64,000 nucleotides of DNA from the NCBI RefSeq assembly GCF_000002425.4, contig NC_037270.1, positions 2,331,680 to 2,395,679 of the forward strand, written 5' to 3'. The stretch's first letter is position 1. Each line of letters starts with the position of its first letter. Under the pieces are notes generated by a model. It was given only the letters and a program-made list of their open reading frames with translations, was not told where the DNA came from and did no database searches. Below, piece by piece: positions 1 to 64,000 of this stretch. The translations under genes were made by a program, and so were the position numbers. The stretch is from Physcomitrium patens (taxonomy: Eukaryota > Streptophyta > Bryopsida > Funariales > Funariaceae).

Positions 1-1207
1 CGTGGTGGTTTGGTGACGTACAGGGAGAAGGTTCAGCTCCGGTTTGAAAGTGCTGGAGGAAGGGGTGAAGGGTGGGAGCGGTGCGGTTCGGCGTGGTGGA
101 GGGAGCGGCGTGGAAGCGAAGCGAAGTTCGAGCGTGACGAGCAATGGGAGTGCACGGAAGGTGGGGGGGAGCGAAGTAGGAGCGAAGGGGGTGGCGAATG
201 AGTCCCGAGGTGGGCGATCCGGCGTGAGCCAGTTGCGACCGATGAGTGGGGCGGTTGTGAAGAATGGGAGGTTGACGTCGAAGTCGTTGGATGGCGGCGG
301 AGGTGGGTCGGAGAGTGGGCGGGGATTTGGGTCGGGAGGCGAGGCGGTGACGCTGAAGGCTTTTACGAACGGATTCGAAGAGGTTCGGGCAGGAGTTAGG
401 ATGGGTGGGGAGAGTTGTGATGGCGAGGCGGGTCCGAGTGGCGAAGGTGGAAGCAGGGAAGGTGTGGAGGCAAGGGCGGGAGGGGGAGGGGATGGTAGCG
501 AGGGAGCGGAATGTGGTGGGGTGGGAGAAGGGGGTGGGGCGAGGGCACAGGCAGAGGCAGGGGGGGAGTGGGTGGGTGGCGCGAAGAGCGGGGAGGATAC
601 GGTGTCGGGGGTGCTGTACGATGTGTTGCAGAAGGAGGTGATCGGGCTAAGACGAGCGTCGCAGGAGAAGGACCAAAGTCTGAAGGACAAGGACAACGCG
701 ATAGAGGTACGTGATGGGTGGGGTCGGGGGTGGAGAGCGGTGGTGCGGGAAGGATGGGGGTGATTTGGGTTGGATGCGATGATGAGGTGTGTGAGGGGGT
801 GAATGCAGATGCTGTCGCGGAAGGTGGACACCCTGAGCAAAGCCATGGAGGTGGACGCGAAGAAGATGCGGCGAGAGGTGACGGTGATGGAGAAGGAGGT
901 GGCGGCGATGAGAGTGGAGAAGGATCCGGAACGGAGGGCGAGGCGGGTGAGCATGGCGAAGGAACCTGTAAATAGTTCACAGCGCTTGTCTGTGTGTGGA
1001 AGGTACGTGGGTGGGGTTGGAGAGGATGTGGTTTTCGGACTGGGAGAGAGTGGGGGATGGATTTGAGGTGTTGAGATATGGTAGGGAGTTTGGATCGTGG
1101 ATGGGTTGCTGTGTTTGGAATTGAGGCGTTGATGAAGAGGTGGATTTGTTTTTAATCGGTTCGTGGCGCGCAGAACAGTCAACGGTAGCCTGATACATGG
1201 TGCGTGA
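1..1207 (+). CDS. MAP70: MAP70 microtubule-associated protein, C-terminal exons (partial)
   Basis: Plant-specific microtubule-associated protein 70, a coiled-coil protein that decorates cortical microtubules. The window starts inside the gene, and an exon may begin at 24 after an acceptor-like tacag. Exon 1 reads to 706, exon 2 is 809-1002 and a short last exon is 1174-1207. Diagnostic stretches are REKVQLR, LKVLEEG, SVTSNGS, then LYDVLQKEV, EKDQSLKDKDNAIE, the coiled coil RKVDTLSKAMEVDAKKMRRE and KEVAAMRVEKD, and finally VNSSQRLS; these match the MAP70 C-terminus as I remember it. The middle (about residues 20-190) is Gly/Ser-rich low complexity, longer than usual. Oddity: REKVQLR and LKVLEEG are adjacent in the family but lie in different frames here, separated by one extra T in the run at 43-45. 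This is a real frameshift or a base-calling error. The GC-rich composition contrasts with everything downstream. Confidence 0.8.
707..808 (+). other. MAP70 intron, phase 0
   Basis: The donor is GTACGT at 707 and the acceptor is TGCAG ending at 808. Removing the 102 bases joins DNAIE to MLSRKVD, restoring the continuous coiled coil expected in MAP70. The reading frame is maintained exactly (phase 0). Confidence 0.8.
1003..1173 (+). other. Probable last intron of MAP70
   Basis: A donor GTACGT at 1003 follows the conserved VNSSQRLS region, and a CAG acceptor ends at 1173. Splicing in phase 2 adds about eleven residues (RTVNGSLIHGA) and a TGA at 1205-1207. MAP70 proteins usually end within about 20 residues of this motif, which supports the model. 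Without splicing the frame reads on to a stop near 1066, so this intron is less certain than the first. Confidence 0.5.
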
Positions 1208-1521
1208 GGATTCGGGAGACGGAGCGCGTAGATGAAGGGGATTTTGATTGTGCGAAGCATGGAGAATATACAGGCGACAGAAGTCTGGAGAAGGCAGGCA
1301 TGATCGTGGATGGGGTGGGGGTGGTGGGACTGAGTTGGTGGTGCGGTTGTGGAAGACGATTGAGAGAAAGTGCGGGTGCTGTGGACATTCCAGACTCGAT
1401 GATTGTACTTCAGCTTGATATGCGTGTTCTTGTAGGTCATCAGCATGTTTTTTATGCTCTTTGCAACGATATCTGTCTCAGCAGCCATTGTAGAATAGTA
1501 TGTTTGTTTCTGAATTCACTT

Positions 1522-1594
1522 ACATTATTGGCAATCGAACCAACATTATTGGCAATCGAACCAACATTATTGGCAATCGAACCAACATTATTGG
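1522..1594 (+). repeat. 21-bp tandem repeat, about 3.5 copies
   Basis: The unit acattattggcaatcgaacca (21 bp) occurs three times without visible differences at 1522-1542, 1543-1563 and 1564-1584, then ten more bases. Because 21 is divisible by 3, one frame reads a 7-residue repeat (LLAIEPT). This is most likely a minisatellite in the 3' flank of the gene. Confidence 0.95.
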
Positions 1595-1872
1595 AGCCAG
1601 GATGGTGGTCAGATCATATGTGCACATGTCTCCTTTATTTGGTGTTGTTTGCACGTTAATGCTCTGTATTGGTTGTTGGAGTTAGTGATGGAGGTTCTTT
1701 GGTATATCGGTTTGGACTGGTTTTGGATCATGTTCATTTCATCTTTTTCTTTTGTTCCATGTTTTTTCAGTTTTTGCTGGTTTGTATTTACCTTCAATTT
1801 AGTTGGCTTCTGGTCTAGTTTCTTGTGTAGAGTTTTTGGGCGCTTCAAGAGTTGACCGGTTGTATACTTCTT

Positions 1873-1878
1873 AATAAA
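1873..1878 (+). terminator. Candidate polyadenylation signal AATAAA
   Basis: A canonical AATAAA lies in the T-rich flank downstream of MAP70 and just before the copia LTR at 1905. Its distance from the predicted stop codon (about 670 bases) is long for a plant 3' UTR, so assignment to MAP70 is only suggestive. Confidence 0.3.
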
Positions 1879-1904
1879 TGAATTATGTGTGTGCTTGAGT
1901 TGTA

Positions 1905-2114
1905 TGTTAGGGATATCCAACATGCACTATTCTTTCCCCTATAACTTTGCTCACTCCCTCACTTTATGTTGAAAACAACAAAGACCTCCCCTTTATCCAA
2001 TTTAGGATGAGAGGAATGGTTTTTATTAGTTATTGTGACTAGGTTAACTCAATGTATAAAATGACATCTCATCTAATGAAAAATCTTAAGTTACTTGAGT
2101 ATATCCTTGTAACA
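1905..2114 (+). repeat. LTR of Ty1/copia element 1
   Basis: A 210-bp block starts TGTTAGGGATATCC and ends CTTGTAACA, giving the inverted termini TGTTA...TAACA. It is followed directly by a primer-binding site. It contains a TATA-like tgtataaaatg near 2054. No second copy was found in the window, so the element has lost its 3' LTR. Confidence 0.75.
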
Positions 2115-4400
2115 TGGTATTAGAGTGTAGTTAAGATAGTATTAAGTCAAACGAACTTCACTCCTTATTTAGGAAGAGAAATAGAAAGTGATAAAAACTA
2201 AATATATCTTAGTAGATAAACTATTAGAGTAAAGATGGTAGAAGTTAGAAAGAGGTCTTCAAATTGTGAGGTAGGAGAGTTGACCAAGCTTCTAGGAGTT
2301 TAAAACTATTATATCTGGAAGCTAAAGATGATTACAATCTTAGAGAGAAAATCTTTGAGGTATGGAAGAAACAAAGATGTTAGTTTCTTCATTTTTTGCA
2401 AGCATATTAGAGATATTTTATATTGAAATGCAGTTAGGAGAATCAAAACAAAGAGCTCAATTAGATCTTACCATGTCACTTGAAGATAATTTGATAGATA
2501 TAATATCTCAATTCAATAACCTTGCAGATTCATGGGACATACTTAAAAGAATGTTTAATGTAGGGGACTAATAACAAATCATTCTATTAACAAATAAGTT
2601 GAATGGAATGACAATGAAAGAAGAAAGTGATATTAATACTTATTTAATAGAAGGAATGGATATATAGAATCAAGTGAAGGCATTTGGCAAAGTCATCATA
2701 GATAAGATGTTTATAAATATTATTTTGAGTGGATTATTCTAAAGCTACAAAATAGTGATTCAAGGCATCACATACATTACATATAAAAAGAAGTATTATT
2801 AGTACAACTCTAATGCATTCATCTTGGAAGATGTAGACATAATTTATTCATACAAGAAGGAAGTAGAAGGAGAAGAAGCTTAGCTCAAGGAATGCTATAA
2901 CACTTTAAAGGACCAAAATCATATATAATCAATTAAGTTCAAAATAGACTAGAAAGACCATTGAGCTTTGTTAGAGTAGGCCTGCAACTATATGTACTTG
3001 GATTTGGACAATATATAAACATACAATTATAAACATATAATTATTTTATTGCTACTTATACAAAGAGCCAAATTACATTGTCCAAAATTTCTTATAAAAT
3101 CAACACTACAACTCTAACATCATTTATATAGAAGGAAATATTTATGGTGGATATACTAACAACACAAGTGAGACTAATTTCCTTGATTGCCAAAATATGA
3201 ACTGGTACATCAATTTCAAAGCTAATAATTATTTCATTAGAAAAATCTTAAATCTCTAGCTAATAGATATATAGATCCTAAGTAGGACAATAAAAATCAT
3301 AGATATTAAATCCTAAAAGATTGAAGTTATTAGATTTGCTAATATAACTTCAAGATTTGATGCAATAAATCTACAAAATGTTTTGTATGTCCCTACTTTG
3401 AATGACAATTCGATTTTAGTAGGATCATTGATAAAAAATGATAAATTATTTATGTTTATAAAAAAATAATGCTTAATATTAGATAATAAATATATTATGA
3501 AATTAATAGTGATAAAAACAAGAAACAAATAGAATGGACTTTGTTAGTTTTATAACAAAAGAATAGATCAAAAACTCATTAAAGCAAATTTAGTAATAGT
3601 AGAAGTAAGAGTACAACTATGGTACAAAAATTATAGGTACTTATATTATATTGGATTATAATATTTATCATAATTTTTTTGAGTACAAGAATTGTCATTA
3701 TTTGGCACACTTTAAAAGATGTGTAAAGTCTATCTAGCAAGATGACATTATTGACAAATTTTTTTAAGAATTTCATCTTATTGTTCTAAAAAGATATCCT
3801 AACTTATACATTTTGACTTAGTAGGATCCATAAAAACATCTTTGAAAAATTCCAAATATTTTGTAGTATTTATAGATGATTATTCTTGTAAGAGTTAGAT
3901 CTATTTCTTGCAAAATAAAAATAAAACTTTTGGAAAGTTCAAAGAATTCAAAACTCAAGTAAAAAAAGAAATATGGAATCAAATAACAAGTCTAAGAACA
4001 AAGAAAAAAAAGATAATATTTAATTCAAGAATTTAACAGATTCTTAACGTTCTATAGAATGAATCAACGATTTATAATAGTATGCACTCTATAACATAAT
4101 GAAGTCAAAAAAATATATAATTGAACAATAATAGAAATAATATTCTTAATGTAGGTTGTAAGCCAAATACCAACTTTCTTATAGACTAAAGCTATTCATT
4201 ATGCTAACTTATTAAGAATATGAATCTCAGTGAACTAAAAAATCAATACACTCTTATGTTACTCAAAAAGACTAGAAAATCATTTAAAGATGATATACTT
4301 CCCTTGAGATCCTCTTATAATAATAAGAAGTATTTTTTGAGGTTAGAAATATTTCATAAGAAAAGAAAGATGATTGTAGAGTAGAAAAGCTTATATATGA
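1905..4400 (+). mobile_element. Ty1/copia element 1, heavily decayed
   Basis: A 5' LTR (1905-2114) is followed by a primer-binding site at 2115-2126 that resembles the complement of initiator tRNA-Met (tggtatcagagc type). Traces of copia gag lie at about 2230-2900. Traces of the aspartic protease (WYI...NNYF, then LQNVLYVPTLN) lie at about 3200-3430, and traces of the integrase region at about 3650-4350. No reverse transcriptase or 3' LTR is visible. The element is very AT-rich and broken in dozens of places, so it is probably among the oldest insertions here. The right boundary is approximate. Confidence 0.6.
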
Positions 4401-4581
4401 GGTTAAAATAGAATATAAGACTTGTGGAAAGTTTTATAAGTGAAGTTGAGAGTTATTAAAGAGTGAAAACACTTGTTTATTCACAGAGAAGGCATTTTGG
4501 ATTTCTAAGGCAATAACACCTTCTTGTTGATTTTGAGAGTTATTTCTTATTTTTTTTCTTTAATACATTCTTTTCTTAGAC
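4401..4581 (+). other. Leader or LTR remnant before copia element 2
   Basis: AT-rich sequence with a long T tract (about 4546-4562) immediately upstream of a copia gag start. It is probably the end of an LTR or the untranslated leader of copia element 2. No convincing primer-binding site or LTR terminus could be placed. Confidence 0.35.
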
Positions 4582-7380
4582 ATGGTTTCAAGTGAGGGTG
4601 AGAATTTGAGAGTGATTAAGAAGTTTAGGAGTAAAAACTTCTATAATTGGAAGAAGAAAATGGAGCTTTCGTTGGCTTCATTGGATCTTTGGAATACTAT
4701 GGATGAAAGTGAAGAGCTTCCAAGTGATGATACTAATATCAAGGTGAAAAAAGAATACAAATATTGTAAAAGAAAGGCTTTTGGCATGATTGCATCAAAT
4801 TTGGATGATAACAATTTTTTACATATAATTATTTACAATGAATTAACAAAAGCATGGAAGATTCTTTGCAATATCTAAGAGAGTAGAAACCTTCATAATA
4901 TTCTATGGACAAGGAAAAAGTTCTTAATGGTAAAAATGAAAGAAGGAGATGACTTCATGGCTCATGACAATGAGATAAAAGTACTTGCAAATAGAGTAGT
5001 AGTTGTTGATAGAGCAATTGATGATAAGGACATTGTGTTGACATTGCTCATGAGTCTTTTCAAATCTTACAACCACCTCATTGTGGAATTAGAGTCAATC
5101 AATATGAAGGAGTTTACCATGAATTATGTCACATCAAGGCTTGCCTATGAAGTAATAAAGAGAAAAGAAAAAAGAGCATCAAAGTAATGATTCAGCTCTA
5201 TTTTTAAGACAAGGCAAAAGTAGCTATTCTCACCAACGTGATAATTCAAAAAGTAACATGAAAAATTATTATATTTGTGGGAAATCAAGTTACTTTATTA
5301 GGAATTGATACAAAGCTAAGAAAGAAAATAAGGAGAATGCAAACACTGCTTGTGATAACTTAAATGGAGATGACTATGCTTTCATGGCAAGTGAAGGAGC
5401 TTCCTTAGTTGCTATGTCTAAGTGGATTATAGATTTTATTGCTACTAAGTATATGACAATCTATAAGTGTTTATTTGCCACTTATGAAGAAATTTCAGCA
5501 ACCAAAGTTTGGTTGGGAGACAATGGCATGATACAAGCTATTGGAATTAGATCCATTATTGTGGAAATCATTGTGAAGGACCAAATTAAGAGAATTAAGT
5601 TGAAAGAAGTCTTACATGTGCCAAAGATGAAGAAAAACGTTCTTTTGGTGAATAAACTTAAATTACATGCTTGCAAGGCTCAATTTGATAAGAATGGATA
5701 TTTTATGAAGACATTGGATAGATAATATATTGTCAAAGGCCTTAGAGATGGCAACCTCTACTTCATCAATTGTAAGAATGTGAATATAATAGAAGTAGCA
5801 ATATTTGTTAATTTTTACAAGATGAAGACAAATTTAGAATTTGGCATCAACGGCTTAGTCATTTGAATGCCAAAAGCATAAGAGAGTACCAATTCAAAGT
5901 AAGTGGCTTGGATCTTGGTCAATTCAGCTACAATGCCTTGATACTTGCTTGTAAAGGATGTATACAAGGCAAACAACAAAGGGCTTCATTTCCAAGAGGA
6001 GTTACAATACATGCAAGCAAATTATTAGAGATTATGCATTTTGATATTTGTAGACTAATGAAGATACTATCAATTGGAGGAGAAAGATACTTTATTATAT
6101 TTATTGATCATTTATCAAGAAAAGTATAGATTTACATCATTAAAGCCATGAATGAATGTTTTTTAAGATTTAAGGAGTTTAAGGCTCTTGTAGAAAAATA
6201 ATATGAGTGTAAGCTCAAAGTGTTGTGCATGGATAATAGAGGTCAATATATATTAAAATATTTTGATGAATTCTTAAAGATTTAAGGTATTACAAGTCAA
6301 TCTTCTATTCCCTATATTCCACAATAAAATGAAATTGCTGAAAGAGTAAATTACACCATTGTGGAGATAGCAAGGAGTATGCTTCATGTACAAAACCTTG
6401 GACATGAGTATTGGGCAGAAGCAATAGTAAATACAATGTATACAAGGAATAGGTGCCTAAAAAGTGCACTCACATCAATGACTCTACAAGAAGCTCAAAG
6501 TGGCAAGAAACTTTATATTTCGTACATGAGGATTTTTGAATACATTATCTATGCAAAGATACTAGAATGTATGAGGTCCAAACTTAAACCAAAAAGAACA
6601 AAATGTGTATTTATTAGATATTGTGAAGATACTAAGGCATATGTACTTATGTATTTAGAAACCAAAAAGATAATCAAGAGTTGTAATGTAGAATTTTTGG
6701 AGCATACGAGTACTTATGAATACTCAAAGATGTATCTAAGTAGGAGTGATGGTTTGTTTGTGGATACATCTATAATTTTAATAAAAGAAAAAGAAGAAAA
6801 TGATGACATTGATGATGGTAGAAATTCAAATAAAAATGAAGAGCTAAAGAAGATAGACTATAGTGTATCTACAATTACTAAATCTAACAACGAAGACTAT
6901 GAAGATATTGAAGATGATGATGATGATGAAGAATATTAATCTTTGAATGTGAAGAAACAAGTTTTAAGAAAAAAGAAGCTTACAAAAAACCTTGGAGTGA
7001 AAGAAGGTGAAGCTTCACCAAGTAAAAAGAGATATCTTTTGAAAGATAGAAAACAACTTGATGCATGGTAGAAGAATCACATCTTTCTTTAAATAAGTGA
7101 AAAACATGCCAATGTTACACTCTTCGCTGATGCATTGAGTTTGTGTGATGCAATAAAATCTATGGATATTATGAAGTAGGAAAATACTATAGAAGAAGAG
7201 TACAAATTATTCATGAACAATGGAACATGAGAATTGACTCAACTTGCACTAAATTAATCTTCAATTGGTTGTAAGTAGGTGTTTAGAACCAAAAGATATG
7301 CAATGGATAATGTTGTGAGATACAAGTCTAGATTGGTTGCCAAAAGCTACTCACAAGTTGTTGGTGTGGATTTTAATGTG
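4582..7380 (+). mobile_element. Ty1/copia element 2, decayed and 3'-truncated
   Basis: Domain order is copia-type. Gag (UBN2-like, with NFYNWKKKMEL and a second block at 4927-5187) is followed by a zinc-knuckle remnant near 5270 and an aspartic-protease region near 5400-5690. A GAG-pre-integrase motif (FWHQRLSHLN, then CKGCIQGKQ) is at about 5840-5990 and the integrase core at about 6010-6450. The integrase C-terminal part and an acidic linker run to about 6940, and the start of the reverse transcriptase ends at 7380. There the element is cut by an A-type LTR in the opposite strand, and its remainder was not found. It carries roughly ten or more breaks. Confidence 0.8.
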
Positions 7381-7599
7381 TGTCAACAACATGAACTAAA
7401 AGAAGATGCATAAACCAATAAAATCCATGTCAAAGAAAGAGCGACAAAATAAAAATAAGGAAGTACATATATTTAAAAGAAATTGAAATGGCTTATTGCA
7501 AAAAGACAAGGAAACTTGAGACTCTTGAAACTAGACTAGAAGCAAGAAAAGAGTTGACAAGAATAAAGAAGGCTTCATTCTTGTCTCTATATATACTAT
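7381..7599 (-). repeat. A-type LTR fragment, left half (split by D1)
   Basis: The sequence is the reverse complement of the 3' part of a family A LTR. It begins tgtcaacaacatgaac, corresponding to the family terminus tgtcaaggacaagaac, and runs to the TATA region, ending in actat. The matching other half lies at 53312-53535, on the far side of D1, so D1 inserted into this LTR. Confidence 0.8.
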
Positions 7600-8363
7600 T
7601 ATAGAATAGATATTAATTTGTTTTTGAAAGATATTAGTAAAATATATTAATAGTCTATATAATAGGAAATTCAGGAGGATGGATGAGTGATTTAGTTATT
7701 AAAAGTAGTTAATTACAAAATTATGGTTAGAATCTGGAGAATCAGAGGAAAGTATACAGAAGTTGTAGAAGTTAATTAAGGTGCCATCACTGTGATAGTT
7801 GTGAGCTGGGGTAAGCTTGATGCTATAACTTTTCTTTTGTTTGTTATTTTCTTTGAATAAGAGGATTGAGAGTTTTTAAATATTGTGAAGTGAATTATGG
7901 AATGGAAATGTAATTGATATTATTTGAGAAGAAGAAAGATTGAATACTGAAATCTGACTGTAGTTCAGCAGAGAGAATGAATCTGTGTTTGTGTGAAACA
8001 CCGCAATCTGAATGGCAGTTCTGTGTGAAGAATTCCAGTGATTGGAATGAGGGTAATTGTGTGCTGAAAGCTGTGAGGGTGCAGTATTACAGTTGGAGAT
8101 TATGAGGGTGAATATATTGGTAGAAATAGCAGTTATTAGTATAACTGAATTGCTGTAAGGAAGAGACCGATAAGGTGAAGGAGGAGATTATAGTTTCCTT
8201 ATGTATTCAGATATTAGAAATAGAGATGATACATTCAGGAGGTAATTGATTGTGTGACCCTAACGTGAATGCTTAAGCAACTAGTCATTTTTCATATTTG
8301 AATCCCCCTATACGGATTTATTTCCATTAGATTAATTTGGAATAAGTAAAATGAGCAATCATA
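7600..8363 (+). repeat. D1 5' LTR (764 bp)
   Basis: Matches 52543-53306 along its whole length with about 5-6 percent mismatches in the part compared by eye. It is followed three bases later by a tRNA-type primer-binding site. Confidence 0.9.
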
Positions 8364-8366
8364 TTT

Positions 8367-8380
8367 TGGCGCCACAGTTG
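8367..8380 (+). promoter_or_regulatory. D1 primer-binding site
   Basis: TGGCGCCACAGTTG follows the LTR. It resembles the TGGCGCCGTTGCCGGGGA-type site common in plant non-chromovirus gypsy elements. Element D2 carries a related site (TGGCACTGTTGCCGGAGA) on the minus strand at about 58600-58617. Confidence 0.75.
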
Positions 8381-8492
8381 AGGAGTGATAATAGCTTTGA
8401 GTGTTAGGAATTAATTACCAAACGTGTGAAAAAATTGGCAATGAAAGACGATTTCAGTAGTGTTTGAAGCAAGTTTATGGTTAATAAGGAGA
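8381..8492 (+). other. D1 leader up to the nested insertion
   Basis: Untranslated leader sequence of D1. It ends at ...aaggaga, where the A-host LTR begins. No coding signal is seen. Confidence 0.6.
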
Positions 8493-9052
8493 TGTCACGG
8501 ACATAATCATATAAGCTAATAATTACATATATAAATAAGTAGAAGTAAGTAAAAGTAGATAAAAGTAAGTTAATTCTATAGTATTTAATATGGAAGCTTC
8601 TTAGAAGCTTCATAGACGTTGCTTTGACTTCATAGGTATCTTTAATTGACTTTTTGGATTAGAAACAGGTCAACAAGTTGGCCATGTGCTACACATGTTG
8701 TTAGCTTGAAGATCAAGCTAACTATGTCGTCCACACGTAGAAGAACTTGCCTTATAAGTCAAGGCATGTGTCTTACAAAGTCAACAAATATTGGAGGTCC
8801 TATAGAACGTCGCCACATAGTTTCTAGTTAGATAGTATATATAGAGACAAAAGTGAAGGCTTCTTCACTCTTGTCAACTCCTTTCTTGCTTCTAGTCTAG
8901 TTTCAAGGGTCTCTAGTTTTCGAGTCTTTTGGCAATAGCCATTCCAGTTTCTCTTTCAATATATATACTTGTTTAGATATATTTTGTTACCTCTCTTTGA
9001 GTGAAGGCTCACTTGTTTGAATTATTTTTTCATCGAGTTCTTGTCCTTGACA
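8493..9052 (+). repeat. A-host 5' LTR (560 bp)
   Basis: Starts TGTCACGGACATA and ends CCTTGACA. A TATA box sits near 8833, followed by the family's inverted repeat. Just after the LTR the sequence ttgacaag begins, corresponding to the self-priming site discussed in the findings. Confidence 0.9.
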
Positions 9053-11308
9053 GATTGACAAGAATACACCTACAATATCAGAGCTTTGTTTAATCTTAAT
9101 TAAGAGTGGATTACCCCTTTTTCATGATAAGATATAAGCATATTAGAAGTTGTGGATTACCCTCTTCTAAACTGATATTATCGTTAGTATTTTCTTTGTT
9201 CTCAAGTCCTTTCTTCTATTTGTCTTGAGCGATATTAGACATCTTTTCTCTTCTAAGTGTTATCATGGCAGAACTTGTTGAAATGAAGAGTGCAATGGAA
9301 CAAATGCAAGAGCAATTGAGGGAGTTAATGCTTGCGATGCATCAACTCAATTTACCACCACAAGGAGCAACAAGATTGGCAGGAAGTGAAGATATAGAAA
9401 TGGTTGGAGCTACTTCAACATTTGCACCAAATCATGTCCTTTCTCTTATAGTGGAACGCCCTTCAAATGTTAGAGAATCAAGAATTGCCCTATCCGAGAA
9501 GTTTGATGGCACCAGATCCAAGTTTCGAGGATTTATCAATCAAGTGCAACTTGTGATTGAACTTCAACCCCAAAGCTATCCAACTTTAGGATCGCAAGTT
9601 AGATTCATTGGTACGCTTCTTTCAGGTTTAGCACTATCATGGTTTTCATCTTTTCTTGAATGACGAGATCCAATATTGGATAATCTAGAGGCTTTTTTGG
9701 CAGAGTTTTGATCCATGTATGGAGAACATGATGCAATTCGTGTTGCAACCAATAAGATCCATATTTTACGAGAAAGCAATCGATAAGTAACGTTATACGC
9801 TTCACAATTTTGACAACTTGCAACTGATATCAAGTGGGATGATGCTGTACTTATTAGTCAATTTCTCTATGGATTACAATATGAGGTAAAAAAATTAATG
9901 CTCAACTTATTTGATCCTCAAACATTGAGTCAAGCAATTGACTTTGCTGTGAAGTGCGACAATCGCCTTTTTGAATTCCGATCTGAGAACCATAGAAGTG
10001 GATCTCAACGTTACTATAATTCAATAGCAACACCTACACCTCTTCAACACATACATTCGAAAGTAGAAGAACTACAAATTAATAGAATATATTTCAAACT
10101 TCTTACTGAGCAAGAAAAGACTCGTCGTCGATAAGAAGGATTATGTTTATATTGTAGAGAACCAAAGCACAATGCTCAACATTATCCAAAGAAACAACGC
10201 AAACACAAAATGAGGAATATGGCTTTGAAAGAAGACAATATGTTAGAAAACGAATTTGTTCAGCTACAATAGGGACCGTGCGACTAGAACCTTGTACAAC
10301 ATCTAGTAAAGGTCCTATTCTCTCCTCAAAGCCCTCTCCTTGTTTTACATTAAATATTATTTTAGAATCTAAATATTAGAAAGTCTCTACCTTGTTAGAT
10401 TCAGCAGCCTGAGCATATTTTTTAGATGAAGAATTTACTAAAAGACATAGCATATCTTTAGTAAAGAAAACTAAACCTGTTCATGTAGAAGTCATAGATG
10501 GTGTCCATTGTCTTCTGGAGATATTACTCATGAAACCCTTCCTATAAAAGTAATAATCAATGGTCATAATAGTTTTGTAGTATTTAATATTATTAGATCT
10601 CTCTCTAATCTAGTCATTTTAGGTTTATCGTGGTTAGAAAAATACAACCCTTAAATAGATTAGATTTTCCGAATTCTTACTTTTTCTAAAAGTATAAGTA
10701 ACAGTGTAGTTAATCAAGTAGAGAGTCATAAGTCCAGTTCAATTAAATCCGTATTTATAGGTGCAAAAGCTTTCTTGTATGCTGCTATGAAAGAATCACC
10801 ATATATTATTTATGCCACACCCATTTCTACTAGTGAAAAAACTTCAAGTGGCATTCCAAGCCAATATCAAGAATTTCAAGATGAGTTTGAAAAAAAGAAT
10901 GCAGATACACTCTCAGAACATCGTCCCTATGATTGCTCAATTGACCTTCAAAAAGGAGCACAACTCCCATTTGGACCAATCTACAGTTTATCACAAAATG
11001 AGTTGGCTGAACTCAAGGAGTATATTGAAGAAAATCTAGCCAAGAATTTCATACGCCATTCTAAATCTCCGGCAGGAGTTCCAATTCTATTTGTGAAGAA
11101 AAAAGTTGGATCATTCCGGATATGTGTTGATTATCGAGGACTCAACAAGATTACCATCAAGAACAGGTATCCAATATCTTTAATATTTGGACTTCTTCAT
11201 CAGCTGAATCAAGCTAAGATCTATACAAAAATAGATCTTCGGGGAGTATACAATCTAGTACAAATCAAAGAAGGAGACGAATGGCAAACTGCATTTCGAA
11301 TCAAATAT
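9053..11308 (+). mobile_element. A-host gag, protease and start of reverse transcriptase
   Basis: Gag starts MAELVEMKSAMEQMQEQL at 9265 and matches A2 along its length. The reverse transcriptase region carries [11 protein letters not shown] and [17 protein letters not shown] and ends abruptly at about 11308 within the motif that reads [12 protein letters not shown] in A2. There the sequence switches to the minus-strand B1 integrase. Confidence 0.85.
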
Positions 11309-14300
11309 CTCATCTGCCATAACCTAACTAGCATAATAACCAAATCAACAACCCATTTAAAATGAATAGCCAAAGGATATGTAGGATGAAGACCATCTCG
11401 ATGTCGGATATTAGAATATGATTGACAGATTTCACATGACTCTACAAATGAGAGCACATCTTGATACATATTTTTCCACCAATATCGTTCCTTGAGTTTA
11501 GCAAAAGTAGCCCAGATTCTTCTATGCCCTGCCCATAAACTATCATGGAACTCCTTTAATAATTTTAGTTTTTCTTCCTTTTTGCCTATCACTCGTTGTG
11601 GCATCTCAATTCTTTTTTTTCGGTCTCTTCCATAAGAATCCATCTCGAAGCAAAAATCCATATGCTTTTTTTCTTATTTGTTTGAATTTTTTTGTAGACC
11701 AATTCCCCTGCTTTGTCAAGGTATTCAAGTAATGACCAATATTCAATAATTCTCCTTCATAAGATTCTTGAAGAAATAGCTTGTCTTCTCTGTTGAGATT
11801 TGATATTGAATAGAATTTCAATCCGACATCATCAATGTCTTCAACCATTTCGTCCTCCCTCTCATTTTTGCTCGAGATAGCTTGTCTGCTACTTAATTGT
11901 CCTTCCCAGTAACATGCTTAAATTTTGGATTTAGTGACTTAATATAAGCAATCCATCTCAACATTGCAATATCTGGCGTTGAACAGTTAGTAATCATTCC
12001 AAGCAATGGCAAGCAATCTGTTTCAATTACTACTACTGCCCCAATCAAATAGTCCTTTTCAGCTTTCATAGCCAAAACAACTCCCCAAAGTTCTCTTTTG
12101 ACTTGCGAATATACAAGCTGACGAATACATAAAACTTTGGCTCCAAATCAAACTGCAAATCTATTCCCACTTGAATCATCTTGACCCACAGCCCATCCAA
12201 TGGCAATTGGACTAGCGTCCACAGTAAGAAACACTGGTCTATTGCACTTATACTCAACCTTCCTCAATATTGGAGGTAACATCAATAATTTCTTCAATCT
12301 TTGCATTGCCTGAATATGCCTTTTTTCCCATTTAAATCGGTAATCCTTGCGTAACAGTTCATATAATGGATCCGCTATGTGAGCATAATGAGGGATCTAG
12401 ATTTGATAAAATACACATGTATCTAAAAACCTGCGAACCTCTGTTAAAGAATCACAATCCTCTTTCATCCTTCCAATGACATCAACTTTAGTCGGATCTG
12501 GTTTTCTTCCGTAAGATCCACATAAATGTCCAAGAATCACAACCTCTCGTATTCTAAATACGGACTTCATATCCGATAATGTAAGATGAATTTTTCCAAG
12601 CCGAGTTAAAATCTTTTCACAATCTTGTATATGATCAACAACATAATTGCGACACCCCTTCTTATCTAAAGTTTCATCCTTGTCTCCTTCTCTGCACCCT
12701 TTTATAGGAACATCATCTAGAATAGGCATAGTCTTTTCCAGAATAAAATCTCTCAATACCTTATTCATCCCATTCATCATATGCACAAGTGAGTTGGTCA
12801 CGCTATGAGGAAGAGTGCACATTCTAACCAATCCAAGTGGTGTCCTCATTGTTGTCATATCTCTACTTCCTTCGGTAAGTTGAAATTGATCATAACCTGA
12901 ATACAAGTCATCCATTGAATAGATCGCCCTTCCAACAAACGCCTCAGTAAATTCATCCACAATAGGTCCAATTCTTGCGTTCCTGACAGTTATTACATTC
13001 ACTGGTTGTATTTCTTGAATAAACCGTAGTGACCCATTTTTCTTAAGTACCATAAACCATCGACTAGAATACGGCGCAAATGAAGGTTCCAATATTTTCA
13101 TCTTCATCTTTTCTTTTAATAGTTCCATCAATTTAGGTAAATGTGACCTCGGTACTGGAATCGGTCTTAAATTCCAAAGTACATGCAGTACAGTGAAGAT
13201 AACCATAGGTGTTATAATATTTGGATCCACACACCCAATTTCATAAGATTCGAAGACAAACGATCTACCTTATTTAGCCAACATCTTTTTGAAGCAAGTA
13301 ATTTCTTTCGGTAATAAAGAACCATCAGAACCAATCTTCAAGTCTTCAAAAGTCTCTTTAGTAAACTGATGTCCAATTCTCATTGGATCTCTTAAACTTG
13401 CTTCTTTTGATGCTTCTCCCATTTGTTCCTTAGAATATTCTGGTAATGGTCCGGCAACAGGCTTTATCTTCTTATCTGCCGTTTTATATCTCGTCTCCAT
13501 AGTGACTTCTGGTACTTAAAAAGATTCAAGTATGGTATAAACCTCTCTTGAATGAATCTCAATAATCTTATCATTATTCCCTAATCCAATAGATGTAATC
13601 AATTCCAATGAATCTTCCAGTCCATTTTCTTCATAAATACCTAAAATCCTTTCATCATCTTGCAATGTACCTAACTTGCGTATTTCTCCTTCAATATTAT
13701 ATAATCTTTTTCTTTCTTTTCTTTTAAAATCATCAACTTTCTTATACATAATATTTCCATTCTCCAAAATCAAATAAAACTCACATCAACGGCACCTTGA
13801 TCTCACGAGAGTACCTCCTCTTTTGTACCTCCATAATCTCGCTTTACAGTGGTACCTCCCCAAAATCCTTAAATCCTTCAACAATCTTTGGCAATGGTTT
13901 CTCCCTCAACCTATCTCGATTCCGTTCATGGTTAGGAGGTACTGTTAGAAATTGTACAGCTTTCCTCCCATCTTTGCTACGTACCCTTGCATAAGCAGAA
14001 CCATCGTCAAGTACTTTTGTTTCCATTCATGTTGCCGTGATATAAGGTTGTCCTAAAATCAATGGATAAGACGTTGTATCTTGAACGAAGAAATGTTGCT
14101 CCATCGCAACATCCCCAATCCAAATTTTGACATCTAGACAAGCTCTATATAATTCGCCCTGTGTGTTATTAGCTGCTCGTATTGTTCATCCATGTTTCAT
14201 ATCAATTGGCCATTTTTGCTTCTTATAAAGATCTTTAGACATGAGATTTATTTCAGAACCATGGTCGACTAAAGCAACAATTGGTTCTTCTATATCTTCT

Positions 14301-15258
14301 TCTTTCACCAATACCTGAGTAGTTGTCCTTACCCAATGCTTTCGAGTATAATGGCTCAAAGTTTCTATTTCCTTATCACTATAATCTTTGAAACATACTC
14401 GTTGATTATACCCATCCTTTCATTTGTTAGTTGCTTGTAACCAATATCAACCTCTTTTTCATCTTTATATATTCTTGCTTCAATAGCATGACTTATTCCA
14501 GTTTCGCCCATTAATTGCCTCTTTCGCTTAATGCTATCAATGATAACATCATGAAACTCCTTCTTTGCAATTTCCAAGACTTCTTTCAATGTGAATTCCA
14601 CCTTAGCGTTTAATATACGTTCTTTCAACACCCCTTTCAAATTTGTTGCCACTTCAATGTCAGAAAGTAGCTTATATGCAATTGATTTGCCCTTATCTTT
14701 TGTCTCCCTTGTTTTTCATTCCAATGATGTTGAGGTATCCTTTACAGGCAATTCTTGTGAAGCTGCCTCCCGAGCCTTGTCTCCTCGAGTTTGCCTCTTA
14801 GAAGAATTTCCTTCTCTTGTATTATCAAAATTTCTTCGTCTCTTTTCTTCCATCAAAGCTTCATGTTGGCTCTTAGCAATATATGCATGAACTGAAAGAG
14901 ACTCAACAGGATCCTCCCAACCTGTTCTTCTTCGTATTGTAGCTGCAGTCCTCAATAACGCTTCTAGAGGTAATTTCCCTTCTTGCATTGTAGAAATGGT
15001 AGAAGCCCAAAACTCACTAGTTTCCGTACTTCCACCAAGGTCATCATCTACTCTAGCACCATAACTTGCACTTTCTCGTGCTGCTGTTTCATGCTCTTTG
15101 AAGTAATCTTGAACCAATGCTCTCATTCCTCCCTTGCCAAAATTGGTTTGAAGAAGATCTTCCCTATCTTTTAATGCTATCTTCTCATCTTTTTAGCAAA
15201 TAATTCCTTGCCGTATCATATTATTAAATTCATTGCAATCTTTCCTAGTGTGAAGCGT
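11309..15258 (-). mobile_element. B1 integrase, RNase H, reverse transcriptase, protease, gag C-part
   Basis: Read on the minus strand: the gag C-part (about 15250-14370), protease (DHGSEINLMSKDLYK, about 14280-14200), the conserved linker with RKERKRLYNIEGEI (about 13770-13300) and reverse transcriptase (about 13230-12430, with DDLYSGYDQFQL). RNase H (about 12260-11870) and the integrase zinc-binding region with the start of the core (about 11660-11309) follow. Each block is a clear relative of the corresponding block in B-full. Confidence 0.85.
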
Positions 15259-15854
15259 TGTCGTATTACGTGTTGTCTTGTTCGGGAATACACTGGGTAT
15301 CTGGTTGTAGAAGGTATAGTTGTTTTTATAAATAACAAAGAAACCTTAATAGATTTTATCCATGTATGAAGAATATAATTGAAATATCAATTTCCAAGTA
15401 TTTAAAAATATTTCTCATAGTCATTTTAACCATACAATTTTCCAATTGCTTATTTCTTTTATAATTAAGTTGTTTTTGTTTTTCTTAACAAGCCCTAACC
15501 CTAGCCAGTGAGCTTTGACAAGCTGTAACTTTTGATCCAACCGTTCATTAAGTGTGAAATTTTGCACCCAAATACCATTATAAGCCTTCTATATGCTCAG
15601 AAAATTTCAGCCCAACTCAACTTACAGTTTGCAAGAAAACGCCCAAAAACCGCACTGATGACACTCGGCCGCAACCTTGAAATTTGATGTAGAAACTCCA
15701 GAAGTGATTTCTCCTTCATCAACTATTAACTCCAACTCCAAATTGAATAGCTGCTTGATCTCCAAATCTTCTATTACTAAGTCAAAATTTACCTCGATCC
15801 ATCTAGTAGATCTTCAGATATCACAGAAACCCTATCCAACCCTAAACTGCCAAT
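15259..15854 (-). repeat. E solo LTR, left piece
   Basis: About 75 bases at the left edge align with the family B LTR end; the rest does not. It ends in ccaat, the target duplicated by element C. No coding signal is seen. Confidence 0.7.
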
Positions 15855-15893
15855 TGTTAGGAACATATTCCTTAGAACTTTCTAGAGAGAAGT

Positions 15894-16065
15894 TTCTAGA
15901 ACCTTCTAGAAAACAAGCCTCTGGAACCTTCTAGAAGAGAAGCCTCTGGAACCTTTTAGAGAGAAGTTTCTAGAAGCTTCTAGAAAAGAAGTCTCTAGAA
16001 CCTTCTAGAAGAGAAGTTTCTAGAAGCTTCTAGAAAGGAATTCCCTGGAACTTTCTAGAAGCTTC
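15894..16065 (+). promoter_or_regulatory. Array of heat-shock elements in the C 5' LTR
   Basis: Alternating TTC and GAA triplets spaced by two bases, the definition of a heat-shock element, recur through 170 bp: TTCTAGAACCTTCTAGAA (15894-15911), GAAccTTCtaGAA (15924-15936), TTCTAGAAGCTTCTAGAA (15968-15985 and 16018-16035), GAAccTTCtaGAA (15998-16010) and TTCTAGAAGCTTC (16053-16065). The array ends about 40 bp upstream of the TATA box. The 3' LTR has the same array at about 21613-21784. Confidence 0.75.
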
Positions 16066-16106
16066 CTAGTTAATAGAAGTAGCTCGAGAAGCTTCTTAAG
16101 TAGGAG

Positions 16107-16114
16107 TATATATA
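16107..16114 (+). promoter_or_regulatory. TATA box of the C 5' LTR
   Basis: TATATATA lies 42 bp after the last heat-shock-like unit. The base 30-32 positions downstream falls on cagtctcgacaac, the sequence complementary to the site just after the LTR. The 3' LTR copy is at about 21826. Confidence 0.75.
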
Positions 16115-16276
16115 GGGATCGAGGCTGAAGAGTTCTTCAGTCTCGACAACACATCTCTTGGAGTTCTAGCTCACCTTTCTGGTGTTGTTCTTGTACTCAT
16201 CTGTTTAATCTAGTTCTGCCACTTCTTCTTGAACTTCTTGTTAGATTTCAAGTCTGTATTTTGTGTCCGTGACAGT

Positions 16277-16287
16277 TTGTCGAGACT
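16277..16287 (+). promoter_or_regulatory. Candidate self-priming site of C
   Basis: TTGTCGAGACT, two bases after the 5' LTR, is the exact complement of AGTCTCGACAA at 16139-16149, where the transcript is predicted to begin. In the Tf1/sushi group the RNA 5' end folds back to such a site to prime reverse transcription. Confidence 0.65.
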
Positions 16288-16554
16288 ACACTAACTTGAG
16301 ATATTAGAGCTAGTTCTTTCTTAGTAGAGTGTGGATTACCCCTCTACTTGAAGGTATACTAGCATTTTTTAGAGGTTGCGGATTACCCTCCTCTAAACTG
16401 ATACTTCTTCTGTTACAATATTGGAGTCTTATTCTTCTTGGAGAGAGTGGATTACCCCTCTTCTTGAAATTCTTAAGGCATTTTATAGGTTGTGGATTAC
16501 CCTCCTATAAACCAATATTGCCTCTTATAGGGTCATTTTTGTCCTTCTTTTAGA

Positions 16555-17571
16555 ATGGCCGGAGGTCAAGTCATTAGTATGATAGAAAGTTTGAAGTCTA
16601 AGTTAGATGCTATTATGAATGCCCTCGCTACGTTATCACAAAGAACTGCAGAGATTGAAGGAGTGGTCGCAAGGCTTCATAATTATGGAGTATCTGGAAT
16701 AGCACAATCTAAACTAAACCAGCCTCAAATTTTGACACTTGGAGAAACAACTTTACCTCAGGTTCGACAAGAACCACTAGTTCTACAACATAAGGAGCCT
16801 CGAGTTAGCCTTCCAGATAAGTTTGATGGAACACATTCCAAGTTTTGAGGATTCGTCAATCAAATCAGGTTGATAACAGTTTTACAGCCTGAACGATATC
16901 CAACGGAGGAATCACGTGTTGGGCTTGTTGGAACCTTACTTACGGGACAAGCTCTATCATGGTTTGCTCCTTTGTTTGAGAAACGATCATCCATATTAAA
17001 CAACTTCGAAACCTTTTTGGAAGCATTTGCGGAAGCATTTGGTGAACACGATAAGGTTCGATGGGTTACAACAAAGATCCGATCGCTACGACAAGGGATG
17101 CATTCTACATCAGTCTATGCTTCGGATTTCAGGCAATTAGTATGCGACATCAATTGGGATGAAGAAGCGTTGATGAGTCAATTCTATTGGAGTTTAAGAG
17201 ATGATGTGAAGGATTTGCTGTTAACTCTTTCTGATCCACGAATGCTCAATGAAGCCATTAGCCAAGCTGTGAAGTGCGATAATCGCCTATTCCAACGTCG
17301 CCAAGACCAACGCTCAAGACAACATACAATTTGCCATGCTCCAACTATATCGGCAAGCGGTGTGAATTCGCATTCAGAGGTGGAAGACATGCAAATTGAT
17401 GCGGTACGTATCAAATCTCTTACTATAGAAGAAAAAAAGCGACGTATGGAGGAAAATTTATGCTTGTATTGTGGTGGAGAAGGCCACAAAGTCGAAAACT
17501 ACCCCAAAAAGCAAAATCGAGGCATAGTCAAGACTAGGGGAGTATTTGTTCAGGAAAACGAGGATGCCTAG
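16555..17571 (+). mobile_element. C gag
   Basis: Starts MAGGQVISMIESLKSKLDAI, with a short coiled coil at the N-terminus. A capsid-type retrotransposon gag region carries SWFAPLFEKRS and VCDINWDEEALMSQFYWSL, and a single CCHC-like knuckle (CLYCGGEGHKVENYP) lies near 17464-17508. Pol continues in the -1 frame, overlapping the gag end, as in A2. It is largely open with little damage. Confidence 0.85.
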
Positions 17572-20500
17572 CCACAGTAGGAACCGTGCGGCTGGACAAT
17601 GAAATATCCCAACAACAATCAGGTTCCTTTCTTTCTGCCCAACCTGCACTTTGTTTTACAATCCCTCTGTTTATCGGCCCTCAAAAACTGAGAACCTTAG
17701 CACTACTAGACTCAGGAGCATCTGCTTGTTTTTTAGATGAAGAATTTGCAAAGCATCATAAGAACCCTTTAGTACAAAAATCAAAACCTGTTCATGTTGA
17801 GGTCATAGATGGGCGACCTTTATTGTCTGGTAGCATCACCCATGAATCAAAACCTATAGAAGTAACGTTTAAAGACCATAGTAGTCATATTATTTTTAAT
17901 ATTATTAGAACCCCATCAAATCCTATTATTCTTGGTCTTTCTTGGTTGGAAAAACATAATCCATTGATAGATTGGAGGTTGCGGAAGATGACTTTTCCCA
18001 CAAAACCACCCAAGAAAAAACCTAGTAAAAAACCTCGAAAAAAAAAATCCTTATTCATTGGAGCAAGAGCTTTTATAAGATCATCTAAGGAAGGCACTCC
18101 ATTTGTCATTTATGCGGCTCCAACTACCGAGGAGAAGATCTCAACAGTAAGTATACCGGAGCAATATAAAGATTTTGAAGACGTGTTTCAAAAGAAGAAC
18201 GCCGACATACTACCGGAACACCGACCATATGATTGTGCCATAGACTTGCAAGAAGGAGCACAACCACCTTTTGGCCCAATCTACAATCTATCGCAAACGG
18301 AGTTGGTAAAGTTACGAAAGTACATCAACAAAAATCTAGTCAAGAACTTCATTCGTCATTCAAAATCATCAGCTGGAGCACCCATCTTATTTGTAAAGAA
18401 GAAAGATGGATCATTACAGATGTGTGTGGACTACCGAGGCCTCAACAAGGTAACAAAGAAAAATCGTTACCCATTACCCTTGATTTCTAGTCTCTTAGAA
18501 TAACTTGGACGTGCGAAGATCTTTACAAAAATTGATCTAAGGAGAGCTTATAATCTCGTACGAATCAAGGAAGGAGATGAGTGGAAGACAGCATTTCGTA
18601 CAAGGTATGGTCATTTCGAATATAATGTCATGCCTTTTGGTCTTACCAATGCTCCAGCAGTTTTCCAACATATGATGAATGACATCTTTCGAGAACACCT
18701 CGACGATTTTGTTGTCATCTACTTGGACGATATTCTAATATTCTCTAAAAACGAGGAAGAGCATGAGGAGCATGTTCGTTTAGTCTTGGAGGAACTACGC
18801 AAGCGAGGACTATATGCCAAATTAGAAAAGTGTTTATTTCACCAGACAAAGATGGAATTTTTGGGATTCATTGCGACTACAGAAGGTTTGAAGATGGATC
18901 CCAAGAAAGTAGAAGCAATCATGTCTTGGGAGGTTCTGAAGACAGTTAGAGACGTACAATTCTTTCTTGGTTTTGCTAACTTCTATCGGATCTTCATCAA
19001 GAATTATTCTCAAGTTTCTCCTCCTCTCACTCGATTAACATGCAAGGGTAAGTTGGAATGGGGACCTTTGGCGGAGAAGGCGTTTCAAGATTTGAAGACA
19101 GCATTTACTACAGCTCCAATTTTGGTACATCCAGACTTTACAAAGGCCTTTTATTTAGAAACTGATGCTTCAGATTTTGCTTTGAGAGCTGTGCTTTCAC
19201 AAATGAGTGAAGATAAGAAGCTCCATCCAGTTGCATTCTATTCTCGGAAGTTTTCTGCTGCTGAAATCAATTATGAGATCCACGATAAGGAACTTCTTGC
19301 TATAGTGGATTCTTTCGAAGAATGGCGTCACTTTCTTGAAGGAGCTACACATATAGTAACCGTATATACGGATCACAAGAATTTGGAGTATTTCATGATG
19401 GCTCGAGTTTTAAATCGACGTCAAGCTCGGTGGAATATGTCGCTATCTAGATTCGATTTTGTTATCACTTATCGACCTAGAAGGCAGCAAGGACTATCCG
19501 ATGCTTTATCAAGAAGATCGTATCTTGCACCAAAGGCTGGAGAAGCAGCGTTTGATCAACAATATACAATGTTATTGAAGCCAGAGAGATTTCAACTTTG
19601 TGCTACTATTGTATCATTTGATGCTGACTTCCTAAACCAGGTACATGCTATGACCATTAAAGATTCAGTAGCCATTGATATCAAGCAACGTACCAATGAC
19701 GATAAGTTCAAGGTGGAGGGAGATCTTTTATACTTTGAAGAGCGATTGTACATTCCAAAAGGACTAGCACGACTCCGAGTTCTTCAATCTCGCCATGATT
19801 TTCCAGTTGCGGGACATTTTGGATTCAACAAGACCTTGGAGCTTATTTCCCAAGATTTTTGGTGGCCCCAAATGTAGAAGGATGTGAAAGATTTTGTCCT
19901 CTCTTGTGACATCTGTTCAAGATCTAAGAATCCTTGGCATCGCCCTTATGGACTTCTACAGCCATTGCCAATTCCACGTCAACCATGGTCTTCAATTTCT
20001 ATGGACTTCATCACGGACTTGCCATCATCAAACTCATTTGACAGCATCTTTGTCGTGGTAGATCGGCTTACGAAGATGGCACACTTTGTTCCTTGTAAGA
20101 AGACATCGTCCAGTGAAGTCATAGCAAGACTCTTTCTCGATAATGTGTATCGATATCATGGACTACCAGATGATATCATATCAGATCGAGGTATCCAGTT
20201 CGTGTCAAAGTTTTGGAGATCTCTCTTTGGGATATTGAAGGTGGATATCAAGCTTTCTTCAGCTTTTCATCTTCAAACTGATGGCCAAACAGAACGGGTG
20301 AACCAAGTCTTGGAGCAGTACTTACGATGCAGCATCAACTATCAACAAGACGATTGGACTGCATATCTACCGCTAGCCGAGTTTACATATAACAACACCC
20401 TCCATGCATCGACTCAACAAACACCATTCTTTTCCAACTATGGGTATCATCCGAAGCTTGATTTATTGAGTCAGTCAACAAATAACAATCCAGCAGCTGA

Positions 20501-21060
20501 AGGATTTGTGAAGCAACTATCAGAGCTTCAAACTATGTTGAAGCTTCAATTACAATCCGCTCAAGAATCCTATAAGACGTCTGCAGATAGATTTCGGAAT
20601 CCAGCACCTACTTTCAAAGTTGGAGACAAAGCCTGGCTTCTTCGACGAAATATCAAGACCAAGCGACCATGTGATAAGTTGGACTATCGAAGATTGGGAC
20701 CATTTATCATCCAGAAGCAAATTAATCCAGTGGCATACCGGCTGGAGTTACCGGCTTCTATGAAGGTACATCCAATCTTTTATTTTTCTCTGTTGGAATC
20801 TTATCGAGAGTCATCTTTTCCTGGAAGAGTGCAATGTCCACCATCTAGTATTGAAATCGAGAACCACGAAGAATACGAGGTTGAAAAGGTATTGGATTCA
20901 CGACGAAGGTGGGGAAAGTTAGAATATCTTGTTCATTGGTGCGGCTATGACATTAATGAGCAAACGTGAGAGCCAGCTGAAAATCTTGCGAATGCGCCAC
21001 AAAAGGTACAGGAGTTTCATCAACGACATCCCGATAAACCTAAATCAATTCGATGATAGC
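17572..21060 (+). mobile_element. C pol: protease, reverse transcriptase, RNase H, integrase, chromodomain
   Basis: The protease has [15 protein letters not shown] at about 17700-17745. The reverse transcriptase runs about 18190-18900, with CVDYRGLNK and YLDDIL near 18720. RNase H runs about 19100-19520 (ETDASDF, YTDHKNLEYF, LSDALSRR). The integrase has its zinc-binding H-H-C-C region at about 19790-19930 and its core from about 19990, including MDFITDLP, SDRGIQF and DGQTERVNQ. A chromodomain lies at about 20870-21010 (YEVEKVLDSRRRW, LEYLVHWCGYD). The order is that of a Ty3/gypsy chromovirus. Confidence 0.9.
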
Positions 21061-21172
21061 TTCTTTCTGAAGCTTGTTCTTCCAACAATATAAGAAAAGG
21101 GGAGAGCACCAGCAAAATTCATAGTTTATGTAGTTATTTTCTCCAAGATAGATCGTAGTTTGGTCTTTTGAT

Positions 21173-21526
21173 ATGGATAGCCAAGAGATAGATACTATGC
21201 CAATCAGAGTATCGCAACCGAGTAGCTCACGAAGGCAACCCCGAGATGAAGAACTACATGTACCACGACGACAACGGAGGATACCGAGTAACCGATCACT
21301 GGTGATCGTATTTGAGATCGAGCCTACTTACGATGGTCAACCAGAAGGTGTGTTTGTAGGACAATTTCACAATGAGGAAACGGAAGTTCATGCTTGGTCA
21401 GAAGTCGAAGGCATGGGCCACTACCATTGGCTTCAAGGGTCGATGAATCACTTGCCTCCTGAACAATAGTTGGAGTTCATAGCAGAAGTTATGCGAAAGA
21501 TCTTCATTTTCTTGCGTTGGTACTGA
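21173..21526 (+). mobile_element. C accessory ORF X (between chromodomain and 3' LTR)
   Basis: A short frame starting MDSQEIDTMPI. It has an Arg-rich stretch (RRQPRDEELHVPRRQRR), a central VFEIEPTYDGQPEGVF block and a conserved motif GMGHYHWLQGSMNHLPPEQ. A2 and A-host carry related frames at the same position with GMGHYRWLRGPINYLRREQ. No transmembrane segment or signal peptide is visible, so it does not look like an envelope. Function is not recognised. Confidence 0.65.
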
Positions 21527-21573
21527 TCAACAACATTGCTTCTCAGAGACCTCGAAGCTAAAAGAGGGGGTGA

Positions 21574-21989
21574 TGTTAGGGACATATTCCTTAGAACTTT
21601 GTAGAGAGAAGTTTCTAGAACCTTTTAGAAAACAAGCCTCTGGAACCTTCTAGAAGAGAAGCCTCTGGAACCTTTTAGAGAGAAGTTTCTAGAAGCTTCT
21701 AGAAAAGAAGTCTTTGGAACCTTCTAGAAGAGAAGTTTCTAGAAGCTTCTAGAAAGGAATCCCCTGGAACTTTCTAGAAGCTTCCTAGTTAATAGAAGTA
21801 GCTCGAGAAGCTTCTTAAGTAGGAGTATATATAGGGATCGAGGCTGAAGAGTTCTTCAGTCTCGACAACACATCTCTTGGAGTTCTAGCTCACCTTTCTA
21901 GTGTTGTTCTTGTACTCATCTATTTAATCTAGTTCTGCCTTTTCTTCTTGAACTTCTTGTTAGATTTCAAGTCTATATTTTATGTCCGT
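21574..21989 (+). repeat. C 3' LTR, main part
   Basis: Preceded by the polypurine tract aaaagagggggtga. It matches the 5' LTR with only a few differences. The final gaca lies at 35180-35183, after element F and its duplicated ccgt. Confidence 0.95.
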
Positions 21990-22330
21990 TGTCGTATTAT
22001 GTACTTTCCTGCTCGAGAACACGCCGGACGTCTGGCTGTAGAAGGTAGTATGGAGATTTGCCGATAGTCAAGCAGTCTATCAGTTTTTGACTGCTGGAAT
22101 ATAAACGACTACAACAATGTACCGTAAATCTATACGGATGCTCTTTGACTGCTTGTTGAAGTCTTTTTTTTTGCCCCAGCCGATAGGTCTCTAGACGTTA
22201 TAGAGAACCCCGAACAACCCAAACTGTTAATCTTCAATACCCCTTTGTACTTACGATCTTGTATCCACTAACTGTCCTGTTAGATTAATCCAATAAATTT
22301 CATTCACTCCGCATACTCAATCCTATAGAC
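21990..22330 (-). repeat. F 3' LTR, first piece
   Basis: Starts tgtcgtattatgtac (plus-strand view) and ends cctatagac, where A2 is inserted. It continues at 28688 after the duplicated tagac. Confidence 0.9.
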
Positions 22331-22638
22331 TGTCACGGACATACATATAATTACCTATATGAATAGATAAAAGTATGTAAAAGTAGATAAAAGTAGGTTA
22401 ATTATGTAATATCTTCTAGAGAAGCTTCTTAGAAGCTTCATAGATGCTGCTTTGACTTTATAGGAGTCTATAGTTGACTTTTAGGTTAGAAACTTGGTCA
22501 ACAAGTTAGCCATGTGCCACACATGTTGGAAGCTTAAAGAACAAGCTAACTACGTGGTCCATCCATAGAAAACTTGCCTTGCAAGCAAAGGCATGTGGCC
22601 TAGAAAGTCAACATATATTGGAGGTCTTATAGAACATC

Positions 22639-22648
22639 GCCACGTGGC
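22639..22648 (+). promoter_or_regulatory. G-box in the A2 LTR promoter
   Basis: GCCACGTGGC is a perfect palindromic CACGTG G-box, 14 bp upstream of the TATA box. It is repeated at 28451-28460 in the 3' LTR. In plants such motifs bind bZIP or bHLH factors in light and abscisic-acid responses. The older A-host LTRs show only degenerate forms. Confidence 0.55.
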
Positions 22649-22662
22649 TTCTAGTTAGATAG

Positions 22663-22670
22663 TATATATA
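22663..22670 (+). promoter_or_regulatory. TATA box of the A2 LTR
   Basis: TATATATA lies 30 bp before CACTCTTGTCAA (22693-22704), the predicted transcript 5' end. The 3' LTR copy is at 28475-28482. Confidence 0.75.
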
Positions 22671-22674
22671 GAGG

Positions 22675-22700
22675 CAAGAGTGAAGCCCTCTTCACTCTTG
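22675..22700 (+). repeat. Perfect inverted repeat next to the A2 transcript start
   Basis: CAAGAGTGAAG, a 4-base gap (ccct), then CTTCACTCTTG. The same arrangement, with different arm sequences, occurs in C (16119-16146). A-host has a 13-bp-arm version at 49636-49665. Confidence 0.85.
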
Positions 22701-22872
22701 TCAACTCCTTTCTTGCTTCTAGTCTAGTTTCAAGGGTCTCTAGTTTTCTTGTATTTTGGCAATAGCCATTCCAGTTTCTTTCTTAATATACATATTTCTA
22801 TTTTGTCCTATTTCTTTTTGAGAAAAGTCTCACTTACTCTTTAGCTTTCATCGAGTTCTTGTCCTTGACAGA

Positions 22873-22884
22873 TTGACAAGAGTG
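22873..22884 (+). promoter_or_regulatory. Candidate self-priming site of A2
   Basis: TTGACAAGAGTG begins two bases after the 5' LTR. It is the exact complement of CACTCTTGTCAA at 22693-22704, 30 bp downstream of the TATA box. This matches the layout of Tf1/sushi self-priming. A tRNA-like atatcaaagc lies a little further on (about 22893) and is the alternative. Confidence 0.65.
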
Positions 22885-23082
22885 CACTTACAATATCAAA
22901 GCTTTGTCTTTTCTTGATTAAGAGTGGATTACCCCTTTTTCTTGATAAGACATAAGCGCATTAGAAGTTGCGGATTACCTTCTTTTAAACTGATATTGTT
23001 CTTAGTATTTTCTTTGTTATCAATTGTTTTCTTCTATTTGTTTTGAGCGTTATTAGACATCTTCTCTTTTCTAAGTGCTACT

Positions 23083-24090
23083 ATGGCAGAGCTTGTTGAA
23101 ATGAAGAGTGCAATGGCACAGATGCAAGAACAATTGAGGGAGTTAATGCTTGCGATGCATTTACTCAATTTACCACCACAAAGAGCAACAAGAATGGTAG
23201 GAAGTGAAGATATAGAGATGATTGGGGCTGCTTCAACATCTGCACCAAACCATGTCCCTTCTCCCAGAATGGAACACCCTTCGAGTGTTAGAGAACCGAG
23301 AGTTGCCTTGCCCGAGAAGTTTGATGGTACCAGATCCAAGTTTCGAGGATTCATCAATCAGGTCCAACTAGTGATTGAACTTCAATCCCAGAGCTATCCA
23401 ACTCCAGGGTCACAAGTTAGATTCATTGGTACACTTCTTTCAGGTTCAGCATTGTCATGGTTTTCATCTTTTCTTGAACGACGAGATCCAATATTGGATA
23501 ATCTGGAGGCTTTTTTGGCGGAGTTTCGATCCATGTTTGGAGAACATGATGCAATTCGTGTTGCAACCAACAAGATCCATATTTTGCGACAAGGCAATCG
23601 ATCAGTAACATTATATGCTTCGCAATTTCGACAACTTGCAACTGATATCAAGTGGGATGATGCCGCACTTGTGAGTCAATTTCTCTACGGATTACAATAT
23701 GAGGTAAAGAAATTGATGCTTAATTTACCTGATCCTCAAACATTGAGTCAAGCAATTGACTTTGCTGTGAAGTACGACAATCGACTTTTTGAATTTCGAT
23801 CCGAGAGTCGCACAAGTGGGCCTCAACGTTACTACAATTCAATGGCAACACCGACGTCTCCTCAACACATACCTTCAGAAGTAGAGGATATGCAAATTGA
23901 TGCGGTACATTTCAAACCTCTTACTGAGCAAGAAAAGTCTCGTCGTCGACAAGAAGGATTGTGCTTATATTGTGGAGAACCTAAGCACACTGCTCAACAT
24001 TGTCCAAAGAAGCGACGTAACTACAAAATGAGGAGTACGGCTGTTAAAGAAGACAGTATGTCAGAAAACGAGTACGTCCAGCTACAATAG
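23083..24090 (+). mobile_element. A2 gag
   Basis: Starts MAELVEMKSAMAQMQEQL with a short coiled coil. The capsid-type core follows (FDGTRSKFRGFINQV, SWFSSFLERRDP, LATDIKWDDAALVSQFLYGL), then one CCHC knuckle (CLYCGEPKHTAQHC, about 23960-24005). About 335 codons. Pol lies in the -1 frame, with the shared segment T-I/V-G-T-V-R-L just at the gag end in both A2 and C. Confidence 0.9.
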
Positions 24091-27000
24091 GGACCGTGCG
24101 GCTGGAATCTTGTACAACTTCTAATGAAGGTCCTATCTTCTCCTCAGAACCATCTCCTTGTTTTATAATAGATGTGCGTTTAGGATCTAATAATTACAAA
24201 GCCTCTGCCTTGGTAGATTCAGGAGCCTCATCTTGTTTTTTAGATGAAGAATTTGCTAGATGTCATAGAATATCATTAATATAAAAAACTAAACCTGTAC
24301 ACGTAGAAGTCATAGATGGTCGTCCGTTGTCTTCTGGAGATGTAACTCACGAAACACTTCCTATAGATGTAGTAATAAATGGTCATAGTAGTTGCGTAAT
24401 TTTTAATATAATTAGATCTCCCTCTAATCCAATAATTTTAGGCTTATCATGGTTAGAAAAGTATAATCCTCGAATAGATTGGATTTCTCGTAAACTTGAT
24501 TTTTCTCAGAGCATTAGTAACAGTTCTATTAATCAAGTAAAAAACCATGAGTCTAGTATAGTAAAACTCGCACTTATAGGTGCAAAAGTATTTATACACG
24601 CAGCAAAAGAAGGATCAACTTTTGCTATTTATGCTGCACCTATTTCTGAAAGCGTAAAGACTTCAAGTGGCATTCCAAGTCAATATCAGGATTATCAAGA
24701 CGTTTTTGAGAAAAAGAATGCAGATATTCTTCCTGAGCATCGCCCATACGATTGTTCAATCGATCTCAAGGAAGGAACTCTGCCACCATTTGGACCAATT
24801 TACAGTTTATCGCAAGATGAGTTGGCTGAACTCAAGACATATATTGACGAGAATTTAGCGAAGAATTTCATACGCCATTCAAAATCTCCAGCAAGAGCTC
24901 CAATTTTATTCGTAAAGAAAAAAGATGGATCTTTACGAATGTGTGTTGACTATCGAGGACTCAACAAGATCACAATCAAGAACAGGTATCCATTACCTTT
25001 GATATCAGGACTCCTTGACCAGTTAAATCAAGCTAAGATCTATACAAAAATAGATCTAAGAGGAGCATATAATCTAGTACGGATCAAAGAAGGAGATGAA
25101 TGGAAGACTGCGTTTCGAACCAGGTACGGGCCTTTTCAATATAATGTCATGCCTTTTGGACTCACGAATGCACCAGCTGCTTTTCAACATCTCATGAATG
25201 ATGTATTTCGTGAATTCTTAGATAATTTTGTCGTCTGCTACCTAGACGATATCCTGATTTATTCTAAGAATGTTGAAAACATGAAATACATGTTCGTCAA
25301 GTATTACAAAAACTTAGAGATACAGGATTGTATGCCAAGATGGAAAAGTGTGTATTTCACACTACTCAAGTTGACTTTTTAGGATACATCATTTCAAATG
25401 ATGGTCTTATGATGGATTCTAAGAAAGTCCAAACAATCATGGATTGGAAGATTCCAAAGACTGTAAGAGATGTCCAATGTTTCTTGGGATTTGCCAATTA
25501 CTATCGGATCTTCATCAAAGACTTCTCACGAGTTGCAGCTCCACTTACACGCTTGACTAGTAAAGATAAATTCCAATGGAATCAAGAAGCGGAAGCAGCA
25601 TTTGAAGCCTTGAAGACATCGTTTGTCTCTGCACCAGTCTTATATCGTGTTGACTTTTTCAAGGTATTTTTTATGGAAACAGACACATCGGATTTTGCCT
25701 TGGGTGCAGTTTTATCACAAATGGGAACAGATGACAAACTTCATCCGATAGCTTTTCATTCAAGAAAATTCTCAGCAGCCGAGATCAATTATGAGATCCA
25801 CGATAAAGAACTTCTTGCAATCGTGGATTCCTTTCAAGAATGGCGTCATTATCTAGAAGGTGCTTCTAGTCCAGTCACTGTGTATACAGATCACAAGAAC
25901 CTCGAGTATTTCATGTCAACACGCGTGTTGAATCGTCGTCAAGCTCGTTGGAGTATGTCTTTGTCAAGATTCGACTTCATTATCACTTATCGGCCAGAAA
26001 AACAACAAGGTTTGTCCGATGCCCTGTCTAGACGTTCTTATTTTGCACCAAAAGAAGGAGATGCAGCTTTTGAGCAACAAAGAACGGTCTTCTTGAAACC
26101 GGAGCAATTTCATCTCCGAGCAGTGAAATCAACATTGACTGTTGATTCAACTTTTCTCAAGCAAATCCAGTCCAGTATGTCCTCAGACCCTCTTGTTCAT
26201 GATATCGAGAATAATTCTTCCAAGTCTCATGATTCTTCTAAGTTCGAGTTCAAGAATAATCTATTATATTTTGAAGGACGCCTATATGTTCCAGAAGGAA
26301 ACGCACGTTTGCGTGTTCTTCAAGCACGTCATGACTTTCCAGCAGCAGGGCACTTTGGATATAATAAGACTCTGGAACTCATATCAAGAGATTTTTAGTG
26401 GCCACAAATGTGGAAGTCAGTCAAAGACTTTGTACAATCATGTAATATTTGTTCAAGATCAAAAATTCCTCGACATCGATCTTACAGACTTCTTCAGCCA
26501 TTACCTATACCAGAACAACCATGGTCTTCTGTTTCTATGGATTTCATCACAGATCTTCCAAACTCAAGATCTTATGATTCTATATTTGTGATAGTAGATC
26601 GTTTCACCAAGATGGCACATTTTATGCCATGTACAAAATCTATCACAGGTGAAGAAACAGCTAAGCTTTTCATTGATAATATCTATCGCTATCATGGATT
26701 ACCTAAAGATATCATATCAGATAGGGGAACTCAATTTGTGTCGAGATTCTGGAGGACTCTTTTCAAGATTTTAAAAGTGGACATAAAGCTATCTTCAGCT
26801 TTCCATCCTCAAACTGATGGACAAACAGAGCGCGTAAACCAAGTCTTAGAACAGTATTTAAGGTGTACCATCAACTACCAACAAGATGATTGGACAAACC
26901 TTCTGCCATTGGTAGAGTTTGCTTATAATAATACGGTACATTCCTCCACGCAACAAACACCTTTCTTTGCCAATTATGGCTATCATCCACGACTTGATAC

Positions 27001-27562
27001 TTTTGATTTTTCAAAAGTTGATAATCCTGCAGCAGAAGATATGGCAAAACAGTTGTCAGAGTTACATGCAATAATGAAGGCGCAGTTGAAGAAAGCTCAA
27101 GAACGACAAAAGATAAATGCAGATGTATATTGTAAAGAGCAACCAGAACTCAACGTGGGTGATAAGGTATGGCTACTTCGTTGCAATATCAAGACCACTC
27201 GACCTTGTGACAAATTGGACTATCGTAGGCTTGGCCCCTTTTCTGTTTCTGAACAGATCAACCCAGTTGCATATCGGTTACATCTACCGGAGTCAATGAA
27301 GATCCATCCTGTATTCCACGTGTCTCTTCTTGAACCATATAAGACAGTGGATATACAAGGAAGAAGACAAATGCCACCGCCTCCTATAGAAGTAGATAAT
27401 AATGAAGAATTTGAGGTGGAAGAGATATTAGACTCAAGGCGGCGCCGAAATAAGCTGGAATATCTTGTTCATTGGTGCGGATATGATATTAGTGAGCGCA
27501 CATGGGAGCCATCCAGGAATCTAGCAAATGCATCAGCTAAAGTCAATGTTTTTCATCAATGA
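24091..27562 (+). mobile_element. A2 pol: protease, reverse transcriptase, RNase H, integrase, chromodomain
   Basis: The protease has ALVDSGASSCFLDEEF at about 24207-24260. The reverse transcriptase runs about 24700-25450 ([23 protein letters not shown] near 25239). RNase H runs about 25660-26040 (METDTSDFALGAVLSQ, YTDHKNLEYF, LSDALSRRSY). Integrase covers about 26320-27100 (zinc-binding region, MDFITDLP, SDRGTQF, DGQTERVNQ). A GPY/F-like region lies at about 27150-27330. The chromodomain is at about 27400-27545 (FEVEEILDSRRRRNK, LEYLVHWCGYDISERTWEP). A few breaks only. Confidence 0.92.
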
Positions 27563-27678
27563 CATCCATCAAAATCAAGATGAAAACCTCTCTTATAAAA
27601 GAGACAAGATTGAGGCAAGATAACATTCAATTTCCTATCCTTGTTTGTAACTTCTTTGCATTTTGTGACGCTAATTAG

Positions 27679-28101
27679 ATGGAGAGCCAACAACCAGCGG
27701 ATTCAACTCAAGAACCTTCGTTTGCTGACTTACCGGATGAGACATTGCGATTGTCACAACCTTCAAGACGACGCAACTGAGATGAAGACCCTCAAGAACG
27801 ACATGTTCTTCCTCGAATAGATGGTGAGATACAACGCGTTTGGTATCACGACCTTGGAAGAGATTCTCGATGTTTGGTGATATTATTGGAGATAGGAACG
27901 ACTCCTGATGGTGTTTCAAATGTATTATTTGAAGGAAGTTATGAAGGCCTCAACAGTGATCAAATAACAGGGTGGTCTTCTCGCCCTGGAATGGGACACT
28001 ATCGATGGCTAAGAGGACCCATCAACTATCTTCGAAGAGAACAAAGATCAGAGTATGTAGCAAATACAATTCGTCACATATTAGATTTACTCAATATATA
28101 A
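27679..28101 (+). mobile_element. A2 accessory ORF X
   Basis: About 140 codons starting MESQQPADSTQEP, between the chromodomain and the polypurine tract agaaggggaggtaa. It has an Arg-rich N-terminal part, CLVILLEIGTTPDGVSNVLF, and the motif GMGHYRWLRGPINYLRREQ followed by a helical YVANTIRHILDLL. It is related to 48818-49240 (A-host) and 21173-21526 (C). No family is recognised and no membrane segment is seen. It has one break. Confidence 0.7.
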
Positions 28102-28142
28102 TCACCGCTCCTCGTGGAACTCGTCCCTAGAAGGGGAGGTAA

Positions 28143-28682
28143 TGTCACGGACATACATATAATTACCTATATGAATAGATAAAAGTATGTAAAAGTAGAT
28201 AAAAGTAGGTTAATTGTGTAATATCTTCTAGAGAAGCTTCTTAGAAGCTTCATAGACGCTGCTTTGACTTTATAGGAGTCTATAGTTGACTTTTAGGTTA
28301 GAAACTTGGTCAACAAGTTAGCCATGTGCCACACATGTTGGAAGCTTAAAGAACAAGCTAACTACGTGGTCCATCCATAGAAAACTTGCCTTGCAAGCAA
28401 AGGCATGTGGCCTAGAAAGTCAACATATATTGGAGGTTTTATAGAACATCGCCACGTGGCTTCTAATTAGATAGTATATATAGAGGCAAGAGTGAAGCCC
28501 TCTTCACTCTTGTCAACTCCTTTCTTGCTTCTAGTCTAGTTTCAAGGGTCTCTAGTTTTCTTGTATTTTGGCAATAGCCATTCCAGTTTCTTTCTTAATA
28601 TACATATTTCTATTTTGTCTTATTTCTTTTTGAGAAAAGTCTCACTTACTCTTTAGCTTTCATCGAGTTCTTGTCCTTGACA
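28143..28682 (+). repeat. A2 3' LTR (540 bp)
   Basis: Same length as the 5' LTR and nearly identical to it, followed by the target duplication tagac. Confidence 0.95.
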
Positions 28683-28687
28683 TAGAC

Positions 28688-29641
28688 ACCCCTTTAATCC
28701 TTCAATCAGAGACGTAACTCGATTTTACAAAACAGTCAAGAGTATTCAAACCCACTTCATTTAAAAATCCCGATTCACGGTTACAACACTGACTTCAGCA
28801 GCGATTGCCTCAGTCTTCCCAAAACTCTATGAAGAAGAAAAATCCAAATTCTATGTCTTTCCTTCTCCGACCCGAAGCTTGAAGCTCCTCTCTCTAATTC
28901 CCTTGATCTTCAAAAACCTCCAATGAAAACCGAACTGGTAACCTTGCAAAAGCTTGAAAAACTCGCTCCCCCCGATTCCCCTCTAACCTTATCCTCTGAA
29001 TTTCTTCAATATTCCATCTTAGATCCGGAATTGGCTCCCACCTCAAGCTTGGATCCGAAATTGGCTCTCCGTCAAGCTTTCTCCTCCGTTTTTACGTTTA
29101 AGAAAAATATTTACAGAAAACAATGTTCCCTGAAATGGCACAGAGAACAGGACAGCCTGAAACAGAACCGAATCCCCGTAATCGAGACCACATTGAGTTG
29201 CCCGACCAATTCAGGATTATATTGGGAAAGATGCCCGTAGTAACCTGGATGTTCCTGTAATTGGGTCAAATTGGTCCTCGCGTCAGATTGGCTAAGACTT
29301 GTGATAAGACCTGGATTTCCCGTAATTAGACTGCATTGGGTTGACCGGCCAATTCAGGTCTCATATTGGATAAGAGGACCGGATTGGATTATCGAAATTG
29401 GATCCAATTGGCTCCTCGAACCCGTCGTGTCAATTGGTCCTTCTCTTCCTGTTGACTCCCGTTATTAAAATCGAATGGGACATTTCAGTATGCCCCGGCT
29501 GACTGTAACGGAGTGACTGAACCTGACCACTAAGTATTTGTACTCGAGTTGGTCGATGCTCCCAATATTCGAGGTAACTGAATATTAATAAAATTCCCCT
29601 TTCTTTTTATTTTCAATGTATACTCGTGTTACAACACGACA
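28688..29641 (-). repeat. F 3' LTR, second piece
   Basis: Continues the family B LTR from acccctttaatcc to the terminus gttacaacacgaca. It contains the modular repeats typical of this LTR (variants of cctggatgttcccgtaattgg and ccaattcaggtctcatattgg). Confidence 0.9.
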
Positions 29642-32600
29642 TCCACCCCGTCTGAACCTGTGCATCCTCCAGTATGCACCAATTTATCCAATTGCTGTTT
29701 GATTCAGAATATATCCCCTACATCTTTGTCCAGTTCGTCTTCGTCACCTTCATTATCCAAATCACTTTCATCTTCTTGCTGCAAAATCCTTGTACCTGCA
29801 TTAAGGTCTTCCATATTAATCTCCACGTGTCTTCGTTTAAATATTTTTACTCGCTTCCCTGCAATTGGTATTTTTAATTTTGTACCATCTAACTCCCGTA
29901 ATGAGTAAGTCGCATTATCATGAACAGTTGTTACAACATATGGTCCAAACCAACGTTTTGAAAATTTCCGCAAAGTACTATGTTGATTATCCAGACTATT
30001 ATCGTAAACAAGTACCTAGTCACCTTCCTTTGTTAAAGAACCACAATCCTCTTTCATCCTTCCAATTGCATCAACTTTAGTCGGATCTGGTTTTCTTCCG
30101 TAAGATCCGCATAAATGTCCAACAATTACAACCTCTCGCACTCCAAATACGGACTTCATACCCGATAATAAAAGATGAACTTCTCCAAGCCGAGTTAAAA
30201 TCTTTTCACAATCTTGTATATCATCAACAACATATCTGCGACACCCCCTTGTATCTAAAGTTTCATCCTTGTCTCCTTCTCTACACCCTTTTATAAGAAC
30301 ATCATCTAGAAAAGGTATAGTCTTTTCCGGAATAAAATCTCTCAATACTTTATTCATCCCATTCATCATATGCGCAACTGAGTTGGTCGTGCCTTTAGGA
30401 AGAGTGCACATTCTAACCAATCTAAGCGGTGTCCTCATCGTTGTCATATCTCTACTTCCTTCGGCAAGTTGAAATTGATCATAACCTGAATACAAATCAC
30501 CCATTGAATAGATCGCCCTTCCAGCAAACGCCTCAGCAAATTCATCCACAATAGGTCCAATTCCTACATTTCTCACAGTTACAGCATTCACCGCCTGCAT
30601 ATCTTGAATAAACCGTAGTGACCCATTCTTCTTAGGTACCGTAAACCATCGACTAGAATACAGCACAAATGAAGGTTCTAATATTTTCATCTTTATCTTT
30701 TCTTTCAATAGTTCCACCAATTTAGGTAAATGTGCCCTCGGTATTGGAATTGGTCTTAGATTCCAAGGTACATGCGGTACAGTGAAGATAACCATAGGTG
30801 TTATAATATTTGGATCCACACACCCAATTTCATGAGATTCGAAGGCAAACGATCTACCTTGTTTAGCCAACATCTTTTTGAAGCAAGTAATTTCCTCCGG
30901 CAATAAAGAACCATCAGAATCAATCTTCAATTCTTCAAAAGTCTCTTCAGTAAACTGATGTTCAATACTCATTGGATCTCTTAAACTTACTTCTTTTGAT
31001 GCTTCTCCCATTTGTTCTTTAGAATCCTCTGGTAATGGTCCGACAACAGGCTTTACCTTCTTATCTGCCGTTTTATATCTCGTCTCTACTATGACTTCTG
31101 GTGCTTGAAAAGATTCAAGCATGGTATAAACCTCTCTCGAATGAATCTCAACAATCTTATCATTATCCCCTAACCCAATAGATGTAATCAATTCCAATGA
31201 ATCTTCCAGCCCATTTTCTTCATAAACATCCAAAATCCTCTCATCATCTTGCAATGTACCTATCTTGCATAACTGTCCTTCAATATCATATAATCTTTTT
31301 CTTTCTTTTCTTTTAAAATCATCAACTTTCTTATACATAATATTTCCATTCTCCAATATACCAATAAAACTCCCATCAAAGGCACCTTCATCTCGCGAGA
31401 GTACCTCCTCTTTTGTACCTCCATAATCTCGCTTTACAATGGTACCTCCCCAAAATCCTTAAATCCTTCAACAATCTTTGGCAATGGTTTCTCCCTCAAC
31501 CTATCTCGATTCCGTTCATGGTTAGGAGGTACTGTTAGAAATTGTACAGCTTTCCTCCCATCTTCGCTCCGTACCCTTGCATAAGCAGAACCATCGTCAA
31601 GTACCTTTGTTTCCATCCGTGTTGCCATGATATAAGGTTGTCCTAAAATCAATGGATAAGATGTTGTATCTTGAACGAAAAAATGTTGCACTGTCGCAAC
31701 ATCCCCAATCCAAATTTTGACATCTGGACAAGATCCATATAGTTCGCCTCGTGTGTTATTAGCTGCTCGTATTGCCCATCCATGTTTCATATCAATTGGC
31801 CATTTTTGCTTCTTATAAAGATCTTTAGACATGAGATTTATTTCAGAACCATGGTCCACCAAAGCAACTATTGGTTCTTCTATATCTCCTACCTTCACTA
31901 ATACCTCAGTAGTTGCCCTTGTCCAATGCTTTTGAGTATAATGGCTCAAAGTTTCCATTTCCTTGTCACTAGAATCTTCGAAACATACTCGCTAATTATA
32001 CCCATTCTTTTCATTTGTTGGTTGCTTGTAACCAATATCAACCTCTTCTTCATCTCTACATATTCTTGCATCAATAGCATGACTCATTCCAATTTCGCCC
32101 ATTAATTGCCTCTTTCGCTTAATGTTGTCAATGATAACATCATGAAACTCCTTCTTTACAATTTCCAAGACTTCATTCAATGTGAATTCCATCTTAGCGT
32201 TTAATATACGTTCTTCCAACACCCCTTTCAAATTTGTTGCTGCTTCAATGTTTGAAAGTAGCTTATAAGGAATTGATTTGCCCTTATCTTTTGTCTCCGT
32301 TGTTTTTTCTCCCAATGATGCTGAGGTATCCTTTACAGGCATTTCTTGTGAAGCTGCCTCCCGAGCCTTGTCTCCTCGAGTTTGCCTCTTAAAAGAATTT
32401 CCTTCTCTAGTATCATCAAAATTTCCTCATCTTTTTTCTTCCATCAGAGCTTCATGTTGGCTCTTAGCAATATATGCATGAACTGAAAGAGACTCAACGG
32501 GATCCTCCCAACCTGTTCTTCCTCGTATTGTAGCTGCAGTTCTCAATAATGCTTCTTGAGGTAATTTCCCTTCTTGCATTGTAGAAACGGTAGAAGCCCA

Positions 32601-33878
32601 AAACTCACTAGTTTCCGTACTTCCATCAATTTCATCATCTACTCTAGCACCATAACTTGCACTTTCTTGTGCTACTGTTTCATGCCCTTTTAAGTAATCT
32701 TGAACCAATGCTCTCATTCTTCCCTTGCCAAAATTGGTTTGAAGAAGATCCTCCCTATCTTTCAATACTATCTTTCCATCTTTCCAGCAAATAATTCCCT
32801 GCCGTATCATATTATTAAATTCATTGCAATCTTTTCTAGTGTGTGAAGCATCATCACCCCAAATGCATCTTTGTACATATCCTTGTTTTGAAACATTCTT
32901 CGAATTATTTATAGAAGTATTCTCTTCAAGTCTTGCCAATTTGATTTGAAGATCTCGCATTCCTCGTATAATTTCTTCCATACCCATATCTGCTTTCTTT
33001 GACAAGGATGTCGAAGGTTGAACTGTAGGCATTGTTGGTGGTGTTGTACGTACTGGAGCTTTGGGTGCTTGTACTGTTTTCGGAATATTACTCCTATCCT
33101 TCCTCCTTTTCTTTTTTTGTAAGCAATTCCACCGCATCTTCAACGTTCTTCCACTTCATCGTCAATCCTTCATCTTTTTCTTTGTCTTCAAGAAGGGGTT
33201 CTAATTTCTCTTGCAATTCTCCATCAGCAGCTTGAAGAAATAGATCAACTTTGTTTGGCTCCAATGTCAATTTTTCTACCTTCGATAATTGAGAGTACGG
33301 CCTCTCAAATTCCCTTAGTAGCTCTGTTGCTTGCAAATTCTTATTGGGCCGTTCAATCCATTCCAGAAACAGCTTCTTAGTAACGTGATCAGCATCTTCC
33401 AAGAAATATTCGTCTTTCAATGCATGTGAAAAATCCTCCCATGAATTCCCACAACGATCCGTAATCGATGTAATGTGGTCCCTTATCTCCGGTATCATGG
33501 CAAGTCCAAATAGTGCAACCATTTTCTTCTCAGAAACCCGATTTAATTCCATTTCACGAACATAACATCTTAAATACCTTGAAATATTCCTCCCATCAAA
33601 TTGATCAATTTTATTGACCACTGCTTGCAATGCTTTGGTTCTCAAAGCTTCCTTTCGATCATTGCTTTGCTGTTGCTGCATTGACAATGAGAAGGCTTGA
33701 AACAAACTAGCAATAGATGGATCCATGTGCATACCTTGTCCTTTAGAAGACTCCCCACCAGAAACTTCTCCCAAAAATCCTTCAAAATTTTTATTTTCGT
33801 TTTCCATAAAAATAAAGATAAAATCAACCGAAATCCAATACCTTCTACCTCAAGCTTTCACGTCGGGTTCACTACTTA
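29642..33878 (-). mobile_element. F internal region: gag, protease, reverse transcriptase, integrase tail
   Basis: Minus-strand order: primer site next to the right LTR (gtgaacccgacgtga complement, about 33858-33873), gag (about 33807-32400), gag/protease region (about 32340-31440; DHGSEINLMSKDLYK) and the linker and reverse transcriptase (about 31356-30040; FLDDVLIKG). After a jump, the integrase C-terminal end has its acidic tail (about 29973-29704). RNase H and the integrase core are missing. Confidence 0.85.
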
Positions 33879-35175
33879 TGTCGTATTACGTGCTTTCCTG
33901 CTCGAGAACGCGCCGGGCGTCTGGCTGTAGAAGGTAGTATGGAGATTCACCGATAGTCACGCAGTCTATCAGTTTTTGACTGCTGGAATATAAATGACTA
34001 CAACAATGTACCGTAAATCTATACGGATGCTCTTGGACTGCTTGTTGAAGTCTTTTTTTTTGCCCCAGCGGATAGGTCTCTAGACGTTACAGAGAATCCC
34101 GAACAACCCAAACTGTTAATCTTCAATACCCCTTTGTACTTACGATCTTGTATCCACTGACTGTCCTGTTAGATTAATCCAATAAATTTCATTCACTCCG
34201 CATACTCAATCTTAAAGACACCCCTTTAATCCTTCAATCACAGACGTAACTCGATTTTACAAAATAGTCAAGAGTATTCAAATCCACTTCATTTAAAAAT
34301 CCCGATTCACCATTACAACACTAACTTCAGCAGCGATTGCCTCAGTCTTCCCAAAACTCTACGAAGAAGAAAAATCCAAATTCTATGTCTTTCCTTCCCC
34401 GACCCGAAGCTAGAAGCTCCTCTCTCTAATTCCCTTGATCTTCAAAAACCTCTAATTAAAACCGAACTGGTAACCTTGCAAAAGCTTAAAAAACTCGCTC
34501 CCCCCGATTCCCCTCTAACCTTATCCTCTGAATTTCTTCAATCTTCCGTCTTAGATCCGGAATTGGCTCCCACCTCAAGCTTGGATCCGAAATTGGCTCT
34601 CCGTCAAGCTTTCTCCTCCATTTTTACCTTTAAGAAAAATATTTACCGAAAATAATGTTCCTTGAAACGGCACAAAGAACAGGGCAGCCTGAAACAGAAT
34701 CGAACCCCCGTAATCGGGACCACATTGAGTTGCTCGACCAATTCATGTCCTATATTGGGAAAGATGCCCGTAGTAACCTGGATGTTCCCGTAATTGGGTC
34801 AAATTGGTCCTCGCGTCAGATTGGCTAAGACTTGTGATAAGACCTGGATTTCCCATAATTAGACTGCATTGGGTTGACCGGCCAATTCAGGTCTCATATT
34901 GGATAAGAGGACCCGGATTGGATTATCGAAATTGGATCCAATTGGCTCCTCGAACTCGTCCTGTGAATTGGTCCTTCTCTTCCTGCTGACTCCCGTTATT
35001 GGAATCGAACGGGGCATTTCAGTATGCCTCGGCTGACTGTAACGGAGTGACTGAACCTGACCACTCAGTATTTGTACTGGAGTTGGTCGATGCTCCCAAT
35101 ATTCGAGGTGACTGAATATTAATAAAATTCCCCTATCTTTTTATTTTCACTGTATACTCGTGTTACAACACGACA
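33879..35175 (-). repeat. F 5' LTR (1297 bp)
   Basis: tgtcgtattacgtgc to gttacaacacgaca in plus-strand view. It is very similar to the left LTR of the same element, then followed by the duplicated ccgt and the last four bases of the C LTR. Confidence 0.9.
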
Positions 35176-35183
35176 CCGTGACA

Positions 35184-35912
35184 CCAACTTCCGACAACCC
35201 TTTGTACTAAAACCCAGATATCTCTTGATTGCATTGTTAGATGAACACAAATTTTTGTATACACTTAGCACACCCAACTATCTAGACAATACCAAATTTT
35301 GACCCATAGATGCTACACGACTTGCACAAACCAATTGAGAATGCAAACCATCAATGTTTTATATAAAATCCGAAACACCAAAATAAACACTGACTTTGAG
35401 TAGCAATTGCTCTCCTCTCACAAACTCTAATGAAACCAAACTAGTGATTTTAAAAAGAGCTTGAAGCTAGCTCTTCGATCCAAAAACCCGACCTAAAAAA
35501 ACCTCAGTATTTTGCCCTAGGCGGCCGTTTTAGTGGCTAGAGGTCGGATTTCGACCCTGTCTCATATCCGGCCGACCCCCGGATATCAGTCTAATCTATC
35601 CTAGTGGTTTTATAGCCCGATCCTACCCTCAACTTAATCCTAGTATCAACCATAATAATAAATTATCCTTTTTATTCTTTTTTTACCATTTTATGGCCTT
35701 TCTAAGGCAATTAAAAAGTTACTACAGCCTAGAAGGTAAAATTACTAACTAGTTTTTATCTACTAGCTATTAAGTGAAGAAAATAGGATTAGAGGCTTTT
35801 ATAAAAGCCTTGTAAAATATATTGAATTCTTGTTGAACCATGATAATAGAATATTAATTAAAATATCATTTTTTTGTCATTTTTCACCATATAGTCGTGT
35901 CACAACACAACA
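35184..35912 (-). repeat. E solo LTR, right piece
   Basis: Begins with ccaac, the second copy of the C target duplication, and ends gtcacaacacaaca before acgt and the resumed B1 gag. AT-rich with no coding signal. Confidence 0.7.
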
Positions 35913-36943
35913 ACGTCATCACACCAAATGCATCTTTGTACATATCCTTGCTTCGAAACATTCTTCGAATTGTTTCTAGAAGTATTCTCTTCAAGTCTTG
36001 CCAATTTGATTTGAAGATCTCGCATTCCTCGTATAATTTCTTCCATCACCATATCTGCTTTCTTTGATAAGGATGTCGAAGGTTGAACTGTAGGCATTGT
36101 TGGTGGTGTTGTACATACTGGAGCTTTGGGTGCTTGTACTGTTTTCGGAATATTGCTCCTATCCTTCTTCCTTTCTCTTTTTTTAAGCAACCCCACCGCA
36201 TCTTCAACGTTCTTCTACTTTGTTGTCAATCCTTCATCTTTTTCTTTGTCTTCAAGAAGGAGTTCTAATTTCCCTTGCAATTTTCCATCGGCAGCATGAA
36301 GAAAAAGATCAACTTTGTTCGGCTCCAATGTCATTTTTTCTACCTTCGATAATTGAGAGTACTGCCTCTCAAATTCTCTTAGTAGCTCTGTTGCTTGCAA
36401 ATTCTTATTGGGCCGTTTAATCCATTCCAGAAACAACTTCTTAGTAACGCGATCAACATCTTTCAAGAATTATTCGTCTTTCAATGCATGTCAAAAAACC
36501 TCCCATGAATTTCCATAACGATCCGTAATCGATGTTATATGGTCTCTTATCTTTGGTATCATGGCAAGTCCAAATAATTCAACCATTTTCTTCTCAAAAA
36601 TCCGATTTAATTCCACTTCACGAACATAACATCTTAAATACTTTGAAATATTCCTTCCATCAAATTGATCAATTTTATTGACCACTGCTTGCAATACTTT
36701 GGTTGCCAAAGTTTCCTTTCGATCATTGCTTTGCTGTTGCTGCATTGATAATGAGAAGGCTTGAAACATACTAGCAATAGACGGATCCATGTGCATACCT
36801 TGTCCTTTAGAAGAACCCCCACCAGAAACTCCTTCCAAAGATCCTTCAAAATTTTTATTTTTATTTTCCATAAAAATAAAAATAAAAACAAAGAAAATCC
36901 AATATCTTCCACCTTAAGCTTTCATGTTGGATTGACCACTTTA
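35913..36943 (-). mobile_element. B1 gag N-terminal part and leader
   Basis: Minus-strand continuation of the gag that stops at 15258. It includes the zinc-knuckle start (QRCIWCDD), KADMVMEEIIRGMRDLQIKL and the N-terminal gag block beginning near 36871. The break between the two gag halves is exactly where solo LTR E lies, with gcgt on the left and acgt on the right. A leader of about 70 bases separates gag from the LTR. Confidence 0.85.
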
Positions 36944-37886
36944 TGTTGTATTATGTGCTTTCCTACTCGAGAACGCGCCTATAGAAGGTAGTATGGAGAT
37001 TCGCTAATATTCAAGTAGTCTATCGATTTTTGACTGTTGGAATATAAACAACTGCAAGAATATATCATAAATCTACATGGATGTCCTTCGATTGCTTGCC
37101 AAAGTCCTTTTTGCCCCAGTCGGTAGGTCTCTAGACGTTACAGAGAACTCGAAACAACCCAATCTGCTAATCTCCGATACCGCTTTATACTCACGACCTT
37201 GTATCCACTGATTGTCTTGTTAGATTAACCCAATAAATTTCATTCACTCCGCATACTCAATCCTATAGACACCCTTTCAATTCTTCAATCACAGATGTAA
37301 CTTCGATTTCATAAAACAGTCAAGAGTAATCACACCCACTTCATTAAAATTCCGATTCACCAGTAAAATATTGACTTCAGCAACGATTGCCTCAGTCTTC
37401 CCAAAATCCTATGAAAAAAAAAAAACCCCAATTCTCTGTCTTTTTTTTCCGCCTCGAAGCATGAAACTAGCTCTTCGATCCTTCTAAAAAAACTTATTCT
37501 CTCTCCCCCCATTTCTTAACCTATCCTCCCCTTTCACCTTAATTCTCCCCTCTTTCAAACCCTAGCCTCTGAATTTCTTCAATCTTCTGTCTTGGATCCA
37601 GAATTGGCTCCCGCTGTCAGAGCTTTCTCCTCCATTTTTACCTTTAAGAGATCCTTTTGTCAAAAGGACGTTTCCAGAACGTCACAAACGACGAAACAGC
37701 ATGAAACGGAATCGGAGCCCCATAATAGGTACCACATTGAATCGTTCAACCAATTTAGGTCTCATATTCGCTAAGAAGCCCGTAGTAGGACCTGGATGTT
37801 CCCGTAATTGGATCGCATTGGGTTGCCCGACCAAGTCAAGTATCATATTGGGTAAGAGTCCCATAGTCAGACCTGGATGTTTCCGT
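36944..37886 (-). repeat. B1 5' LTR, first piece
   Basis: Begins tgttgtattatgtgc (plus-strand view), the terminus of a family B LTR, and ends in ccgt where B-full is inserted. It continues at 46611. Confidence 0.85.
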
Positions 37887-39247
37887 TGTCGTGTTGTAAC
37901 ACGATTATACAGTGAAAATAAAAAGAAAGGGGAATTTTATTAATATTCAGTTACCTTGAATATTGGGAGCATCGATCAACTCGAGTACAAATACTGAGTA
38001 GTCAGGTTCAGTCACTCCATTACAGTCAGCCGGGGCATACTGAAATGTTCCATTCGATTCCAATAACGAGAGTCAGCAGGAAGAGAAGGACCAATTCACA
38101 CGACGGGTTTGAGGAGCCAATTGGATCCAATTTCGATAATCCAATCCGGGTCCTCTTATCCAATATGAGACCTGAATTGGCCGGTCAACCCAATGTGGTC
38201 TAATTACGGGAAATCCAGGTCTTATTACGGGTCTTAGCCAATCTGATGCGAGAACCAATTTGACCCAATTACGGAAACATCCAGGTTACTATGGGCATCT
38301 TTCCCAATATAGGACCTGAATTGGTCGGGCGACTCAAAGTGGTCCCAATTACGGAGTTTGATTCTGTTTCAGGCTGTCCTGTTCTCTGTGCCGTTTCAGG
38401 GAATGTTGTTTTCGGTAAATGGATTTCTTAAAGGTAAAAACGGAGGAGAAAGCTTGGCGGCGAGAGCCAATTTCGAATCCAAGTTGAGGTGAGAGCCAAT
38501 TTCGGATCCAAGCTTGAGGTGGGAGCCAATTCCGGATCTAAGACGGAAGATTGAAAAAATTCAGAGGATAAGGCTAGGGGGGATATAGTTTTGGAGGGGT
38601 GTGGTTTTTTTTTGAGGGGAATCAGGGGGAGCGAGTTTTCAAGTTTTTGTAAGGTTACCAGTTCGGTTTTCATTGGAGGTTTTTTGAAGATCAGGGGAAT
38701 TAGAGAGAGGAGCTTCATGCTTCGGGTCGGGGAAGGAAAGACATAGAATTTGGATTTTTCTTCTTCGTAGAGTTTTGGGAAGACTGAGGCAATGGCTGCT
38801 GAAGTCAGTGTTGTAATGGTGAATCGGGATTTTTAAATGAAGTGGGTTTGAATACTCTTGACTGTTTTGTAAAATCGAGTTACGTTTATGATTGAAGAAT
38901 TAAAAGGGTGTCTATAGGATTGAGTATGCGGAGTGAATGAAATTTATTGGATTAATCTAACAAGACAGTCAGTGGATATAAGATCGTAAGTACAAAGGGG
39001 TATTGAAGATTAACAGTTATGGTTGTTTGGGGTTCTCTGTAATGTCTAGAGACCTATCGGCTCGAGCAAAAAGGACTTCGACAAGCAGTCGAAGAGCACC
39101 CGTATAGATTTACTGGACATTGTTACAGTCGTTTATATTCCAGCAGTCAAAAACTGATAGACTGCGTGACTATCGGCGAATCTCCATACTACCTTCTACA
39201 GCCAGACGCCCGGCGCGTTCTCGAGCAGGAAAGCACGTAATACGACA
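37887..39247 (+). repeat. B-full 5' LTR (1361 bp)
   Basis: TGTCGTGTTGTAACACGA...GTAATACGACA. It contains three tandem copies of a roughly 30-bp unit (gagagccaatttcggatcc type) at about 38462-38545, and degenerate longer modules built on ccaattacggg and ccaatatgagacctgaattgg. Confidence 0.95.
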
Positions 39248-39252
39248 TAAGT

Positions 39253-39267
39253 AGTGAACCCGACGTG
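39253..39267 (+). promoter_or_regulatory. Family B primer-binding site
   Basis: gtgaacccgacgtga lies just after the 5' LTR. In B2 the site reads tggtgaacccgacgtga (about 60051-60067), resembling the tggtga...cccgacgtg tRNA-type primer sites of plant gypsy elements. This differs in kind from the self-complementary site of families A and C. Confidence 0.6.
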
Positions 39268-39319
39268 AAAGCTTGAGGTAGAAGGTATTGGATTTCGGTT
39301 GATTTTATCTTTATTTTTA

Positions 39320-41190
39320 TGGAAAACGAAAATAAAAATTTTGAAGGATTTTTGGGAGAAGTTTCTGGTAGGGAGTCTTCTAAAGGACAAGGTATGCACA
39401 TGGATCCGTCTATTGCTAGTTTGTTTCAAGCCTTCTCATTGTCAATGCAGCAACAGCAAAGCAATGATTGAAAGGAAGCTTTGGCAACCAAAGCATTGCA
39501 AGCAGTGGTCAATAAAATTGATCAATTTGATGGGAGGAATATTTCAAGGTATTTAAGATGTTATGTTCATGAAATGGAATTAAATCGGGTTTCTGAGAAG
39601 AAAATGGTTGCACTATTTGGACTTGCTACGATACCGGAAATAAGGGACCACATTACATTGATTACGGATCGTTGTGGGAATTCATGGGAGGATTTTTTAC
39701 ATGCATTGAAAGACGAATATTTCTTGGAAGATGCTGACCACGTTACTAAGAAGCTGTTTCTGGAATGGATTGAACGGCCCAATAAGAATTTGCAAGCAAC
39801 AAAGCTACTAAGGGAATTTGAGAGGCAGTACTCTCAATTATCGAAGGTAGAAAAATTGACATTGGAGCCAAACAAAGTTGATCTATTTCTTCAAGCTGCT
39901 GATGGAGAATTGCAAGAGAAATTAGAACCCCTTCTTGAAGACAAAGAAAAAGATGAAGGATTGACGATGAAGTGGAAGAACGTTGAAGATGCGGTGGAGT
40001 TGCTTACAAAAAAAGAAAAGGAGGAAGGATAGGAGTAATATTCCGAAAACAGTACAAGCACCCAAAGCTCCAGTACGTACAACACCACCAACAATGCCTA
40101 CAGTTCAACCTTCGACATCCTTGTCAAAGAAAGCAGATATGGGTATGGAAGAAATTATACGAGGAATGCGAGATCTTCAAATCAAATTGGCAAGACTTGA
40201 AGAGAATACTTCTATAAACAATTCGAAGAATGTTTCAAAACAAGGATATGTACAAAGATGCATTTGGGGTGATGATGCTTCACACACTAGAAAAGATTGC
40301 AATGAATTTAATAATATGATACGGCAGGGAATTATTTGCTGGAAAGATGGAAAGATAGTATTGAAAGATAGGGAGGATCTTCTTCAAACCAATTTTGGCA
40401 AGGGAAGAATGAGAGCATTGGTTCAAGATTACTTAAAAGGGCATGAAACAGTAGCACAAGAAAGTGCAAGTTATGGTGCTAGAGTAGATGATGAAATTGA
40501 TGGAAGTACGGAAACTAGTGAGTTTTGGGCTTCTACCGTTTCTACAATGCAAGAAGGGAAATTACCTCAAGAAGCATTATTGAGAACTGCAGCTACAATA
40601 CGAGGAAGAACAGGTTGGGAGGATCCCGTTGAGTCTCTTTCAGTTCATGCATATATTGCTAAGAGCCAACATGAAGCTCTGATGGAAGAAAAAAGATGAG
40701 GAAATTTTGATAATACTAGAGAAGGAAATTCTTTTAAGAGGCAAACTCGAGGAGACAAGGCTCGGGAGGCAGCTTCACAAGAAATGCCTGTAAAGGATAC
40801 CTTAGCATCATTGGGAGAAAAAACAACGGAGACAAAAGATAAGGGCAAATCAATTCCTTATAAGCTACTTTCAAACATTGAAGCAGCAACAAATTTGAAA
40901 GGGGTGTTGGAAGAACGTATATTAAACGCTAAGATGGAATTCACATTGAATGAAGTCTTGGAAATTGTAAAGAAGGAGTTTCATGATGTTATCATTGACA
41001 ACATTAAGCGAAAGAGGCAATTAATGGGCGAAATTGGAATGAGTCATGCTATTGATGCAAGAATATGTAGAGATGAAGAAGAGGTTGATATTGGTTACAA
41101 GCAACCAACAAATGAAAAGAATGGGTATAATCAGCGAGTATGTTTCGAAGATTCTAGTGACAAGGAAATGGAAACTTTGAGCCATTATAC
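39320..41190 (+). mobile_element. B-full gag region
   Basis: Begins MENENKNFEGFLGEVSG. A gag core with QAVVNKIDQFDGRNISRYLR and FLEWIERPNKNLQ is followed by a basic Pro/Thr linker and a knuckle-like segment (CIW..DASHTRKDC) near 40255-40300. A long C-terminal part (EFWASTVSTMQEGKLPQEAL) follows. The same blocks occur in B1, F and B2. It has a few breaks. Confidence 0.85.
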
Positions 41191-43860
41191 TCAAAAGCAT
41201 TGGGCAAGGGCAACTACTGAGGTATTGGTGAAGGTAGGTGATATAGAAGAACCAATAGTTGCTTTGGTGGACCATGGTTCTGAAATAAATCTCATGTCTA
41301 AAGATCTTTATAAGAAGCAAAAATGGCCAATTGATATGAAACATGGATGGGCAATACGAGCAGCTAATAACACACGAGGCGAATTATATGGAGCTTGTCC
41401 AGATGTCAAAATTTGGATTGGGAATGTTGCGACGGTGCAACATTTTTTCGTTCAAGATACAACGTGTTATCCGTTGATTTTAGGACAACCTTATATCATG
41501 GCAACACGGATGGAAACAAAGGTACTTGACGATGGTTCTGCTTATGCAAGGGTACGGAGCGAAGATGGGAGGAAAGCTGTACAATTTCTAACAGTACCTC
41601 CTAACCATGAACGGAATCGAGATAGGTTGAGGGAGAAACCATTGCCAAAGATTGTTGAAGGATTTAAGGATTTTGGGGAGGTACCATTGTAAAGCGAGAT
41701 TATGGAGGTACAAAAGAGGAGGTACTCTCGCGAGATGAAGGTGCCTTTGATGGGAGTTTTATTGGTATATTGGAGAATGGAAATATTATGTATAAGAAAG
41801 TTGATGATTTTAAAAGAAAAGAAAGAAAAAGATTATATGATATTGAAGGACAGTTATGCAAGATAGGTACATTGCAAGATGATGAGAGGATTTTGGATGT
41901 TTATGAAGAAAATGGGCTGGAAGATTCATTGGAATTGATTACATCTATTGGGTTAGGGGATAATGATAAGATTGTTGAGATTCATTCGAGAGAGGTTTAT
42001 ACCATGCTTGAATCTTTTCAAGCACCAGAAGTCATAGTAGAGACGAGATATAAAACGGCAGATAAGAAGGTAAAGCCTGTTGTCGGACCATTACCAGAGG
42101 ATTCTAAAGAACAAATGGGAGAAGCATCAAAAGAAGTAAGTTTAAGAGATCCAATGAGTATTGGACATCAGTTTACTGAAGAGACTTTTGAAGAATTGAA
42201 GATTGATTCTGATGGTTCTTTATTGCCGGAGGAAATTACTTGCTTCAAAAAGATGTTGGCTAAACAAGGTAGATCGTTTGCCTTCGAATCTCATGAAATT
42301 GGGTGTGTGGATCCAAATATTATAACACCTATGGTTATCTTCACTGTACCGCATGTACCTTGGAATCTAAGACCAATTCCAATACCGAGGGCACATTTAC
42401 CTAAATTGGTGGAACTATTGAAAGAAAAGATAAAGATGAAAATATTAGAACCTTCATTTGTGCTGTATTCTAGTCGATGGTTTACGGTACCTAAGAAGAA
42501 TGGGTCATTGCGGTTTATTCAAGATATGCAGCCGGTGAATGCTTTAACTGTCAGGAATGCAGGAATTGGACCTATTGTAGATGAATTTGCTGAGGCGTTT
42601 GCTGGAAGGGCGATCTATTCAATGGGTGATTTGTATTCAGGTTTTGATCAATTTCAACTTGCCGAAGGAAGTAGAGATATGACAACGATGAGGACACCGC
42701 TTGGATTGGTTAGAATGTGCACTCTTCCTCAAGGCGCGACCAACTCAGTTGCGCATATGATGAATTGGATGAATAAGATATTGAGAGATTTTTTCCCGGA
42801 AAAGACTATTCCTTTTCTGGATGATGTTCCTATAAAACGGTGTAGAGAAGGAGACAAGGATGAAACTTTAGATACGAGGAGGTGTCGCAGATTTGTTGTT
42901 GATCATATACAAGATTGTGAAAAGATTTTAACTCGGCTTGGAGAAGTTCATCTTTTATTATCGGGTATGAAGTCCGTATTTGGAGTGCGAGAGGTTGTAA
43001 TTGTTGGACATTTATGCGGATCTTACGGAAGAAAACCAGATCCGACTAAAGTTGATGCAATTGGAAGGATGAAAGAGGATTGTGGTTCTTTAACAGAGGT
43101 TTGCAGGTTTTTGGGTGCATGTGTATTTTATCGAATCTGGATCCCTCATTTTGCTCACATAGCGGATCCATTATATGAACTGTTACGCAAGGGTTACCGA
43201 TTTGAATGGAAAGAAAGGCATATTCAGGCAATGCAAAGATTGAAGAAATTATTGATGTCACCTCCAATATTGAGGAAGGTTGATTATAAGTGCAATAGAC
43301 CAATGATTCTTACTGTAGACGCTAGTCTAATTGCCGTTGGATGGGCGGTGGGTCAAGATGATTCGAATGGGAGTAGATTTGCAGTTCGATTTGGGGCTAA
43401 AGTTTTAAGTATTCGTTAGCGTGCATATTCGCAAGTCAAAAGAGAACTTTGGGGAGTCGTTTCGGCTATGAAAGCTGAAAAGGACTATTTGATTGGGACA
43501 GTAGTAGTAATTGAAACAGATTGCTTGCCATTGCTTGGAATGATTATTAACTGTTCTATGCTAGATATTGCAATGTTGAGATGGATTGCTTATATTAAGT
43601 CACTAAATCCAGAATTTAAGCATATCACTGGAAAGGACAATTTAGTAGCAGACATGCTATCTCGAGCAAGATACGAGAGGGAGGACGAAATGGTTGAAGA
43701 TATTGATGATGTCGGGTTGAAATTTTATTCAATATCAAATCTCAACAGAGAAGACAAGCTATTTCTTGAAGAATCTTATGAAGGAGAATTATTGGATATT
43801 GGTCATTATTTGAATACCTTGTCTAAGCAGGGGAATGGGTCTACAGAAAAATTCAAATAA
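41190..43860 (+). mobile_element. B-full protease, reverse transcriptase and RNase H
   Basis: A protease-like region (VALVDHGSEINLMSKDLYKK, about 41255-41315, then LILGQPYI) is followed by a linker rich in Glu/Lys (41770-42300). The reverse transcriptase runs about 42310-43100. Its motifs are SSRWFTVPKKNGSLRFIQDM, MGDLYSGFDQFQLAEGSRDM, CTLPQGATNS, and FLDDV in place of the usual YxDD. RNase H runs about 43300-43680 (ILTVDASLIAVGWAVG). The DHG protease and FLDDV polymerase motifs mark a distinct lineage. Confidence 0.85.
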
Positions 43861-45183
43861 ATAAGAAAAAAAGCATATGGATTTTTACTTCGAGATGGAT
43901 TCTTATGGAAGAGACCGAAGAAAGGAATTGGGATGCCACAACGAGTGATAGGCAAAAGGGAAGAAAAACTAAAATTATTAAAGGAGTTTCTTGATAGTTT
44001 ATGGGCAGGGCATAGAAGAATCTGGGCTACTTTTGCTAAACTCATGGAACGATATTGGTGGAAAAATATGTATCAAGATGTGCTCTCATTTGTAGAGTCA
44101 TGTGAAATCTGTCAATCGTATTTTAATATCCGACATCGAGATGGTCTTCATCCTACATATCGTTTAGCTATTCATTTTAAATGGGTTGTTGATTTAGTTA
44201 TTATGCCGGTTGGGTTATGGCAGATGAGATATTTGGTTTTAGCTCGTGAAGATTTATCAAATCAAGTAGAAGGAAGAGCATTGAGGACAAAATCTACAGA
44301 GGGGATTTGTAGGTTTTTGCTTGAAGATGTCATTTGCCATTACGGGTGCGTAGGAAAAATCACTGCAGATCGTGGAGAATTAAATGCACAAGAAGCTCAT
44401 AAGTTCTTTGAAAAATGTGGAGTTAAACTATCACTGACTACTGCTTATAATCCGGAAGAGAATGCAAAAAGCGAACGTGGTCACCAGCCGATTGTGAAAG
44501 CATTGGTTAAAGCTTGTAATGGAAAGGTTAAAGAGTGGCCACGGCTTTTGTCATTTGCATTATGGGCTGATCGAACAACACATAGTTCGGTGACAGGATA
44601 TATGCCAGTAAAACTTATGACAGGTCAAAAACCAATTATGCCGATTGAAGAAAAGGTACTTACTTGGAGTATGCTACCATGGGAAGATGGATTGACAAGA
44701 GAAGAACTTCTGGCTATTAGGATTCGACAATTGGAGCAAAGAACGGAAGATGTCCAGATAGCATTGGAAAGGTTAAAAAGAGCAAGGTTACAAAACAAGG
44801 CACGATTCGATAAGCAACATCGATTGAGACCAAAAGCAATCGAGGAAGGTGACTGGGTACTTGTTTATGACAATAGTCTGAATAATCAACATAGTACCTT
44901 GCGGAAATTTTCAAAACGTTGGTTTGGACCATATGTTATAACAACTGTTCATGATAATGCGACTTACTCATTACGGGAGTTAGATGGTACAAAATTAAAA
45001 ATACCAATTGCAGGGAAGCGAATAAAAATATTTAAAAAAAGACACGCAGAGATGAATATGGAAGACCTTAATGAAGGTATAGAGATTCCGCAGCAAGAAG
45101 ATGAAAGTGATTTGGATAATGAAGGTAACGAAGACAAACTGGACAAAGACGAACTGGACAAAGATGTAGGGGATATATTCTGA
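43860..45183 (+). mobile_element. B-full integrase with acidic tail
   Basis: The zinc-binding region (HRRIWATFAKL, ESCEICQ, about 44010-44120) is followed by a core with ITADRGELNAQE and YNPEENAKSERGHQ (about 44360-44490). A GPYVITTVHDNATY segment follows, then a tail rich in Asp and Glu (about 45060-45180; ESDLDNEGNEDKLDKDELDK). No chromodomain. F shows the same tail. Confidence 0.85.
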
Positions 45184-45245
45184 ATGAAACAACAATTGGG
45201 TAAATTGGTGCATACCAGAGGATGCACAAGTTCAGAGGGGGTGGA

Positions 45246-46606
45246 TGTCGTGTTGTAACACGATTATACAGTGAAAATAAAAAGAAAGGAGAATTTTATT
45301 AATATTCAGTTACCTTGAATATTGGGAGCATCGATCAACTCGAGTACAAATACTGAGTGGTCAGGTTCAGTCACTCCATTACAGTCAGCCGGGGCATACT
45401 GAAATGTTCCATTCGATTCCAATAACGAGAGTCAGCAGGAAGAGAAGGACCAATTCACACGACGGGTTTGAGGAGCCAATTGGATCCAATTTCGATAATC
45501 CAATCCGGGTCCTCTTATCCAATATGAGACCTGAATTGGCCGGTCAACCCAATGTGGTCTAATTACGGGAAATCCAGGTCTTATTACGGGTCTTAGCCAA
45601 TCTGATGCAAGGACCAATTTGACCCAATTACGGGAACATCCAGGTTACTACGGGCATCTTTCCCAATATAGGACCTGAATTGGTCGGGCGACTCAAAGTG
45701 GTCCCAATTACGGGGTTTGATTCTGTTTCAGGCTGTCCTGTTCTCTGTGCCGTTTCAGGGAACGTTGTTTTCGGTAAATGGATTTCTTAAAGGTAAAAAC
45801 GGAGGAGAAAGCTTGGCTACGAGAGCCAATTTCGAATCCAAGTTGAGGTGAGAGCCAATTTCGGATCCAAGCTTGAGGTGGGAGCCAATTCCGGATCTAA
45901 GACGGAAGATTGAAAAAATTCAGAGGATAAGGTTAGGGAGGATATAGTTTTGGAGGAGTGTGGTTTTTTTTTGAGGGGAATCAGGGGGAGCGAGTTTTCA
46001 AGTTTTTGCAAGGTTACCAGTTCGGTTTTTATTGGAGGTTTTTTGAAGATCAGGGGAATTAGAGAGAGGAGCTTCATGCTTCGGGTCGGGGAAGGAAAGA
46101 CATAGAATTTGGATTTTTCTTCTTCGTAGAGTTTTGGGAAGACTGAGGCAATGGCTGCTGAAGTCAGTGTTGTAATGGTGAATCGGGATTTTTAAATGAA
46201 GTGGATTTGAATGCTCTTGACTGTTTTGTAAAATCGAGTTACGTTTGTGATTGAAGGATTAAAGGGGTGTCTATAGGATTGAGTATGCGGAGTGAATGAA
46301 ATTTATTGGGTTAATCTAACAGGACAGTCAATGGATAGAAGATCGTAAGTACAAAGGGGTATTGAAGATTAACAGTTTGGGTTGTTCGGGGTTCTGTGTA
46401 ATGTCTAGAGACCTATCGGCTGGGGCAAAAAGGACTTCAAGAAGCAGTCGAAGAGCACCCGTATAGATTTACTGTACATTGTTGTAGTCATTTATATTCC
46501 AGCAGTCAAAAACTGATAGACTGCGTGACTATCGGCGAATCTCCATACTACCTTCTACAGCCAGACGCCCGGTGCGTTCTCGAGCAGGAAAGTACGTAAT
46601 ACAACA
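45246..46606 (+). repeat. B-full 3' LTR (1361 bp)
   Basis: Partner of 37887-39247 with equal length, followed by ccgt and then the continuation of the B1 LTR. Confidence 0.95.
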
Positions 46607-46610
46607 CCGT

Positions 46611-47018
46611 AATTGGATCGCATTGATTGTCCGACCAAGTCAAGTCTCATATTGGTTAAGAGTCCCGTAGTCAGACGTGGATGTTTCCGTAACTGGGCCC
46701 AATTGGTCCTTCGCGTCAGATTGGCTAAGAGGCCTGTAGTAAGCCTTGGATTGGATGTCTTGAAATTGGATCCAATTGGCTCTTTGAACCAAGCTCACCC
46801 ATCATTGAATTGGTCCTTTCTCTTCCTACTGACTCCCGTTATTGGAATTGAATGGAGCATTTCAGTATGCCCCAGCTGATTGTAACGGGGTGATTGAACC
46901 TGGCCTCTCAGTATTTGCACTGGAATTGGTCGTTGCTTCCAATATTTGAGGTAACTGAATATTAATAAAACTCCCCTTTCTTTATATTTTCTCGGTATAC
47001 TCGTGTTACAACACGACA
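46611..47018 (-). repeat. B1 5' LTR, second piece
   Basis: Resumes with aattggatcgcattg after the duplicated ccgt (46607-46610) and ends with the family terminus gttacaacacgaca. With 36944-37886 it totals 1351 bp, close to the 1361 bp of B-full LTRs. Confidence 0.85.
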
Positions 47019-49281
47019 CTGTATATACGGATCACAAGAACCTCAAATATTTTATGTGTGCACACATATTAAATCATTGCCAAGCTCGTTGGAGCATGTC
47101 TTTATCAAGATTCGAGTTCATCATCACTTATCGGCCAAAAAAATAACACGATTTATTTGATGCCTTGTCTAGACGTTCTTATCTTGTATCAAAAGAAAGA
47201 GATGCAGCTTTTGAGCAACAAAGAGCGGTTTTCTTGAAGCCGGAGTAATTTCATCTTCGAGCAATAAAATCAACATTGACTGTTGATTTAACTTTTTTTA
47301 AGCAAGTCCAATTAAGTATGTCTTCAGACCCTCTTGTTCATGATATCAAGAATAAATCTTTTAAATCTCATGATCCCTCTAAATTTGAATTCAAGAACAA
47401 CCTATTCTATTTTAAAGGACGCCTATATGTTCCAAAAGGAGAAGCACGTTTACGTATTTTTTAAGCTCGTCACGACTTCCCAGCAGTAGGACGTTTTGGA
47501 TATAATAAGACTTTAGAGCTGATATCTAGGGATTTTTGGTGGCCTCAAATGTGGAAGGCACTTAAAGATTTGTACAATCATGTGATGTTTGCTCAAGATC
47601 GAAAACTCCTCGTCATCGACCTTTTGGACTTCTTCAGCCATTACTCATTCTAGAACAACTATGGTCTTCTGTTTCTATGGACTTTATCACGGATCTTCCC
47701 ATCTCAGGTTCTTATGACTCTATATTCGTGATAGTAGCTCGTTTTACCAAGATGGCATATTTTGTACTATGTACAAAATTTATCACAGGTGAAGAAACAG
47801 CTAAGCTCTTTCTTGACAATATCTATCGCTATCATGGATTATCCAAGGATATTATATCAGATAGGAGAACTCAATTTGTATCAAGATTTTACCAGACTCT
47901 TTTCAAGATTCTTAAAGTGGATATAAAACTATCTTTGGCATTCCATCCTCAAACTGATGGACAAACGAAGCGTGTTAATCAAGTTTTGGAGCAATATTTA
48001 AGATGTACCATTAATTATCAATAAGATGAATAGACAACTCTTTTGCCATTGGTAGAGTTTGCTTACAATAACATGATATATTCTTCTACAATACAAACAT
48101 CTTTCTTTACTATATATGGTTATCATCCACGACTTGATACATTTGATTTCTCAAAAGTTGATAATCCTACTGCGAAAGATTTAACAATTCATTTATCAGA
48201 GCTACATGCAACGATGAAGGCGCAGTTAAAAGAGGCTCAAGAACAACAAAAGGTCAATGCAGATGTCTATCGAAAGGAACAATCATCATTCGTCTTGGGT
48301 GATAAGGTATGGCTACTTCGTCGTAATATCAAGACGACTCGTCTTTGTGATAAGTTGGACTATCGAAGGCTGGGACCATTTTCTATTTCTATACAAATCA
48401 ATCCAGTTGCATATCGTTTACATCTACCGGAGTCAATGAAAATCCATCCAGTATTCCACATGTCTCTTCTTGAACCATACAAAATAGTGGACATACCAAG
48501 AAGACGACAAGTTCCACCTCCTCCTATAGAAGTGGACAATAATGAAGAGTTTGAAGTAGAAGAAGTCTTAGATTCAAGGAGGTGCCAAAATAAATTAGAA
48601 TATCTTGTCCATTGACGCGGATATGGTATTAGTGAATGCATATGGGAGCCAATAAAGAATCTTCCAAATGCAGCAATGGTGGTGGAGGCTTTTCATTGAC
48701 GACATCCATCAAAATCAAGATGAAAACCTTCTTTATAAAAGAAACAACATCTAGGCAAGATAACATTCTACTTTCAATTCTTGTTCATAGTTTCTTTGTA
48801 GTAGTGACGCTCAAGAGATGGAGAACCAACAACCAGCGGATTTGACTCAAGAGCCTTTATTTATTGACCTACAGGATGAGACATTATAATTATCACAACC
48901 TTCAAGACGACGCAATTGAGATGAAGATCTTCAAGAACGACATGTTCTTCCTCAAATAGATGGCGAGATACAATGCATTTGGTATCACAATTTGGAAAGG
49001 GACTCCCAATGTTTGGTGATTGTGATAGAGGTAGGAACAACTCCTGATGGTATTCCAAATATTCTATTCGAAGGAAATTACAAAGGCCTCAACAATAATC
49101 AAATAACTGGGTGGTCTTCCTACCTTGGTATGGGACACTACCGATGGTTGAGAAGCCGTATCAATCATCTTCGAAGAGAACAAAGATTAGAATATGTGGC
49201 AAATACAATTTGTCGCATCATAGATTTCCTCAACATATGATGACCACTCCTTGTAGAACTCATCCCTAGAAGGGAGGGTAA
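47019..49281 (+). mobile_element. A-host 3' half: RNase H end, integrase, chromodomain, accessory ORF
   Basis: Begins inside RNase H ([10 protein letters not shown]) straight after the B1 LTR terminus. Integrase motifs include MDFITDLP and FHPQTDGQT. The chromodomain segment has EVEEVLDSRR and KLEYLVH. The stretch 48818-49240 is a copy of accessory ORF X (GMGHYRWLRSRINHLRREQ), also found in A2 and C. A polypurine tract agaagggagggtaa precedes the 3' LTR. Confidence 0.85.
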
Positions 49282-49841
49282 TGTCATGGATATAATCATA
49301 TTAGCTAGTAATTACATATACAAATAGGTAGAAGTAAGTAAAAATATGTAAAAATAAGTTAATTCTATAGTATTTAATATGGAAGCTTCCTAAAAGCTTC
49401 ATAGACGCTGCTTTGACTTCATAGGTGTCTTTAATTGACTTTTTAGATTATAAACATGGTCAATAAGTTGGCCATGTGCCATACATGTTGTTAGCTTGAA
49501 GATCAAGCTAATTATGTGGCCTACACGTAGAAGAATTTGCCTTGTAAGTCAAGGCATATGTCCTACAAAGTCAACAAATATTGAAGGTCCTATAGAACAT
49601 CACCACGTAGCTCTTAGTTAGATAGTATATATAGAGACAAGAGTGAAGGCTTCTTCACTCTTGTCAACTCCTTTCTTGTTTCTAGTCTACTTTCAAGGTC
49701 TCTAATTTTCTTGTCTTTTGGCAATAGCCATTTCAGTTTCTCTTTTAATATATATACTTGTTTAGATATATTTTATTACCTCTCTTTGAGTGAAAGCTCA
49801 CTTGTTTGAATTTTTTTTTCATCGAGTTCTTATCCTTGACA
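49282..49841 (+). repeat. A-host 3' LTR (560 bp)
   Basis: Pairs with 8493-9052, at about 10 percent divergence over the first 215 bases compared by eye. At 49636-49665 it contains a perfect inverted repeat (13-bp arms, 4-base gap) directly after the TATA box. Confidence 0.9.
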
Positions 49842-51410
49842 GGAAGAGAGCATTGTATCGAGGAAAATAAATCAGTTGAGAAAAAGATAAGGAAGAGCAC
49901 AAGGAAGGAACTTTCTTAGAGAGGAGCAAGAACGTAATCTTAAAAAGAAGCATCGACAAAATTGGATTAAACCATGGTTGCAAGCTTGTTGGCGCATCCA
50001 AACATATCAAGAACCGGACAGATTGTTAATTCTGTACTCGTATGTATCGTTAGAAAAACTGCCCAGAACACTTGCAAAATTTTTTGTTAATATTCCAGTA
50101 GAAATCTTGAGGCCGTTAACTAAAAGAGGAGGTGTAGAAGAATTTGGTACTTCATTGGATATTTTTTCAATAAGGGGTACTGCTGAAACAAGCAATAGTG
50201 GCTCTTTTCATTGGCACAAATTGGTCACCAATAAACATAACTATATTGTATTTTAAAATCTGATGTTTTCACCTGTAATTCAACTAATAAAACTATTTGT
50301 GAAAAATAATAGTAAATCAAAGAGCACTGAGAGTTTAGAAATTAGAATAGGAGAAAGCAGAGATTATTTTAAAACTGAGTTTAGTGGAACAAGAAATTCA
50401 ATGGCGTCAGGAGGACCAGCCGTTTTGATTGCAGTACAAATGGATGCAGTAGGTAATCATATGACTAGTGTCATGCGACTTCCTACTTTTTAGGGATTTT
50501 TGGATGCAGATTCTGATCAATATTTATCTCAATTTCTTACAGCATGTATAGCTAATAATAGTAGAATTGAAGATATTTGATTGAGATGGCTTCCAATGAC
50601 CTTAAAAGACACGGTATTTGAATGGTACAACCGCCAACCAGTGGATCAATTTCTGAATTGGGAAGCATTGAAGAATGTATTTTTAACTCATTTTTGGCCA
50701 ATTGGTTTTGAGGACCGCCTTCAAGAGAGGTTAATGAATAGCAAAATGATCCTAGGGGAGGCGGTGGAATCGTATTATGGTCGAGTCGCTAATATACTCA
50801 ATAAGTGGCCGAATCACCAAATATCGGAGGCATTTATCTTATCCATATTAATCAATGGTTTGCATCTACCAGAGCTAAAAATGTTTGTAAAAGAAGCTCA
50901 AACCATTATGGTGGCTGCGTCCCTTAATAGAGTCAAGGTTTTGAAGGAATGCCATTATGATTAGTTTTTAACTGTGGGAACCACGATGATTCCAGTTCAA
51001 GGTAGATATCAAAATCCGACTTGGAACGAATCAGTGGCTGTTATCCACGGATGTTAGAAACAGGGGCCAATTCCAACACCAATATTCAGGGGCCAGTTAA
51101 TGTCACCTCATTGTAAGCTATACCACCGAATGTGACAATAGTGTATGCTCCATATTTTTCGTATCAACAACAAGCGTTAATTACAGCAGAGATACCAATA
51201 ATGCCAGTCCTAAAAGATTCCAATGAAACCTTATTATTGAATTTGATGAAGAAAATAGAGGAAATGGCCATCAATATGGCCAAAGATAAGGAGAAGAGGC
51301 AAAAGCCTACCAATATTAGGACCAATGTATGGTGCAGTAATTATAAGGGCCATGGTCATTCTGTAACAGAATGCCCCTCATCTTTACAAATAATGGGCCA
51401 TATCATGTGA
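49842..51410 (+). mobile_element. D1 gag region
   Basis: The recognisable part at about 50581-50964 is a retrotransposon gag domain, with motifs WLPMTLKDTVFEWYN, FWPIGFEDRLQER, AVESYYGRV and ISEAFILSILINGLH. It is followed near 51330-51380 by a zinc-knuckle-like segment (GHGHSVTEC). The same motifs occur in D2 (FEDRLRESFMNS, VESYYGRI, ISDAFILSILINDLH), which shows the two are one family. The first part (49842-50560) is open but less conserved. Confidence 0.75.
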
Positions 51411-52542
51411 TTGAAGGATTTTCCAATGGATCTGTTCAATTGTAAGATTTCATGGATCATCGATTCAGTACCTGCATTAACGGGAATCAATTACGGTTAT
51501 ATCATACATAAAATTCGAGTTGGATTTTCAATTTCTGGAGGAGGTCACGTCGAATGTACTTAAGATAGACCTAATTAAGTGCGTTAGGGTGTAGAGGCGG
51601 CTGAAAGGATAGTTAGTAATTACTAATGTGTCAGATGGGGCGGAGGTGAGAAACGGACAGTAGGGGTAACATGTTGTCATTATCACCACTAAATAAAAAG
51701 ATAGGAGTGAGGCACCCATTTACGGTCATTCTCAGGTGTCGTATTCTGTTATTGTTTCTTTTTGGTATTACAATTTTGGGTATTTCGGAGTACTCGAGCA
51801 TAATATTGATGGTTAAAGCTTGAAAGAGTGTGTATCATGGCGATTGGGAGTGCAAAGAGAGCTACAAACAGAGAGAAAAGTGGCCAAAATGTGAAATCTA
51901 ATGTAATTTAGGACCACCATCCGTAGTAATTGTTACCAATATGGAGCCTATGAAGCTGGAGATTTGCTGGATGCCAAGGAGAATACGAGATTTTTGAAAC
52001 ATGCAAATGTTTCAGTTTTTGTAAAGAGTCAGTTGGTAATGGAACGAGAAAAGGCCGAGTTATTGGCACAAGAGAAATTGGTATTGAGTGACCAATACAG
52101 ATGTGAAACGGAGTGGTTAAGGGCTGAAATTGAGGCTTTGAACGTCAAGGTGATAAGATTGGTAGAGGATTTAGTCAATATTGGTCAAGCTCAAGTATCG
52201 ATGTCGCTAGTTCCCAAAGTTTTAGAAGAGAGGAGTCACTTTCAGTGCCAATTGGAATTGAGAGATGCCTAGATCCTGAAATTGAAAGCTCAAGTCCGTG
52301 AACTGGATGAGTACAATGAAGACCTTTCAGCTCAGTTGAGGCAAGAGTTGATGGAAGGATTGGAAGAGGACAAAGATTTGTAGTTGGAACTGGAATCAGT
52401 GGAACCAATAACAGATACTACGGCAATAGATTAATTAGATAGGCCAAAGGGATCACAATTTTTGTAGAGTTTTGTTAGATAATTTTTAGATAGGTATCAA
52501 TTGAGTGTTTGCAAGGACGTTGCACAAATAGAAATGGGACTA
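51411..52542 (+). mobile_element. D1 3' region with coiled-coil frame in place of pol
   Basis: Where pol is expected there is non-coding-looking DNA (51411-51840). A frame at about 51964-52380 follows, rich in Glu, Leu, Lys and Gln with heptad character (MEREKAELLAQEKLVLSDQY, then WLRAEIEALNVKVIRLVEDL). No family is recognised. It may be an accessory or captured ORF of a non-autonomous element. A purine-rich gaaatggga lies just before the 3' LTR and could be a weak polypurine tract. Confidence 0.55.
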
Positions 52543-53306
52543 TATAAAATAAATATTAATTCGTTTTTGAAAGATATTGGTAAAATATATTAATAGTCTA
52601 TATAATAGGAAATTCAAGAGGACAGATGAGTGATTTAGTTATTAAAAGTAGTTAATTACAAAATTATAGTTAGAATCTTGAGAATCAGAGGAAAGTATAT
52701 AGGAGTTGTAGAAGTTAATTAAGGTGCCATCACTGTGATAGTTGTGAGCCGGGATAAGCTTGGTGCTATCTCTTTTCTTTTGTTTGTTATTTTCTTTGAA
52801 TAAGAGGATTGAGAGTTTTTGAATATTGTAGAATGAATTATGGAACGGAAATGTGATTGGCATTATTTGAAAAGAAGAAAGATTGAATGCTGAAATCTCA
52901 TTGTAGTTCAGTAGAGAGAATGAGTCTGTGTTTGTGTGAAACACTGTAATGTGAATGGTAGTTCTTTGTGAAGAATTCCAGTGATTGAAATGAGGGTAAT
53001 TGTGTACTGAAAGCTGTGAGGGTGCAGTATTACAGTTGGAGATTATGAGGGTGAATATATTGGTAGAAATAGAAGTTATTAGTATAACTGAATTGCTGTA
53101 AGGAAGAGACCGATAAGGTGAAGGAGGAGATTATAGTTTCCTTATGTATTCAGATATTGAAAATAGAGACGATACATTCAGGAGGTAATTGATTGTGTGA
53201 CCCTAATGTGAATGCTTAAGCAACTAGTCATTTTCCTTATTCGAATCTCCCTATACAAATTCATTATTATTAGATTAATTTGGAATAAGTAAAATGAGTA
53301 ATCACA
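52543..53306 (+). repeat. D1 3' LTR (764 bp)
   Basis: Partner of 7600-8363 with equal length, followed by the target duplication actat. Confidence 0.9.
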
Positions 53307-53311
53307 ACTAT

Positions 53312-53535
53312 CTAAGTAGGGATTATATGACAATGTTCTATAGGACCTTCAATATGTGTTGACTTTATAGGACACATGCCTTGACTTACAAGGCAAGTTT
53401 TTTTATGTGTGAGCCATACAGTTAGCTTGATCTTCAAGCTAACAATATGTGTCGTACATGGCCAACTTATTGACCACTTTTCTAACTCAAAAATTTAATC
53501 ATAGATACCTATAAAATCAAAGATACTCTAAATTC
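53312..53535 (-). repeat. A-type LTR fragment, right half
   Basis: Reverse complement of the middle of a family A LTR, including the segments matching the acacatgttgttagcttgaag and gccttgtaagtcaaggcatgt regions. It directly follows actat (53307-53311), the second copy of the D1 target duplication. The outermost hundred or so bases of the LTR are missing at its junction with element D2. Confidence 0.75.
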
Positions 53536-56500
53536 AAGTAGCAACCTTCCAATATAGTACGCACTTCAGTCTGATAAATACAGCATCACAAAATTCCATC
53601 CTTGCCTTGTTTATATAAAGCTTTACCAATCATCATATAAGGTGCACATTTTAATATTAAGCGTTGTTTAAGCTTTTCATTAAAATTGAGTGGGAGGGTT
53701 TGAAATGTCAAGTATCGAATTATTTCACTATATTCTGAAATAATTACATCTATCGCAAACAGTTCCGCATTGGGTAGTGCATCGTTAATGGATTCATTAC
53801 CCAATATATTGGATAACCGAGATAAATGGTCCACATTGGAATGTGATTTTTTGGTCTTACCTGAATAGTAAAGTCAAATTTTTGCAAGAGTAGAATCCAT
53901 CGTGCAATACGACCACTCAATTGAGGCTTATTAATCATATATTTTAAATCATCATGATTGACATGGGAAATAAATTTATAACCCAGAAGATAATGTCGAA
54001 ACTTTTGTTTGGAATAAACCATTCCTTATGCTTCTTTTTCGGTTGTTGAATAATTTCTTTCAGCTGCTATCAATTGATGAATTGTATAATAAGTAGGATG
54101 ATCAAAACCCCGGTCATCTTTCTGGCTTAGTACAGAACCAGTCGCGACATTAGATGCATCCACATAAACTTGGAATGATTTTGTCCAACAAGGTGCCACT
54201 AATATTAGTGCTAAAATCAATTTCTGTTTCAATGTTTTGAATGCAATTGTACATTCTTTTGTCCAAAATGGACTGGTCCCATCGATTGGTGGTTTTTTCA
54301 AGAGATTTGTTAAGAAAAGGTATATAATTACAAATAGATAGATAAATCGTCGATAATAACTGACATGGCCGACAAATGCTCAAAAACCCATAACAGTGTC
54401 TGATTACTATAATCCTACTATAATCTTTATTTTATCTAGATTTGTAGCAATGCCTACCATCAAAACTATATGACTCAATAGTTTACCAGAAGGCACATCA
54501 AATTGGTACTTTTTTAAATTTGAAGAAATTCCATATTTGGTACATTGATTCAAATATTGACCTAGACATTCTAAATGCCTATCTCTCATACTAAATGTAT
54601 AAAAATCATCTAGAAATATTTCCATTAAAATTTGTAGATAATCCTAGAACACTTACATCATTATCCTATGAAATGTAGCTGGTGCATTACAAAGCCCAAA
54701 CGATATAACCTTATAGGCAAAGGTCTTCGAATCCGTAGTAAAAGTAGTTTTTAAGTGGTCTTGTTTTGTAATCTTAACTTGATTATAACTGGAGAATCCA
54801 TCAAGAAATGAATAACATTCATGTCGAGCGACAACATCCAATATACTATCCATAAATGGTAAAGAAAAATAATCCTTCTTGGTAGCCGCATTTAATTTTC
54901 AGAAATCTTGATAAATGTGAACTTTTTCATTCTTTTTTGGTACCAAAATAATTACCCTAAAATCCTAAACCTTAAAACCCATTCATTGAAAGGAATTGGA
55001 TAGATAAATCCAACCTCTAAGAATTTATCCAGTTCTTCTTTTATCATAAGTAAGTATTTTGGATTAAGTCGATATTATCTTTCGCATACTGATGTAGCAT
55101 TCTCCTCCAATATAATTTGATACTGACAAACTTCAACTAGAATTCCTTTCAAATCCGCATACGACTATGGAAAAGCAGTTTTATTCATTAAGAAGTAATC
55201 CACCTAAATTTCTTTCTCCTTACCTTTTATACCGTCATAAATCTGAATGATTTGGGGAGCCTCTCTTGTACCTAAATTAATTGGTTGACATCATGGAATT
55301 TCAGGAGTCCCTAAAGTGGTGTTCTCTTCAATTCCAAAATCTTTCATAAAATCCGATATATGAGAACTTTCCAAGTCTAGTTCTATAGCACTAACGTGAT
55401 TAACATCTTGTCTATTCATCCAATATGCAATCATATGATCAAAATCGTCAATAATATTTGGAGGAACTAAGTACTCTCTCGGTCCCCTGCATTGGTAGTT
55501 CATTCTAGTGTGCTCGATAACTTGTCTTGTATTAGCATAAATTAGGGTATGAGTACCAATTTCTTCTTCTGTAGAGTCATCTTCACAATCCGACGTGAAT
55601 TTTGAATTGACAACTTGAGTTTCTCCGTGATATTGGACAAGGTACATTTGAAGCACAATTTTATCATTACCTTTTCCAATTGTCAATGTACTATGGCCCC
55701 AGTCATTTCGAGTTTTAGCTTGATACAACCACGGTCCCTCCAATAAAATTGGATATGACAATATAGAGCTTTGCAATCGAAAAATAATATAATCAATTTT
55801 TTAGATAATTTCTACAATTATTGTATCAATACTTTGTAAAATATCCATAGGTTTAATTCGACTTCAATTAGCCATTCTCAAAACCACTATAGTATGCAAT
55901 AAGTGATCTAAACCCAGTTCCTCCATTGTAGCGGCATTCATAAGATTTACACTAGATCCACCATCTTCTTGCACTCTCGATAATAACACTCCATCAATTG
56001 AGATAGTAATTGTAGGTACATCCGAATTGAGATTCAAACTTACTTCTCGGATTTCATTATTTCAAGATCTACGACAAATTAGTGAAGAATTCAAGATAGT
56101 TTGGTATTTAGGTGCTACCGCCAATAGTTGCTTCATGGAGATCGTAGGCTGTATGGTACCCAAATCTTTTAGAATATTATATGGTTCTGTATTAGTGGTA
56201 ATTTCCAATGTCCGTTTCTTCTTCCCAGTCCTAGATACCGACGTAGATAAATTGGTTTTCTCTATATTAGAAATTAGTAAAGCTCCTCGAATTGAATTTG
56301 ACGGAGCCTGTAAAATCAATTCTTTCAACGGGTAAGATTGTTCTCTCAATTGGGCTGATATTGATTCCTTGGAATTCATGCCTCTTAGAGAATCTTTCAA
56401 TGGAAAGGACTTTTCTCAAAAACTGTATAGAGAACGAAACAGCTCGACACAAAATTGAAGCCTCCGTAATTGATTCTTCATTGGGATGTGCAACTGATTC

Positions 56501-58690
56501 AGGTCTTATACTGAGTAAGGGACCCATGTCAGGACTTGAATTGGATGTCCTTGTAATTGGATCCAATTAATCCTTCACTTCAGGATCACCAAAATGTTGA
56601 ATTGGTTATTTTTTTTTTTATTGTCTTCTTGTAAGGACAACTTGGACTACTTCTACTCAATGAACTGGTGAATCTTGAAGACCTTGATTTATTTCTTCTA
56701 TTTTTCCTTGGCTTTGGATCTACTAATCTCAATTATTGAAATTGAACGGAGCATTACATTGCAGATAAGTATGTCCCGACTGCTTGCAATTCGTACATAC
56801 TGGCGCATAATTGTCACTGGCTTTGGGATTGAAACATTCACTGGCATAATGACCAATCTATCTACAACATAAACAACAAAGTGGTCTTCTTGTACCCCCA
56901 TCCAGTATATTAGGTGTCTCCACTGGTATATACCTATTAAGCTTATTCCATGTAGGGTTAGAAAATGATCCTTGTTGTCTCGTTGGTACGGAGAGTACTT
57001 AGTTTGATGACGTCGGTGGAGCATATTGCTGATACCTCTGCTGCTCTTTCCCATAGTTCTGAGGGTTTGATGTAGATCCCTGATTAAAATTGGAACTTTG
57101 AAAATTATTGAATGTTTGATTTTTTCAATTAGATTGATTTCCATTCCATCCATACATATTTCTCGTTTAAACTTAATTGACTTTCCATTGAGTCAGTAGG
57201 ATCATGGTTTGATTATTGAATTGTTGTTGCTTTTGTAAATGCTAGCAATTTTGAGTAAGGTGCTTTCCTCTGTAAAATGTACATTGAATACCCATTTGTC
57301 TGGGTGATGGACATTCCGTTTCAAAATGACCTTGTCCCTTACAATTATTACACAATACATTAGATCTCATATTAGAAGGCTTATATCGTTTTTCCTTATC
57401 TTTAGCCAAATTCACAACCAATTCTTCTATTTTCTTTGTTAGATTTAATAACAAGGCTTCATTTGGATCTTTAACAGTTGCATTTGTAAATAACTCTGGT
57501 TGTTGATAGATTGGCAATGTAAAATAAGGTGTTATCATTATTAGTGCTATTGCTTAGAGTAGTGTAGCATTAATTGGTTGTTGTAACATAACATTCTTTA
57601 TATTGGAGGCAGCCATTTGTGGATAATTATCCATCGACACATTTTTTGGTTGTATTTGTTGGCTTACTGAATTTGGAATCATCGTGACTCCTACTGTCAA
57701 CAATTAGTCATAATGACATTCTTTTGATACCTTTGTTCATACCAATGATGCCTCTACTGTAGCTAGTCGAGTCTCTTTTACAAACATTTTTAATTCTGGT
57801 GGATGCAAATCGTTAATTAATATCGATAATATAAATGCATCTGAAATTTGATTATTTGACCATTTATGAAGTGTATCCACAATCCGGCCATAATAGGACT
57901 CTACGGATTCTTCCGCAAATATTCGACTATTCATAAAACTTTCTCGAAGCCGATCTTCAAATCTAATTGGTCTAAAATGGATTAAAAAGGCATTCCTCAA
58001 GGCCTTTCAATTGAGAAATCTATCCACTAGTTGCCGAATATACCATTCAAAAGCTATATCTTTTAAAATTGTTGGCAACCATCTCAATAAAATATCTTTA
58101 ATTCTACTATTATTAGCCACACAAGCTATCAAAAATTAAAATATATGGTGATTGGGATCACAGCCCGGCCAACCACTAAAAGTAGGTAATGGTGCCATAC
58201 TTGTAGTTCGGTCTCCTACTGCTCTTATTTGTACTGCAATTGGTACTTCTAGCACTCCCGCGGCCATTGGTGTTATCATTCGTCTCCTTACTATTTGAAT
58301 CTGAATTTTTCTTCCTTTGATTTTTCTTGGACCTGTAATTTCTTTTTGTCGTTCCCGTAGGCTATTTCTTATGTGTAATTGCTCTTGTCTTTCTTTCGCT
58401 TGTCAATTATATCTTTGATAATCCTCTCCTCCCCTGATTATCACTCATAATCTTTCATTCTTCTTTACAAAATCAATACTGCGTTGAATTATAACTCACA
58501 TATTTATAAACCTAAAACTAGTTTTTTTCACATTTTCATTCAACATATAATTCCATCTCCCATACAATCAATTTCTAACATTTCATATTGTTATGATTTC
58601 TCCGGCAACAGTGCCAAAATGTTGTTCTCTTTGCATTCCAGCTTCAGTAGATCAAAGCAATTCAACTTATAGAGGTGGATTCAAACACGG
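53536..58690 (-). mobile_element. D2, Ty3/gypsy non-chromovirus with pol, decayed
   Basis: Minus-strand order: an LTR remnant (about 58690-58622), primer site TGGCACTGTTGCCGGAGA (about 58617-58600), and gag (about 58310-57700; FEDRLRESFMNS, VESYYGRI). Zinc knuckles follow (CNNCKGQGHFETEC near 57350-57290, with further Cys/His segments to about 56780), then a protease region (about 55800-55290). Reverse transcriptase covers about 54900-54400 (YSFLDGFSSYNQV, FGLCNAPATF, FLDDFYTF). RNase H covers about 54300-53740 (VYVDASNVATGSVLSQKD, RWILLLQKFDFTI, DHLSRL). It is cut at the start of integrase. It has many breaks. Confidence 0.85.
58622..58690 (-). repeat. D2 5' LTR remnant
   Basis: About 70 bases between the D2 primer site and the start of B2. 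Read on the minus strand it has gtttgaatccacctctataa, similar to tttgaatccccctatacgg near the end of the D1 LTR. B2 interrupted the rest. Confidence 0.5.
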
Positions 58691-60045
58691 TATCGTATTA
58701 TAACACGAGTATACAGTGAAAATAAAAAAAAAAGAAAAAGAAGGGGAATTTTATTAATATTCAGTTACCTCGAATATTGAGAGTATCGACCAACTCCAGC
58801 GCAAATACCGAGTGGTCAGGTTCAGTCACCCCGTTACAGTCAGCCAGGGCATACTGAAATGCTCCGTTCGATTCTAATAACGAGAGTTAGCAGGATGAGA
58901 AGGACCAATTCACACGACGGGTTTGAAGAGCCAATTGGATCCAATTTCGAGAATCCAATCCGGGTCCTCTTACCCAATATGAGACCTGTATTGGTGGGGC
59001 AACCCAATGCAGTCTAGTTACGGGAAAATCCAGGTCTTACTACGAGCCTCAGCCAGTCAGATGCGAAGACCAATTTGACCCAATTACGCGAGCATCCAAG
59101 TTACTACGGGCATCTTACCCAATATGGGACCTGAATTGGTCGTGCGATTCAATGTGGTCCCGATTACGGGGTTTCGATTCTGTTTCGGGCTGTCTTGTTC
59201 TCTGTGCCGTTTCAGGGAACGTTGTTTACGGTAAATGGATCTCTTAAAGGTAAAAACGGAGGAGAAGGCCTTGATGATGTGAGCCAATTTCGGATCTAAG
59301 CTCTGATGGTGGGAGCCAATTCCGGATCTAAGATGGAAGATTGAAGAAATTCAGAGGATAAGGTTAGGGGAGAATATAGTTTTAGGGAGGGAGGTTTTTT
59401 TTTTTTTTGGGGGAATCGGGGGGAGCTAGTTTTTAAGCTTTTGCAAGGTTACTAGTTCGGTTTTCATTGGAGGTTTTTGACGATCAAGGGGATTAGAGAA
59501 GAGGAGCTTCATGCTTTGGGTCGGAGAAGGAAAGACATAGAATTTGGATTTTTCTTCTTCGTAGAGTTTTGGGAAGACTGAGGCAATCGTTGCTGAAGTG
59601 AGTGTTGTAATGGTGAATCGGGATTTTTAATGAAGTGGGTTTGAGTACTCTTGATAGTTTTGTGAAATCGAGTTACGTCTGTGATTGAAGGATTAAAAGG
59701 GTGTTTATAGGATTGAGTATGCGGAGTGAATGAAATTTATTGGATTAATCTAACAAGACAGTCAGTGGATATAAGATCGTAAGTACAAAGCGGTATTGAA
59801 GATTAACAGTTTGGGTTGTTCGGGGTTCTCTGTAACGTCTAGAGACCTACCGGCTGGGGCAAAAAAAAAAAGACTTCGACAAGCAGTCGAAGAGCACCCG
59901 TATAGATTTACTGTACATTGTTGCAGTCGTTTATATTCCGGCACTCAAAAACTGATAGACTACTTGACTATCGGCGAATCTCCATACTACCTTCTACAGT
60001 CAGACGCCCGGCACATTCTCGAAAAGAAAAGTACGTAATACAACA
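58691..60045 (+). repeat. B2 5' LTR (1355 bp)
   Basis: Starts tatcgtattataacacgag and ends gtaatacaaca. It aligns with the B-full LTR throughout and includes an A/T-length-variable tract near 58725-58740 and a T tract near 59395-59410. Confidence 0.9.
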
Positions 60046-60117
60046 AAAAGTGGTGAACCCGACGTGAAAGCTTGAGGTGGAAGGTATTGGATTTCGGTTG
60101 ATTTTATCTTTATTTTT

Positions 60118-62490
60118 ATGGAAAACAAAAATAAAAATTTTGAAGGATTTTTGGGAGAAGTTTCTGGTGGGGAGTCTTCTAAAGGACAAGGTATGCACAT
60201 GGATCCGTCTATTGCTAGTTTGTTTCAAGCCTTTTCATTGTCAATGCAGCAACAGCAAAGCAATGATCGAAAGGAAGCTTTGGCAACCAAAGCATTGCAA
60301 GCAGTGGTCAATAAAATTGATCAATTTGATGGGAGGAATATTTCAAGGTATTTAAGATGTTATGTTCATGAAATGGAATTAAATCGGGTTTCTGAGAAGA
60401 AAATGGTTGCACTATTTGGACTTGCTACGATACCGGAAATAAGGGACCACATTACATTGATTACGGATCGTTGTGGGAATTCATGGGAGGATTTTTTACA
60501 TGCATTGAAAGACGAATATTTCTTGGAAGATGCTGACCACGTTACTAAGAAGCTGTTTCTGGAATGGATTGAACGGCCCAATAAGAATTTGCAAGCAACA
60601 GAGCTACTAAGGGAATTTGAGAGGCAGTACTCTCAATTATCGAAGGTAGAAAAATTGACATTGGAGCCGAACAAAGTTGATCTATTTCTTCAAGCTGCTG
60701 ATGGAGAATTGCAAGAGAAATTAGAACCCCTTCTTGAAGACAAAGAAAAAGATGAAGGATTGACAACGAAGTGGAAGAACGATGAAGATGCGATGGGGTT
60801 GCTTACAAAAAAAGAAAGGAGGAAGGATAGGAGTAATATTCCGAAAACAGTACAAGCACTCAAAGCTCCAGTACGTACAACACCACCAACAATGCCTACA
60901 GTTCAACCTTCGACATCCTTGTCAAAGAAAGCAGATATGGGTATGGAAGAAATTATACGAGGAATGCGAGATCTTCAAATCAAGTTGGCAAGACTTGAAG
61001 AGAATACTTCTATAAACAATTCGAAGAATGTTTCAAAACAAGGATATGTACAAAGATGCATTTGGTATGATGATGCTTCACACACTAGAAAAGATTGCAA
61101 TGAATTTAATAATATGATACGGTAGGGAATTATTTGCTGGAAAGATGGGAAGATAGCATTGAAAAATAGAGAGGATCTTCTTCAAACCAATTTTGGCAAG
61201 GGAGGAATGAGAGCATTGGTTCAAGATTACTTAAAAGAGCATGAAACAGTAGCACGAGAAAGTGCAAGTTATGGTGCTAGAGTAGATGATGAAATTGGTG
61301 GAAGTACGGAAACTAGTGAGTTTTGGGCTTCTGTCGTTTCTACAATGCAAGAAGGGAAATTACCTCAAGAAGCGTTATTGAGAACTGCAGCTACAATACG
61401 AGGTAGAACAGGTTGGGAGGATCCTGTTGAGTCTCTTTCAGTTCATGCATATATTGCTAAGAGCCAACCTGAAGCTTTGATGGAAGAAAAGAGACGAGGA
61501 AATTTTGATGATACTAGAGAAGGAAATTCTTTTAAGAGGCAAACTCGAGGAGACAAGGCTCGGGAGGCAGCTTCACAAGAAATGCCTGTAAACGATACCT
61601 CAGTATCATTGGGAGAAAAAACAACGGAGACAAAAGATAAGGGCAAATCAATTCCTTATAAGCTACTTTCAAACATTGAAGCAGCAATAAATTTGAAAGG
61701 GGTGTTGGAAGAACATATATTAAACACTAAGGTGGAATTCACATTGAAAGAAGTTTTGGAAATTGCAAAGAAGTAGTGTCATGATGTCATCATTGATAGC
61801 ATTAAGCAAAAGAGGCAATTAATGGGTGAGACTGGAATGAGTCATGCTATTGATGCAAGAATATATAAAGAGGAAGAAGAGGTTTATATTGGTTACAAGC
61901 AACCAACAAATGAAAAGAATGGATATAATCAGCGAGTACGTTTCGAAAATTCTAGTGACAAGGAAATCGAAACTTTGAGCCATTATACTCGAAAGCATTG
62001 GGCAAGGTCAACTACTGAGGTATTGGTGAAGGTAGGAGATATAGAAGAACCAATAGTTGCTTTGGTGGACCATGGTTCTGAAATAAATCTCATGTCTAAA
62101 GATCTTTATAAGAAGCAAAAATGGCCAATTGATATGAAACATGGATGGGCAATACGAGCAGCTAATAACACACGAGGCGAATTATATGGAGCTTGTCCAG
62201 ATGTCAAAATTTGGATTGGGAATGTTGCGACGGTGCAACATTTTTTCGTTCAAGTTACAACGTGTTATCCGTTGATTTTAGGACAACCTTATATCACGGC
62301 AACACGGATGGAAACAAAGGTACTTGACGATGGTTCTGCTTATGCAAGGGTACGGAGCAAAGATGGGAGGAAAGCTGTACAATTTCTAACAGTACCTCCT
62401 AACCATGAACGGAATCGAGATAGGTTGAGGGAGAAATCATTGCCAAAGATTGTTGAAGGATTTAAGGATTTTGGGGAGGTACCATTGTAA
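60118..62490 (+). mobile_element. B2 gag and protease
   Basis: Begins MENKNKNFEGFLGEVSG, with the family gag core (about 60300-60780), the Pro/Thr linker, the knuckle-like CIW..DASHTRKDC near 61060-61100, and the C-terminal gag block (about 61200-61780). The protease-like region follows (DHGSEINL, LILGQPYI). Gene order and motifs are as in B-full. Confidence 0.85.
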
Positions 62491-62579
62491 AGCGAGATTA
62501 TGGAGGTACAAAAGAGGAGGTACTCTTGTGAGATGAAGGTGCCTTTGATGCGAGTTTTATTGGTATATTAGAGAATGGA

Positions 62580-64000
62580 AATATTATGTATAAGAAAGTT
62601 GATGATTTTAAAAGAAAAGAAAGAAAAAGATTATATGATATTGAAGGACAGTTATGCAAGATAGGTACATTGCAAGATGATGAGAGGATTTTGGGTGTTT
62701 ATGAAGAAAATGGACTGGAAGATTCATTGGAATTGATTACATCTATTGGGTTAGGGGATAATGATAAGATTGTTGAGATTCATTCGAGAGAGGTTTATAC
62801 CATGCTTGAATCTTTTCAAGCACCAGAAGTCACAGTAGAGACGAGATATAAAACGGCAGATAAGAAGGTAAAGCCTGTTGCCGAACCATTACCAGAGGAT
62901 TCTAAAGAACAAATGGGAGAAGCATCAAAAGAAGCAAGTTTAAGAGATCCAATGAGTATTGGACATCTGTTTACTGAAGAGACTTTTGAAGAATTGAAGA
63001 TTGGTTCTGATGGTTCTTTATTGCCGGAGGAAATTACTTGCTTCAAAAAGATGTTGGCTAAACAAGGTAGATCGTTTGCCTTCGAATCTCATGAAATTGG
63101 GTGTGTGGATCCAAATATTATAACACCTATGGTTATCTTCACTGTACCGCATGTACCTTGGAATCTAAGACCGATTCCAGTACCGAGGGCACATTTACCT
63201 AAATTGATGGAACTATTGAAAGAAAAGATAAAGATGAAAATATTAGAACCTTCATTTGCGCCGTATTCTAGTCGATGGTTTACGGTACCTAAGAAGAATG
63301 GATCACTGCGGTTTATTCAAGATATGCAGCCGGTGAATGCTGTAACTGTCAGGAATGCAGGAATTGGACCTATTGTAGATGAATTTGCTGAGGCGTTTGC
63401 TGGAAGGGCGATCTATTCAATGGGTGATTTGTATTCAGGTTTTGATCAATTTCAACTTGCCGAAGGAAGTAGAGATATGACAACGATGAGGACACCGCTT
63501 GGGTTGGTTAGAATGTGCACTCTTCCTCAAGGCGCGACCAACTCAGTTGCGCATATGATGAATGGGATGAATAAGGTATTGAGAGATTTTATCCCGGAAA
63601 AGACTATGCCTTTTCTGGATGATGTTCCTTTAAAAGGGTGCAAAGAAGGAGACAAGGATGAAACTTTAGATACGAGGGGGTGTCGCAGATATGTTGTTGA
63701 TCAGATACAAGATTGTGAAAAGATTTTAACTCGGCTTGGAGAAGTTCATCTTACATTATCGGGTATGAAGTCCGTATTTGGAGTGTGAGAGGTTGTAATT
63801 GTTGGACATTTATGCGGATCTTACGGAAGAAAACCAGATCCGACTAAAGTTGATGCAATTGGAAGGATGAAAGAGGATTGTGGTTCTTTAACAAAGGTTC
63901 GCAGGTTTTTGGGTGCATGTGTATTTTATCGAATCTGGATCCCTCATTTTGCTCACATAGCGGATCCATTATATGAACTGTTACGCAAGGGTTACCGATT
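62580..64000 (+). mobile_element. B2 linker and reverse transcriptase
   Basis: YKKVDDFKRKERKRLYDIEG starts the linker. Reverse transcriptase motifs SSRWFTVPKKNGSLRFIQDM, DLYSGFDQFQLAEG and FLDDVPLKG follow, then the PYGRKPDPTKVDAI-like segment, here SYGRKPDPTKVDAIGRMKED. The window ends before RNase H. Confidence 0.85.

Follow-up and report, generated by a model that had tools for sequence, protein, structure and literature searches.

An inverted repeat over the predicted transcription start of moss Tf1/sushi-type retrotransposons, and its proposed role as an RNA lock in self-priming

Two moss LTR retrotransposons, A2 and C, have 11 nucleotides at the predicted 5' end of their RNA that are complementary to the site just past the 5' LTR, and an inverted repeat that straddles the predicted start of transcription. 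These features are, with good confidence, best explained as a whole by Ty3/gypsy elements of the Tf1/sushi type that are self-priming and whose start-site inverted repeat is proposed to act as a lock on the primer. The initial annotation of this DNA had read the complementarity as self-priming; that reading is supported here by the layout, the compensatory changes, the relatives and the phylogeny. The inverted repeat over the start site had been missed, and the suggestion that self-priming was new in plants did not hold.

The window, that is, the whole 64-kb stretch of DNA analysed, is a nest of LTR elements, which includes the following:

22331..28682, plus strand: element A2, a chromovirus, with LTRs of 540 bp at 22331-22870 and 28143-28682
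15855..16274, plus strand: 5' LTR of element C, 420 bp; its 3' LTR partner starts at 21574 and is split by element D at 21989/21990
8493..9052, plus strand: 5' LTR of element A1, whose internal part extends to 11303
49281..49842, plus strand: A3 LTR (a 3' LTR), matching the A1 LTR at 91.5%
7430..7599, minus strand: A4 LTR fragment

The LTR pair of A2 is 99.1% alike and the element is flanked by a 5-bp target duplication, TAGAC. Pfam matches to Gag, RVT_1 (reverse transcriptase, RT), RNase H, rve (integrase), SH3_Tf2-1 and Chromo were obtained for both A2 and C, which thus have the Ty3/gypsy pol with a chromodomain that characterises the Tf1/sushi group. The single organism name among the matches to A2 Gag was that of the fungus Cetraspora pellucida, at 50% identity, as expected for a Tf1/sushi-like group. 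Element D interrupts the 3' LTR of C 4 bp before that LTR ends and has a 4-bp repeat, CCGT (21986-21989 and 35176-35188), and C itself is seemingly flanked by CCAAT/CCAAC. A moss is the probable host: seventeen of the 120 matches listed for an ORF of the neighbouring element D were predicted proteins of Physcomitrium patens (78-93% identity over 25-43% of the query); next among the matches listed came the liverworts Riccia and Calypogeia and the fern Adiantum.

The features that bear on priming in A2 and C are as follows:

22663..22670, plus strand: TATA box of A2
22694..22704, plus strand: proposed self-primer of A2, RNA +1 to +11, with the start predicted from TATA
22873..22883, plus strand: primer-binding site (PBS) of A2
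16139..16149, plus strand: proposed self-primer of C, RNA +1 to +11, with the start predicted from TATA
16277..16287, plus strand: PBS of C

Position +1 was predicted as the A of a CA 31-32 bp past TATA, at 22694 in A2 and 16139 in C. A2 carries CACTCTTGTCAA at 22693-22704; its LTR ends ...TTGACA at 22870, and after GA comes TTGACAAGAGTG at 22873-22884. In C, where TATA lies at 16107, AGTCTCGACAA occupies 16139-16149, the LTR ends ...GTGACA at 16274, and GT is followed by TTGTCGAGACT at 16277-16287. Nucleotides +1 to +11 are complementary at 11/11 positions to the PBS two bases past the 5' LTR in both elements. The pairing and coordinates first reported for the two families were exact; the match common to both is 11 nt, and the twelfth pair of A2 falls at position -1. 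Compensatory change had also been proposed, and all three differences between the A and C primers, at +2, +6 and +8, are indeed matched in the PBS. By our own arithmetic, an exact 11-mer within three positions of a fixed place is expected by chance at about 3/4^11 per element.

In A1 the primer (8867-8877) and PBS (9055-9065) pair at 10 of 11 positions. The primer of the A4 LTR fragment, ATTCTTGTCAA, with +1 at 7564, matches the A1 PBS at every paired position, so the single mismatch in A1 may come from a sister lineage and not from decay. With six distinct 11-mers, 92.4% of primer positions were paired, against 71.1% after permutation (20/5000; L002, described below, left out). Because a copied primer could rewrite the PBS in each round, as we infer from the replication scheme, this covariation would trace mechanism as much as selection. 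In single-strand folding the primer:PBS helix forms with a mean pair probability of 0.77-0.97 in the ten elements tested.

A scan of contigs was used for comparison and gave 57 loci, which are eukaryotic retrotransposon contigs in bacterial and archaeal genome records, evidently contamination. L001, from a desert-crust bin, is moss-like, with an RT 89% identical to that of C. The source of L002-L007, L009 and L051 is a bin from run ERR2144891 that bears the label Trichormus; as this is the name of the Azolla symbiont, they are probably fern (Azolla) elements, although the run number was not seen in the text of PMC5901025, on the Azolla metagenome. The 57 loci and the window (58 sequences, both strands) were scanned for inverted matches of 10 nt in which TATA precedes the first arm by 28-37 positions and the second arm directly follows CA. 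Thirteen sites were found, eight of which have the layout in question (A2 and C of the window, L001, L002, L003, L005, L007 and L051), and the other five lie in AT-rich sequence (L021, L036, L038 twice, L040). A direct-repeat version of the scan gave 5 sites; in 20 runs on first-order Markov copies the average was 2.65. The same layout is thus present in six relatives, one moss-like and five probably fern, together with a degraded seventh; when ten moss and fern 5' ends were tabulated, eight paired fully, A1 at 10/11 and the L006 5' copy at 7/11. If the fern relatives are truly from fern, the self-priming layout is not confined to mosses and club-mosses. A further candidate, L058, was rejected as a phage with a chance match, and the viral contigs scanned held no relative.

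In an RT tree computed without L051 and without reference Tf1 and sushi-ichi, A2, C, L001, L002-L007 and L009 make up a single clade (13 of 37 rows, 97/95 support). This is enclosed in a clade of 29 rows (100/100) that also holds elements from fungi and vertebrates, including two that their sources call Tf2, which places the moss elements among Tf1/sushi-like elements by RT phylogeny. L002 and L009 fall on the side of the moss elements (98/93) and not in the L003-L007 group. The exact layout, the compensation between A and C, its recurrence in relatives and the position of the RT among Tf1/sushi-like elements all support Tf1/sushi-type self-priming, which on this sequence evidence is the best reading for A and C and a highly probable one.

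A second conserved feature lies over the predicted start site itself, where a hairpin was located in the following places:

22673..22702, plus strand: A2 start-site hairpin (proposed lock), with U3 arm 22673-22685, loop 22686-22689 and arm 22690-22702 over -4 to +9
28485..28514, plus strand: copy of the hairpin in the A2 3' LTR, from fold and stem scan
16119..16146, plus strand: C start-site hairpin, with U3 arm 16119-16130, loop 16131-16134 and arm 16135-16146
21838..21865, plus strand: copy of the hairpin in the C 3' LTR, from stem scan
8846..8875, plus strand: A1 start-site hairpin, from fold and stem scan
49636..49665, plus strand: A3 start-site hairpin, from stem scan
7556..7585, minus strand: A4 start-site hairpin, from stem scan

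The A2 hairpin reads GGCAAGAGTGAAG-ccct-CTTCACTCTTGTC (22673-22702) and has 13 pairs, one of them G-U. Its shape is repeated in C, L001, A1, A3 and A4, the U3 arm of A4 being altered to match its primer. L005, L007, L051 and the L006 3' LTR have the same hairpin shape in unrelated sequence (GTTCGCCTTGAT-loop-ATCAAGGCGAAC and variants), and the hairpin of L003 is slightly weaker. Compared with shuffled upstream arms, the hairpin folds at z -4.6 to -7.1 in 12 of 16 LTR rows; counting A4, the predicted start is spanned by a hairpin of 12-13 bp with a loop of 4 nt in 13 of 17 LTR copies. The LTR rows folded that lack it are L002, the L006 5' copy and the two from L016. A search of both strands of the 64 kb for stems of at least 11 pairs that close a 4-nt loop and include no more than one G-U gave seven places, all of them A or C start sites; ten simulated plus strands gave two in total. 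The A1 hairpin was found on the antisense strand only, owing to an A-C mismatch on the sense strand. Ten distinct arm pairs were 95.4% paired, compared with 64.0% when the arms were permuted (0/20000; L002 and the L006 5' copy left out). The compensations include positions -4 to -1 (CTTC in moss; ATC or ACC in fern), which are outside the PBS pairing, so the PBS cannot explain them there. We conclude that the start-site hairpin is very probably a maintained feature of these elements.

The palindrome might act on the DNA, as a promoter, initiator element or cruciform, with the RNA fold incidental, and its position, exactly between TATA and +9, is where promoter elements lie. This is unlikely, since a protein site would keep its letters, whereas the moss and fern sequences are unrelated and what is kept is the pairing and the 4-nt loop. 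On the sense strand G-U (5 cells, 4 pairs) also exceeds A-C (2 cells), in a small sample in which A1 is reversed, with G-U on the antisense strand. Alternatively, the arms could be kept alike by templated mutation without any function. Quasipalindrome correction is an established mutational mechanism and matches arms whatever their letters, which would yield covariation; it leaves unexplained, however, why the palindrome keeps the same spacing to TATA and +1 in moss and fern and occurs nowhere else in the window, and we consider it an improbable account.

Under the preferred interpretation, in which the hairpin is a maintained element feature, we infer the start site, the primer cut and the lock of the following scheme from the observed complementarity, palindrome and conserved geometry. 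RNA would start within the 3' arm of the hairpin, so that a correct 5' end would lack the U3 arm and be free for the PBS. This end would fold back on the PBS, the RNase H of the element would cut after nucleotide 11, and the 11-mer would prime minus-strand DNA; for Tf1 these steps have been demonstrated by experiment. As R is repeated in the 3' LTR, one self-primed RNA would hold two identical primer copies, and use of the wrong one would sever the 3' LTR. There, however, the U3 arm would be present and would fold with -4 to +9, so that the PBS could pair only with the free 5' end. A lock of this kind would protect the 3' R, on which the first strand transfer depends, against cutting as a primer, and would stop read-through transcripts begun upstream from priming. 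We give about even chances to the model in which the hairpin hides the 3' primer copy as a lock, so that only the true 5' end primes; it may or may not be, with confidence equally divided, that self-primed retrotransposons of early land plants carry a U3/R RNA lock that is present only where U3 precedes R, namely in read-through transcripts and at the 3' end of genomic RNA. If true, the lock would answer how a self-primed RNA tells identical primer copies apart.

Opening of the hairpin was calculated to cost PBS binding 4.9-15.2 kcal/mol in eight elements with the hairpin, compared with 0.3-2.4 kcal/mol in three without it. Co-folding of A2 and C, a calculation that leaves aside distance, proteins and pseudoknots, gave a value of 0.000 for pairing of the PBS with the 3' LTR copy when U3 was present, and 0.95 (A2) and 0.69 (C) when U3 was cut away. 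L002, with a perfect 12-nt primer/PBS match, and L016, with a 9-nt match, are without the hairpin, so the lock is not required for the self-priming layout. In the L006 5' copy both the hairpin and full primer/PBS pairing have been lost. Given the placement of L002 and L009 in the RT tree, the hairpin had either a single origin followed by loss in L002, or two origins.

L002 is an intact fern-type element without the start-site hairpin, and its primer (L002:206-217, 346-357) holds an 8-nt palindrome, TTGATCAA, through which two RNAs could pair with each other. A general occurrence of the hairpin in Tf1/sushi elements was not borne out by L016, the only locus of fungal type in this group that has an RT, a self-match and a clear pair of LTRs. 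The 9-nt match of L016 between 5' end and PBS lies at 82-90 and 186-194, with the primer 44 bp past TATA, and a different hairpin is found upstream of the primer.

The region that follows the PBS is also structured in the moss elements:

22890..22999, plus strand: A2 three-way-junction domain with two GGAUUACC hairpins, from folding and covariation; it holds the supposed tRNA-like stretch
9071..9182, plus strand: A1 three-way-junction domain, from folding and covariation
16295..16411, plus strand: C three-way-junction domain 1, from folding and covariation
16412..16526, plus strand: C three-way-junction domain 2, from folding and covariation

The domain is a three-way junction with two hairpins ending GG-AUUA-CC, and is present once in A2 and A1 and twice in C; L001 has one such domain with the loop letters changed, and none was seen in the fern 5' UTRs compared. 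Of the 41 pairs compared across five sequences, 14 show changes in both partners (7.3 on average in shuffles, 0/500). Pairing holds in 90.2% of cells, against a shuffle mean of 83.3 and no more than 58.9 in slid versions; pair types were no more numerous than in shuffles of these sequences (187/500). Eight of the ten occurrences of GGATTACC in the window are within these domains. Folding of the entire 5' region surpasses that of shuffles in C (z -4.2, 0/100) but not in A2 (z -1.4, 8/100) or A1 (z -0.3, 32/100). The domain is possibly a packaging or translation signal, packaging being a guess, and its apical part resembles the MS2 coat-protein operator.

The stretch atatcaaagc, named in the initial annotation as a competing tRNA site, proved to be the 5' strand of the closing stem of this domain, with ctgatattg as its partner; two pairs of the stem change on both sides, and the stretch reads atatcaaagc in A2, atatcagagc in A1 and atattagagc in C. 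Priming by a tRNA or half-tRNA at this stretch, with the pairing of 5' end and PBS merely structural, is highly improbable, for although it is close to the usual place of a PBS, it varies between copies together with its partner strand, and TGG, with which a PBS complementary to a tRNA 3' end usually begins, does not occur within 20 nt past the LTR in A2, A1, C, L001 or L003, which sets them apart from the tRNA-primed chromoviruses (CRM, Tekay, Reina, Galadriel). ARAGORN, run with the bacterial code, found no tRNA genes in the 64-kb window.

Self-priming is retained as the best reading for A and C, and has precedents. The first 11 nt of the RNA are complementary to the PBS in Tf1/sushi elements, and self-priming has been proposed for Tcn1 of C. 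neoformans, according to the available portion of PMC7175516. A and C resemble Tf1, Tf2, Tj1 and sushi-ichi in the chromodomain pol, the 11-nt match of 5' end and PBS and the LTR ending CA; they differ in the added start-site hairpin and three-way-junction 5' UTR, and in flanking duplexes that are weak or absent in C and L001. These 'pretzel' duplexes, described for Tf1 in the part of PMC10085805 available, are visible in the fern relatives. For the upstream duplex, controls as good numbered 0-7 of 300 in L002, L003, L005 and L007, 26 in the L006 5' copy, 37 in A2, 46 in A1, 62 in L051 and 142 in L016; it was not clear in C (281/300) or L001 (291/300).

In plants, self-priming had already been predicted by Neumann et al. 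2019 (PMC6317226, in the text available) for most moss and club-moss elements of the Tcn1 clade, which are without a tRNA-complementary PBS, and for the Ty1/copia TAR lineage (Houba, Osr-1). Elements of the Tcn1 clade (PpatensLTR, SM-Tcn1), likened here by description alone, share with A and C the host group, the chromodomain and predicted self-priming. SM-Tcn1 of Selaginella is unlike A and C in that self-priming was sought and not found, nor was tRNA priming, as stated in the accessible part of PMC2864245. The TAR lineage is likewise from plants and predicted to self-prime, but belongs to another superfamily (PMC6317226, same portion). Fungal GalEa elements of Ty1/copia have a Conserved Hairpin Site near the priming region, as A and C do; in the portion of PMC5445492 available it lies past the 5' LTR, is without a U3 arm, and no match to the RNA 5' end is reported as found. 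A start-site hairpin is not described in the available text of the literature searched on self-priming elements, a coverage that lies outside the primary Tf1 reports. The hairpin is possibly a new control element in self-primed elements, self-priming itself being already known.

Rfam gave 23 matches in 15855-23100, every one under the gathering score and most of them to microRNA models in the repeat-rich LTR of C; one was a weak antisense match of the SAM-II model over C domain 1, also below the gathering score. These matches were taken as chance. One further array was found in the C LTR:

15889..16065, plus strand: array of heat-shock-element-like units in the U3 of C, from motif count against shuffles

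The P. patens family RLG2 is heat-induced, according to the part of PMC7466625 available. By motif count, heat-shock-element-like three-unit matches were absent from A1, A2, L002, L003, L005 and the L007 5' part. Two were present in L001 and one each in the L006 3' LTR, the L007 3' end and L051, and the array in the U3 of C holds 13 overlapping matches, against a shuffle mean of 0.02.
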